In this document: positions 1 to 39,878 of the stretch, one piece after another
Layout: the number at the start of each line of letters is the position of its first letter
Numbering within the stretch: the stretch's first letter is position 1
NCBI GenBank assembly: GCA_903937035.1
Contig: CAIZXS010000025.1
Location: 1 to 39,878, forward strand
From: an uncultured bacterium
Lineage (GTDB): Bacteria > Patescibacteriota > Minisyncoccia > Moranbacterales > UBA2206
Direction of reading: 5' to 3'
Length of the DNA: 39,878 nt
The notes under the pieces: model-generated
The model's database searches: none
The model's input: only the letters and a program-made list of their open reading frames with translations
What the model was told of the DNA's origin: nothing
Translations under genes and position numbers: made by a program

Positions 1-189
1 AATTTTTTCATTTTTTTATTAATAATTAGTGCTATTTTTTTCACACGTCAAAATGTAAGCAAAATTTTAACACATTTTCCTACTACCTGTCAAGCCTCGC
101 AAACTCAAACAATACCAATTTGCCATTGAATCCTCAATTAAAGCAAAAAAACCCGCACTGGCAGGACTCATATGAGAAGCAAAAAAGAT

Positions 190-1179
190 CTATTTTTCGA
201 CCGGAATGTCTTTTTTTGTCTTAAGATACATTGGAAGAGCAGAAAAGCTGAGAGCCATTTGCAAGAAGCGCCCAAGAATCGCCACAACAATAATCAACGA
301 ACTATTCACACCAAATAGCCCAAAAAAAGTCACGTAAGCCCATTCCTTGAGACCGATATTGTTAATTGTAATGGGAATTGAAGAAACAATTGTAATGAGA
401 AATATGACGGATAAATAGTTGAGAAGACCAATATGCACACCCAAGGCAAGCATTAGCACATAGTTTGACATCGCCATTCCAAGAAAAGTAAAAACGCAAC
501 CCCAGCCAATCGCTTTCCAAAGCGTTCCATGATCGTGACTATAGGCTTCGAGCTCACGAAGAAAATTAAGAATCTTTTCTGGCAGATATTTTGCCGCCAG
601 TTTTTGCAAATAGGTAATCTTTTTAATCCTCATAAGAACCAGATCAAAAACGAGTGAACCGATAACGGCCAGGTTCATAAAAATCAAAAGATTGTTCTTG
701 AGAACAGTCTCCAAATTCAAAAGACTAAATATCACCGCCAGAATTGTGGCAGCAATAAGCCCAGTGACACGATCAATGACTACCGTTGAAGCAGCTTGGG
801 TATATTTTTTCTCCGGCTTTCCCAGTTGAAACGCGCGATAGGTATCACCGCCAATAAAAGATGGCGTAAAATTATTCACGAAAGCGCCTGTCAGATAGAA
901 TTTAAAATAATCAAAAAACGGCCGGTTAATACCTTTAAACTTTGCCAGCAGTTGCCACTTCCGAGAAGAGATGAGCATGCCCAAGATGACTAGGGACAGA
1001 TAGAGCGCTATTTGCCAGATTTGCACTCTTTGCAAATAGACCCACGTCTCGGCCCACTCAACCTTAAAAATAACCCAAACCAAAAGACCTAGGCTGACTA
1101 ATAATTTTAGAGTAAATTTCGCTATCTTTTTTGTTCCGCCCGATGCGGATCCGCCTTGGGCGGACATTTTTTTAGCCAT
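190..1179 (-). CDS. LPG_synthase_TM (YbhN/AglD-like) flippase-like membrane protein
   Basis: A 329-residue polytopic membrane protein with about eight hydrophobic segments, the first near residues 22-40. The stretch NNFTPSFIGGDTYRAF at 102-117 matches the conserved P-x-G-G-x-x-x-R region of the LPG_synthase_TM (UPF0104) family. Members are fused to MprF synthases or stand alone beside glycosyltransferases, where a lipid or glycan translocation role is proposed. Its start overlaps the stop of the upstream GT4 gene by one base (TAATG), so the two are probably translationally coupled. Residues about 5-15 (Ser/Gly/Ala-rich) are encoded by a palindromic repeat at 1135-1164, so the true N-terminus is uncertain. 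The substrate cannot be read from sequence. Confidence 0.85.
   Translation of the reverse strand: MAKKMSAQGGSASGGTKKIAKFTLKLLVSLGLLVWVIFKVEWAETWVYLQRVQIWQIALYLSLVILGMLISSRKWQLLAKFKGINRPFFDYFKFYLTGAFVNNFTPSFIGGDTYRAFQLGKPEKKYTQAASTVVIDRVTGLIAATILAVIFSLLNLETVLKNNLLIFMNLAVIGSLVFDLVLMRIKKITYLQKLAAKYLPEKILNFLRELEAYSHDHGTLWKAIGWGCVFTFLGMAMSNYVLMLALGVHIGLLNYLSVIFLITIVSSIPITINNIGLKEWAYVTFFGLFGVNSSLIIVVAILGRFLQMALSFSALPMYLKTKKDIPVEK
1135..1164. repeat. Tandem pair of 15-bp palindromes inside a coding start
   Basis: Two adjacent 15-mers, TCCGCCCGATGCGGA and TCCGCCTTGGGCGGA, each with arms TCCGC/GCGGA. They lie in frame within the first codons of the flippase-like gene and add a Ser/Gly/Ala-rich stretch. 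A related pair is at 11985-12014. GC content is far above the surrounding sequence. Confidence 0.8.
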
Positions 1180-2351
1180 TATTTATTTTTACCGACCTGC
1201 TTATAGACTCCAAAATATTTCTGTGCCACACTTTCCCAACTCATTTTTTCAGCCAACACTCTACTTGCTAACGCCATCTTCTTTCTCAATTCTTCGTCGA
1301 GGATTAATTTTTCAATTTTGTCGGCAATATCCTGACTGTCTTTAAATTTGATTATAAACCCGTTTTCTCCGTCAGTCACCAATTCGCTTGCACCTCCCGT
1401 ATTGGTGGAAATTAAGGGTAAGCCAGTTGCCAAAGCCTCCAACATAGCGTTACTCATCCCTTCATTAAGTGATGGAAAAACAAAAAGACTTGCTTCCTGA
1501 TAATAAGGCAACACAATTTCATGCGGGATACGACCAAGAAGTGCAACATTTTTTTCCAATTTGAAATCTTTCACAAGTTGCTCCAATCTTTCTCGGGCAT
1601 TTCCATCCCCCATCAGCTTTAAATAAATCTGAGGATATTTTGGCGCCAATTTCGCAACTGCCTCAACGAGATAGTTTAGCCCTTTCCTGTCAGTTATCCT
1701 TGAGGCTCCTGAAGTAAGAATGAATCTATCCCCCACTTCACTTGCCGACTTTGGAAAAAATTGTTTTATGTCGATCCCATTGTAAATAATTTCGATTTTC
1801 TGCTTCGAGCTCGATCGGAAAGCTAATTCGCGCAAACCCTCACTATTAGAGATGACCTGAGCAGACCTGCTCCAAATAAATTTAATCAGTGGAGTAATCA
1901 GCTTGTAGAGAAAAGTAAATCGATCACTATAGTATGGAACATCTGATCCACGCAGAGAAATGATGTACGGCAACTTAAATTCAAATTTCAAAAGCATTGA
2001 CAAAAAGCCACAAGGTACAGTGAAAAAGGAATGAGTCAAATCATACGGCTTGTTATTCTTTCGCGCATCCCTCGCTAACTTTCGAGAAAAATTATACGCC
2101 CGCCATGAATAGACCAATAAATCTTTTTGTGATTGAAAGTGTAATTTTTCCGCATTTTTTCCAATGGGCAGTCGATGAATTCTGATTTTTTCTCCCAATT
2201 TCACGAGATGATATTTCTCATCAATCGAAGATGTAACCAAATCCAGCTCTAACTCAGGCATTTTGACAAATTCACGCAAAATACATTCCGTCGCATTAGC
2301 CGCTCCGGCGCCCAACGGCGGATACTCATAGTTGAAAAATAATACTTTCAT
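1179..2351 (-). CDS. Glycosyltransferase family 4 (GT-B)
   Basis: A 390-residue GT-B retaining glycosyltransferase. The N-terminal acceptor domain opens with a beta strand and glycine-rich loop (NYEYPPLGAGAA, 7-18). The C-terminal donor domain carries the GT4 E-x7-E motif, NEGMSNAMLEALATGLP at 296-312 (E297, E305), followed by the TGGASELV phosphate-binding region. It is cytoplasmic, without membrane segments, and probably adds a sugar from a nucleotide donor to a lipid-linked glycan. It lies 24 bp downstream of UDP-glucose dehydrogenase and overlaps the flippase-like gene by one base, which suggests one transcript. Donor and acceptor specificity are not readable. Confidence 0.92.
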   Translation of the reverse strand: MKVLFFNYEYPPLGAGAANATECILREFVKMPELELDLVTSSIDEKYHLVKLGEKIRIHRLPIGKNAEKLHFQSQKDLLVYSWRAYNFSRKLARDARKNNKPYDLTHSFFTVPCGFLSMLLKFEFKLPYIISLRGSDVPYYSDRFTFLYKLITPLIKFIWSRSAQVISNSEGLRELAFRSSSKQKIEIIYNGIDIKQFFPKSASEVGDRFILTSGASRITDRKGLNYLVEAVAKLAPKYPQIYLKLMGDGNARERLEQLVKDFKLEKNVALLGRIPHEIVLPYYQEASLFVFPSLNEGMSNAMLEALATGLPLISTNTGGASELVTDGENGFIIKFKDSQDIADKIEKLILDEELRKKMALASRVLAEKMSWESVAQKYFGVYKQVGKNK

Positions 2352-2375
2352 AGTTATGTGGCTTTCTTGATAGAT

Positions 2376-3710
2376 TTACAAAGAAGCCCGACCAATTGAG
2401 TGATATTCAAACCCAAGTTCCTTCATTTTTTTTGGTTCATAGAGCAGTCGTCCATCGAAAACCACAGCTTGCTTTAGACGTTTTTTGATTTCATCAAAAT
2501 CAACACTTCTAAATTCTTTCCATTCCGTGATGACTAGTAGTGCATCAGCGTGATCAAGCGCGTCATATTTACTTTCGAAATAAGTGATGCTCGCATTGTC
2601 ACCAAAATATGCCGGGGTCTTGGCCATTGCCATTGCCTCCGGATCATGGGCTTGAATTTTCGCTCCGAGACTAATGAGCTTATTGATGATTGTTATAGCG
2701 GCAGATTCGCGCATATCATCCGTTCCCGCCTTGAAAGCCAATCCCCAAACAGAAAAAATCTTGCCCTTCAAGTCCTGCCCAAATTTATCCACAATCATAT
2801 TACTGAGGACTTGTTTTTGCTTTTCATTTGTTGCAAGAGTCTGTTTGAACATCTCGGCGTCATAGCCATGATCTTTAGCAATTTTGACCAAGGCTTTCAC
2901 ATCTTTCGGAAAGCAACTACCGCCAAAACCTGGTCCGGCATAGATAAAATGTTCACCGATTCTTGGATCTGCGCCAATCGCTTGTCTAACATGATTAAAA
3001 TCAGCTCCGACACGCGAGCAGATATTAGCGAGTTCACTGCTAGTAGAAATTTTGACCGCCAAAAAACTATTTGCCGCATATTTAACCGTCTCAGCTGTTT
3101 TTGGATCCATGGCGAAAAATCGACTTTCTCTGCGCATAAATGGTCCATATAGTTCGCGCATCGTTTCGATTACTGCCGGATCATCTGCTCCAATGACCAC
3201 TCGGCTTGGATCCATAAAATCTTTAACAGCTGAACCCTGAGCAAGAAATTCCGGATTACTCACAACATGAAAAGGGATATCGGAACCACGCTTTTTTTGC
3301 TCCTCGGCAATCGTTGCTCGAACCAACTCAGCCGTACCAACCGGCACAGTAGATTTGTCAACTACAATTAACGGGTGATCAATCATTTGACCGATTGAAC
3401 GAGCAACATCGAGAACATGACTGAGATCCGCGCTACCATCTTCATTGGGCGGTGTTCCAACAGCGATAAACAAAATATTACTCGCTTTCAAGGCTTCTTC
3501 GAAATTAGTTGTGAAGCGCAAGGTTTTCGCTTTCAAGTTTTCTTCCACCAACTCATCGAGATCGTCTTCGTGCAATGGCACCTTGCCAGAACTAAACAAA
3601 TCGATTTTCTTTTGATCCTTGTCTACGCAAATAACTGTGTTGCCCATTTCGGCAAAACATGCCCCAGTAACTGAACCAACATAACCCGTTCCAATGACTG
3701 CAATCTTCAT
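2376..3710 (-). CDS. ugd: UDP-glucose 6-dehydrogenase
   Basis: A 444-residue, full-length member of the UDP-glucose/GDP-mannose dehydrogenase family. It oxidises UDP-glucose to UDP-glucuronate with 2 NAD+. The Rossmann motif GTGYVG is at 7-12, SNPEFLAQGSAVKDF at 151-165, and the active-site loop GFGGSCFPKD has its nucleophile at C266. The C-terminal UDP-binding domain follows. A UDP-glucuronate decarboxylase at 26829-27770 gives a plausible route UDP-Glc to UDP-GlcA to UDP-Xyl within the same glycan region. Immediately upstream, a repeat-bounded four-helix-bundle gene separates it from the next glycosyltransferase, apparently as an insertion. Confidence 0.96.
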   Translation of the reverse strand: MKIAVIGTGYVGSVTGACFAEMGNTVICVDKDQKKIDLFSSGKVPLHEDDLDELVEENLKAKTLRFTTNFEEALKASNILFIAVGTPPNEDGSADLSHVLDVARSIGQMIDHPLIVVDKSTVPVGTAELVRATIAEEQKKRGSDIPFHVVSNPEFLAQGSAVKDFMDPSRVVIGADDPAVIETMRELYGPFMRRESRFFAMDPKTAETVKYAANSFLAVKISTSSELANICSRVGADFNHVRQAIGADPRIGEHFIYAGPGFGGSCFPKDVKALVKIAKDHGYDAEMFKQTLATNEKQKQVLSNMIVDKFGQDLKGKIFSVWGLAFKAGTDDMRESAAITIINKLISLGAKIQAHDPEAMAMAKTPAYFGDNASITYFESKYDALDHADALLVITEWKEFRSVDFDEIKKRLKQAVVFDGRLLYEPKKMKELGFEYHSIGRASL

Positions 3711-3716
3711 AATATT

Positions 3717-3741
3717 TCATGAAACATGAAGCATGTAACAT
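3717..3741. repeat. Heptamer-based repeat, outer end of the four-helix-bundle element
   Basis: A run of degenerate CATGAAA/CATGAAG/CATGTAA heptamers beginning 7 bp from the ugd start codon. Reverse-complement units occur at 4114-4142, bracketing the four-helix-bundle gene as an inverted pair. The sequence matches 39425-39455 closely, including the trailing ACAATAA. Confidence 0.75.
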
Positions 3742-3755
3742 ACAACAATAATCTT

Positions 3756-4127
3756 TTAGACTTTTTCCTTTATGCCTTTAATTGTTGTCCATAACATAGC
3801 TCCTATTTCTTCAGCTAGATTAATTAGTTTTTTATAATTATCCTCTTTTATATAACCCTCTCTTTCTGAAAAATATAACAAATATTTAGCTTCTTTTAGC
3901 GACCCATACGACATCTGCAAAAAATACTTCAACTGATTGTCACCTAGTCTTGCATAACCTTCGATATAATTAAGAACGATAGATAGGGCGGCTCTGCGCA
4001 ATTGCGACGTAATCCCATATATCTCCTCCCTCGGAAACTCCTTTGAAGTCTTGTATACCTGATATGCAAAATCGTCTAATTTTTGTTTGAATAATTTGTG
4101 AAAATTTCCCCCTGTTTCATGTTTCAT
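3756..4127 (-). CDS. Four-helix-bundle protein (S23/IVS family)
   Basis: A 123-residue protein of the four-helix-bundle family (TIGR02436, S23 type), first described from intervening sequences in 23S rRNA genes and related in fold to Avd of diversity-generating retroelements. The family pattern FxxKLDDFAYQVYKTSKEFP, then YGITSQLRRAALSIVLNYIEGYAR, is clear at about residues 14-62. Biochemical function is unknown for most members; nucleic-acid binding is suspected. The first codons (MKHETG) are encoded by a heptamer repeat, and a matching inverted repeat lies downstream at 3717-3741. The insert separates two glycan genes, so it looks like a small mobile or domesticated unit. No reverse transcriptase or variable repeat is present. 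Confidence 0.88.
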   Translation of the reverse strand: MKHETGGNFHKLFKQKLDDFAYQVYKTSKEFPREEIYGITSQLRRAALSIVLNYIEGYARLGDNQLKYFLQMSYGSLKEAKYLLYFSEREGYIKEDNYKKLINLAEEIGAMLWTTIKGIKEKV

Positions 4128-4142
4128 GCTACATGCTTCATG
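4114..4142. repeat. Heptamer-based repeat, inner end of the four-helix-bundle element
   Basis: Inverted counterpart of 3717-3741. It contains both the start codon of the four-helix-bundle gene (4125-4127) and the TGA stop of the upstream GT2 gene (4138-4140), so the insertion boundary falls exactly at the gene end. Confidence 0.75.
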
Positions 4143-5076
4143 ACTCTATTATTTCCTTGATCGAATAATTCATGTGTCCTTGGCTTTTGTAGTAGTTCTT
4201 AATGAGAATGTCAGCTAAAAGTCCGAAAATAAATAACTGGATGCCGATAAGAATCAAAAATATTCCCATCAAGGGCCAAATCTTTTCGGAAAGTGAAGCG
4301 TTAAAAAATATTTTTTCAATCGCCATCCAAATTAAAATCAAAACTCCCACAAAAGATAACACTATCCCACTACCGCCAAAAAGGTGCAACGGACGGTTGG
4401 CATATTTTCGCCAAAACCAGATCGAAACCATATCAACAAAACCCTTCACTCCCCGCCTCCAGTTATATTTCGTTACCCCGTGGACGCGTGGATGATGGCT
4501 AACTTTCACTTCTCCAACTTTAAAACCCTGCATTTCCAAAATGGCAGGAATGAAGCGATGCATTTCACCGAAAAGATCAACCCCCACAAAACATTCCCTC
4601 CTATAGGCCTTGAGACTGCAACCAGAGTCATGAATCTTATCTTGAATCAAAATCTTTCGCAGCATATTCGCACCACGAGAAAAGATTTTTTTGCTCAATG
4701 GATCTTTCCTTTGCCAACGCCAACCAGCAACAACATCATAACCCTTCTTCATTTCCTCTAGGAGTAGCCCGATATCCGCCGGATCATTTTGCAAATCACC
4801 GTCTATCATTACAATGATATCCCCATGAGAAGCTTTGATGCCAGCATCAAACCCAGCTGTTTGTCCAAAATTTTTGCGGAAATTAATCAAGCGCAGTGGT
4901 GAAAGACCCTGGCACTCCTGGGCTGTCTTATCCTTCGATCCATCATTGATGAAAATAATTTCAAAACTTTTTCCCAAATCCTGGCAAGCCTCCTTGATTC
5001 TCCTGTGCATTTCAATAACATTACCCTCTTCATTGTATAGAGATGTAATAACTGACAAATCAACTTTTTCTTCCAT
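4138..5076 (-). CDS. Polyprenyl-phosphate sugar synthase-like GT2 (DPM1/GtrB/ArnC type)
   Basis: A 312-residue GT-A inverting glycosyltransferase with two C-terminal membrane helices (about 232-254 and 266-290), the architecture of GtrB/ArnC/DPM1-like enzymes that move a nucleotide sugar onto undecaprenyl phosphate. Visible motifs are VITSLYNEEGN (9-19), FINDGSKD (42-49), the DGD metal-binding motif at 93-95, and later amphipathic segments. The product would be a lipid-linked monosaccharide used outside the cell by GT-C enzymes, which fits the YfhO/AftD-like membrane proteins just upstream. Its stop codon lies inside the heptamer repeat. Which sugar is used is unknown. Confidence 0.88.
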   Translation of the reverse strand: MEEKVDLSVITSLYNEEGNVIEMHRRIKEACQDLGKSFEIIFINDGSKDKTAQECQGLSPLRLINFRKNFGQTAGFDAGIKASHGDIIVMIDGDLQNDPADIGLLLEEMKKGYDVVAGWRWQRKDPLSKKIFSRGANMLRKILIQDKIHDSGCSLKAYRRECFVGVDLFGEMHRFIPAILEMQGFKVGEVKVSHHPRVHGVTKYNWRRGVKGFVDMVSIWFWRKYANRPLHLFGGSGIVLSFVGVLILIWMAIEKIFFNASLSEKIWPLMGIFLILIGIQLFIFGLLADILIKNYYKSQGHMNYSIKEIIES

Positions 5077-5087
5077 AACTATGTAAT

Positions 5088-5232
5088 CTTACGCATTTAC
5101 CAAAATCAATCTTCAGAGCGCGCAAACTTTTTGAGTTCATTTTTTGTTCTTTATAGCCATTTAAATGCCGAGAAGCTCCTCTCGCTGACTTTGGCTATGG
5201 AAAAGTTTGTTTTTGGCAAACGCGTAAGTCCT
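5088..5232. repeat. MITE-like 145-bp element with ACTTACGCATTTACC-type inverted ends
   Basis: The left end CTTACGCATTTACCAAAA (5088-5105) is mirrored by the right end TTTTGGCAAACGCGTAAG (5211-5228). The interior folds: TAGCCA at 5154-5159 pairs with TGGCTA at 5192-5197, enclosing CGAGA/TCTCG at 5169-5173 and 5180-5184. There is no coding capacity. Related ends occur at 27784-27805 and 28343-28360. Confidence 0.6.
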
Positions 5233-5243
5233 CAAATTAATGA

Positions 5244-5588
5244 TTATTTATCCTTGGCAATTGTAGCATTATTTTCATCACTTTGCAATTCGGAAAAAGA
5301 AAGCATGGCGGTGAAAATCATAAGATAATAGGCCCAAATAGCGCTTATTTCAGCCCAGTCACTTTGCTTTGCCGCAAGAAGAATCGCAGTCACAACGAGA
5401 AAGCTAATTGCGCCAAAAGCCGCAAAACGACTGGCAATGGGATGGAGAATTAGAATCACAAAAAGCAAGAAAAAAATGAGATTAGCAATTTCCCATTGGA
5501 AATAAATCCCCATGCCCAAGGAAAGCAAGAGCAGCCCTGCTTCCAGACACATCTTAAGAGAAATTTTTTTGATCAAATTATTTCGCAT
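5244..5588 (-). CDS. Small four-helix membrane protein, function unknown
   Basis: A 114-residue hydrophobic protein with about four predicted membrane segments (roughly 13-30, 32-46, 50-72 and 82-98) and a polar acidic tail (ELQSDENN). I do not recognise a family. It sits 10 bp downstream of the 561-residue anchored protein and upstream of the polyprenyl-phosphate GT2, so it is probably cotranscribed and may support the same membrane glycosylation step. The MITE-like element separates it from that GT2 gene. The compact start, ATGCGAAATAAT, directly after the upstream gene supports the chosen N-terminus. Confidence 0.7.
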   Translation of the reverse strand: MRNNLIKKISLKMCLEAGLLLLSLGMGIYFQWEIANLIFFLLFVILILHPIASRFAAFGAISFLVVTAILLAAKQSDWAEISAIWAYYLMIFTAMLSFSELQSDENNATIAKDK

Positions 5589-5598
5589 AATATATATA

Positions 5599-7284
5599 CT
5601 ATTTCATTTTTAAATCTGCGGTAATTTTCAAATTCTTGAGTGCAAAAGATTTTCCTTTGCTCATGTCGGATGGATCATAGGTGACTTTGAAATAAACTGT
5701 TTTTACCTCTTTGGTCGGGATAATATCTGCATCAAATGTTTGCACAGTTTCCTGCACCGATTCTTCTGCTGTACCATCAGACACATCAGCCGAAGAATCA
5801 CCTGCCATTGCATCACTACTATCTGCGGTGTCAGCATCCGTACTATCAGCTGTTAGCGATTGATCTGGTGCCAAATTATCGGCAGGATTTATCACGACTT
5901 CTGACTTTTCTGAGAATGGCAAATCAAGCCAATTATTTTTATCCAAAGAATAGCTAATCTTGACTTTCTTCCAGCCTGCCTTGATTTGCGTAGCGGAAAA
6001 ATTCATCTTACTAATTGGGTAAAGCGTATTCACAGCATAACTAAAGCTGGCATCATCTTTGGCAAGGGCATAAACCACCTTGTCATTATCACTAAATTCC
6101 GTTCCCGGAGAGGCGGTCTCCAAATCAAGCAAATCAATGAACTTTCCCTTGGTAGCATAGGAATATTTGCCAGTTCCCTTGCCCAAATATTCAATCTTGG
6201 CACCATTTAAAATCTTTTCGCCATTTTCCACCAACAGGTTCGCACCATGAATCTTGAAATACAAATCACCATCAATTTTATACAGCTCCTTATATCTTCG
6301 CATCACAGCCGAACCATTGGGATAGCTATTATCATCCTTTGCACCCCTAAATTCCAAAAAATTCTGATTGCTAACCCCTACCTTAGAATTATCCACGCCT
6401 AAAAGATAATATTTGCCTTTTTCCAGCGTCGCATAGATTGGGAAAAGAAAAGAGCCATCGACTTGCCGATATTTCTCAATACTATTCATGGAAAAAGTCA
6501 CATCAACAATTGTTGGGCCAACCAAAGAAACTTTGTCTCCACTATACTTCGCTTCTCTCAAGCTCAAGACATATTGCCGACTGCCCGGATTGAGATTCTT
6601 GTTGATATCAATTTTGAACTCCACCGCAGAAATGACAGATTCATCGGCCTGAAAAATTTGTCCCAGCACGATCTTGTTTTCTTTGAGCCAAGGGAAAGAA
6701 TAGTCGGAAACCAACTGACTGATTTTGACCGTATCCATATCTGTTTCTCCCAGGACAGTCTTTTTTAGCAAGGCCAATTCTGATTTGTCAGTGATGTTAA
6801 GCTTAGTTATCCCAACTCCCTGGATAAAAATATTTCCGGAAGAATTTGAATTTTCTTTTTGAAACAATAAGCTGTCAAAGCCATCCGGCAAAAAGAAAAA
6901 TATTTCTTGTTTTTGAAGCTTACTAGAAGGTTCAAACGTCAATGTCTCGAGCTGATTTTCTTTTTCAGAATAGGTATTTAATTTCAAAAGTACCTGCTCA
7001 GCTTGATCTGACTTCCCTTGAAAAGTCAGACGATAAAAACCAGACGGCTGATCTTTGAATATATCATCTACATAATAATAGCCACTCTCTTTTGTTAGCT
7101 GTGGTTTTTCCGGCAGAGCAATCAAACACTTCCCTTCCGTGCACGACTCGGTAGTTTTTTTATGATTAGCATAGAGCACATAGTTGACAGTGAAAGCCAA
7201 CACCAAAAAGCCCAGCGCAAAAAAAATGCGCTTTTCCTTTTCGACAAAACCAACTAATTTTCTATAATCCCATTTTTTCATCAT
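5599..7284 (-). CDS. Membrane-anchored extracytoplasmic protein, function unknown
   Basis: A 561-residue protein with one N-terminal membrane helix (about 20-38) and a large predicted outside portion rich in beta-type sequence. A low-complexity Asp/Ser/Ala/Thr linker lies at about 475-520, followed by a final beta domain. The alternating hydrophobic pattern suggests jelly-roll or carbohydrate-binding-like modules, but I recognise no family. Its start overlaps the stop of the YfhO-like gene by four bases (ATGA, 7281-7284), so the pair is translationally coupled and probably works together at the cell surface. Two adjacent ATG codons (7284 and 7281) are possible starts. Confidence 0.75.
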   Translation of the reverse strand: MMKKWDYRKLVGFVEKEKRIFFALGFLVLAFTVNYVLYANHKKTTESCTEGKCLIALPEKPQLTKESGYYYVDDIFKDQPSGFYRLTFQGKSDQAEQVLLKLNTYSEKENQLETLTFEPSSKLQKQEIFFFLPDGFDSLLFQKENSNSSGNIFIQGVGITKLNITDKSELALLKKTVLGETDMDTVKISQLVSDYSFPWLKENKIVLGQIFQADESVISAVEFKIDINKNLNPGSRQYVLSLREAKYSGDKVSLVGPTIVDVTFSMNSIEKYRQVDGSFLFPIYATLEKGKYYLLGVDNSKVGVSNQNFLEFRGAKDDNSYPNGSAVMRRYKELYKIDGDLYFKIHGANLLVENGEKILNGAKIEYLGKGTGKYSYATKGKFIDLLDLETASPGTEFSDNDKVVYALAKDDASFSYAVNTLYPISKMNFSATQIKAGWKKVKISYSLDKNNWLDLPFSEKSEVVINPADNLAPDQSLTADSTDADTADSSDAMAGDSSADVSDGTAEESVQETVQTFDADIIPTKEVKTVYFKVTYDPSDMSKGKSFALKNLKITADLKMK

Positions 7285-9413
7285 CTTTTTTCTTTTTGAG
7301 CAATATTCCCATTATGCCTCTTTTCTCTCCAAAAAACAAGCGTCAGAAGTGAAAGAAAGATAGCTGCAAGCGAGACTATTCCGCCGAGATAGAGATAGCT
7401 TTGGGGACGATAATAGAGACTAAGCGCAACCTCACCACTTTTTCCAACTGGACAAGTTTTTTGCAATTCACTCGAATTAAGCAAAAATGCATTCAGACCA
7501 GCATCGGTTGCCCGGTGATTTTCCGGCGAAAAAACATTTTTCTTCAAAAGCATGACATACCACGAAGTATCGCCACAAACTACCTGCCAATCGGGGTGAT
7601 AGCTTTCCGAAAAATTGAGCCAAACCGGATCAGCTGATTTTTTGAGTGTAAAGTTCCAGCGCGAAGAGTTTTCCATGGAAAGGTCCACCACTGATTGAAA
7701 AGCGACTTCACGATGAATTGTCTCCGTCTCATTCGTTAGATAGATTCGAGGACGAACTTTTTCGTTTTCAAAAATCAACTTACCTTCCAGTCCTAAATCT
7801 ATTCTCTTCCATTCAGGATTTGATAGTAAATTTTCCACCATGAAAAGATTACCTTTATCCGAAATCAAATAGCGCACTGCCGACTGTGAAAGCAAGCGAG
7901 AAGCGAAATTTTCAGAAAAAAACAACTGATTTTTTTCTCCACCACCCGGCTCTCCACCTTGCAACCCGGCATAATCCTTGATTTTCTTCCAACGGTCCCT
8001 CCTTGTCTCAATTTCATTTATTTTCGGACGATAAGCAGAGAAACTGGCCCACTTGGAATCGCTCGGATTCCAAAGTGTCCGAAATGATCCATCTTGCGAA
8101 AATTGATAGTCACGAATTTTCAATTCATCCTCAGCTATTTTTTGCGGGGTAAACATGCGATGCATTTCTCCACTTAAAATCGGTTTTGCATTCCAAAGAA
8201 AAATTAAACTTGCCCCAAGAAAAACACTCCATTTCAAATACTTTTTCTTCGCGTAATGTTCGGAAATATAGGCCACAAAAGCGCCAATGAGGATGGAATA
8301 TGCAAGTAGTATCGCGACATAAAATTTACTCGCTTCGCGAAAAGCATTGAAGCCGGGAAAATGCCCATGCAACCAAACATAGGCGCTTTTCAAAGGCAGC
8401 GCGTCTTGCTTGGAGACAAAGACGGCAAAAAGAGCGACAACAAACCAAAAAATGATTTTTTTATTCCGCCTATTCCAGTAAGCTCCCAAAATCGCCATCA
8501 TTGGAATCAGCCAGAAATAGATTGGGATTTTTTGCGTATCAAACCAAACTGGCTCGACCCCATTCCAAAAAGGATGAAAGAGTGTCAATGTCTTAGTGAT
8601 ATCCAATGAAAAGTTATTTCCCACTAAATCACGCGCCAAAATGTCATTGCCAGCAAGTGAGCCAGTCATTGCCGTAGGCATAAGCCAAAAAAGATTAAAC
8701 AAAAGAATGAGACAGAAAAAAAGCGCCATGGCGAAAAAATTTTGGCGAAAGAATGTTCTTCTCTGACCCATCCCCTTTTGTGCTAAAAGAAACCAAAAAG
8801 GCACGAAAAGTAGAATAAAAAATAAGATATAGAAAACACGAAAATCATAGGCCCCCACAAAAAGACAAGCCAGTGCTGAGGCGATTAAATTTTTCTTTTT
8901 CCCGGTGTCAAAGTATCGCCAAAAGAAATACATAGCCAGTGGCGCGAATGTCCCTGCGAGTGACAAGGAAAAATGCCCCTGGGTATTAATCGCCAGATAA
9001 TAAGTATTAAAAGAAAAAACAAGCGCAGAGACGAATGCCCCAGTCTTGTTTTTTAAAACTTGCTTTGCGAATAAATAACTAAAAAGCGGAGTGAGAAAAA
9101 TAAGCGGCCAAAAAATAACAAATTTATCCGCCACATTAGAATTAAAATTAAAGGCGCCAAAAAAGGCTGGCAAAATTTTCCAAGCCCACATCCATAAAAA
9201 TAAATTGGAAGAACCCAGACTAATCTGAGAATCCCAGGCGCTATAGTGCAAAAAATCGCGCGATGTCTCAGAAAACCAAAACCAATAATCGGCATGAGTG
9301 AAGATGCCGAAAGATAACCACGAGCGATAGACAACAGCGGAAATCAAAACAAGTAACCAAGTTGGCCAATGCTCTTTTCCCCAAATTTTAACTTTTTCGA
9401 AATATTTTTGCAT
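7281..9413 (-). CDS. YfhO/AftD-like GT-C membrane protein
   Basis: A 710-residue polytopic protein. About eleven membrane helices fill the first 420 residues, an extracytoplasmic domain follows (about 430-655), then one C-terminal helix (about 665-690) and a basic tail. An early acidic patch (HADYWFWFSE) in the first outside loop and FREASKF before a later helix resemble GT-C fold transferases of the YfhO/AftD (DUF3367-like) group, which use polyprenyl-phosphate sugars outside the membrane. The adjacent DPM-like GT2 would supply such a donor. It ends in ATGA overlap with the anchored 561-residue protein. Assignment rests on topology and local motifs, not a strong signature. Confidence 0.75.
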   Translation of the reverse strand: MQKYFEKVKIWGKEHWPTWLLVLISAVVYRSWLSFGIFTHADYWFWFSETSRDFLHYSAWDSQISLGSSNLFLWMWAWKILPAFFGAFNFNSNVADKFVIFWPLIFLTPLFSYLFAKQVLKNKTGAFVSALVFSFNTYYLAINTQGHFSLSLAGTFAPLAMYFFWRYFDTGKKKNLIASALACLFVGAYDFRVFYILFFILLFVPFWFLLAQKGMGQRRTFFRQNFFAMALFFCLILLFNLFWLMPTAMTGSLAGNDILARDLVGNNFSLDITKTLTLFHPFWNGVEPVWFDTQKIPIYFWLIPMMAILGAYWNRRNKKIIFWFVVALFAVFVSKQDALPLKSAYVWLHGHFPGFNAFREASKFYVAILLAYSILIGAFVAYISEHYAKKKYLKWSVFLGASLIFLWNAKPILSGEMHRMFTPQKIAEDELKIRDYQFSQDGSFRTLWNPSDSKWASFSAYRPKINEIETRRDRWKKIKDYAGLQGGEPGGGEKNQLFFSENFASRLLSQSAVRYLISDKGNLFMVENLLSNPEWKRIDLGLEGKLIFENEKVRPRIYLTNETETIHREVAFQSVVDLSMENSSRWNFTLKKSADPVWLNFSESYHPDWQVVCGDTSWYVMLLKKNVFSPENHRATDAGLNAFLLNSSELQKTCPVGKSGEVALSLYYRPQSYLYLGGIVSLAAIFLSLLTLVFWREKRHNGNIAQKEKR

Positions 9414-9474
9414 CTATGAATGTCTTCGATAAGCATCCCTCATATCTCCATTATACCAATATATTGCTCAAATG

Positions 9475-10530
9475 TCACTTTTTACGCCAAATCCTCCAGC
9501 CTAGGAGAATATATACCAATGCATCGCTAAGAACAATCAAGAAATCACGCTTACTAACTTTTGACATGCTCCAGTATTTCCAAGGTCTTTTGATTATCAT
9601 TTTTAACGATTCAATGAAGGTCATATACGTCCCCATAGATACATTTCGAACTACTACTGGTTCACCAAGAGCACAAGCAACAGCATCTGAAATAAAATCC
9701 ACTCCAGACAAAATTGAGGCATTCATTGTCCCCCACGCTCTTGGATTACATTCTAACACGAAAATTTCCACGGTTTTTCCATCAACCCGCAAATCAATAT
9801 GCAAAAAACCACTATACCTTTCACGCGCCACAATTTTTTCGCCAATAGCATAAATCTCTGGGTTAGATATAAATTCAAAAAATCCATGCCTGGTCCACCG
9901 TTGAATTGTCGAGTTTATGATTTTTCCGTTCACAGCTAAAAGACTCAAATCAATATCATATCCATCAATGTACTTTTGCGCCAAAATTGGAAAAATCCCG
10001 AAATATTTTTGCAGGTCAGTTGGATTTTCCATCTTCACAATTCCAACACCAGAATCCCTATCAAGTGGCTTTATTAAAAAAGGATATTCCATTATTCCAT
10101 GCACGAGATATTTTTTATTTTTAACCAAGACAGTTTTTGGATACAATATTGAAAGTTCATCAAGAATTTTCGTCAGCTCCCACTTATTATGCAATCGCTC
10201 TATTACATCAACATTACTAACTAATAGTGTAGGCTTTTTTAAATTGGACTTATTTTTCACCACCCAAAGTGTTGAGTCTAAATCTAGTGGGATAATAACA
10301 TCTATCGCATATTTAATGCTGACTGCATTAATATACTCAACAAGCACTTCGTTTTTGTTTGTATCGGAATATTTTGGATAAGGAAAGTATTTTCTGCAAA
10401 ATCGCGAAAACCGAACCGGAGATGCCGCTGGTCCCATGATAAAAACCCCGAACGCGCGCCGATCAATCGAGCGAATTACTGGCAGAGTTAAAAAATCTCG
10501 CTCTGAAAGAAAAAGAATATTTCGACGCAT
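9475..10530 (-). CDS. ATP-grasp domain protein
   Basis: A 351-residue carbamoyl-phosphate-synthase-type ATP-grasp enzyme. Evidence includes FLIKPLDRDSGVG at 151-163 (K154 binding ATP phosphates), HIDLRVDG at 245-252, and the metal-binding ECNPRAWGT at 260-268 (E260, N262). The N-terminal 110 residues look like a Rossmann-like pre-ATP-grasp domain. Such enzymes ligate a carboxylate to an amine or similar nucleophile; in glycan loci they can decorate sugars, but the substrate here is unknown. A helix-like C-terminal end (about 315-345) is hydrophobic and basic and may touch the membrane. It has its own promoter at 10565-10593, divergent from a small RNA. Confidence 0.85.
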   Translation of the reverse strand: MRRNILFLSERDFLTLPVIRSIDRRAFGVFIMGPAASPVRFSRFCRKYFPYPKYSDTNKNEVLVEYINAVSIKYAIDVIIPLDLDSTLWVVKNKSNLKKPTLLVSNVDVIERLHNKWELTKILDELSILYPKTVLVKNKKYLVHGIMEYPFLIKPLDRDSGVGIVKMENPTDLQKYFGIFPILAQKYIDGYDIDLSLLAVNGKIINSTIQRWTRHGFFEFISNPEIYAIGEKIVARERYSGFLHIDLRVDGKTVEIFVLECNPRAWGTMNASILSGVDFISDAVACALGEPVVVRNVSMGTYMTFIESLKMIIKRPWKYWSMSKVSKRDFLIVLSDALVYILLGWRIWRKK

Positions 10531-10564
10531 AAATCGCTAAAACACTTCCAATTAATAAAGATTG

Positions 10565-10593
10565 ATTGTAGCATCCTAATCAGTTTTTGTCCA
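10565..10593 (-). promoter_or_regulatory. Promoter of the ATP-grasp gene
   Basis: On the minus strand: -35 TGGACA (10588-10593), 17-bp spacer, extended -10 TGCTACAAT (10565-10573). The predicted start near 10558 gives a 28-nt leader. Confidence 0.65.
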
Positions 10594-10615
10594 GCATGTG
10601 TATCTTGCATTTTAC

Positions 10616-10625
10616 ATAGGCCTAT
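10616..10625. promoter_or_regulatory. Palindrome ATAGGCCTAT between divergent promoters
   Basis: A perfect 10-bp palindrome placed between the -35 boxes of the ATP-grasp promoter and the small-RNA promoter, 13 bp upstream of the latter. The position suits an operator, but no regulator is identified. Confidence 0.35.
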
Positions 10626-10637
10626 ACGGACTTGCTG

Positions 10638-10666
10638 TTGACAGATATCCTATTAGCCCCTATAAT
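10638..10666 (+). promoter_or_regulatory. Consensus sigma70-type promoter of a small RNA
   Basis: -35 TTGACA (10638-10643), exactly 17 bp, then -10 TATAAT (10661-10666). Both hexamers are perfect consensus on the plus strand, where no protein gene follows. The predicted start is near 10673. Confidence 0.8.
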
Positions 10667-10672
10667 AAAATC

Positions 10673-10750
10673 AAATGTTAGCCAAACACTGTCCGTACGG
10701 CAGGTTTCCCGCAAGGGATAGGCTATTCCCCCTATAAACGGGGGTTTTTG
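10673..10750 (+). ncRNA. Putative structured small RNA
   Basis: About 78 nt between a consensus promoter and an intrinsic terminator, the only well-supported plus-strand transcript in the window. A closing helix TAGCC/GGCTA (10679-10683 with 10721-10725) encloses two hairpins: CTG.CC/GGCAG (10689-10703) with a GUAC loop, and UCCC-GCAA-GGGA (10707-10718), a GNRA tetraloop. The terminator stem follows. No open reading frame of note is present. It runs convergently into the DUF3800 gene, whose stop codon is at 10754-10756, so readthrough of either transcript would give antisense overlap. I do not recognise it as 6S, SRP, tmRNA or a known riboswitch. The fold was derived by eye. Confidence 0.65.
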
Positions 10751-10755
10751 TTTTT
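10728..10755 (+). terminator. Intrinsic terminator of the small RNA
   Basis: Stem CCCCC/GGGGG (10728-10732 with 10740-10744), 7-nt loop, then TTTTTGTTTTT. It works only on the plus strand, since the minus strand lacks a T tract after the stem. Confidence 0.85.
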
Positions 10756-11320
10756 AGAGTTCAGAAATAAGTTTTTCTTTTATCATCCTAGTCACAGTTT
10801 TTTTGGCCCAATCATTATTATCATCCCGATCCCTAATTAATCCACAAATAGCATCCACGAGACGGATGAAAGCATTATTTTCATCTTTTTTCACTCCCCT
10901 TATTTTTCTAGTTCTAATTCTCAAATCCCGAAGTCCCCGACTGAAGACCTCAATTTCTTTCTTTTTTAACCCATCAACAAACACGGTGACTTTATAGTCA
11001 TACTTACCAGATTTTTTCAATATGGCTTTCGCTGTGGCAAAAGAAGTTAGTTCTATATATTTTCTTGTATCACTGAACATCTCAAAAAAAATTCTTTCCT
11101 TCAGCTTATCCATTCTTAAAATACTTTCGATGTACGCCTTGCGAAACTCATGACGAGCTTTGTTCCATTTTACGTTTTTCTTCCCGCTTTCAATCTCAAT
11201 TTCTTCTAATTCTTCACAAATATCTTTAATCTCATGTTCTAAGATCAAAATACTCACCACAAAAACAAGGCCCTTTGTGTCCTGACCTGATTCATCGACA
11301 TAGGCATATAGTTTTTTCAT
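10754..11320 (-). CDS. DUF3800 domain protein
   Basis: A protein of 188 residues from the preferred ATG at 11320; in-frame ATGs at 11332 and 11329 would add three or four residues. The N-terminus MKKLYAYVDESG carries the DUF3800 signature with D9 and E10, and a later acidic segment near VDAICGLIRDRDDNND matches the family's second conserved region with Asp residues. The fold is thought to be RNase H/nuclease-like, and DUF3800 proteins occur in mobile and defence-associated loci, including some retron groups (from memory). Catalysis is unproven. It interrupts a run of glycan genes, has its own promoter inside the preceding gene's 3' end, and converges with a structured small RNA. Confidence 0.85.
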   Translation of the reverse strand: MKKLYAYVDESGQDTKGLVFVVSILILEHEIKDICEELEEIEIESGKKNVKWNKARHEFRKAYIESILRMDKLKERIFFEMFSDTRKYIELTSFATAKAILKKSGKYDYKVTVFVDGLKKKEIEVFSRGLRDLRIRTRKIRGVKKDENNAFIRLVDAICGLIRDRDDNNDWAKKTVTRMIKEKLISEL

Positions 11321-11368
11321 TATAGCCATCATTTTTATTTTTTAATTAGTTTGAGTTATTACACTGAT

Positions 11369-11397
11369 ATAATAACACTAAGCTATTTTCGGGTCAA
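11369..11397 (-). promoter_or_regulatory. Promoter of the DUF3800 gene
   Basis: Minus strand -35 TTGACC (11392-11397), 17-bp spacer, -10 TATTAT (11369-11374). The predicted start near 11362 gives a leader of about 42 nt. The -35 lies within the last codons of the upstream 944-residue gene, so the DUF3800 gene can be transcribed on its own. Confidence 0.65.
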
Positions 11398-14212
11398 GAC
11401 TTTTTTTCTTTTTCCATTTGCGATGGTCATATGCCAAGTAAATTACACAACCTAGTAGTGTCGACAAAGATATCGCCAAGCCGACATAAAAAAGTCTCTG
11501 CGGCCAAAACTCCACCACCATTTCAAAATCATAGGAACCATCAGGGTTTTGAACACAGTCCCCAGATAGACCTCGATCCCCCATTTTGATATTTGAGATT
11601 TGATTTTTTAATTTAGAATTTGATTGACAAATCAAATTCGTATCGATCACCCAAGAATTGGCATACCCATTCGCCATCAAATGATTGGCGTTATTCTCAA
11701 TCGGACGCCGAAACCAAGTTTCAAACAGATTACCATTGGGTAAATTGTCATTTTGAATGGTATCTTGGAAATTCTTAGACACAAAATCAATCTTATATTT
11801 TTCCACATAATCAAACTGCTCTTTTCCATCGACCCATTTTTTGTGTTCAATGGTTTTTAGTTTTCCATCACCCAATGTTGTAATATAACCATTACTAAGA
11901 TAGTTTTGCAGCTCATCTTTTGATGCTTGGTCATCAGTATTTCCGTCTAATATTTTATATTTGGAAGTTTGATCGTCGAAAGTTTCCGCCCTAGGCGGAT
12001 CAGCCTCGGGCTGAAATTTTGAATTGTCATTTTGCATTTTGAGATTTACATTTTGATTTAGATATGCTTTCCACCCATCATTAAAACTCTCCGAAAACAC
12101 CAAAGGAAAAACACCCGATGCGCCGTGCACTCGCACGCGATATTTGGTCGGATTGATTTTTTTGAATTCCAAGGTTGGCGACATCACTCCACCTTCTGTC
12201 GCACAACTATTGTCATTCCCGCGGAGGCGGGAATCCAGTGTGGAATTATTGCTACTACTATCCAGTTCACTGCTACTGCGATTATTATTTTTTAATTTAT
12301 CCAGCATCCCCTCTTTCCCAGTATTCTGCCCAGCCAAAAAAACAGCTGAACGTATTTGCCAATCTTTATCCGAAAGGATCAGGGGAAGGCTTTCAATTGG
12401 ACGACCAGAAACAAGAGAGTATTGTGGAGTGTAGAAATGAGGAAGAAATTGATCTTTGTTTAGTTCATAAATCGACAACTTTCCAATCTCAGTTTTATCC
12501 GTTAAAAAGCTACTATTATCAGCACCCGCCAGAATAACATCTTGTCCAATGAAATTCACATCCGTTTTTTTCTTTTCTAAAAAACCAGCACCCAGATCAC
12601 TTCTAGCCACCAAAAATCCCACACTTCTAATATTCTCATAGCTCAGAAACCGCTTGTCATTAATAATTAAATATTTTTGCAACCGCTTATTGAGCTTGTC
12701 ATTATAGTTTTCATCATAAGTAACGCTGTTGATAAAAGTTGGCTTTGAAATAAAATAACCAAGCGGATCTTGCATATCATAGTTTTGGTTTGACCACTCA
12801 AATGTCTGCATCCAACTGATAACGGGTGCTACTTGAACCTTGCTATCAATTTTCTTTTTTGAAATATATTCATTAATCTGATAGTAGTAATCTGGAATTC
12901 TAAATGGCTTATATTTAGGAAAAAGGAAATAATAGGGAACGAATTTGATTAAAATCATCGTCAAAATAAGTCCAAAAAAAAATGTTTTGCGTTTTTCTGT
13001 TTTCAAAAAGTCAAAAATTTTAATAGAAGAATATGAAACTAACACAATTAAAATTGGTAAAATAAGCCGATTAAATTTAAAATAATCCCGGAAAAGCTTA
13101 AACCCAGGAACATAGCTCCAAAAGATATTAAAAATTCCCATTGGATTATTTGGTCCTAATGAAAAAGTAAGGAAAACAACATAAAGAATCCAAAGCGTGA
13201 TGAGCTGGATTTTTCTTTTCTCATTTTGCTCTTTTATAATAAAATATATACTAAAAATCGCTAACGAAACAAAGAAAAATGAAGCCACAATATCAAAAGG
13301 GATAAGCGCGGCTGGATAAAACTTACCGACATGATCACTGGTTGTGGAAAAGATAAAATTCAAAGATGGCCGATTTAAATATGCAGTAACAAAATCCAAT
13401 ACACCATCCGTATTGGCACTGTTTTCTGAATATTCCAAATAGGCTGAACTTTTTGATAATGCCAAGTTGATATTATTAAAAATCCAATAACTATTTAACA
13501 ATAAAAAAGCAGCAACGGTTATAAGGATACTTCTGGGCAAACATTCATAAGCTCTTTTTTTTAATAAAAATTTTTTAGCAAAATACTCCACCAGCAAGAA
13601 AGAAAAAATAAAAAGGACTGACAGGAGCAACGCATGAAAATCAATCGGCACAAGGAGGAGCGCAATGAATACGAAAAATATGTATGACTTATTAGCCGGA
13701 TTGTTCTTGAATTTTATAAAACAAAAGAAGGACACAAGAAAAAAAAGAACACTCCAAATAATAGTCAAATTGGAAGTAAGCCAAGTCCTCATCATTTCAT
13801 TAGAAATCGAGAAAAGTGAAATTACCAAAATCAACCAGTCAAATCGCGTCTCATGAAAATCGAGAATTTCCTTGGTTATTTTGAATGAAAAATAGACGAT
13901 AGCCCCAAATAATACTACTGAGGATAAGATACTCGTAAGTGGGAATCCTATTGATTCAAAAAACACCTTCAAGGTGATGGCAAACAAAGATGGAAAAAGC
14001 AGACCCTGCGAATCAAGAGTCTCACTCCAAGAAAATAAGCTGCGCCAAAAATCACGAAAACTATTCACACTTAATTGAGTATCCGAATTTGCAAATAAAA
14101 ACGATCCCAAATCGGCCTCTTTTGCGATTAAAAAGATTAACGCAAAAAATAGCATCCATAGGAACACTTTTTTATTCAAACATTTAGCAACAAAACATTT
14201 CTTTATTAGCAT
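11378..14212 (-). CDS. Large YfhO/AftD-like GT-C membrane protein with repeat-encoded inserts
   Basis: A 944-residue protein with roughly a dozen membrane helices in the first 430 residues, a long extracytoplasmic domain (about 440-890), a C-terminal helix (about 898-920) and a Lys-rich tail. FRDYFKFNR before a later helix and the SLGPNNP loop resemble AftD/YfhO-type GT-C proteins and parallel FREASKF in the 710-residue protein. The role is probably transfer of a sugar from a polyprenyl carrier outside the membrane. The outside domain carries two repeat insertions in frame: LDSRLRGND near residues 659-667 (12212-12238) and PEADPPRAE near 733-742 (11985-12014), within a polar Asn/Ser-rich linker that apparently tolerates them. 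Confidence 0.75.
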   Translation of the reverse strand: MLIKKCFVAKCLNKKVFLWMLFFALIFLIAKEADLGSFLFANSDTQLSVNSFRDFWRSLFSWSETLDSQGLLFPSLFAITLKVFFESIGFPLTSILSSVVLFGAIVYFSFKITKEILDFHETRFDWLILVISLFSISNEMMRTWLTSNLTIIWSVLFFLVSFFCFIKFKNNPANKSYIFFVFIALLLVPIDFHALLLSVLFIFSFLLVEYFAKKFLLKKRAYECLPRSILITVAAFLLLNSYWIFNNINLALSKSSAYLEYSENSANTDGVLDFVTAYLNRPSLNFIFSTTSDHVGKFYPAALIPFDIVASFFFVSLAIFSIYFIIKEQNEKRKIQLITLWILYVVFLTFSLGPNNPMGIFNIFWSYVPGFKLFRDYFKFNRLILPILIVLVSYSSIKIFDFLKTEKRKTFFFGLILTMILIKFVPYYFLFPKYKPFRIPDYYYQINEYISKKKIDSKVQVAPVISWMQTFEWSNQNYDMQDPLGYFISKPTFINSVTYDENYNDKLNKRLQKYLIINDKRFLSYENIRSVGFLVARSDLGAGFLEKKKTDVNFIGQDVILAGADNSSFLTDKTEIGKLSIYELNKDQFLPHFYTPQYSLVSGRPIESLPLILSDKDWQIRSAVFLAGQNTGKEGMLDKLKNNNRSSSELDSSSNNSTLDSRLRGNDNSCATEGGVMSPTLEFKKINPTKYRVRVHGASGVFPLVFSESFNDGWKAYLNQNVNLKMQNDNSKFQPEADPPRAETFDDQTSKYKILDGNTDDQASKDELQNYLSNGYITTLGDGKLKTIEHKKWVDGKEQFDYVEKYKIDFVSKNFQDTIQNDNLPNGNLFETWFRRPIENNANHLMANGYANSWVIDTNLICQSNSKLKNQISNIKMGDRGLSGDCVQNPDGSYDFEMVVEFWPQRLFYVGLAISLSTLLGCVIYLAYDHRKWKKKKSLDPKIA
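11985..12014. repeat. Tandem 15-bp palindromes inside the 944-residue gene
   Basis: TCCGCCCTAGGCGGA directly followed by TCAGCCTCGGGCTGA, the same two-palindrome layout as at 1135-1164. It is in frame, encoding PEADPPRAE. Confidence 0.75.
12212..12238. repeat. REP-like GTCATTCCCGC repeat inside a coding sequence
   Basis: Stem TTCCCGC/GCGGGAA (12216-12222 with 12227-12233) flanked by GTCA and TCCAG. It is related to the intergenic element at 35764-35972. Read on the minus strand it gives the peptide LDSRLRGND, which I recall from many repeat-bearing bacterial proteins. Confidence 0.8.
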
Positions 14213-14241
14213 CTGCCTTTAAGATATTATTGACCTATTAG

Positions 14242-14247
14242 ATTATA
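14242..14247 (-). promoter_or_regulatory. Possible -10 element for the 944-residue gene
   Basis: Perfect TATAAT on the minus strand with the predicted start near 14235, giving a 23-nt leader. No good -35 is seen 16-18 bp upstream, so the call is tentative. Confidence 0.4.
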
Positions 14248-14327
14248 CTCCCTAAAAAAATAAAACGATAATTATCAAATATCGCAAACAGAGAAATTAA
14301 TCAAGTTTAAATTTTAAATCAATTTAT

Positions 14328-14531
14328 TCAATATTTTCGTTGGCTTCGCAGGAACACATTAGGAAGAATAATTGTCACAAAACCAATAATTACATAAATA
14401 ATAAAGATTTCCTGCAGCATTAAATATGAACTTATTTTTTGATAAAAATGAAAACGTACAGTTATCCTGTCAGTCAATACATTGGTAGTATAAAGATTTT
14501 CTCCCCTATATTCATTGATTGTAAGGGAAAA
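14328..14531 (-). pseudogene. Eroded C-terminal fragment of a membrane protein
   Basis: A 67-codon open frame directly after the TGA of the methyltransferase gene and in the same frame, without a start codon for most of its length. Its translation runs from a polar, beta-like stretch (DRITVRFHFYQ) into one membrane helix (LQEIFIIYVIIGFVTIIL) and a basic tail (RSQRKY). This is the same ending as the two YfhO/AftD-like proteins here: beta strand, YxPQ-like residues, helix, basic tail. I infer the remnant of a third such gene whose 5' part was lost or replaced by the methyltransferase. Chance is possible, though 67 stop-free codons are uncommon at this base composition. A short protein from the internal ATG at 14420 cannot be excluded. 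Confidence 0.4.
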
Positions 14532-15233
14532 TCAAAAACACGACCTCCCTTTGTCAATACGACTTTTGCTTTTTATACAAAACAATTCAAAAGCTACCAA
14601 CGGGATAAAATAAACAAAAATCTGACTAATTGCAGCGACAATAAACCAAAAGGGTTTCGGCCAAAATCTTATTGAGGTCATAAGATCGTCCCCCATTGTG
14701 TCACCCTGCACCTCTTGGCGTAAAAATTTCAAGCCCGCCAAACCATGACTGTGATATCCGAGTTTTTTCATCTTATCATAATCCCAACCAGATAGGTGCC
14801 TCTGTAACGGATTATTGTCCACGGCCTTTTGCGCGACAAATCCATTCGGTGAAGAAACTATCACTTTTTTCCTTGCCCATTTTTCAGTTTTTTTCAAAAT
14901 TTCCACTCCCACCTTTTCGGGTAAGTGCTCCAACACCTCAATCATAATCACTGCATCAAAGCTGTTTTCTGGGAACTCCAAGTCTTCAATTTTTTTATCC
15001 AAATACTCGCCATGAATATTTTTCTTTTTTGATTTCTCCAGATAAGGAGCAAACGCTTCCACGCCAACACTACGCCTTATGTTTTTGCAATATTGCAGCG
15101 GGGAATCTGGTCCGCAACCAAGATCCAAAACTGTTTCACAATCTTCCAGCTCCTTCTGTAAATTATAAACCAGGGTATGCAAGACCCTAGAAATAATTTC
15201 ATTATGGTATAGTTTTTGAATAATTTTTTTCAT
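14532..15233 (-). CDS. Class I SAM-dependent methyltransferase
   Basis: A 233-residue methyltransferase. Motif I, VLDLGCGPDS, is at 35-44, an acidic residue ends the second strand (GVEAFAP), and DAVIMIEVLEHLPE marks motif IV at about 93-106. C-terminal hydrophobic residues (about 195-217) suggest association with the membrane. Its position among glycan genes points to methylation of a sugar or lipid-linked intermediate, but the acceptor is unknown. It starts 4 bp after the next methyltransferase gene, so the two are cotranscribed. Its stop TGA is followed in frame by a membrane-protein remnant. Confidence 0.88.
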   Translation of the reverse strand: MKKIIQKLYHNEIISRVLHTLVYNLQKELEDCETVLDLGCGPDSPLQYCKNIRRSVGVEAFAPYLEKSKKKNIHGEYLDKKIEDLEFPENSFDAVIMIEVLEHLPEKVGVEILKKTEKWARKKVIVSSPNGFVAQKAVDNNPLQRHLSGWDYDKMKKLGYHSHGLAGLKFLRQEVQGDTMGDDLMTSIRFWPKPFWFIVAAISQIFVYFIPLVAFELFCIKSKSRIDKGRSCF

Positions 15234-15237
15234 CGTA

Positions 15238-15900
15238 CTATTTTTTAAATAAATAGAATAAATGGAAATCTTTCAAAAACTTCCTTTCCACTTTTAAGCC
15301 AAGCTTTTTAGCCGAAAATTCAAACCAGTCAGGAAAAAATCTGACCGTATCTATGGGATAGCGGTGATAAGTATATCCTGGCATCACAGAATGAACAATT
15401 AAATATCCATCATTTTTTAATAATTTTGATAAATCCTCTAAATGCTTAAATGGGTTTATGAGATGCTCAATCATAGCCTGACTAATTATTAAATCAAAAT
15501 TGTTCGTTAGTTCCTTAGGACAATCATCCTCAAAATTCCAAAGATAATCAAAATCTCCACCCAAACCAACAGTGGATACTGTTGATTTATTAAAATTAAG
15601 TCTTTCTTTGAATTGAGCAACAACAGATTTATTGTCACCATCTAATAAAATATTTTCAGGATTCAGCTTTAGATCCACTAAAATTTTTATTATCTCACCA
15701 TAAAACCTACCGCAAACATTTCTAGAACTATTGTTGAAAATCAATGTATATCTATCAGAATCTGACTTTTTCAATTTCTCAAACTGTCCAAAAACATTTA
15801 TTATCTTTTTTAAATCTCTAAAATAAACAATACTAAAATAAATTGGTATATAAATATAGTCATAGATTGCGCTAATTACTTTAGATTTTATCTTATCCAT
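15238..15900 (-). CDS. Divergent SAM methyltransferase-like protein
   Basis: A 220-residue protein with a class I methyltransferase pattern in its second half: NFDLIISQAMIEHLINP at 134-150 (motif IV with the EHL acidic-histidine signature), then LLKNDGYLIVHSVMPG at 160-175. The usual glycine-rich SAM loop is hard to see; VSTVGLGGDFDY at about 108-119 may correspond to strand 2 or a degenerate loop. The N-terminal 35 residues are hydrophobic and aromatic and may bind the membrane. It lies between a GT2 gene and another methyltransferase. It probably methylates a glycan intermediate; an inactive or divergent enzyme is also possible. Confidence 0.75.
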   Translation of the reverse strand: MDKIKSKVISAIYDYIYIPIYFSIVYFRDLKKIINVFGQFEKLKKSDSDRYTLIFNNSSRNVCGRFYGEIIKILVDLKLNPENILLDGDNKSVVAQFKERLNFNKSTVSTVGLGGDFDYLWNFEDDCPKELTNNFDLIISQAMIEHLINPFKHLEDLSKLLKNDGYLIVHSVMPGYTYHRYPIDTVRFFPDWFEFSAKKLGLKVERKFLKDFHLFYLFKK

Positions 15901-15919
15901 ATAACTTATTAATATTCGA

Positions 15920-16948
15920 CTAATTATTAAATCTAGTGCATACCAACTTAGATGCTATTACATTCGATTTATACCAATCAACCAACGGAATCAAAATAAA
16001 CCTTGGAGTAAGCACTGTCCCCAACACGAAAAACCAAAATTTCAAATCAAGCATATTTTTTCTTCGCTCTCTCAATAAGATCTTTATTTCTTTCAAAAGC
16101 ACTCCTGATTTGGCATAATTTTTCAATTGAACTAGCCCCATAAAATTGGTCAAAATATGCTCCTCTCCCCACTTTCTTTGCTTTTCATATTCTTTTCCAG
16201 TAAAAACCGTTCGATACATTTTGAGCCACGATTCGGTCGGAGAAAGATCATAAATAGAAGAAACCGATCTGGTTTGACTGTCCATTATTCCAATTGCGAC
16301 AGTATAATCTTTGAGAAATACGCATTTATGCTTTCGCAGAATTCCCGCAAAGGGATAGATATGCGCCGGAAAACATTCATCATTAAAAGTTACTTCTAGG
16401 AATTCTCTGCGATAAGCCAATCCCGAGAGCTGGCCAACTGATTCAAAAATTTTCATAAACTCCTTCTTGCCATCAAGAATCGAAATGACTCTAGTTTTAT
16501 TTTCATCATATGGCAAAACCGCCCGCACCGGCTTTTTAATGTCTTTTTCAAACCAAAAATAAGGCCTTGTTACGACGCCAACATTCTCATCCAAGAGAAA
16601 CGCGTCATGGGTTTTTCGCAAAGCGTCTTTAGCTAGTATATCATCCTGTGCCATCAAAAACAAGATGTCTCGACTCGCCCGCGAAACAATATTTTGCAGA
16701 TTAATCGCATAGCCAAGATTTTTTTCATTTTTATAATATTTAATTCTTGAGTCACCAAAAGAAGCAATGACTTTTTTAGTTTTCTCAATTTCTTCTTTTA
16801 GCTCCGGCGGGTTATCATCACCAATTATAATTTCAAAATTATCAAAATTCTCCTGTTCCAAGATACTTCGAAGCATAGTCCCTATCAGATGAGAGCTTTT
16901 GTACACAGGAACACAGATGCTAAAACTAAAAGATTTCTTATTCAACAT
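15920..16948 (-). CDS. Glycosyltransferase family 2
   Basis: A 342-residue GT-A glycosyltransferase. It opens with SFSICVPVYKSSHLIGTML, shows IIGDDNPPE at 41-49 and the DXD-equivalent LMAQDDIL at 98-105 (D102, D103). The GT-A domain ends near residue 230, followed by a helical C-terminal region with a hydrophobic patch (about 300-325) that may be membrane-associated. Its start overlaps the end of the upstream GT4 gene by 11 bp, indicating a tight operon. Sugar specificity is unknown. Confidence 0.9.
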   Translation of the reverse strand: MLNKKSFSFSICVPVYKSSHLIGTMLRSILEQENFDNFEIIIGDDNPPELKEEIEKTKKVIASFGDSRIKYYKNEKNLGYAINLQNIVSRASRDILFLMAQDDILAKDALRKTHDAFLLDENVGVVTRPYFWFEKDIKKPVRAVLPYDENKTRVISILDGKKEFMKIFESVGQLSGLAYRREFLEVTFNDECFPAHIYPFAGILRKHKCVFLKDYTVAIGIMDSQTRSVSSIYDLSPTESWLKMYRTVFTGKEYEKQRKWGEEHILTNFMGLVQLKNYAKSGVLLKEIKILLRERRKNMLDLKFWFFVLGTVLTPRFILIPLVDWYKSNVIASKLVCTRFNN

Positions 16949-18095
16949 TTTCTTGCAATATCCTCAAATGATTAAGCGCGATCGAATTCCAATCATACTT
17001 TTTTATAAAACCTCCCGCCTCATCAGCAATCTTCTTTCTCCTATCATTATCTCGCAACATATCAACAACTTCCTGCGAAAATAGCTCCAGATTATTCTCT
17101 GCCAATTGAACAGAAAAATTTTCGAAAATTTCTTGATACACTGGCAAATTCCAAGAAATTACTGGCACGCCACAGGCCATCGCCTCTGCCACTGCGATAC
17201 CGAAGCCTTCTTCATGGCTAGGGAACAGAAAAACACGGCTATTTTTAATAATCGAAAATGATTCATCATTTTCTAAAAATCCCAGTAAATCAATATTTTT
17301 CCCCAATTCGGCTTTGTTTATTTTTTGTCTCATCTTTTCGTTAACCTCTTTACTTCCGCCTCCCATAATCGCCAACTGTGCACTTGGATTTTTTTCAACA
17401 ACCTTTTTCCAGATATCGATTAAATCAAAAATTCCCTTGCTAGGATTAAGTCGAGCCAAAAACGTTGCGTCATACTTTTTTGTATCTTCCTTGACTTTAA
17501 GGTTTTGAAAATATTCAACATTAATCCCTGGCGTATTCACCACAAACCTAGCCTCACTTAATCCAAGCTGTATTAGTCCGTCTTTGATTTGATAATTTAT
17601 ATTGATTATTTTATCAGCACGCCTTGACAATTGGAAGGAAAATCGCTGGCAATATTGAGCAAAAAAATTCCGCATTTTATTCCCCGGCCGTTTTTTCCAA
17701 TCAGGATAGATATGGAAAATACACTGGATCCATCTTGTTTTTGGATGGAGAATCTTGTACAAATACGCAGGAATAACATCCGGAAAAAAATCTGATCCAA
17801 CATGAATCACATCAATATTTTTTCTAAACACAATACCACTGGCATAAATTGTCCTAAAAATATAATTTAATGGCAACCAAAGTTTGTCAAAAAATCTAAG
17901 TGAGACATAATATTCAAAATCATCGACATCTTTTTCGATATATTTTTTTCCATCAACATTCGTCACACAGCAAACAAACCCAAATTCCTTTCGGATTCGT
18001 TTAAATATTTGAATCATCATCTGATCGCCGCCGCTCATTCCCTTGCCATTATTCCAAAACGCATTTAAAAGAAGAATGATGTTTTTTTTCTTCAT
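16938..18095 (-). CDS. Glycosyltransferase family 4 (GT-B)
   Basis: A 385-residue retaining GT-B enzyme. The glycine-rich N-terminal loop NNGKGMSGGDQM is at 15-26, the donor-domain start FLARLNPSKG at 212-221, and the GT4 motif HEEGFGIAVAEAMACGVP at 294-311 (E296, E304). It is cytoplasmic. It lies 4 bp downstream of the GDP-mannose dehydratase gene and overlaps the following GT2 gene by 11 bp, so it may use a GDP-deoxyhexose donor, although that link is only positional. Confidence 0.92.
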   Translation of the reverse strand: MKKKNIILLLNAFWNNGKGMSGGDQMMIQIFKRIRKEFGFVCCVTNVDGKKYIEKDVDDFEYYVSLRFFDKLWLPLNYIFRTIYASGIVFRKNIDVIHVGSDFFPDVIPAYLYKILHPKTRWIQCIFHIYPDWKKRPGNKMRNFFAQYCQRFSFQLSRRADKIININYQIKDGLIQLGLSEARFVVNTPGINVEYFQNLKVKEDTKKYDATFLARLNPSKGIFDLIDIWKKVVEKNPSAQLAIMGGGSKEVNEKMRQKINKAELGKNIDLLGFLENDESFSIIKNSRVFLFPSHEEGFGIAVAEAMACGVPVISWNLPVYQEIFENFSVQLAENNLELFSQEVVDMLRDNDRRKKIADEAGGFIKKYDWNSIALNHLRILQENVE

Positions 18096-18099
18096 CTGG

Positions 18100-19077
18100 T
18101 TATTTTTTGATTAATCTTTCCATGTCAGCATCCATCATCATTTTGACCAATTCTTCAAATTTCACTTTCGGCTTCCATCCAAGTTTTTTTCTTGCCTTAT
18201 CGGATTTACCCTGCAAAGTGAAAAGTTCCGCCGGTCTTTTGAATCTTGGATCTAGCTTGACGTATTTTTTCCAATCATTGATTCCTGCGTGCTTAAATGC
18301 AATATCTAGAAAATCACGGATTGAGTGAGTTTCTCCAGTAGAGACGATATAGTTATCCGGCTTCTCTTGTTGAAGCATGAGCCACATCGCTTCAACATAG
18401 TCACCCGCGAAACCCCAATCCCGCTTACTATCTAAGTTTCCCAGCCTAATCTCATTGGCCAAGCCTAATTTAATTCTTGCAACACCATCAGTTATTTTTC
18501 TGGTTACAAATTCAATCCCTCTGATTGGCGATTCGTGATTAAATAGAATGCCATTAGCGCAAAACATCCCGTAACTTTCCTTAAAGTTTATCGTCATCCA
18601 ATAGGCATACAGTTTCGCAATAGCGTAAGGACTGCGCGGATGGAAAGGTGTTTCCTCAGTTTGAATTCCTGCTTTATGACTATTGCCAAACATTTCACTC
18701 GTTGATGCTTGGTAAAATTTAGCATTAGGAGTGAAATTCTTAATTGCATTTAAAAGATACAGTACACCCAAAGCATTTATTTCTGTGGTCAATTTTGCTT
18801 GATCCCAAGAAGCGCCCACAAAGGATTGAGCAGCTAAATTGTAAACTTCATTAGGATTGACATTTTTTATAATATTAGTTAAAGAATTCTCATCAGTCAT
18901 ATCGCCGGAAACATATTCAATTTTATCGGCAATTCCTAGATAATCCAAGTTGGAAAAATTCGGGTTAGTGTATCGCCGGATGAGACCATAAACCTTATAG
19001 TCCTTTTCCAAAAGCATTTTTGCCAAATATGGCCCATCTTGACCAATGATTCCCGTGATTAAAGCTGTTTTTTTCAT
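18100..19077 (-). CDS. gmd: GDP-mannose 4,6-dehydratase
   Basis: A 325-residue short-chain dehydrogenase of the GMD group. It converts GDP-mannose to GDP-4-keto-6-deoxymannose, the precursor of fucose, rhamnose or perosamine donors. The NAD(P)-binding TGIIGQDG is at 8-15, the catalytic triad T126/E128 with Y151 and K155 (PYAIAK), NHESPIRG at about 178-185 (usually ESPRRG), and RDWGFAGDYVEAMW typical of GMD. No GDP-fucose synthase or RMD-type reductase follows, so the second step must be encoded elsewhere or performed by another SDR. It sits within the glycosyltransferase run. Confidence 0.93.
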   Translation of the reverse strand: MKKTALITGIIGQDGPYLAKMLLEKDYKVYGLIRRYTNPNFSNLDYLGIADKIEYVSGDMTDENSLTNIIKNVNPNEVYNLAAQSFVGASWDQAKLTTEINALGVLYLLNAIKNFTPNAKFYQASTSEMFGNSHKAGIQTEETPFHPRSPYAIAKLYAYWMTINFKESYGMFCANGILFNHESPIRGIEFVTRKITDGVARIKLGLANEIRLGNLDSKRDWGFAGDYVEAMWLMLQQEKPDNYIVSTGETHSIRDFLDIAFKHAGINDWKKYVKLDPRFKRPAELFTLQGKSDKARKKLGWKPKVKFEELVKMMMDADMERLIKK

Positions 19078-19125
19078 ATATTTTTATATTACCAATATCT
19101 CCTATCTTACCACATTTCCCCCAAT

Positions 19126-20025
19126 TCACCCAATCTTCCCTGTAAAAAAATATCGCCACCCATCCCAAAAACCCTTCCAATATAACCCCATAAGATCGGC
19201 TCGTTTGGCTTTCAGCATCAGAAAGGAATAAATCAACGGCCAAAACCAGGAAAAAATAAGCATAAAAACCAATTTATGCTGCCATGTGCCATAGCGCACG
19301 ATGATAATTATGCGGTTACGAGTCAGATAGTAGGCTTTTTCATTAAACTGTCCGGCTAGCGTTCTTGTTCCATGCAAATCTTTTTGGGCGATATTATGAT
19401 AGGTTTTCGCCTCAGGAATCATGCCACATTTGAAACCAAATTTTCTCGCGTTAAAAGCAAAGTCCGGTTCGGTGTAATCATTTAGCAACTTTTCATCAAA
19501 ATAGCCCGCCTTTTCAAAAACTACCTTTTTTATCAAAAAAACATTCGGAATGCCGTCGCTGTCAAAAACTTTCTTGGAACTATTCTCCACTCGCCCATAT
19601 GTTCTGCCGGTGAAAAAATTGATTTCTTGAAAATTCAAATATTTCTGCTTGTCATGCCACCAATACATCGCCGGTCCTAAGATGCCATACTCCGCATTTT
19701 TTTCGACAAAATCAAATAACGCTTTAAACATTTTTTCGTCCACGATATTGTCGTCATCCACAAATACCACATATTTCCCTTGCGCTGCCTGCGCCCCGAT
19801 ATTTCTCGACTTCACCATCAACTGATTGCGCTCATTATGAATGATTTGACTATTTGCAATCGGAAAGTCTTTCGCCGCTATTTTTTCCGTCCCATCACTT
19901 GAATTGTCGTCAATCACAATGAGCTCCCACGCAATACCGGAAAAATCCGCCTTTTTGATAGACGCAATACATTCCAAGAGTTTCTCTTTTCGATTGTAAG
20001 TTGTGATAACGACTGATAGATCCAT
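19126..20025 (-). CDS. Glycosyltransferase family 2, rhamnosyltransferase-like
   Basis: A 299-residue GT-A enzyme. The opening DLSVVITTYNRKEKLLECI, VIDDNSSDG at 38-45 and the FVDDDN metal site at 88-93 (D90-D92) are clear. A late LLNDYTEPDFAFNARKFGF segment is the usual catalytic-base and acceptor region. A C-terminal hydrophobic stretch (about 250-270) followed by basic residues suggests membrane association. It lies 8 bp downstream of another GT2 gene. The layout resembles WcaA/rhamnosyltransferase-type enzymes, but the sugar is not determinable. Confidence 0.9.
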   Translation of the reverse strand: MDLSVVITTYNRKEKLLECIASIKKADFSGIAWELIVIDDNSSDGTEKIAAKDFPIANSQIIHNERNQLMVKSRNIGAQAAQGKYVVFVDDDNIVDEKMFKALFDFVEKNAEYGILGPAMYWWHDKQKYLNFQEINFFTGRTYGRVENSSKKVFDSDGIPNVFLIKKVVFEKAGYFDEKLLNDYTEPDFAFNARKFGFKCGMIPEAKTYHNIAQKDLHGTRTLAGQFNEKAYYLTRNRIIIIVRYGTWQHKLVFMLIFSWFWPLIYSFLMLKAKRADLMGLYWKGFWDGWRYFFTGKIG

Positions 20026-20033
20026 AATAACTA

Positions 20034-20879
20034 TTAATGCACGAGATAATAAATCTTCAAAAGCACCCGAAAAAACGGATTGATTGTTTCTGTCATAAAA
20101 TCATTTGGGAGTGTTAGGATGGTTTTTTGCGTATCTTCCGATTTTTCAAGCGCTTCAATTTCGGCTGGGGTAAATTTTTCCGGAAATTTCAAAAGCAATT
20201 TTTTCATATTATTGCTATTATTTTTCACCTCGCGAGTCCAATAGGATTTTCCGTCCACTCGGTGAAAATATGCAGTGCCTTTGACAATCTTAAACTCATA
20301 GCCAGCAAGAAAGGCTTTATAGCCAAAAGACCAAGATTCGAGTGCGCCAAACTCCGTTTCATAGCCACCGACTTTTTCAAAAACAGCGCGGCGAAAAAGA
20401 TAGTTTCCGTCCACCACCGAGTGGTAGGCCGTACGACGCAAATCATCGAATACCATTCTGTCTTTCAAAAATAGCCAGTTTTTATAGACCAAATCCAACC
20501 CGCAAAAGTCATAGAAAAAGCGGATATTTTGAAAAGTGATCAAATTGTCTTTCTCTGTTAGGGCGGATAATAATTTATGAAAAGATTTTTTGTCCAGATA
20601 ATTATCCGAATCAATAAGAAAAAACCAATCAGCCGATGCCAACTTCACACATTCATTGCGCGCATATCCCCCGCCACGATTTTCCGGATTCTTGCCAATC
20701 CGAACCACTTTTGGATATTTTTTAGCATAGGATTTTAACAGCTCATATGTCGCGTCTTTCGAGCCATCATCTACCATGCAAATCTCAAACTCCGAAAGTT
20801 TCAATTCCAATATTGAAGAGACGGTATCACCAAGAGTTTTTTCACAGTTATAGCACGGAATGATAAAAGAAATTTTCAT
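20034..20879 (-). CDS. Glycosyltransferase family 2
   Basis: A 281-residue GT-A enzyme with FIIPCYNCEKTL (5-16), CMVDDGSKD (34-42), the glycine-rich NRGGGYARN (67-75), and the DXD site LIDSDNY at 88-94 (D90, D92). GALESWSFGYKAFLAGY is the expected acceptor-side motif. It is cytoplasmic, with a short hydrophobic C-terminus. The gene is 6 bp downstream of a GT4 gene and 8 bp upstream of the next GT2, so it belongs to one operon. Specificity is unknown. Confidence 0.9.
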   Translation of the reverse strand: MKISFIIPCYNCEKTLGDTVSSILELKLSEFEICMVDDGSKDATYELLKSYAKKYPKVVRIGKNPENRGGGYARNECVKLASADWFFLIDSDNYLDKKSFHKLLSALTEKDNLITFQNIRFFYDFCGLDLVYKNWLFLKDRMVFDDLRRTAYHSVVDGNYLFRRAVFEKVGGYETEFGALESWSFGYKAFLAGYEFKIVKGTAYFHRVDGKSYWTREVKNNSNNMKKLLLKFPEKFTPAEIEALEKSEDTQKTILTLPNDFMTETINPFFRVLLKIYYLVH

Positions 20880-20885
20880 TATTTT

Positions 20886-22055
20886 CTATATTAATCTGCT
20901 TAAATTATTTTCAAATACTTTTTCCCAATCAAACTCTTTCGCATAGGCAATGGCATTCTCGCGATATTCCTTCAATGTTTTTTCGTCCTCGAGCAGTGCC
21001 ACCACTTTCCGAGCAATCTCATCCCTATCTTGGCTAATGACAAAGCCACAACGCTTTTCTTCGATTTCTCTGGCGTTATGCGAAACGTCGCAAAGGAGGA
21101 TTGGCAATCCGCCTGCCAAATAGGCTTTGATTTTTCCCGGATCGGCAAAATAGGTGAAACTCAGCGCGCCATTTTGATCAAATTTATCATACAACGCAAT
21201 AGCACAAGAACACTCAGAGAGTATTTTTTCCACATCGCTATGCTTTTCCACATAACCGGCAAATTCTACACTCTTTTCTATGCCCAAATTCTTCATTTGT
21301 TCTTTGAGTTTTTCCAGATATTCCCCTCCGCCAATTATCAAAAACTTAAAATCCGGTATTTTTTCAGCGATAACAGGAACGGCATCCAGTACATATTGCA
21401 CGCCTTGTTTTTCCAAGATATGCCCCATGAAAACCAGAGTATGTTTTTGAATTTGGGAAAAATCGAGACGCGGAAAGCGGGAAAACCAAATACCAATCGG
21501 CACCGTCACTTGCTTGCCAGCGGAAAAATCAAAATATTCTTTTCTAGCCTGCGCCATCCGTGGCGAAAGATTCCAAGTTTCATCAGCGTGTCGCACGCAA
21601 AATTGATCAAGTTTGTGATAGAAATAATTCAGAATTTTCACATCAAATCTTTTTGGGTTGTAATCGATAACATAATAGATGACTTTTTTCGTTTTTCCAA
21701 AAAAACGAAGAACGATACCGGAAAAAGCATTGAGATTGTCGCAACCGACATAGAGATCACTCTCGGGCAGCTTTCTCCAGGTCCAAAAAATATTAAGCAC
21801 TATGTCAATCGAATAAACCAACAGCGCAAAATTCTTCTTAATTTTGCGGTATTTTTCCTCTTTCAGCTCTCCTTTTTCATAGACCTCATAACCGGAGCCG
21901 GACAATTTCTCATCCCAAAAAAGCGGATGCCCGATGAAAAGCAGTTTTCCGATTTTTTTCGCCAACAAATATTCCCGCAAGTCCTGAGCAGGACCAGTGG
22001 TATAGATATGCGTCGCGATGACAATTTTTTTGGTTTCTAGCTCAAGCATCGTCAT
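20886..22055 (-). CDS. Glycosyltransferase family 4-like (GT-B)
   Basis: A 389-residue GT-B protein from the ATG at 22055; an upstream TTG at 22061 is less likely and an ATG at 22049 is also possible. The donor-binding half is recognisable from VFMGHILEKQGVQYVLDAV, the glycine-rich LIIGGGEYLEKL and SVEFAGYVEKHSDVEKIL. The usual GT4 E-x7-E is replaced by a weaker pattern around YFADPGKIKAYLAGGLPI, so the active site is divergent. It is cytoplasmic and belongs to the same tight run of glycosyltransferase genes. Confidence 0.85.
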   Translation of the reverse strand: MTMLELETKKIVIATHIYTTGPAQDLREYLLAKKIGKLLFIGHPLFWDEKLSGSGYEVYEKGELKEEKYRKIKKNFALLVYSIDIVLNIFWTWRKLPESDLYVGCDNLNAFSGIVLRFFGKTKKVIYYVIDYNPKRFDVKILNYFYHKLDQFCVRHADETWNLSPRMAQARKEYFDFSAGKQVTVPIGIWFSRFPRLDFSQIQKHTLVFMGHILEKQGVQYVLDAVPVIAEKIPDFKFLIIGGGEYLEKLKEQMKNLGIEKSVEFAGYVEKHSDVEKILSECSCAIALYDKFDQNGALSFTYFADPGKIKAYLAGGLPILLCDVSHNAREIEEKRCGFVISQDRDEIARKVVALLEDEKTLKEYRENAIAYAKEFDWEKVFENNLSRLI

Positions 22056-22096
22056 TATCAAGTCAACTATTAATTAGTAATCGCTACAGAAAAAAA

Positions 22097-23134
22097 TTAT
22101 TGCTTCCAATTCTCCCGGCTCATCTCGGCTTGAGAGAAAATTCCTACAAACTTGCCCCAAGCATAGACAAAAAGAGTCACCCAGCAAGCCGGCAGATGGA
22201 AAAACCAGGCTGAGTCTTTTTTTCGCGAATAGCCAATCAGAGATTGGATGAGCAAGGGAAAAATCAGGATTGTATAGAGCACGAATTTCAAAAGTCCCAG
22301 CGAGGCTTCTCCTCCAATTTCAAATTTGCTCCAATCAAAAACGCGAGATTTGTTTTTTTTGTGAAAGGTATAATCTTTGATACGTCTTTTTTGTTTGCGA
22401 ATAAACTTACCAAAATTGGCTTCACAAAAAGTGTGAATAATGCCCACTTTAACTTTAGTAATATGAATCGAACCTTTTTCGGCGATTTCCTTGGCGATCA
22501 CATCAATATCAAAAAGATAGTTTCCTGTGTTAATTTCTTGCAAAAAAGTGGTACGAAAAATTGTGCCATTCGCTCCCACGGTCGGAATCCCCGCTTTCGT
22601 TAGCTTTATTTTTAGATATCCCCCCAAATCTTTTTCTTTGTGAGGGACATCGGTCCATTTTTGCGTTAAATAATTCCAACGATCATAGTTTCCGAGGAAT
22701 AGGCAGACGGGATCATTCATCCCAATGAGTGCGCAGTAACGCTCAATGTAACCGCCCTCGCGGCGCCAAGTATACCTTATTGGCTCAGAAAGCATAATTT
22801 CCGGATCAGAAAAAGGCTCGACCATTTTTTTTAGCCAAGCATTATCTGGCAAAAAATTATCCGAATCCAAAATTAGCACTAATTCGTTTTTTGCCTCACG
22901 AAGTGCCACAGCCTTTCCGGATTCGCCGGTTTTCAAAATATTTTCAAAAATCTTCCCCCCATATTTTTTCACAATCTCAACTGTCGAATCAGTCGATCCA
23001 CCTTCTCCAACAATCAACTCAATCTTCTCTTTGGGATAATCTTGAGTAGACAAACGAGAAAGACATTCCTCAAGCGTCAGCTGCGCATTGAGCGTCGCCA
23101 TGCAAACGCTAATTGAAGGTAAATTATTTTCCAT
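22097..23134 (-). CDS. Glycosyltransferase family 2 with C-terminal membrane helices
   Basis: A 345-residue GT-A enzyme: ISVCMATLNAQLTLEECL, then IVGEGGSTDST at 41-51 where the usual first Asp is Glu, and LILDSDNFLP at 87-96 (D90, D92). Two hydrophobic segments near the C-terminus (about 277-295 and 308-328) suggest membrane anchoring. It is 9 bp downstream of the radical SAM gene. The acceptor and sugar are unknown; the membrane helices fit action on a lipid-linked substrate. Confidence 0.88.
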   Translation of the reverse strand: MENNLPSISVCMATLNAQLTLEECLSRLSTQDYPKEKIELIVGEGGSTDSTVEIVKKYGGKIFENILKTGESGKAVALREAKNELVLILDSDNFLPDNAWLKKMVEPFSDPEIMLSEPIRYTWRREGGYIERYCALIGMNDPVCLFLGNYDRWNYLTQKWTDVPHKEKDLGGYLKIKLTKAGIPTVGANGTIFRTTFLQEINTGNYLFDIDVIAKEIAEKGSIHITKVKVGIIHTFCEANFGKFIRKQKRRIKDYTFHKKNKSRVFDWSKFEIGGEASLGLLKFVLYTILIFPLLIQSLIGYSRKKDSAWFFHLPACWVTLFVYAWGKFVGIFSQAEMSRENWKQ

Positions 23135-23143
23135 ATAATAGAT

Positions 23144-24619
23144 CTAGCAACTTTCTTTTTTTGACTTGGAAAAATCAATCATTTTCCCCAGCCATTTCCA
23201 GCCAGTAACGAACAGAAATTTAATATCAGCAAAATTACGGATAGAAATCAATTTGCGCCAAATAAATTGCGGGCTGGCAAAAGATTTATACAGTCCTTGC
23301 ACCAAGTCTTTTGCTTCTTTCGAATTAATCTGGGATTTCATCACCATTTCTCTTTGATCATAATGAGCATAGTCCTCGGTGAGTAGCAAGTTGTTCTCTA
23401 GACAATATTTATGCAGCGGCGTGCCGGGATAAGGGATGACGATTGTGCCTTGCAAAGTGTCCACATGCCCATCTTTGAAAAGTTTTTTGGCCAATGCGAT
23501 TGTACGCTCAGCCATTTCTTTGGTTTCCCAAGGATAACCAATCATGGCGGTGATATGTGGCTCAAGACCAGCTTCTTTGCAAAGTTTCAGTCCCGGCTCA
23601 ATCTCTTCCACTTTGAGATTCTTATCAATCCGATCCAATGTTTCTTGATTAGCTGATTCAAGGCCGAAGAGTACAAAGCGAAAACCAGCTTTTTTCATCA
23701 GCGCCCAGATTTTTGGGTCACGAATTCCGGTAATGCGCATATTGCAACTCATGGTGATTTTTTTATTATACCCTCGCTCAATCATTCCATTGCAAAATTC
23801 TTCGAGCCACGGTCCAATCGGCAATGATCCGGAATCTTCCATGATTTCCTTTGTACCAAGTTTGATCAAATTTTCCACCTCATCCAAAGCTTTTTTGGCT
23901 GACATAGTGCGAAAATTTTTGCCCGGAAAAAGAATGGTCCAAGCACAAAAAGTACATCTTCCCCACCAGCAGTCTCGTCCGCTCATCATATATGCCCCGG
24001 GGGTATATTTGAAATTACCATTCTTGTAGGCATAGAGTCTCCATTTGGTCAGTTCGCGATCAATGAGAGGAAGGGTGTTGAGATCATGCTTGGAAAGATC
24101 TGCCGGACCGGTGTTGGAAATTTTTCCCTCTCCATTGCGACACCAAAATCCGCCCTCCAAAGCTTCACCGTTTTTCAAGTGGTTAGCCAGGTTCAAAAGC
24201 ATAAAATCATAGTCACCGCTAGCAATCACAAAATCTGTGAGTGAATTTTGCATCGATTCTTCCGGAAAAGCCGTCACATGGTCTCCCATGAGCACTATTT
24301 TCGTCTTCGGGAGTTCCAATTTAAGCTTAGCTATCACTTGCCAGTGCATCTTGATAACAGGAGTTTTTGTTTCAAAGGCAATGAGATCTGGCGCTTCAGA
24401 CACAATTCTTTTCCTCCAAGCCTCATAAGTCAACCCCTCAGCAATTCCCTCATCCCACATCACCTCATAGCCCTTGTTTTTGAGCAGGGTTGCGGCGTAA
24501 GCCGGTATGACGGGATAGATGTAGGTTGGGGTGTTAAACCATTGAAATTGGCGATTTTGGCCAAGACAAGCGATGCCTTTTTTTGACTTCAAAGGTGGAT
24601 AAGAAATAGCGATTTTCAT
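23144..24619 (-). CDS. B12-binding radical SAM protein
   Basis: A 491-residue cobalamin-dependent radical SAM enzyme. The N-terminal Rossmann-like B12-binding domain spans about 30-150 (PVIPAYAATLLKNKGYEV; LMGDHVTAFPEES). The radical SAM barrel starts at the cluster motif DCWWGRCTFC, about residues 216-225, spaced C-x4-C-x2-C rather than the usual C-x3-C-x2-C. GLESANQETLDRIDKNL and HITAMIGYPWET are typical later barrel motifs. Relatives methylate or rearrange unactivated carbons, but this substrate is unknown. Placement between two GT2 genes suggests an unusual modification of a glycan or its lipid carrier. Confidence 0.88.
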   Translation of the reverse strand: MKIAISYPPLKSKKGIACLGQNRQFQWFNTPTYIYPVIPAYAATLLKNKGYEVMWDEGIAEGLTYEAWRKRIVSEAPDLIAFETKTPVIKMHWQVIAKLKLELPKTKIVLMGDHVTAFPEESMQNSLTDFVIASGDYDFMLLNLANHLKNGEALEGGFWCRNGEGKISNTGPADLSKHDLNTLPLIDRELTKWRLYAYKNGNFKYTPGAYMMSGRDCWWGRCTFCAWTILFPGKNFRTMSAKKALDEVENLIKLGTKEIMEDSGSLPIGPWLEEFCNGMIERGYNKKITMSCNMRITGIRDPKIWALMKKAGFRFVLFGLESANQETLDRIDKNLKVEEIEPGLKLCKEAGLEPHITAMIGYPWETKEMAERTIALAKKLFKDGHVDTLQGTIVIPYPGTPLHKYCLENNLLLTEDYAHYDQREMVMKSQINSKEAKDLVQGLYKSFASPQFIWRKLISIRNFADIKFLFVTGWKWLGKMIDFSKSKKESC

Positions 24620-24706
24620 AGAAATAGTAATTGATATAGTAATTAAATAGCCCTATATATAATAGACCGGATTACCTTTTTCTCCAAGGCCTCCCGACTA
24701 TATATG

Positions 24707-25702
24707 CTAACGAAATTTGCTCTTTAAATTTTTTGTAAATAAAAACCCTTGCAGAAATCTTGCGCCATAAACAAGGTGGGTCAGAAATACATAGATCAGT
24801 GCGTAGAGTGCTACCGGCAAATTTTTTTGACGGCGCGTGATGTCGAAAAGCACGATCAGCATTGCAAGGCCATAAAATATCCAACCGAGCAGATAGAGAA
24901 TTTTAAAATCAATGGAAAAAAAACTCAAGAATAATCCGCCAACCACATAGCACAAAAAAAAGCTGGGAATGAAATAGCGCAATTTAAATGAAGTCTTGGG
25001 ATATTTTTTAGCAAAAAATCCACGATGAATCCCATAGCTTCCAATCTGTTTCAAATGTCGCAAAAGTCCCTCGCGCCTATGGTGCCAGGCAATCACATTT
25101 GGATCATAAAGAATTTTATTATTTTCTTTCAACTTATCGATTACATCAAGACAGAATTTCGTATCTTCGCCTGGCCAAAAATTACAATCAAATCCCCCGG
25201 CTTTCAAAAACGCGCTTTTTCGCACAGTCAAATTCACTGTTGGCCAATCAAATACCAAATGCTTTTCGCCGATTGGCACATAGCGCTCAGGAAAACCACC
25301 AGAAAGATGACTGAGAAAAACAGCACCGGAAACTTTTTGCAAAAAGCTATCCGATCCGGGTGTAATAGCTGGCCCACCGACAGCAGCGATGCTTTCATCG
25401 GAAAAATCCACATCCAAAATATCCAAAATATCTTTTCGTGGATAGGAATCATCATCAATGAAAACCAAAAAATCACCCAGCGCATCCCTGACCGCTAGAT
25501 TTCTTTTAACTGCCGGACCACGACCACTGGCAATTTGCCTTGTTTTTGGCCAAGTCTCAGCTGTTTCATAGCCATGATCGGGATAGATGATGATTTCGTA
25601 ATCCTCTCTGGCAATTTCCAGAATCTTGGGAACTGATTCGCGGATATAGTCATTCACTTCTTTGACTGGAATTATGAAACTGTACTTTATCGGGTTAGTC
25701 AT
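24707..25702 (-). CDS. Glycosyltransferase family 2 with C-terminal membrane helices
   Basis: A 331-residue GT-A protein. FIIPVKEVNDYIRESV opens the fold; IIIYPDHGYET (37-47) replaces the usual DDGS motif; VFIDDDSYPRKD at 80-91 is the metal site (D83-D85); FWPGEDTKFCLDVI is the catalytic region. Three or four hydrophobic segments occupy about 235-315, so the enzyme is membrane-bound. It starts a promoter-proximal subregion: a promoter lies just upstream at 25735-25764, so this gene, the radical SAM gene and the downstream transferases can be transcribed independently of the epimerase genes. Confidence 0.88.
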   Translation of the reverse strand: MTNPIKYSFIIPVKEVNDYIRESVPKILEIAREDYEIIIYPDHGYETAETWPKTRQIASGRGPAVKRNLAVRDALGDFLVFIDDDSYPRKDILDILDVDFSDESIAAVGGPAITPGSDSFLQKVSGAVFLSHLSGGFPERYVPIGEKHLVFDWPTVNLTVRKSAFLKAGGFDCNFWPGEDTKFCLDVIDKLKENNKILYDPNVIAWHHRREGLLRHLKQIGSYGIHRGFFAKKYPKTSFKLRYFIPSFFLCYVVGGLFLSFFSIDFKILYLLGWIFYGLAMLIVLFDITRRQKNLPVALYALIYVFLTHLVYGARFLQGFLFTKNLKSKFR

Positions 25703-25734
25703 TTTTGTAGATTAGGCTTCTTTTTTGCACTCGT

Positions 25735-25764
25735 ATTATACACCCAATTGGAATAATCATACAA
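25735..25764 (-). promoter_or_regulatory. Probable promoter of the GT2/radical SAM suboperon
   Basis: Minus strand -10 TATAAT (25735-25740), 18-bp spacer, -35 TTGTAT (25759-25764). It sits in the short gap after the epimerase gene, and the predicted start near 25728 gives a 26-nt leader. Confidence 0.5.
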
Positions 25765-26832
25765 TTACTTTTCATATCCATCGGGATGTCCGTCATACCA
25801 TTTCTTCAAACTTTCCACGCTATCTGCAATACTCTTTCGTGGTCGCCATTTGAGTATTCTTTGTGCTTTTTTGGGATTAGCAAAAATCTTAGCATATTCC
25901 CCCTTTCGGGCTGGCGCCTTTACCTTTTTCAACTTTACGCCGAAGTTCTGCTCCACCTCGCTGACAATTTCTTTCACAGAATAACCCTTACCATTCCCCA
26001 GATTAAACACGTCGCTTTTTCCACCAACTCTCAAAAATTCATAGGCGGCAAAATGCGCTTCAACCAAATCTTCCACGTCGATATAGTCACGGATTGGTGT
26101 TTCGTCAGGCGTTTTCACCTTAGCACAAGTAAAAGCGAACGGCTCAATTCCCATCGCCCCACGCACCGCATTTTGCATCAAAAGTTGTGAGGGTTTTTTA
26201 CTATCTCCGATTATGCCCGACGTAGCTGCGCCGCAAATATTAAAATAGCGCAAAATCACATAGCGCAAGCCAAATGTTTCATACCAAGGAAGCATTTTTT
26301 CCACTAAAAGTTTTGATTCTCCATAGGGATTGACTGGGTTTTGCGGATGCGCCTCGTCTACTGGGAGATATTTTGTCTCACCATATGTCGCGCAAGTTGA
26401 AGAAAAAATAATCTTTCCCACCTTAAATTTCTTCATTGCCTCAAAAAGATTGAGACTGCCACAAACATTGTTCTCAAAATATAGCCCAGGATTTTCCATT
26501 GATTCATTTACGAGGCATAGCGCAGCAAAATGCAAGACACAGTCAATTTTGTGCGTACGAAAAACTTTTTCAATATCCACCTTGTTTCGCAAATCACCCT
26601 GAATGAAACTAAGCTTACCGATTTTTTTGAGAATCTGGATCGGTTCTTTGAAGCCGCGAAATAAATTATCAAAAACCACTACTTCGTAACCTTTTTCCAG
26701 AAATAATTTAACCGCATGACTGCCAATATACCCCGCACCACCTGTCACTAGAATTTTTTTATGCGTCCTGGTAAGTTTCTTGGCTTTGCTTTCGGTCAGA
26801 TGGTGAGGGGTGATTAGAATTTTCTTTTTCAT
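25765..26832 (-). CDS. galE: UDP-glucose 4-epimerase (GalE-type)
   Basis: A 355-residue extended SDR. It interconverts UDP-glucose and UDP-galactose, or the N-acetyl forms. The NAD-binding GGAGYIGSH is at 31-39, the active-site SSTCATYG at 144-151 and Y170/K174 in [24 protein letters not shown] and [14 protein letters not shown] are GalE signatures. A basic N-terminal extension of about 25 residues precedes the Rossmann fold; no better start lies within it. Its start overlaps the stop of the decarboxylase gene by four bases (ATGA, 26829-26832), so the two are coupled. It supplies donors for the glycosyltransferases downstream. Confidence 0.92.
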
Positions 26833-27770
26833 AGAGATACAGTCCTAAAATACTCGATTGTTTTTTGAAGGCCCTCTTCCAATTGAATCGTTGGCTCCCA
26901 GTCCAATTCTTTTTTGGCGAGACTGATATCGGGCTTTCTTTGTTTTGGATCATCTTGTGGCAAGTCTTTGAAAATAATCTTACTTTTGCTCTCTGGAATC
27001 ATCGCAATTACTTTTTCGGCCAATTCCTTGATAGTAAACTCAATGGGATTGCCAATATTAACCGGCCCGACAAAACCATTTTCATTTTCCATCATCTTGG
27101 TCATACCAGAAATGAGATCGTCAACATATTGAAAACTGCGAGTTTGCGATCCATTACCATAAATCGTAATGTCTTGATTTTGAAGCGCTTGCACAATGAA
27201 ATTAGAAACTACGCGACCATCATGCGGATGCATATTTGGCCCATAAGTATTAAAGATGCGAATAACACGGATAGGCAGATTGTGCTGTCTATAATAATCA
27301 AAAAACAAAGTTTCAGCGCACCTCTTGCCCTCATCATAACAAGAACGGATCCCGATTGGGTTAACTCGTCCCCAATAACTCTCCACTTGCGGATGAACTT
27401 CCGGATCCCCATAGACTTCCGAAGTGGAAGCCTGCAAGATTCGCGCCTTGGTTCTTTTGGCCAGCCCAAGCATGTTGATCGCACCATGCACAGAAGTTTT
27501 GGTTGTTTGCACCGGGTCAAATTGATAGTGAATTGGAGAGGCAGGGCACGCTAGGTTATAGATCTGATCAACTTCAACATAGAGCGGAAAAGTCACGTCA
27601 TGACGCATGAATTCAAATTTTTTGTTTTCCAAGAGATCAAGAATATTATTCTTATTACCCGTGAAAAAATTATCCACACAAAGAACCTCATTACCCTCTG
27701 CAAGAAGTTTCCGGCAAAGATGCGAACCAATAAAACCTGCTCCACCCGTCACTAAGATTTTTTTTGTCAT
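26829..27770 (-). CDS. uxs: UDP-glucuronate decarboxylase (UDP-xylose synthase)
   Basis: A 313-residue extended SDR from the ATG at 27770. It decarboxylates UDP-glucuronate to UDP-xylose. [10 protein letters not shown] is at 8-17, the active-site STSEVYGDP at 115-123, Y145/K149 in SCYDEGKR, and [19 protein letters not shown] is characteristic of UXS. The open frame continues 21 codons further upstream, but those codons are written by an ACTTACGCATTTACC-type repeat, so the shorter start, where the Rossmann strand begins, is chosen. Together with Ugd it completes a route from UDP-glucose to UDP-xylose, a rare sugar in bacterial glycans. It is translationally coupled to the epimerase. Confidence 0.93.
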
Positions 27771-27783
27771 ATTGTTTTTAATT

Positions 27784-27805
27784 ATTTTAGGACTTACGCA
27801 TTTAC
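27784..27805. repeat. ACTTACGCATTTAC-type repeat, copy A
   Basis: The first 18 bases, ATTTTAGGACTTACGCAT, are identical to 28343-28360. The two direct copies bracket the YdjM-type gene. The ends also match those of the element at 5088-5232. Confidence 0.7.
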
Positions 27806-27825
27806 CAAATACGTAGGTCATATAC

Positions 27826-28323
27826 TTATTCAAATTTCACATGCATTCTTCTTTCCACATGTTTTTCATAGTTTTCCGCCTTTACAATTTGAGCAATTCT
27901 GAAATCATGCGCTATTCGATAATTGAGGGAGTAGGATTTAACTGGCATATCATCGACAACAACATCGGTCGCTAGGTGAAAAAAAATGCCTAAAGCCAAG
28001 CTCAGGAGAATTGTCTTTGCGTATCTATTTTTAATAATAAACAAAAGTAATACTAAGATAATAACATATTCCCACCCGTGAAACAAAACATAGATGTTGC
28101 CTGATTTTAGGAATTGATTACCTTTTTCAAAATATTGCCATTTCCAATCGAAACCAAATGCCAAATAATAATCAATAAAGTGATCCAAATCGATAAGAAA
28201 TCCTCCCAGAACGCCAAAAATAGCCGCTAAAAACGGCTTCCTCCAGATCCTCCAGGCAATGAGGCCTGCCAAGAGACTGAACATGAAATGAATCAATAGA
28301 TGCAAAGGCAAAGATAAACTCAT
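27826..28323 (-). CDS. YdjM-type membrane-bound metal-dependent hydrolase
   Basis: A 165-residue protein of the inner-membrane YdjM/PF04307 family. Metal-ligand-like residues are spread as the family expects: H8 and H12 near the N-terminus, GGFLIDLDH at 40-48 (D45, D47, H48), H82 in FHGWE, and FHLATD with H116 and D120. Four hydrophobic segments enclose them. Activity is poorly characterised; the name derives from similarity to zinc-dependent hydrolases. The gene is flanked by two identical 18-bp direct repeats (27784-27801 and 28343-28360), which may mean it arrived as a repeat-bounded cassette. It has no functional link to RNase III upstream. Confidence 0.82.
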
Positions 28324-28342
28324 AAGACTAAAAGTATCAAAT

Positions 28343-28360
28343 ATTTTAGGACTTACGCAT
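28343..28360. repeat. ACTTACGCATTTAC-type repeat, copy B
   Basis: ATTTTAGGACTTACGCAT, identical to 27784-27801 in the same orientation, between the YdjM-type gene and the RNase III stop. Confidence 0.7.
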
Positions 28361-28365
28361 ATTTA

Positions 28366-29058
28366 CTACCACCCTTTTTCCTCCAAAGCTTTTTCAGCTG
28401 CGCTCCTTTGCGCTTCTTGCTTGGAAAGTCCCTCGCCACTCGCAATCATCTCTTCGCCGACATAGGCACCGACGACAAATTTTTTGTCATGGTCAGGACC
28501 AGTCTCTTCCAAAACACGATAAGATGGCGTAAGGCCGGCCCGATCCTGCGCTTCTTCTTGGAAACGGCTCTTGGCATCGAGATAGAGTTTTTTTTCAATG
28601 ATATTGGGCAGCTTCGTCACAACATGTTTCAAAATGAAATCACGACAAGCGTTATAGCCTTTGGTTTTTTGGTCAAGATAAATTGCTCCAGTAATCGCTT
28701 CAAAAGCATTGGCTAAGAGATATTGCCTCGCCCGTCCGGTGTCTTTGGCTTCACCCCTGCTCATCATCAAATATTCTTCCACTCCAATTTCTTTGGAAAT
28801 CACCGCCAGCATCTCGCCGTTCACCAAAGCCGCTCTCCAGTTAGTCATCTCGCCTTCCGGATTATTGGGATAGTTGTTATAGAGATATTCCGTCACAACC
28901 AACTCCAAAACTGCATCGCCTAAAAACTCCAAACGTTCATTATGATCCAACTTATAGTCCCGATGTTCGTTCAAATAGGACCGATGAGTAACGGCTTGTT
29001 GCAACAGATCCAGGTCATTAAATTTTACCCCAACTTTTTTTGCTAGTTCTTCAATCAC
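28366..29058 (-). CDS. rnc: Ribonuclease III
   Basis: A 230-residue RNase III, a dsRNA-specific endonuclease for rRNA and mRNA processing. The catalytic signature ERLEFLGDAVLEL is at 41-53, a second acidic cluster lies around EAITGAIYLD at about 118-127, and a C-terminal double-stranded RNA-binding domain (about 155-228) ends with GEGLSKQEAQRSAAEKALEE. The start is GTG at 29056-29058, immediately before IEELAKKVG. It follows nusB and rpmF in the same direction, and all three concern rRNA or ribosome maturation, so one transcript from the rpmF promoter is likely. Confidence 0.97.
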   Translation of the reverse strand: MIEELAKKVGVKFNDLDLLQQAVTHRSYLNEHRDYKLDHNERLEFLGDAVLELVVTEYLYNNYPNNPEGEMTNWRAALVNGEMLAVISKEIGVEEYLMMSRGEAKDTGRARQYLLANAFEAITGAIYLDQKTKGYNACRDFILKHVVTKLPNIIEKKLYLDAKSRFQEEAQDRAGLTPSYRVLEETGPDHDKKFVVGAYVGEEMIASGEGLSKQEAQRSAAEKALEEKGW

Positions 29059-29138
29059 GAAAGTAAAATTTCCAATCCACAGTTTTCAATTTCAGGTTAT
29101 TAGAAATTAAATATTGTGAGTTGAAAATTAAAAAATAA

Positions 29139-29657
29139 TTAATCAATTTTCTCTTTTTCCGCTTTTTCCACATCTCCCTCGTCTTTATTTTTGCTCACTT
29201 TCTTGCTTTTCTTTTTAGTCGTATCATCTTTCATCGGCTCGCCCAATTCGCGGTAGATTGTTCCCAAAACACCATTAACAAACCGTCCAGACGATTCTCC
29301 ACCAAAAGATTTAGCAAGCTCAATTGCTTCATTGATGGCCACTTTTGGAGGCACTTCTTCGTAGTTACCAAAAAGCAGTTCGCAAATTCCTAGACGTAAA
29401 ATATTACGGTCAACCAGGGTCACTTGATCAAGCGGCCATTCCGGAGCACATTTTTCAATTAATGGATCAATCTTGTCTTGATTATCCAAAGTAGCCTTCA
29501 CTAATAGCTCCACAAAAGAGCTGTCATCCATCCCAGGAGCAAATTCCTTGATGTTTTTTTTCATGATCTCAGCCATCATTTCCGCTTTTCCACCCTTAAA
29601 ATCCCACTCATAGAGAGATTGCATTGCTATTGACCTTGATAAATGCCGATTTGCCAT
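29139..29657 (-). CDS. nusB: Transcription antitermination factor NusB
   Basis: A 172-residue NusB. With NusE it binds boxA RNA and supports rRNA antitermination. [18 protein letters not shown] at 2-19 is the typical first helix; [13 protein letters not shown] and [30 protein letters not shown] are strong family signatures. About 30 C-terminal residues are Lys-rich ([11 protein letters not shown]) and extend beyond the usual domain; they may add RNA affinity. The gene lies between rpmF (33 bp upstream) and rnc. Confidence 0.95.
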
Positions 29658-29690
29658 TTTTTATTTTTTATGAAAAAGACTAAAAAGTGC

Positions 29691-29897
29691 TTATTTCTTC
29701 TTCGCTTTTCGGGCAAGTTTCTTGGTGGTATCAATCACTTCTTTTCCCTTATATTGGCCACAATTGCTACAAACAATGTGGGCCTCAATTTGCGTTTTGC
29801 AATTAGTGCATTCTACCAAATTTTTCGGTTTTAACTTATAGAACACTCGGGCTCTGTCTCTTCGGGCCTTAGTATGGCGTTTTCTTGCTACTGGCAT
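29691..29897 (-). CDS. rpmF: 50S ribosomal protein L32
   Basis: A 68-residue basic protein with the L32 opening PVARKRHTKARRDRAR and a zinc ribbon of C30, C33, C43 and C46. Length is typical of the family. It is preceded by a good promoter (29929-29957) with a leader of about 25 nt lacking a Shine-Dalgarno sequence, and followed by nusB and rnc. As a zinc-ribbon paralogue it could in principle respond to zinc supply, but no Zur site is evident. Confidence 0.96.
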   Translation of the reverse strand: MPVARKRHTKARRDRARVFYKLKPKNLVECTNCKTQIEAHIVCSNCGQYKGKEVIDTTKKLARKAKKK

Positions 29898-29928
29898 AGT
29901 TTAAAATAAAATAGTTAATCTGTTATGT

Positions 29929-29957
29929 AATATATCACTAAGTTCGGTTTTTGGCAA
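29929..29957 (-). promoter_or_regulatory. Promoter of the rpmF-nusB-rnc operon
   Basis: Minus strand -35 TTGCCA (29952-29957), 17-bp spacer, -10 TATATT (29929-29934). The predicted start is near 29922. Confidence 0.6.
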
Positions 29958-29994
29958 ACTTACTCACTTACCCCGATTAAATATGGGACTTCTA

Positions 29995-30345
29995 TCATTT
30001 TTCCTCCACAATAAACCAGTCAAAATCGACATCTTCCAGTATGACATCCTTGACTTCAACATTGAAACTAACACCGGGAATAATATTTGTCACAGCGAGC
30101 GGTTGAGTAATCGCCAATTTTGGTGTAACAAATATCTTGGAATCAGCTGTGACTGATGTAGTTTTAATGGTCACACTCCTTCCATTAGCTGGTATCATTT
30201 GCGCATTAGCACCATAATAGATCACGCAAGCCCCATCCTGAAGTGCTTTGGCCGACTGACAAATAGCAGATTTTCCAATCGTCGCCGCACTCTCATCTAC
30301 CACCTTCACACTAAACGCCCCAGCCACCATCCCCCCTGCTTCCAA
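29995..30345 (-). CDS. Probable C-terminal domain remnant of a surface protein
   Basis: A 116-residue protein if it starts at the TTG at 30345, or 111 residues from the ATG at 30330. Its second half (SVTIKTTSVTADSKIFVTPK, then a short beta-rich tail ending FDWFIVEEK) resembles the terminal beta domain I recall at the ends of large repetitive or fibre-like surface proteins in these lineages. The same frame stays open for about 30 codons upstream (through ALFQKNKAKKNAPLNTFTGQLE) without an ATG, and there is no signal peptide. I therefore infer a truncated gene that has lost its exported N-terminal part; a small functional protein cannot be excluded. Confidence 0.5.
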   Translation of the reverse strand: MEAGGMVAGAFSVKVVDESAATIGKSAICQSAKALQDGACVIYYGANAQMIPANGRSVTIKTTSVTADSKIFVTPKLAITQPLAVTNIIPGVSFNVEVKDVILEDVDFDWFIVEEK

Positions 30346-30382
30346 TTGTCCAGTAAAGGTGTTAAGTGGAGCATTCTTTTTG

Positions 30383-30405
30383 GCTTTATTTTTTTGAAAT
30401 AAAGC
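30383..30405. repeat. Inverted repeat GCTTTATTT/AAATAAAGC
   Basis: A perfect 9-bp stem with a 5-nt loop upstream of the truncated surface-protein gene. No clear T tract follows on either strand, so terminator function is doubtful. Confidence 0.4.
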
Positions 30406-30504
30406 GCTACCCCTTATGGATTAATTGTAGCATGAAAAAGAAAGATTACACAGGAAATGCAACTGTGGATAACTCTATGCAAATATCAGCTCCAAGGCAC
30501 AAAA

Positions 30505-30532
30505 AAATACCCCGACAATTGTCGGGGTATTT
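30505..30532 (-). terminator. Terminator of the cyclophilin gene
   Basis: A perfect 28-bp palindrome centred on GACAATTGTC with ACCCC/GGGGT arms, 4 bp downstream of the cyclophilin stop, followed on the minus strand by a run of T. T residues on the plus side are interrupted, so it acts mainly on the minus strand. Confidence 0.85.
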
Positions 30533-30535
30533 CTG

Positions 30536-31285
30536 TTATTTTTCTAATAATTCCACACTCTTTATTATCACATTTTCCACTGGTCGATCGGGAGTGGTTG
30601 TCTTGACATTTTCAATCTTAAGCGCTGTGTCCATTCCACTCACAACCTCACCAAAAACTGTGTAACTTGGAGGAAGTGGAGCCTCAGGACTAGCCGTCAC
30701 GATGAAAAATTGACTACCATTGGTGTTCGGACCGGAATTGGCCATGGCAAGCGTCCCTTGTGGATATTTCTCTTTCCCTGACAATTCATCCTTGAATTTA
30801 TAACCTGGGTCTCCGGTTCCCCATCTACCTTGCATTGCATCATTTTTGGAAAGCGGATCACCAGTTTGGATCATAAATCCCTTGATCACACGATGAAATT
30901 TCACATTATCATAGAATTTACTTTCCGCTAATTGCAAAAAATTTGTCACCGTTAGTGGCGTGGCGGTTCCATTAAATTTAACTTTAATATCTCCCAAACT
31001 AGTTTTAATCGTAGCAAAAGGATATTTTTTGATTATCTCCTGATTCACTGTTGGGGCTTTTGGCGTTGATATGCTCATATTATTTTCTTCGTTTAATGTA
31101 TTATTTAGTCTCGCATTCTCACTTTCCGTGGACCTAGCAATATCCTCGTGAGCTTTTTTATTCACATCAAGGAGCCCACCAGACAAGCCTGATTTATCTG
31201 TTCCGCCATCATTTCCAGCACAACCGGAAAATATGACAAGAAACAAACACAACCCAAATACGCTGATAATTTTTTTTGTTTGCAT
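30536..31285 (-). CDS. Lipoprotein peptidyl-prolyl cis-trans isomerase (cyclophilin)
   Basis: A 249-residue cyclophilin that speeds proline isomerisation in exported proteins. The N-terminal signal ends in a lipobox, FSGC, with C22 as the lipidated residue, so the enzyme sits on the outer face of the membrane. A polar linker (about 25-85) precedes the domain. Catalytic signatures are FHRVIKGFMIQTGDP at 130-144 and MANSGPNTNGSQFFIVT at 181-197, with the active Arg in FHRV. The conserved Trp of some cyclosporin-binding forms is not obvious. The palindromic terminator follows directly. It is 31 bp downstream of the coiled-coil gene and may share its transcript. Confidence 0.93.
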   Translation of the reverse strand: MQTKKIISVFGLCLFLVIFSGCAGNDGGTDKSGLSGGLLDVNKKAHEDIARSTESENARLNNTLNEENNMSISTPKAPTVNQEIIKKYPFATIKTSLGDIKVKFNGTATPLTVTNFLQLAESKFYDNVKFHRVIKGFMIQTGDPLSKNDAMQGRWGTGDPGYKFKDELSGKEKYPQGTLAMANSGPNTNGSQFFIVTASPEAPLPPSYTVFGEVVSGMDTALKIENVKTTTPDRPVENVIIKSVELLEK

Positions 31286-31316
31286 AATAATTACTTTTAA
31301 ATTTATTTTTTAAGTA

Positions 31317-31874
31317 TTAGGCTACCTTTAGTTTTGACCTAGAATGCACAAAAATTCGCAATTTTTCCATATCTTTTTCTATAACAGCTATTCTTTTGGA
31401 AAATGACTTAGTTTCTTTGGAGGAAAGTATTTTTTCACTGAGTCGAGCTAGCTCAAATTTAATTTCTTTTAATTCTTTTTCCATTACCTCAAATCTTTCA
31501 TCAGTACAAAAAAGATGATCCAGCGTTATTTTCTGATTAGCTTCAACTTTTTCAAATCTAGCATTAATTTGTTTAAATCTAGCATCAACTTGTTCAAATC
31601 TAGCATCAACCTGTTCGAATCTAGTATCAATTTGTTCAAATCTGGCATCAACTTGTTCGAATCTGGCATCAACTTGTTCGAATCTAGCATTAGTTTCTGC
31701 GCGAAAAGAATACACTTCATCAGTCAAACCATCAAGTTGTCTTTGGACTCCCATCACGCCTTCGGCCACTACCCTGATTCCGTCTTCCATTCTTTCCAAA
31801 ATTGCCATGACTTCACTCTCAGCAAAAACTTTTTTCACCTCTTTATCTTTTGAAATTATTTTTAATTTTTTCAT
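31317..31874 (-). CDS. Heptad-repeat coiled-coil protein
   Basis: A 185-residue cytoplasmic protein with no signal peptide. Its centre (about residues 61-109) is seven copies of a seven-residue unit close to ARFEQVD, with Phe and Val three apart, an ideal a/d coiled-coil heptad. The flanking regions (DGIRVVAEGVMGVQRQLDGL and ELKEIKFELARLSEKI) are also heptad-like. The architecture recalls Bdr-like or small hypothetical coiled-coil proteins whose repeat number varies; function is unknown. A strong promoter with a palindrome over its -35 box lies upstream, suggesting regulation. The unit number may change by slippage of the underlying 21-bp repeats. Confidence 0.85.
   Translation of the reverse strand: MKKLKIISKDKEVKKVFAESEVMAILERMEDGIRVVAEGVMGVQRQLDGLTDEVYSFRAETNARFEQVDARFEQVDARFEQIDTRFEQVDARFEQVDARFKQINARFEKVEANQKITLDHLFCTDERFEVMEKELKEIKFELARLSEKILSSKETKSFSKRIAVIEKDMEKLRIFVHSRSKLKVA
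31548..31694. repeat. Seven tandem 21-bp units
   Basis: Seven units of consensus TTGTTCAAATCTAGCATCAAC with a few substitutions each, in frame with the coiled-coil gene. There is no spacer, so it is not a CRISPR array. Confidence 0.92.
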
Positions 31875-31901
31875 AAATTTAATCTATACTACCACTCTCT
31901 T

Positions 31902-31930
31902 ATTATAGTTAAATATTGACTCTCAGTCAA
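31902..31930 (-). promoter_or_regulatory. Strong promoter with overlapping palindrome
   Basis: Minus strand -35 TTGACT (31925-31930), 17-bp spacer, -10 TATAAT (31902-31907). The palindrome TTGACTCTCAGTCAA (31916-31930, 6-3-6) covers the -35 box, the place for a repressor. The leader is about 21 nt with no Shine-Dalgarno. Confidence 0.75.
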
Positions 31931-31967
31931 CCACGTAAAATTACTTCTGAACAGCCCAATAAGTCCT

Positions 31968-32837
31968 TTAAAAACTCGCTGTTAGCACACATTCACTCTT
32001 GACACTGGCACAATCATAAACCACATCACCAGAAACGTCCGTACGCAAAACTTTGACCTTATCGTCCTGCAAGCGATTCAAAATTTCCGCCGTCGGATGC
32101 CCATAGCGATTGCCCTTTCCAACTGAGATAATTGCGTCCTTAGGATGAACAAAAGTCAAAAATTGCTCACTTGTGGCTGATTTTGAACCATGATGGGAAA
32201 CCTTGAGCACGTCAGCAGAAATAGGCAAATCAACGCTGATAAGTTGTTTTTCCATTTCCAGCGGAAAATCCCCCGTAAAAAGGAAGCTATTTTCGCCATA
32301 AGTTAGTCTCGCCACAATGCTCGCTGAATTAGTATCATCCTTTGGACTATCAACCGCTGCATCGGTCGGACTAAATACTTCCAGCTCCGCCTCATCAGAA
32401 AGCTTTATCTTCATACCCCGCCGGGCAAGTTGTTTTTCCACCTTCTTTTCTTCAATACTTTTTTCTAGTGCCCCAAAAACTTGCGATTCGCTTTTTGCAC
32501 CGCTTTCAATCACCTCATCCACTGAATAGTTTTTCAAAACATCAACAAGACCCGAAATGTGATCCGCATCGGGATGCGTCGCAATCACCACATCAATTTT
32601 ACGATCCCAAAAAGGCACATATGCACCCAGCTTCTCCATCAGCTTTTGCCCACTTGGCCCGCCATCAATCAGAATTTGCTTCTCACCCTGGGAAATCAAA
32701 ATAGCATCCCCCTGACCCACATCCAAAAATGCCACTTGCAATTTCTGGTTTTGAGCATTGGAAGAAACACCAAAAAAAATCAGACAAAAAATCAGAAGTA
32801 TTCCCAAGCTAGAATAGATTAGTTTTCTATGAATCAT
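31968..32837 (-). CDS. ComEC-type metallo-beta-lactamase domain protein
   Basis: A protein of 290 residues from the ATG at 32837. It has an N-terminal membrane helix (about 6-24) and an extracytoplasmic metallo-beta-lactamase domain like the C-terminus of ComEC/Rec2: FLDVGQGDA at 37-45, ILIDGGPSG at 56-64, the metal motif THPDADH at 87-93, and SHHGSKSAT later. In ComEC this domain is thought to degrade the non-transported DNA strand or otherwise assist uptake. The frame stays open for 28 more codons upstream, but those come from a REP element, so the shorter start is chosen. The channel half is the next gene upstream, making this a split ComEC. Confidence 0.9.
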   Translation of the reverse strand: MIHRKLIYSSLGILLIFCLIFFGVSSNAQNQKLQVAFLDVGQGDAILISQGEKQILIDGGPSGQKLMEKLGAYVPFWDRKIDVVIATHPDADHISGLVDVLKNYSVDEVIESGAKSESQVFGALEKSIEEKKVEKQLARRGMKIKLSDEAELEVFSPTDAAVDSPKDDTNSASIVARLTYGENSFLFTGDFPLEMEKQLISVDLPISADVLKVSHHGSKSATSEQFLTFVHPKDAIISVGKGNRYGHPTAEILNRLQDDKVKVLRTDVSGDVVYDCASVKSECVLTASF

Positions 32838-32873
32838 AAAATATAACCGTGAATTGCTAAAATTATGTTCATG

Positions 32874-33030
32874 TCCCCTTCGCCCCTCGGGAGAAGGTGG
32901 CTGAAAGCCGGATGAGGGCAAGGGCGTTTGATTAAAATATTATTATCCTATCATATAACACCTCTCGATTTTAGTAATACCCTTGCCCTCACCTGTCCTC
33001 CGGACATCCTCTCCCGAAGGGAGAGGAGGA
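32874..33030. repeat. REP-like inverted pair between the two comEC halves
   Basis: Outer stems CTCGGGAGAAGG and CTCTCCCGAAGGGAG with different inner hairpins, joined by a perfect 12-bp inverted repeat TGAGGGCAAGGG/CCCTTGCCCTCA (32913-32924 and 32980-32991). It overlaps the 3' end of the channel gene, supplying its last residues (SSSPFGRGCPEDR). Confidence 0.8.
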
Positions 33031-34500
33031 TTTTTCATTAGTTTTCTTCTTCAAATAATAAACCCCACTTACCAAAATTATATACCAAACCAGCATCCCT
33101 TGCCATGAGAGTCCAACTTCTAGTGCAGAATATTTCAGCTTGGCAAAATAGCCGATCACTGAAATTTCATAATGCAGCGGAAGATAAACAAGCCACGAAA
33201 AAAGTATCGCGAGTGGGTTAAAAATATAACTTATCACAATTGTTAAAAATCCCATAAGCATTGTAATTGGCAAGATTGGCAAAACTAAAATATTGGTCAC
33301 GGAAGAAATAAGTGAAAGCGTTCGAAAGTTGAAAAGAATAATCGGTAAAACAAAAATTTGGGCGCTAAGTGACATGAAAAGAATTTCGGCAATGAAAGAA
33401 ACGCCAGTTGGATATTTTTTTAGTTTTTCACCAAAATATCTATCCACTAGTGGATAGAAATAGACAATGCCGATCGTGGCCAAAAATGACAGTTGAAATC
33501 CAACGTCATAGCGCAAAAGAAGTGGATTCCAAAAAAGCATCACTGCTGCAGAAAATAAAATCGCATTACCGGCGTTGGCTAGTCGCCCATTTCTCATTGC
33601 ATAGAGCAAAAGTGTGCCCATTACACCAGCGCGAATAGCTGAGGCCGGAAAGCCGGTCATGAGAATAAAAATCCAAATCCCGATGAGTGCAAACCAAAAT
33701 GCTTGTCGTCGCCAGAGACCTAAGAAGAGTCCGATGAGCATTAGATATTCTGCCACGATTGTGATGTTATACCCAGACACCGCCACAATGTGCGTCATGC
33801 CGGTACGCGAAAAATTGGCCTGAATTTCCTTGGACAGCTTTCCGCTTCCGCCAATAATTAATCCTTCGAGCAATCCTGCCTCTGGCGATGGAACAAACGC
33901 AAACATCTTCTCACTAAATTTATTTTTCACAACGACTATCGCGCCATAAAAACGATTGCCGAAATTGCGACCAGTTTTTTCAATGCTTGGTTTTTGACAG
34001 AGATAAAAAATATCTTGCCTAGCTAGATAAGCCTTATAATCAAAATCGCTGTCCGCCATATTCTTCGGCGTTTCCAAGTTGCATTTCAAATCGATTTCTT
34101 CGCCGTAAATATATTTTTTAAATGCGCTTTCTTGGATCAACACGCTATAATTTTTATTATATGGTGTGAAAATTAAATCTTGCTTACTATCTTTGATTTT
34201 TGGCTCCGCCGCGAGCACTCCTCTTCCAGAAAAATCCACTACTTCTTCTGCACTGGAAAATGAAGTCATCTTATCCATTTTTTTCTGTGTGACAAAAAAG
34301 CCAAGGGCAAATAACAGTAGAGTTAATGAAATCAATAGTGTACTTTTATTTTTATAAAAAACGAAGAGGAGAATGACAGCTGAAAGCAAAATCAAATGCA
34401 CGAAAAAAGGAGTGAGCATGCTCGGATAAAAAAACGAGGCGCCAAAAACGCCAACCATAAAACCAGAGGAAATTACCAAGAAAATTTTCGCCTTGTTCAT
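32989..34500 (-). CDS. comEC: ComEC/Rec2 competence channel, N-terminal half
   Basis: A protein of 503 residues from the ATG at 34500. It contains the DUF4131-like N-terminal region (about 30-170) and the Competence membrane domain (about 205-470): GLIIGGSGKLSKE at 213-225 and MTHIVAVSGYNITI at 235-248 are the usual signatures, followed by multiple helices. It forms the inner-membrane channel for transforming DNA. The metallo-beta-lactamase domain normally fused at the C-terminus is a separate gene. Its C-terminal dozen residues come from a REP element, so the native stop has been displaced. An extended -10 lies so close upstream that the mRNA is probably leaderless. Confidence 0.93.
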   Translation of the reverse strand: MNKAKIFLVISSGFMVGVFGASFFYPSMLTPFFVHLILLSAVILLFVFYKNKSTLLISLTLLLFALGFFVTQKKMDKMTSFSSAEEVVDFSGRGVLAAEPKIKDSKQDLIFTPYNKNYSVLIQESAFKKYIYGEEIDLKCNLETPKNMADSDFDYKAYLARQDIFYLCQKPSIEKTGRNFGNRFYGAIVVVKNKFSEKMFAFVPSPEAGLLEGLIIGGSGKLSKEIQANFSRTGMTHIVAVSGYNITIVAEYLMLIGLFLGLWRRQAFWFALIGIWIFILMTGFPASAIRAGVMGTLLLYAMRNGRLANAGNAILFSAAVMLFWNPLLLRYDVGFQLSFLATIGIVYFYPLVDRYFGEKLKKYPTGVSFIAEILFMSLSAQIFVLPIILFNFRTLSLISSVTNILVLPILPITMLMGFLTIVISYIFNPLAILFSWLVYLPLHYEISVIGYFAKLKYSALEVGLSWQGMLVWYIILVSGVYYLKKKTNEKSSSPFGRGCPEDR

Positions 34501-34506
34501 GGAGAT

Positions 34507-34515
34507 ATTATAGCA
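34507..34515 (-). promoter_or_regulatory. Extended -10 promoter giving a leaderless comEC mRNA
   Basis: TGCTATAAT on the minus strand (34507-34515). With +1 seven bases beyond the last T, transcription starts at 34500, the A of the ATG. No convincing -35 is seen, as usual for extended -10 promoters. Confidence 0.55.
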
Positions 34516-34559
34516 GAAAATTAAATCCACCTCGCATAACCAGCATAAAAAAAATAATT

Positions 34560-34728
34560 GTCATTCTGAGCGAAGCGGAGCGGAGTCGACCGCGTGCCGC
34601 CTTAGCTTTAGCGGTGGCGCAAGAATCTGCCACAGGTTATCATTAGCGTTGCTATAAATCACAAAAATTACGACTATCGCAAGCAGATCCTTCGGCTACG
34701 TTCGAGTACGAACTCCGCTCAGGATGAC
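34560..34728. repeat. REP-like inverted element, GTCATTCTGAGCG family, copy 1
   Basis: Bounded by GTCATTCTGAGCG (34560-34572) and its near inverse CGCTCAGGATGAC (34716-34728). The left arm carries the 38-bp module at 34587-34624. Copy 2 is at 36860-37005. It lies in the 370-bp gap between comEC and the orphan gene; no gene is present there. Confidence 0.85.
34587..34624. repeat. 38-bp module, copy 1
   Basis: The module begins CGACCGCGTGCCGCC, contains CCGC/GCGG arms around TTAGCTTTA, and ends GCGCAAGA. It differs from 35774-35811 at one base. Confidence 0.8.
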
Positions 34729-34798
34729 ATTTTTTTGTCCCATCCCCTTCAGGAGAGGGCTAGATTGAGGTGAATTTTTAAATTTCAAAACAAACAAA

Positions 34799-34836
34799 AA
34801 TGGAGAGCTTTGGCGAAATTGCCGGTGCTCTCCATT
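34799..34836 (-). terminator. Terminator of the 137-residue orphan gene
   Basis: Stem TGGAGAGC/GCTCTCCA (34801-34808 with 34827-34834), inner GGC/GCC pairing, then ATTTTTGTTTG on the minus strand. It lies 65 bp downstream of the gene's stop. Confidence 0.7.
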
Positions 34837-34900
34837 ATAACTTCGTATCTTTTATGGGCAGTATACGCACCCACCTGCTAGATTGCAGGATTTCTTACCA

Positions 34901-35314
34901 TCATATAAGCAAAGGTTGAAAACCCAATGTCCCTTCCTCAGCCTTTTCGCGCGAATAGTTTTGTTGGATGCAAAACAAGCGCGTATTCGCACCAGAAGCA
35001 ATGGAACTTATCCCATTAATAAGAAGGCTTTCCTCTGCCAATTCCCTCTCAGTTGGAGTCTCCAGCGACCACACCTCTTCGGCAGTCAATCCATTGACTC
35101 GGCCCGCGATAATTCCCCTCGCTTCTTCGCGAGAAATCACCCTAATATTCCAGATCTGATGTTTTTCACACAAGCAATCTCCAAGTTTTAGTAGTTTACT
35201 TGTGAAACACTCAAGTGAATACATTTTCCAAACTCCATCCGTCTTATTGAAACGGACAAAATCCTTCGGGGATAATGATCCCCCTAAATTCCGCATCCTA
35301 CTGATAACAAACAT
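34901..35314 (-). CDS. Hypothetical protein, no family recognised
   Basis: A 137-residue predicted cytoplasmic protein. The N-terminal half is basic and aromatic with possible beta strands (FVRFNKTDGVWKMYSLECF). The second half contains an alanine/glutamate-rich helical stretch (ISREEARGIIAGRVNGLTAEEVW; ERELAEESLLINGI). Four Cys residues are scattered without a zinc pattern. It has a GGAG Shine-Dalgarno-like sequence 11 nt before the ATG, unusual here because most genes lack one, and its own terminator. Upstream is a 10-bp inverted repeat at 35360-35405. It is monocistronic and flanked by repeats. I see no basis for a function. Confidence 0.6.
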   Translation of the reverse strand: MFVISRMRNLGGSLSPKDFVRFNKTDGVWKMYSLECFTSKLLKLGDCLCEKHQIWNIRVISREEARGIIAGRVNGLTAEEVWSLETPTERELAEESLLINGISSIASGANTRLFCIQQNYSREKAEEGTLGFQPLLI

Positions 35315-35359
35315 TTTCTGTTTTACTCCTTTATATGTTATTTTTAAAAAGATTCCTCA

Positions 35360-35405
35360 TTGATAATTCCGAAACTACTCGGTCGAATAGCTATAGAATT
35401 ATCAA
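35360..35405. repeat. Inverted repeat upstream of the orphan gene
   Basis: TTGATAATTC (35360-35369) and GAATTATCAA (35396-35405), a perfect 10-bp match with an inner CCGA/TCGG pair. It lies about 45 bp upstream of the start, so it may be an operator or a transcribed hairpin. Confidence 0.4.
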
Positions 35406-35490
35406 CGAGAAAAATAAAATCAATACCACTTGTTTTTTCAAAGATCTAATTTATGATAATAGCACATTTTCAGCTATTAGTCAAACACGC

Positions 35491-35516
35491 AAAAATAAAA
35501 AGGCTCGCTTAAAGCC
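35491..35516 (-). terminator. Terminator of the DUF167 gene
   Basis: Stem GGCT/AGCC (35502-35505 with 35513-35516), followed on the minus strand by TTTTTATTTTT. It is 6 bp past the stop codon; the stem is short. Confidence 0.5.
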
Positions 35517-35521
35517 CCTAT

Positions 35522-35749
35522 TCAATTTAGGCCATCTACGTCGACCATTTTTCGCCGAGTGCTTTTTCCGCCAACAATCGAAATGACACTTTTGGCCACA
35601 TCGAAATGCTCGGCTAAAAGTTTAACCAACGCTTCGTTCGCTTTGCCGTCCACCGGTGGCGCATTCAAGTGCACGCGATATTCTCCCTCGCTGATTTTTT
35701 CAACAAGATTTCGCGAAGAACGTGGGATTACTTTTATATAAATTCGCAT
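35522..35749 (-). CDS. DUF167 (YggU/UPF0235) family protein
   Basis: A 75-residue protein matching the UPF0235 family over its full length: IKVIPRSSRN at 5-14, EYRVHLNAPPVDGKANEALVKLLAEHF, and VISIVGGKSTRRKMVDVDG. Its compact alpha/beta fold is known structurally, but its cellular role is not established. A short terminator follows. Its start lies just downstream of the REP-like element at 35764-35972, which separates it from the ferric-reductase-like gene, so its promoter may be within or beyond that element. Confidence 0.9.
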   Translation of the reverse strand: MRIYIKVIPRSSRNLVEKISEGEYRVHLNAPPVDGKANEALVKLLAEHFDVAKSVISIVGGKSTRRKMVDVDGLN

Positions 35750-35763
35750 TTGGTTTCATACTT

Positions 35764-35972
35764 GTCATTCCCGCGACCGCGTGCCGCCTTAGCTTTAGCG
35801 GTAGCGCAAGACGGGAATCCAGGTTCCACTCGTTATAAATTACAAAAAATCGAATTATAAATTTTCTAACTTCTTATTATCTACCAATAAATTCTGCTTT
35901 TCTTTCCTATATAGCCTGAGGCGCCTGGATTCCCGCCGGAGTTTATACTCGTGAAACGGGTGCGGGGATGAC
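35764..35972. repeat. REP-like inverted element, GTCATTCCCGC family
   Basis: Ends GTCATTCCCGC (35764-35774) and GCGGGGATGAC (35962-35972), with inner GGGAATCCAGG/CCTGGATTCCC near 35813-35823 and 35934-35944. The left arm contains the 38-bp module (35774-35811). The centre is AT-rich and noncoding. Confidence 0.85.
35774..35811. repeat. 38-bp module, copy 2
   Basis: Same module as 34587-34624 with one substitution, placed in the arm of a different REP family. Confidence 0.8.
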
Positions 35973-35994
35973 ACAGAAAAAAGAAAAGTCCAAC

Positions 35995-36849
35995 TCAAGC
36001 AATCTCGTCTTTTTTCGACACAAAAACACTTCTTAATTTCAAAATCAGACTCACTAGCATCAATCCAAGAAGCAGAATATTCATGCCGAGAAAAATTTCC
36101 CGCGCGATACCGACTTTCAAATCTGTTCCAAGATAATAGGCGTGGAAAAATGCCAGTCCATAGAGCACGATATTTAGAAAATGTGTGACACGCCAAATGC
36201 GCTGAGAAATATATTTACGGAAATAGGATGTGAGGATAACAGCAACCATCGCGTACATCCCAAGCACGCCCAGCGTTACCAGTTCCGGTTGATAGGTGGA
36301 AGAGAGCGGTATAAAAAGATCTTTGAGACTAAAATTGAGATATTCATCAGTCAAAAGCACGAGACCATGGATAATCACAAAAATTAGTGCCTGAACAGAA
36401 ATCCAAGCGTGAAAGTCATAGGAATCAACCGGTTGAAAAATCTTTTTGAGACCAGGAAAACGAATCGCAATGCCAAAGAATATTGCCAGGTAGAGTAATA
36501 AAAAAGAAATAAGTCCACCGGCTCTTGTAAGATACCATGACCATTTTTCTGGAGACCCTTCGGAATATTCCCGTACAGTTATATTTTGCACGGCGCTGGG
36601 GCTGGTGCTGTCTAGTGGATTAGTACCATTAAGCACTTCTGCGCCATCGAGTATTCCATCTCCATCGGTGTCTGGGTTATTTGAATCAGTTTTATAGATT
36701 TGTTTTTCACCTTCATCGGTAAGGCCGTCCAGGTCATTGTCCAGTATGGGACTATTTTTGTAATCCACTTTTGGCGCCTCAGCTGCTATGGCCACGCCAA
36801 AATGTGATCCAAAAATAATTATCGCGATGATGAATAATGTTTTTTTCAT
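35995..36849 (-). CDS. Ferric-reductase-like transmembrane cytochrome with TSP3/EF-hand N-terminus
   Basis: A 284-residue exported membrane protein. A signal peptide (1-22) leads to two calcium-binding TSP3/EF-hand-like segments, DNDLDGLTDEGE (37-48) and DTDGDGILDGAE (60-71). Five or six helices follow, with H147/H161 and H223/H236 spaced H-x13-H and H-x12-H, the two-haem pattern of ferric reductase/MsrQ-like domains. There is no FAD/NAD domain, so electrons must come from a partner. An ApbE gene lies upstream with one REP element between, suggesting a flavin-haem transmembrane electron route, perhaps stabilised by calcium. The electron acceptor is unknown. Confidence 0.85.
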   Translation of the reverse strand: MKKTLFIIAIIIFGSHFGVAIAAEAPKVDYKNSPILDNDLDGLTDEGEKQIYKTDSNNPDTDGDGILDGAEVLNGTNPLDSTSPSAVQNITVREYSEGSPEKWSWYLTRAGGLISFLLLYLAIFFGIAIRFPGLKKIFQPVDSYDFHAWISVQALIFVIIHGLVLLTDEYLNFSLKDLFIPLSSTYQPELVTLGVLGMYAMVAVILTSYFRKYISQRIWRVTHFLNIVLYGLAFFHAYYLGTDLKVGIAREIFLGMNILLLGLMLVSLILKLRSVFVSKKDEIA

Positions 36850-36859
36850 AAGCTATTTT

Positions 36860-37005
36860 GTCATTCTGAGCGAAGTCGAAGAATCTGCTATGATTTATCG
36901 CGAGCTTAACGATATTTTTAGAGCGCACGGTAATGGGAAGCAAATCCCTGCCTACCGGCAGGCAGGCTTCGACTGCGCCCAAGTACGGACTCCGCTCAGG
37001 ATGAC
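36860..37005. repeat. REP-like inverted element, GTCATTCTGAGCG family, copy 2
   Basis: Same ends as 34560-34728 but without the 38-bp module. The right half holds the nested palindrome CCTGCCTACCGGCAGGCAGG (36947-36966), which I recall as widespread in this lineage's genomes. Confidence 0.85.
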
Positions 37006-37031
37006 ATTTTTTTATTAATCACACTAATCAT

Positions 37032-37979
37032 TTAATCAGCTAAATCGTGGTTCAAGACTTTCTTCATCTCCCCAGAAATCCAAGCATTACCCCGATAATC
37101 CAAAAAGATACTTTTTAATTTATTTTCTGACGAAAACTTTTTGCCATCTTCCTTGCCTTTCAAAAATAGCATCTTGGCCCAAAAATCAGTTTCGGTAACC
37201 GTTTTAGCGATGACCGTAACAGATTGCAAGTCAAAGGAAAACTTATGCGGATTTTTAGGATCAATTAAATGATGAAATCTTTTTTCCCCTCTTTGCCATT
37301 TTCTTTTTCCAATTCCCGAAGTAGCCACCGCTTCATCTTGTAGTATTAATAATATTCTCTCTTGCGAAATTCCCTCGATATCAATTCTCCAAGCGTCCAA
37401 ATCTGCATCCTTGCCAATCGCGAGCATATCGCCACCAGAATCAAGCAAAAAATTCTTCCAGCCCGCTTGTCTCAACATTTCCCCTGCCACATCTGTGACA
37501 TATCCCTTTGCAATCCCCGCAAAATCCATTCGCTGATTAAATAGGATTGTCTCATCTTGAATTACTAAGTCATCTTCCAGATTCGAAAACTTAATCCCCA
37601 AAATATCCAACTCAGATGCAGTGGGAAGAAACAGCTCCATTTGATTGAAATCTTTCGCATAACCAATCTGTTCCAAAACAGCAATCACGCGCGGGTCAAA
37701 CACTCCCTTGCTCAACTTGTAATAATCTAAAATTTTTCTCGCTACCGCCAAAAAATGCTCCGAGGCAATATTAAATTCTCCTAAATTTTGATTAAACTTA
37801 TTTAACTCACTCTCAGGATCAAATCGGCTAAATATTTTTTGAGCTGACAAATAAAATTCTTGCAGCTCGTTTAGTTTTTTTTCAGCATCGTTCCGAGAAC
37901 TTTCAGCACAAACCAACTGCACAGCAATATCCGTCCCCAATGCCTTGAAATTTTTTCTTATCACTTCTCTTTTTTTCAT
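37032..37979 (-). CDS. apbE: FAD:protein FMN transferase (ApbE)
   Basis: A protein of 315 residues from the ATG at 37979. ApbE covalently attaches FMN to Thr/Ser of exported proteins using FAD and Mg2+. Motifs are FKALGTDIAV at 11-20, FSRFDPESELNKFN at 50-63, DFAGIAKGYVTD at 152-163 and SGGDMLAIGK at 181-190. No N-terminal signal or lipobox is seen, which is unusual because many ApbE proteins are exported. The frame can be read eight codons further upstream, overlapping the previous gene, but the chosen start leaves one base between genes. No FMN-binding domain or flavinylation motif appears in the window, so the target is elsewhere or novel. Confidence 0.93.
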   Translation of the reverse strand: MKKREVIRKNFKALGTDIAVQLVCAESSRNDAEKKLNELQEFYLSAQKIFSRFDPESELNKFNQNLGEFNIASEHFLAVARKILDYYKLSKGVFDPRVIAVLEQIGYAKDFNQMELFLPTASELDILGIKFSNLEDDLVIQDETILFNQRMDFAGIAKGYVTDVAGEMLRQAGWKNFLLDSGGDMLAIGKDADLDAWRIDIEGISQERILLILQDEAVATSGIGKRKWQRGEKRFHHLIDPKNPHKFSFDLQSVTVIAKTVTETDFWAKMLFLKGKEDGKKFSSENKLKSIFLDYRGNAWISGEMKKVLNHDLAD

Positions 37980-37980
37980 C

Positions 37981-38313
37981 TTACAACTTTTCAAATTGAT
38001 CAACTATTCCATTTCTATCATCATCAACCACTATAAATATTTCTGGAATATTTGGATGAGGATCATTTGGGTCTAGCAATCCATCACCATCACTGTCCTT
38101 TTGGACAATTGTTTTTGTGCTGACGCTGGTCGTCACTTCAGTTTTTGTTGACCCACTGCCAGAACTTGAAGAGCTACTGCTCGAGCTACTCGACGCGGGG
38201 CGCTCATCATCATCCTCTTCATCATCATCGGCCACGGCAAAATTTAACGAAACCAGAAAAGTAACGGCAAACAACACTAACACTAAGTAAATTTTCAGCT
38301 TAAATATTTTCAT
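37981..38313 (-). CDS. Secreted acidic/Ser-rich protein with EF-hand-like motifs
   Basis: A 110-residue exported protein. A signal peptide or N-terminal anchor (about 8-28) is followed by an acidic stretch (DDDEEDDDER) and then eleven consecutive Ser in a linker (about 42-52). Two calcium-loop-like segments come last: DSDGDGLLDPNDP (about 73-85) and DDDRNGIVDQFEKL (about 97-110). The same TSP3-type motif occurs in the ferric-reductase-like protein downstream. It lies directly upstream of apbE and downstream of a second Ser/Thr-rich anchored protein, so these genes probably act together at the cell surface. Its function is unknown. Confidence 0.8.
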   Translation of the reverse strand: MKIFKLKIYLVLVLFAVTFLVSLNFAVADDDEEDDDERPASSSSSSSSSSSGSGSTKTEVTTSVSTKTIVQKDSDGDGLLDPNDPHPNIPEIFIVVDDDRNGIVDQFEKL

Positions 38314-38329
38314 AATTTTATTATTGCTG

Positions 38330-38653
38330 TTATGATTTTTTTGTCGTGCTACTGCTTTTTTTACTTGAACTCGACGAACTAGGCTTGGTCACGGCTGTGT
38401 TTGTGGTTGTTGTAATCTGCTTAGTCTGCAGAGCTTGCGGAGTACTGCTCAATTCGCGCAATTTATTTTCTCTATCCGCAGAGATGGTATTTTGTGCGTC
38501 CAAAACGCCTGCATCAATCGGATCGATCGTCGCATTAGTATCAGTCTTGACCGATAAGTTTTTTTGATCTTGATTCTTGATCACCAAAACTGCAATAACC
38601 ATCAGAAGGATATTTATCACGAAAACGAGAATTTTATTGAGCTGTTTTTGCAT
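38330..38653 (-). CDS. Membrane-anchored Ser/Thr/Lys-rich protein
   Basis: A 107-residue protein with one N-terminal helix (about 8-25), a polar middle and a Ser/Thr/Lys-rich tail (SSSSSSKKSSSTTKKS). The helix places the tail outside the cell, where its basic charge could bind acidic polymers or the acidic neighbouring protein. No family is recognised. A weak promoter lies upstream (38691-38720), so this is probably the first gene of the apbE/ferric-reductase operon. Confidence 0.72.
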   Translation of the reverse strand: MQKQLNKILVFVINILLMVIAVLVIKNQDQKNLSVKTDTNATIDPIDAGVLDAQNTISADRENKLRELSSTPQALQTKQITTTTNTAVTKPSSSSSSKKSSSTTKKS

Positions 38654-38690
38654 AATATTTTTGTTTAGTTCTTGAAGCGAACCTCGGAAA

Positions 38691-38720
38691 AGTATACCAC
38701 AAAAACCCCTTAACGTCGAA
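38691..38720 (-). promoter_or_regulatory. Possible promoter of the ApbE/ferric-reductase operon
   Basis: Minus strand -10 TATACT (38691-38696), 18-bp spacer, -35 TTCGAC (38715-38720). The -35 is weak, and the predicted leader is about 30 nt. Confidence 0.4.
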
Positions 38721-39414
38721 TCCCCATCTTTTCAAAATTTTTCGAAATTTTGCTCTGTATCTTCTCCAAATCAATCTTTTTGCCTTTTGTTTTTAGCTTT
38801 AGCTTCTTATCCAAAATCACGTCTTCGCGATATTCTTGCAGATAATAGGCCTTTGCTCCGGCTATCCACTTGGCAATTTCCAAAAAGTCTTTTTCTTCAT
38901 GAATTCCCGGCACTACAGTTGTGCGGAACTCATAGTTCACTCTACTATTACGAATGAGATCGACACTTAGGCGTATTCGCTCAGTATCCACTTTCACCCC
39001 AACAGTTTTACTATAGTTTTTTAGTTGATTTTTTATGTCCATTGCCACAAAATCCAACAGCTTTAAATCCAACAATTTTTTCAAGATATCCGGCCGAGCG
39101 CCGTTTGTATCCAACTTTATCAAAAATCCCATTGCGCGCACTTTTTTAATAAAATCAATGAGGTCCGGCTGCAATGTAGGTTCGCCACCAGTAATGCAAA
39201 CACCAGCTAATTTTCCTTTTCTTTTATTGAGGAAAGCAAAAAATTCTTGTTCGGTCTTATTTTGGGTCCCTGAAGCAATTTGACCAGCGCCCAAAACAAG
39301 TTCCGGATTATGGCAAAATGGGCAACGAAAATTACAACCGACTGTGAAAACAGTAGTCGCCAGAGTCCCGGGAAAATCAATCAGAGTTAATTTTTGGTAG
39401 CCACCGATGTTCAT
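38710..39414 (-). CDS. nrdG: Anaerobic ribonucleotide reductase activating protein (NrdG-type radical SAM)
   Basis: A protein of 235 residues from the ATG at 39414. It uses SAM and a 4Fe-4S cluster to create the glycyl radical on class III ribonucleotide reductase. The cluster motif CNFRCPFC is at 27-34 (C27, C31, C34), preceded by the family opening MNIGGYQKLTLIDFPG, with ITGGEPTLQPDL for SAM binding and KLDTNGARP later. An in-frame start further upstream (39468) would add 18 residues encoded by heptamer repeats, so it is rejected. Upstream is a small protein carrying just the glycyl-radical loop. It probably supports dNTP synthesis without oxygen. Confidence 0.92.
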   Translation of the reverse strand: MNIGGYQKLTLIDFPGTLATTVFTVGCNFRCPFCHNPELVLGAGQIASGTQNKTEQEFFAFLNKRKGKLAGVCITGGEPTLQPDLIDFIKKVRAMGFLIKLDTNGARPDILKKLLDLKLLDFVAMDIKNQLKNYSKTVGVKVDTERIRLSVDLIRNSRVNYEFRTTVVPGIHEEKDFLEIAKWIAGAKAYYLQEYREDVILDKKLKLKTKGKKIDLEKIQSKISKNFEKMGIRR

Positions 39415-39523
39415 GCAATATGTAGCATGAAACATGAAACATGTAGCATAAAACAATAAAGCAGGCACTCCTGATTAGCTCTGCATTGCATGTTATATGT
39501 TACGTGTTATATGTTACATGTAT
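39412..39523. repeat. Heptamer-based inverted repeat without a gene
   Basis: The left run of CATGAAA/CATGTAG-like heptamers (39412-39450) is matched in inverse by 39488-39523 (GTTATATGTTACGTG-type units). Only about 37 bp lie between. The left run, including the trailing ACAATAA, matches 3720-3751, so this looks like an empty or nonautonomous version of the four-helix-bundle element. It begins at the nrdG start codon. Confidence 0.65.
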
Positions 39524-39529
39524 AATTCA

Positions 39530-39558
39530 GGGCAATCCCGAAAAATTCAAGATTGCCC
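39530..39558. terminator. Hairpin between the glycyl-radical gene and nrdG
   Basis: Stem GGGCAAT/ATTGCCC (39530-39536 with 39552-39558) just past the stop of the 87-residue gene. No T run follows, so it may be a weak terminator or an mRNA-stabilising hairpin. Confidence 0.4.
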
Positions 39559-39576
39559 CACTATCTTTCTTAGGTT

Positions 39577-39840
39577 TTAGCAAGCACAGGCCGCGTCACC
39601 TACCTTAAATTCCTTGCGATCATCAAATTCTGCCTGCTTGCCACCATTCCACTGCGCCACTGGACGAATGTAACCCACAACGCGGGAATAAACTTCTGTC
39701 TTTTGAAAATTTCTCAGCATCGGATCCGCCTCATGGCAACTTTTACATTTACAATACTCCCCGCTTTCCATCACATAGCTCATGTATTCATCATTCATCT
39801 TAAGTTCACAACCACAATCGTGGCAAATTTGTTTTTGCAT
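39577..39840 (-). CDS. Stand-alone zinc-ribbon/glycyl-radical-loop protein (NrdD C-terminus-like)
   Basis: An 87-residue protein. C6/C9 and C32/C35 form a likely zinc ribbon, with extra C11 and C30. The second half, TEVYSRVVGYIRPVAQWNGG at 48-67 followed by KQAEF, matches the extreme C-terminus of class III ribonucleotide reductase, where G56 would be the radical glycine. The catalytic barrel is absent. It ends in C-A-C, a possible redox tail. The start codon at 39840 and the downstream stop are clean, so it is not obviously truncated. nrdG lies just downstream. It may be a separate subunit of a split NrdD or a spare-part radical domain comparable in concept to GrcA/YfiD. Only 38 bp upstream are visible. 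Confidence 0.75.
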   Translation of the reverse strand: MQKQICHDCGCELKMNDEYMSYVMESGEYCKCKSCHEADPMLRNFQKTEVYSRVVGYIRPVAQWNGGKQAEFDDRKEFKVGDAACAC

Positions 39841-39878
39841 ATTGTTTTTTTTAATTATTATTTATATTTTAAATTTAT

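Follow-up and report, generated by a model that had tools for sequence, protein, structure and literature searches.

An S23-family gene between inverted heptamer arrays as a likely copy of a mobile element in a Patescibacteriota genome

The stretch of DNA considered here, hereafter the window, comprises 39,878 nucleotides from an uncultured Patescibacteriota bacterium of the order Moranbacterales (contig CAIZXS010000025.1 of assembly GCA_903937035.1). On its reverse strand, downstream of a GT2 glycosyltransferase gene (4138..5076; PF00535, 97 bits) and upstream of a nucleotide-sugar dehydrogenase gene, ugd (2376..3710; TIGR03026, 447 bits), lies a gene of the S23 or 23S-rRNA-IVP family (3756..4127), which encodes a four-helix bundle of 123 amino acids and scores 99.0 bits against PF05635 (cut-off 33.8) and 100.3 bits against TIGR02436 (cut-off 24). 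Both sides of this gene carry an array of four heptamers, which is evident from the sequence, detected by TRF and supported by pattern counts. The inner, upstream array (4115..4142, reverse strand, read from 4142 down to 4115) consists of CATGAAG CATGTAG CATGAAA CATGAAA, while the outer, downstream array (3718..3745, forward strand) is inverted relative to it and consists of CATGAAA CATGAAG CATGTAA CATACAA, the last unit being degenerate. According to the sequence and its open reading frames, the S23 start codon (ATG, 4125..4127, reverse strand) is embedded in the third heptamer of the inner array, and the stop codon of the GT2 gene (TGA, 4138..4140, reverse strand) in the first. As such, two claims of the first-pass annotation held, namely that inverted, degenerate CATGAAA-type heptamers surround the S23 gene, and that the inner array provides both its start codon and the GT2 stop codon.

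A second pair of arrays is present at the other end of the window, in front of nrdG2, where a left array (39412..39455, forward strand; TRF and pattern count) and a right, inverted array (39489..39521, reverse strand; TRF and hairpin prediction) enclose no S23 gene and are predicted to form a hairpin (MFE -39.6, z -5.5). Heptamer arrays of this type occur far above chance: the pattern CATGN3CATGN3CATG, allowing at most one mismatch, has nine matches in the window vs 0.10 expected, and none out of 100 shuffles reaches nine. As a single word, CATGAAA is not enriched in the window (16 found vs 15.5 expected). The window has no Rfam match at the gathering threshold. Like the S23 open reading frames of 23S rRNA intervening sequences (IVSs), the window S23 gene sits within complementary termini; being located between GT2 and ugd, and not inside a 23S rRNA gene, the element is ruled out as a 23S rRNA IVS by position.

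The AlphaFold2 model of the window S23 protein (pLDDT 93.5) is closest in structure to 2gsc (TM 0.86, rmsd 0.8 Å), and a second comparison returned the 2gsc/2rld fold with a Z of 19.2 and an rmsd of 2.8 Å over 116 aligned residues. The ranking of folds is 2gsc, 2rld, and then Avd of diversity-generating retroelements (DGRs) (8ub7_E; Z 15.3, rmsd 1.7 Å, 107 aligned). A Xanthomonas relative of S23 is known to be a homopentamer (PMC4990558). Among 142 distinct S23 proteins, Q42, N53, E56 and E79 are invariant (142/142), and R45, S49 and S76 are conserved in 138, 138 and 137, respectively, this polar set being located on helices 2 and 3. Since such conservation exceeds what a plain four-helix scaffold would be expected to need, it can be inferred that S23 possibly has an active site or binding surface. 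Avd, which is essential for retrohoming according to a review (PMC10053308), has the same fold as S23 (PDB 4dwl, 8ub7). However, the window S23 scores only 29.5 bits on the NCBIfam Avd model, of which the cut-off is 80, the window contains no reverse transcriptase, and the only reverse transcriptase match of the source genome lies on another contig. We therefore rejected the identification of the window S23 as a DGR Avd.

Arrays turned out to be the rule around S23 genes of the same order. This sample comprised 101 S23 loci from 56 genomes (the 30 best loci, 65 other matches, and six at or beside the ugd/GT2 site). A period of 7, scored at 16/21 or higher, was found upstream in 41/101 and downstream in 44/100 of these loci, vs one each in shuffled sequences, and the same measure reached 1/29 and 0/29 in the flanks of Y1-transposase genes. 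Smaller excesses exist at periods 8 and 9, and at 14, which is a multiple of 7, and there is none at periods 4-6 or 10-13. When upstream arrays were compared with their own inverted downstream array, 80 of 100 loci exceeded the 95th percentile of pairs drawn from different loci, leaving 20 of the 100 CPR loci under this threshold; in a control region 250-370 bases off, the inverted match occurred in 0/96. Where both arrays are clear, unit length is equal on the two sides in 68/76 loci, with mostly four to five copies.

Furthermore, the repeat unit (7, 8 or 9 bases long) follows the S23 subfamily: the similarity of repeats correlates with protein distance at r = -0.50, computed over 4944 between-genome pairs (reached by 0/1000 permutations), and distant S23 subfamilies that share one genome have unrelated repeats. 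The arrays thus travel with the S23 gene, and each S23 subfamily has a repeat of its own. That each S23 specifically recognizes its repeat is an inference, and it is possible that the pairing of subfamily and repeat stems from shared descent instead of binding.

The architecture of array, S23 gene and inverted array also occurs in other phyla, in viral contigs and in cyanobacterial plasmids. From 184 relatives, 80 named loci were retained and scored, and the flanks of 36 were also read by eye. Inverted matches were found in 32 of 44 named non-CPR loci, 20 of 36 named CPR loci, and 12 of 18 viral-contig loci, the other six of the latter being under the threshold. The record titles of the named loci include Bacteroidota, Dehalococcoidia, Omnitrophota, Verrucomicrobia, Acidobacteria, Nitrospirales, Sedimentisphaerales and one cyanobacterium. 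It should be noted that in the non-CPR set the upstream control region itself reaches the period-7 threshold in 7/42 cases, perhaps via near-duplicate Flavobacterium loci. Plasmids yielded 31 records with matches to S23. Flanks were taken from ten loci, nine cyanobacterial and one of Riemerella, all of which carry strong arrays, seven on both sides and three on one. S23 genes of Nostocales plasmids, for instance, are framed by arrays of heptamers such as GGGAACA and GGGAGTA. One cyanobacterial genome was not used, as the GGGAACA pattern gave 33 matches vs 175 for the reversed-pattern control, apparently because another heptamer family resembles the control. A tblastn search of INPHARED phage records with one S23 query gave no match.

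Within the source genome (1.22 Mb, 26 contigs), which has a single PF05635 gene, the arrays are widely dispersed. The oriented array pattern, allowing up to two mismatches, has 112 matches, and the reversed-pattern control has none. Clustering of 100 of these matches, minus three that fell ambiguously on both strands, yields at least 38 arrays. Neighbouring arrays on opposite strands and no more than 450 bp apart are convergent in 11/11 cases, only one such pair containing S23. Eight gene-less pairs are predicted as hairpins (z -3.6 to -7.3 relative to mono-nucleotide shuffles), and the pairing of arrays into long hairpins rests on this modelling only. One of these eight pairs is located inside the 16S rRNA gene of the source genome (L002 1435-1530; G000:C3 about 2440-2540), a gene that is otherwise complete (RF00177, 1426 bits, model 1-1533). 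Gene-less inverted array pairs are thus scattered throughout this genome, 16S rRNA included. As their interiors vary in sequence, gene-less elements are not simple copies of each other. By eye, single heptamer arrays also seem to be read in frame within two coding genes, an mnmA-like frame (L014; G000:C17:13769) and a peptidase-U32-like frame (L012; G000:C12:81044).

Across genomes, five with a close cognate S23 (at least 70% identity) have 66, 41, 87, 11 and 29 arrays, vs a median of one in the other 48 (p = 6e-4). Six genomes without a close cognate S23 nevertheless have 23-129 arrays (e.g. 129 in G032, 47 in G019 and 39 in G005), and as such, array dispersal and the S23 gene are not strictly linked.

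Could the arrays be simple repeats grown by slippage, or sites of a host regulator, to which S23 is linked merely by chance or by shared intergenic space? In favor of this explanation, heptamer arrays are known, slippage having been discussed for those of Xanthomonas and Nostoc (PMC4692102) and a regulator for those of Beggiatoaceae (PMC4679880). Moreover, 200 viral-contig loci with TAACTGA or GGGAATC arrays, scanned out of 240, contain no S23 gene, although the repeats were described from other genomes. However, slippage does not produce an inverted partner, yet 80 of the 100 loci have one; opposite-strand neighbours in the source genome are convergent in all 11 cases, and the repeat follows the S23 subfamily across genomes. 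We consider this explanation very unlikely.

The ugd|GT2 junction is readable, with both genes on one contig, in 32 relatives. S23 is present in only six of these (four CATGAAA-type and two AAGTT-type, which are two unrelated subtypes), and in nine the junction is without insert and merely 5-34 bases long. Four genomes (G012, G015, G019 and G023) instead carry gene-less inverted arrays of other repeats (p 0.005 each). The inverted signals of G013 and G033 come from a plain palindrome and from AT-rich DNA, respectively, and at the remaining junctions the signal is absent, single or unclear. Gene-less arrays of an ATTCGTA repeat were seen at the junction of G016, G028, G031 and G032 (L092, L093, L096 and L098). 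The assembly of the close relative G002 breaks exactly at this junction (ends of G002:C79 and C98), as would be expected if a repeat-bearing element were present there. Among the four CATGAAA-type genomes, third-codon identity is higher for S23 (53-61%) than for GT2 (43-50%) in all six pairs. The nearest empty relatives of the window site are too diverged to read exact element ends or a target duplication.

Exact ends can be read in cyanobacterial plasmids. Site T of Nostocales plasmids, the flanks of which are about 98% identical, is filled in Trichormus and Scytonema and empty in Nostoc linckia and Microchaete: the empty site reads AAAGTAATTAAC, and the filled site AAAGTAAT-element-GTAATTAAC, with GTAAT doubled. 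By eye, this site of the Nostoc C052 plasmid seems to be occupied by the decayed remains of an S23 element (L580). Site O1 is filled in pNsp_a and pNPM1 and lacks the element in C057, pNsp_c and C052_B, with TTCTA doubled. At both sites the stop codon of the upstream gene overlaps the duplicated bases or abuts them; the two belong to the same S23 subfamily. Site N is filled in two records, empty in two, and occupied in Nostoc ATCC 53789 by an inverted array without a gene (L584). At site P, S23 lies between cas10 and cmr3 in Picosynechococcus PCC 7003 and is absent in PCC 7002, and at site R it lies antisense between nrdB and nrdA in Nostoc edaphicum and is absent in Calothrix. A clean 5-base duplication was not readable at sites N, P, R, C and O2. 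Sites that otherwise match thus differ in whether they contain the unit of arrays and S23, and two of the plasmid sites show a 5-base target duplication. The target-site duplication expected of a DNA transposon or MITE is read at these two sites only, and it is unreadable at the window site. Some of the empty sites may have come from precise excision, but insertion is favored, since several empty records have a lone copy of the duplicated bases. The first-pass annotation had proposed the precise insertion of a mobile unit, and this is largely supported, the best evidence being that of the plasmids. Neither of the observations it had named as refuting came true: the gene is not conserved at this site in all relatives, and arrays are not absent around other S23 genes.

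CRISPR operons also harbor S23 genes, in one case between cas10 and cmr3 and in another between cas6 and cas4 (L575 1504-1860; L576 1495-1863), and the 23S rRNA IVP is listed among domains in a figure legend of PMC10910872. It is possible that insertion, and not function, explains such links.

These sites bear on a second rival explanation, in which S23 is a vertically inherited operon gene and the arrays are RNA-processing, terminator or translation-coupling signals for its mRNA. Using the longest open frame as a proxy, same-strand neighbours are found upstream in 90/93 and downstream in 84/87 CPR S23 loci, and where both neighbours are readable, S23 is co-directional with both in 77/80. This is what an operon gene would predict, as are the location of stop and start codons in the repeats and the hairpins that the arrays are predicted to form. 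Conversely, S23 occupies the ugd|GT2 junction in a small minority of relatives, as two unrelated subtypes, its third-codon identity exceeds that of GT2 in every pair, the unit is present or absent with 5-base duplications, and arrays are dispersed without the gene. The antisense copy between nrdB and nrdA further argues against it, and shows that the co-orientation of S23 with its neighbours is not absolute. We therefore regard the operon-gene explanation as very improbable; the co-orientation fits selection inside operons, or entry that is linked to transcription.

A third alternative is that a known enzyme acts in trans, either a Y1 transposase of the IS200/RAYT type or the reverse transcriptase of a DGR or group II intron, with S23 as passenger or accessory. 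Dispersed inverted units look like REPINs, and the S23 element shares with REPIN/RAYT systems and MITEs a gene framed by inverted repeats, along with many gene-less inverted units. The fold is that of Avd, which is part of a reverse-transcriptase complex, and across 53 genomes RVT_1 is present in 31 and Y1_Tnp in 33. However, the ends of the S23 element are tandem arrays, and no Y1 transposase exists in the element or in the source genome (0 matches to PF01797). For reverse transcriptase, the source genome has one partial RVT_1 match only (G000:C20:71229-71525). G021 has eight S23 genes and neither enzyme, while G005, G014, G030 and G038 have S23 and no RVT_1. Since the source genome (its partial RVT_1 match aside) and G021 possess S23 without them, Y1 transposase and reverse transcriptase do not seem to be needed now. 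As such, an obligate reverse transcriptase was rejected as a present-day need, and REPIN/RAYT was rejected for the source genome, the flanks of the 29 Y1 genes of relatives being without period-7 arrays as well. Overall, a known enzyme in trans appears unlikely. It remains possible that such enzymes acted in the past or were lost, and DDE enzymes were outside these searches. The earlier statement that no transposase is recognizable therefore holds for the element, and for the genome it covers Y1 (none) and reverse transcriptase (the partial match) only.

In our preferred reading, the window likely holds one full copy of a mobile element, in which a short tandem repeat array, an S23 gene and the same array inverted follow one another. 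Its movement has not been observed, its mobilizing enzyme is unidentified, and a role for S23 in driving insertion is inferred. An S23 pentamer, an oligomeric state taken from the solved relative, would bind the repeats of its own element, either single-stranded or folded into a hairpin, with about one repeat per subunit. It would escort the element, in RNA or ssDNA form, to its next site, at which an enzyme of the host or one acting in trans, unidentified so far, would make a staggered cut. Insertion would occur between genes of an operon, in many cases at a stop codon, and the stop and start codons that lie in the repeats would then keep the operon translated and S23 expressed. Within rRNA, by analogy with known IVSs, the hairpin would be excised by RNase III, an excision that is likewise inferred. 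The match between pentamer and repeats is a hypothesis, deduced from the copy number of the arrays and the oligomer of the solved relative.

Among known systems, 23S rRNA IVSs with an S23p open reading frame, such as those of Coxiella and Leptospira, are similar in that stem-forming terminal inverted repeats enclose the S23 gene. In the Coxiella 23S IVS, tandem GACAGAT heptamers are found just ahead of the S23 start codon (PMC4990558). These heptamers, together with the gene-less pair inside the 16S rRNA of the source genome, link the S23 element to rRNA IVSs. Unlike an IVS, the window element resides in a protein operon, both of its arrays are tandem heptamers, and gene-less copies are numerous. 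It therefore resembles a selfish element of the IVS kind, the termini of which are cognate tandem repeats and the sole gene of which encodes an Avd-like protein, and the copy in the window belongs to a widespread class. Heptamer arrays such as the STRR-type of cyanobacteria (PMC4692102, PMC4679880) are likewise dispersed and intergenic, and similar arrays, which may be of the STRR type (a match by name, without sequence comparison), frame the S23 genes of Nostocales plasmids. These two papers are not known to tie their repeats to an S23 gene, and in the open-access literature searched, subscription papers and bioRxiv being outside its scope, we found no link of S23 genes in general to inverted heptamer arrays.

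A bolder reading, possible only and to be taken as one joint claim, is that S23 elements make up a class of mobile DNA that is categorically new and spread across many phyla, with a four-helix-bundle pentamer of about 120 amino acids, lacking a known recombinase domain, as its sole protein; that each subfamily reads its own 7-, 8- or 9-base repeat, with the invariant polar set as active site or nucleic-acid grip; and that rRNA IVSs, along with many ‘simple’ heptamer arrays including the cyanobacterial STRR-type, are its products. Three old puzzles converge here: the function of S23p, the entry of IVSs into rRNA genes, and the heptamer arrays that litter genomes. If S23 elements indeed have the arrays as their cognate ends, a single system would suffice to test all three. 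The paired series of proteins and repeats, with units of 7, 8 and 9 bases, would also provide a ready data set for a recognition code.

Elsewhere, the window also carries a 21-base tandem repeat of 7.3 copies (31538-31690), located within an open reading frame (31317-31874), where it encodes a heptad-like ARFEQVD repeat.

Follow-up and report, generated by a model that had tools for sequence, protein, structure and literature searches.

A short gap in a glycan gene cluster of an uncultured bacterium (Patescibacteriota, Moranbacterales, UBA2206) holds what looks like a small RNA gene facing the 3' end of a DUF3800 gene, which raises the question of whether the two form one functional unit and, if they do, which partner acts on the other. 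The window analysed here is the whole stretch of 39,878 nt (contig CAIZXS010000025.1). An initial annotation made from its letters had proposed an RNA plus effector module or, alternatively, an antisense regulator of DUF3800.

Results

Architecture of the RNA gene

Analysis of the window confirmed the perfect sigma-70 consensus promoter TTGACA-17-TATAAT described in the initial annotation, located on the plus strand at 10638–10666; among 51 promoter-like sites scanned between 5 and 20 kb of the window, it is the sole 12/12 match. It precedes a noncoding RNA gene of about 80 nt on the plus strand (10673–10755), with a predicted start near 10673 and an end in a U tract, which was defined from the sequence, from a covariance model and from homologues lying beside DUF3800 genes. 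The covariance model matches the window RNA at 10677–10749 with 85.2 bits, and the window genome carries a single copy. The RNA is predicted to form a plus-strand three-way junction (10679–10725), in which the closing helix P1 (10679–10683/10721–10725) encloses two hairpins. P2 (10689–10703) is a bulged hairpin, CUGUCC-GUAC-GGCAG, corresponding to an CCGUAUGG-like loop region in the homologues, and P3 (10707–10718) is a hairpin with a GCAA tetraloop, UCCC-GCAA-GGGA, which varies in length and loop among homologues. The junction is followed by P4 (10728–10755), an intrinsic terminator CCCCC-UAUAAAC-GGGGG with its stem at 10728–10732/10740–10744. The U tract (10745–10755) overlaps the DUF3800 stop codon (10754–10756), so that the terminator and the stop abut as had been claimed.

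The RNA gene sits between an ATP-grasp gene (9475–10530, minus strand) and the DUF3800 gene. ATP-grasp, glycosyltransferase and methyltransferase genes flank the module on the minus strand, in agreement with the glycan surroundings noted initially. Three large minus-strand proteins of the glycan cluster (11381–14212, 7284–9413 and 5602–7284) had no Pfam match at E 0.001. The 10-bp palindrome reported upstream of the RNA (ATAGGCCTAT) was located at 10616–10625, and no counterpart was seen upstream of the RNA of the nearest relative (L024). The ATP-grasp neighbour, sought for an empty-site comparison, was also absent from the six other genomes of the genus.

The RNA had been described as free of reading frames. 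It does contain a 20-codon ATG frame starting at 10675, but a frame of at least 18 codons starting near the RNA 5' end was present in only 16 of 57 homologues. The frame is not conserved, and a coding small ORF was rejected as the function of the RNA. The single-sequence folding energy of the window RNA is not exceptional (z -1.53), and the proof of the RNA therefore rests on comparison.

Comparative evidence for the RNA fold

RNAalifold applied to ten RNAs recovered P1 to P4 unprompted, that is, the closing helix, bulged hairpin, GNRA hairpin and terminator of the initial annotation. A covariance model built from these ten RNAs retrieved the 57 RNAs that make up the alignment used below. In this alignment, 20 of 21 base pairs vary on both sides yet stay paired, and 89.2% of all cells are paired. 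The covariation score was 0.497, compared with 0.175 for shuffled and at most 0.077 for slid controls; the alignment is fitted to the model and hence biased towards it, and both controls lie far off. All five pairs of P1 (96.2% of cells paired) and all six pairs of P3 have changed on both sides, while P4 is paired in 97.2% of cells (54 distinct sequences). The P1 cells include 27 G-U and 2 A-C combinations, and this excess indicates that the plus strand, that of the small RNA, is the one under selection and hence the functional one. Covariation across the homologues shows that the RNA is structured and conserved and, judged at the sequence level, functional as a plus-strand transcript. The promoters of the RNAs at 40 related loci scored a mean of 10/12 against the consensus, compared with 5.7 in random stretches of the same loci.

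The terminator loop (10733–10739 in the window) that follows CCCCC is alike in distant phyla (UAACCAC, UAUAAAC, UUAAAC), which hints at a role of P4 beyond termination. An RNA-guided nuclease of the TnpB, IscB or IS110 kind was rejected: no unpaired hypervariable segment was found, and, with a very short predicted leader before P1 and a variable P3 that is a paired hairpin, there is no room for a guide.

Linkage of the RNA to DUF3800 genes

In two genomes of the family to which the window genome belongs (G005 and G009), DNA similarity to the RNA coincides with protein similarity to DUF3800. The intact DUF3800 genes found at that stage all showed one layout downstream: on the opposite strand, a promoter is followed by a short RNA whose terminator ends close to or at the DUF3800 stop. 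A protein-first scan of one genome per species (84,980 species) gave 64 DUF3800 relatives. Most are from Patescibacteria, and others carry the titles Chloroflexota, Acidobacteria, Planctomycetota, Verrucomicrobia and Omnitrophica, with some titles, such as Klebsiella and Akkermansia, looking unreliable. The 64 loci comprise one cut by a contig end, 11 with broken genes (L056, L064, L066, L076, L078, L079, L082, L083, L085, L086 and L087) and 52 with intact genes. The model search detected the RNA, downstream of the gene and on the opposite strand, in 50 of the 52 intact loci; of the remaining two, L069 has an RNA recognised by eye and L055 a reduced form that lacks P3. The RNA was kept in 10 of the 11 loci with a broken DUF3800 gene, and across the protein-first and RNA-first searches no intact DUF3800 gene was seen without an RNA, the reduced RNA of L055 included. 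Some RNAs (L046, L061 and L071) extend into the end of the DUF3800 reading frame.

The initial annotation had suggested a covariance-model search for covarying homologues beside DUF3800 genes. The homologues do covary and most are DUF3800-linked, but the linkage is not universal. In an RNA-first search of 384 genomes of the class, all seven strong matches adjoin DUF3800. Six weak matches of the same search (L095–L100) were discarded, none being beside DUF3800 and their number being about that expected by chance at the threshold. A search of 380 genomes of the phylum gave 23 RNAs, of which 15 adjoin DUF3800 genes (some broken) and 8 do not; three of these eight solo RNAs have another module no more than about 2 kb away. 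Several solo RNAs occur in genomes G455, G552, G557 and G680, where no intact cognate gene was found beside any RNA. A conserved structured RNA beside a DUF3800 gene, the mark of DUF3800-associated RNAs, is thus present at the locus.

Clusters of several RNA copies with zero or one gene were observed at L147 (1441–1572), L154, L155, L138 and L153, with one-gene clusters on contig 14 of G485 and contig 29 of G537. These multi-copy clusters look as if the RNAs had outlived their partners.

Placement among DUF3800-associated RNA families

DUF3800 RNAs were reportedly first described by Weinberg in 2017. In a search of the window against Rfam 15, no match was obtained at the gathering threshold, DUF3800-II and DUF3800-IX included, and nothing relevant at the lax threshold of E ≤ 5. 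The relatives' RNAs of the present family are present at their loci and likewise have no Rfam match. More distant DUF3800 clades carry a DUF3800-II or DUF3800-IX RNA at the same convergent position.

Comparison with DUF3800-IX (RF02968), which was convergent downstream of DUF3800 genes at 10 of the 20 scanned loci of the class, revealed a likeness in sequence motif. Its consensus, CCGAAcuGUCgCCGUaUGGcGGCgUgCC...GGcUAGG, comprises CCGAA, an CCGUAUGG hairpin, a second hairpin and CUAGG in the same three-way plan as the present RNA, and the motif CCGAA...CCGUAUGG...UAGG is common to both. The two families are nevertheless separable: the DUF3800-IX model gave no cmscan match to the window RNA or its relatives even at lax E-values, the present-family model R2 recovered only 1 of 10 DUF3800-IX RNAs (20.6 bits), and the DUF3800-IX proteins form a clade separate from the proteins of the present family. 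DUF3800-II (RF02961) resembles the present RNA in its convergent position, three-way junction, GA-rich joint and CUA ahead of the closing strand, whereas its conserved letters differ, model R2 matched none of its members and its proteins form a separate clade.

Five RNA classes were distinguished, namely A (which includes the window RNA), B, C, II and IX, with A, B and C being labels of our own. Mapping these classes onto a tree of 67 DUF3800 proteins required four changes, which is the minimum, compared with a mean of 27.3 after shuffling, and this comparison of sequences shows that RNA class and protein clade are co-inherited. Since the window RNA lacks an Rfam match, occupies the position of DUF3800-II and DUF3800-IX and has a motif in common with the latter, it is, on sequence grounds and with newness judged against Rfam 15, either a new family or a distant branch within the known DUF3800-RNA kind. 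The pairing itself is not a new kind of system, as DUF3800-linked small RNA families are already listed in Rfam (PMC11701678).

Several loci combine or extend these classes. L028 (301–2050) holds tandem DUF3800 modules with RNAs of different classes, DUF3800-II (853–922) and the present RNA (1975–2050), and L067 (1193–3633) a tandem pair of type-B modules with one RNA each. At L147, a type-B tail lies immediately ahead of a type-C RNA with no gene. In type-C RNAs (L037, L055, L057, L078 and L080), the terminator is preceded by an additional CCAGC...GCUGG-type hairpin. One genome from the family of the window genome also carries a SAM riboswitch at L016 (1160–1300), close to a DUF3800-II module.

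Predicted structure of the DUF3800 protein

The convergent minus-strand gene (10754–11332) encodes a protein of 192 aa, and its initial assignment to DUF3800 was borne out by Pfam PF12686 (E 4.5e-9, 37.6 bits against a cut-off of 21). The promoter proposed for it, TTGACC-17-TATTAT with an extended -10, was found as a putative site on the minus strand (11397–11369) with a 10/12 consensus match; stretches upstream of the DUF3800 genes of relatives averaged 6.95/12, and this site is therefore not a conserved feature.

The AlphaFold2 model of DUF3800 (pLDDT 92.7) has a predicted RNase H2-like fold, its best PDB matches by Foldseek being RNase HII/H2 (E 4e-6, query TM scores of 0.47–0.57). Residues D13, E14, G16, D120, D150 and D160 are conserved in 50 homologues. 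In the model, strand 1 ends in D13 and E14 and strand 4 in D120, and D150 is in the loop preceding the last helix. The catalytic residues of Thermotoga maritima RNase H2 (Tm-RNase H2) are D18, E19, D107 and D124 (PMC3025331), and by secondary-structure position these four carboxylates are placed as D13, E14, D120 and D150 of DUF3800. D160, a further conserved carboxylate in the last helix, distinguishes DUF3800 from RNase HII/H2. The window genome encodes its own RNase HII elsewhere, apart from DUF3800, and hhalign detected no sequence kinship between the two (probability 0.6%). Searches at the sequence level connected DUF3800 neither with RNase HII nor with any solved structure, and the kinship with RNase H2 thus rests on fold and residue placement. 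DUF3800 has earlier been described as having an RNase H fold with catalytic rearrangement and linked to putative noncoding RNAs (PMC10910872); our model agrees with that remark on the fold. The model thus gives DUF3800, with high confidence, an RNase H2-like fold with carboxylates at the places of the RNase H2 active site, and we infer that the protein is an active metal-dependent nuclease and that it binds the small RNA.

Neighbourhood of the modules

Neighbours vary by locus and include tRNA synthetase, UDG, NUDIX and GIY-YIG genes and, once, a TOTE primase together with a SIR2 protein. No conserved third gene was seen beside the modules across loci. As the neighbours differ between loci, the conserved unit consists of the RNA and DUF3800 and nothing else. 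The modules do not share a defence neighbourhood, their neighbours being mostly ordinary; no relatives were found in phage and plasmid collections or viral contigs; and PADLOC identified no relevant family, its sole match being a weak, local one to a type I specificity subunit. With neither such relatives nor a relevant PADLOC match, a defence reading is not supported.

GIY-YIG nuclease-like reading frames adjoin RNAs at L060, L137, L141 and L144 and are possibly mobile elements using the same sites. A protein family starting IEIDQSGKVEETA occurs beside a solo RNA (L143, 1722–2309 in the oriented locus) and upstream of a module (L061, 2390–2899), and may be another small RNase-H-like protein.

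Discussion

The RNA plus effector module proposed for this locus is upheld by the covariation of the RNA, the constant convergent linkage, the co-inheritance of RNA class and protein clade, and the RNase H2-like model with its matching carboxylates. The reading that we favour, although we put it somewhat short of an even chance, is a two-gene module in which a folded small RNA acts as the antidote restraining a convergent RNase H2-like DUF3800 nuclease. The small RNA would be transcribed from its own promoter, independently of the DUF3800 gene, and the strength of that promoter would supply it in excess. The nuclease would recognise and bind its RNA, and the resulting RNA-protein complex would keep it inactive; DUF3800 would then be the harmful partner and the RNA the antidote. 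The evidence from these genomes that bears on this direction is the decay pattern. That the RNA outlives the gene, and that an intact gene is never seen without an RNA, favours an RNA-restrained nuclease but does not prove it: with about seven times the length of the RNA, the gene would be the first to break even under purely neutral decay, and the asymmetry is no more than suggestive. We found no assay of toxicity, nuclease activity or RNA binding for this DUF3800 clade.

The same pairing can be read in other directions. The RNA could be a cofactor that activates a DUF3800 nuclease complex, or forms a structural part of it, and is needed for a useful activity of that complex, such as defence or RNA processing, and not for its restraint; the constant pairing and co-inheritance would fit, as would the occurrence of DUF3800 proteins as accessories in some V-A2 and VI-F CRISPR loci (PMC12669027) and with Cas12a2 (PMC10910872). 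We nevertheless regard a cofactor role as unlikely, if a serious candidate, because the RNA has no variable guide-like stretch and RNAs survive alone in genomes where no intact partner was found beside any of them. The roles could also be reversed, with a harmful or regulatory RNA that DUF3800 destroys or buffers. An RNase-like fold suits RNA removal, and a strain-specific DUF3800 gene in the accessory genome of Legionella was scored essential and listed among antitoxin genes (PMC7811196), which suggests the opposite role for that homologue. Against it, RNAs with a recognisable promoter and fold survive beside broken DUF3800 genes, and those of G455, G552, G557 and G680 do so with no intact cognate gene found adjoining. 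Weighing the decay pattern, the gene-length caveat and the Legionella case together, we consider DUF3800 as the antidote quite improbable, the cofactor somewhat less so, and the antidote RNA the most probable of the three.

Two further explanations fare worse. The antisense regulator suggested initially would limit DUF3800 through the 3'-end overlap or polymerase collision, and the convergent genes, the terminator overlapping the stop codon and the RNAs of L046, L061 and L071 that run into the reading-frame end all suit it. Pairing with the gene needs complementarity and has no use for a covarying three-way junction; moreover, the G-U cells mark the small RNA strand and RNAs survive away from the gene, which makes antisense action alone very unlikely. 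That a hairpin and promoter came together by chance and have no function would agree with the unexceptional folding energy, but is refuted by conservation, covariation and linkage over several phyla, and we give it virtually no weight.

The favoured antidote RNA invites comparison, from general knowledge, with type III toxin-antitoxin systems such as ToxIN, which also pair a nuclease with a folded RNA. Type III RNAs consist of repeats, are encoded ahead of the toxin gene within one operon and undergo cleavage by the toxin. The present module has instead a single RNA, which lies on the opposite strand under a promoter of its own, and a nuclease with a predicted RNase H2-like fold; no RNA repeats precede the nuclease gene in a shared operon. 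It is conceivable, though on balance doubtful, that DUF3800 modules make up a toxin-antitoxin or abortive-defence type of their own with a very wide distribution: a single folded small RNA from the opposite strand would inhibit an RNase H2-like nuclease, and the RNAs of the DUF3800 families in Rfam and of the present unlisted one would serve as antidotes to a single protein superfamily.

We found no paper in the open literature that states what DUF3800-linked RNAs do. The present analysis adds an RNA family that Rfam does not list and that occurs in several phyla, connects RNA class with protein clade, and shows a motif common to this RNA and DUF3800-IX. The decay patterns and the protein fold together yield a testable prediction, an RNase H2-like nuclease with an RNA partner. 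Because DUF3800 proteins are also accessories in some CRISPR loci, the function of this simple two-part module would help to explain those proteins as well.
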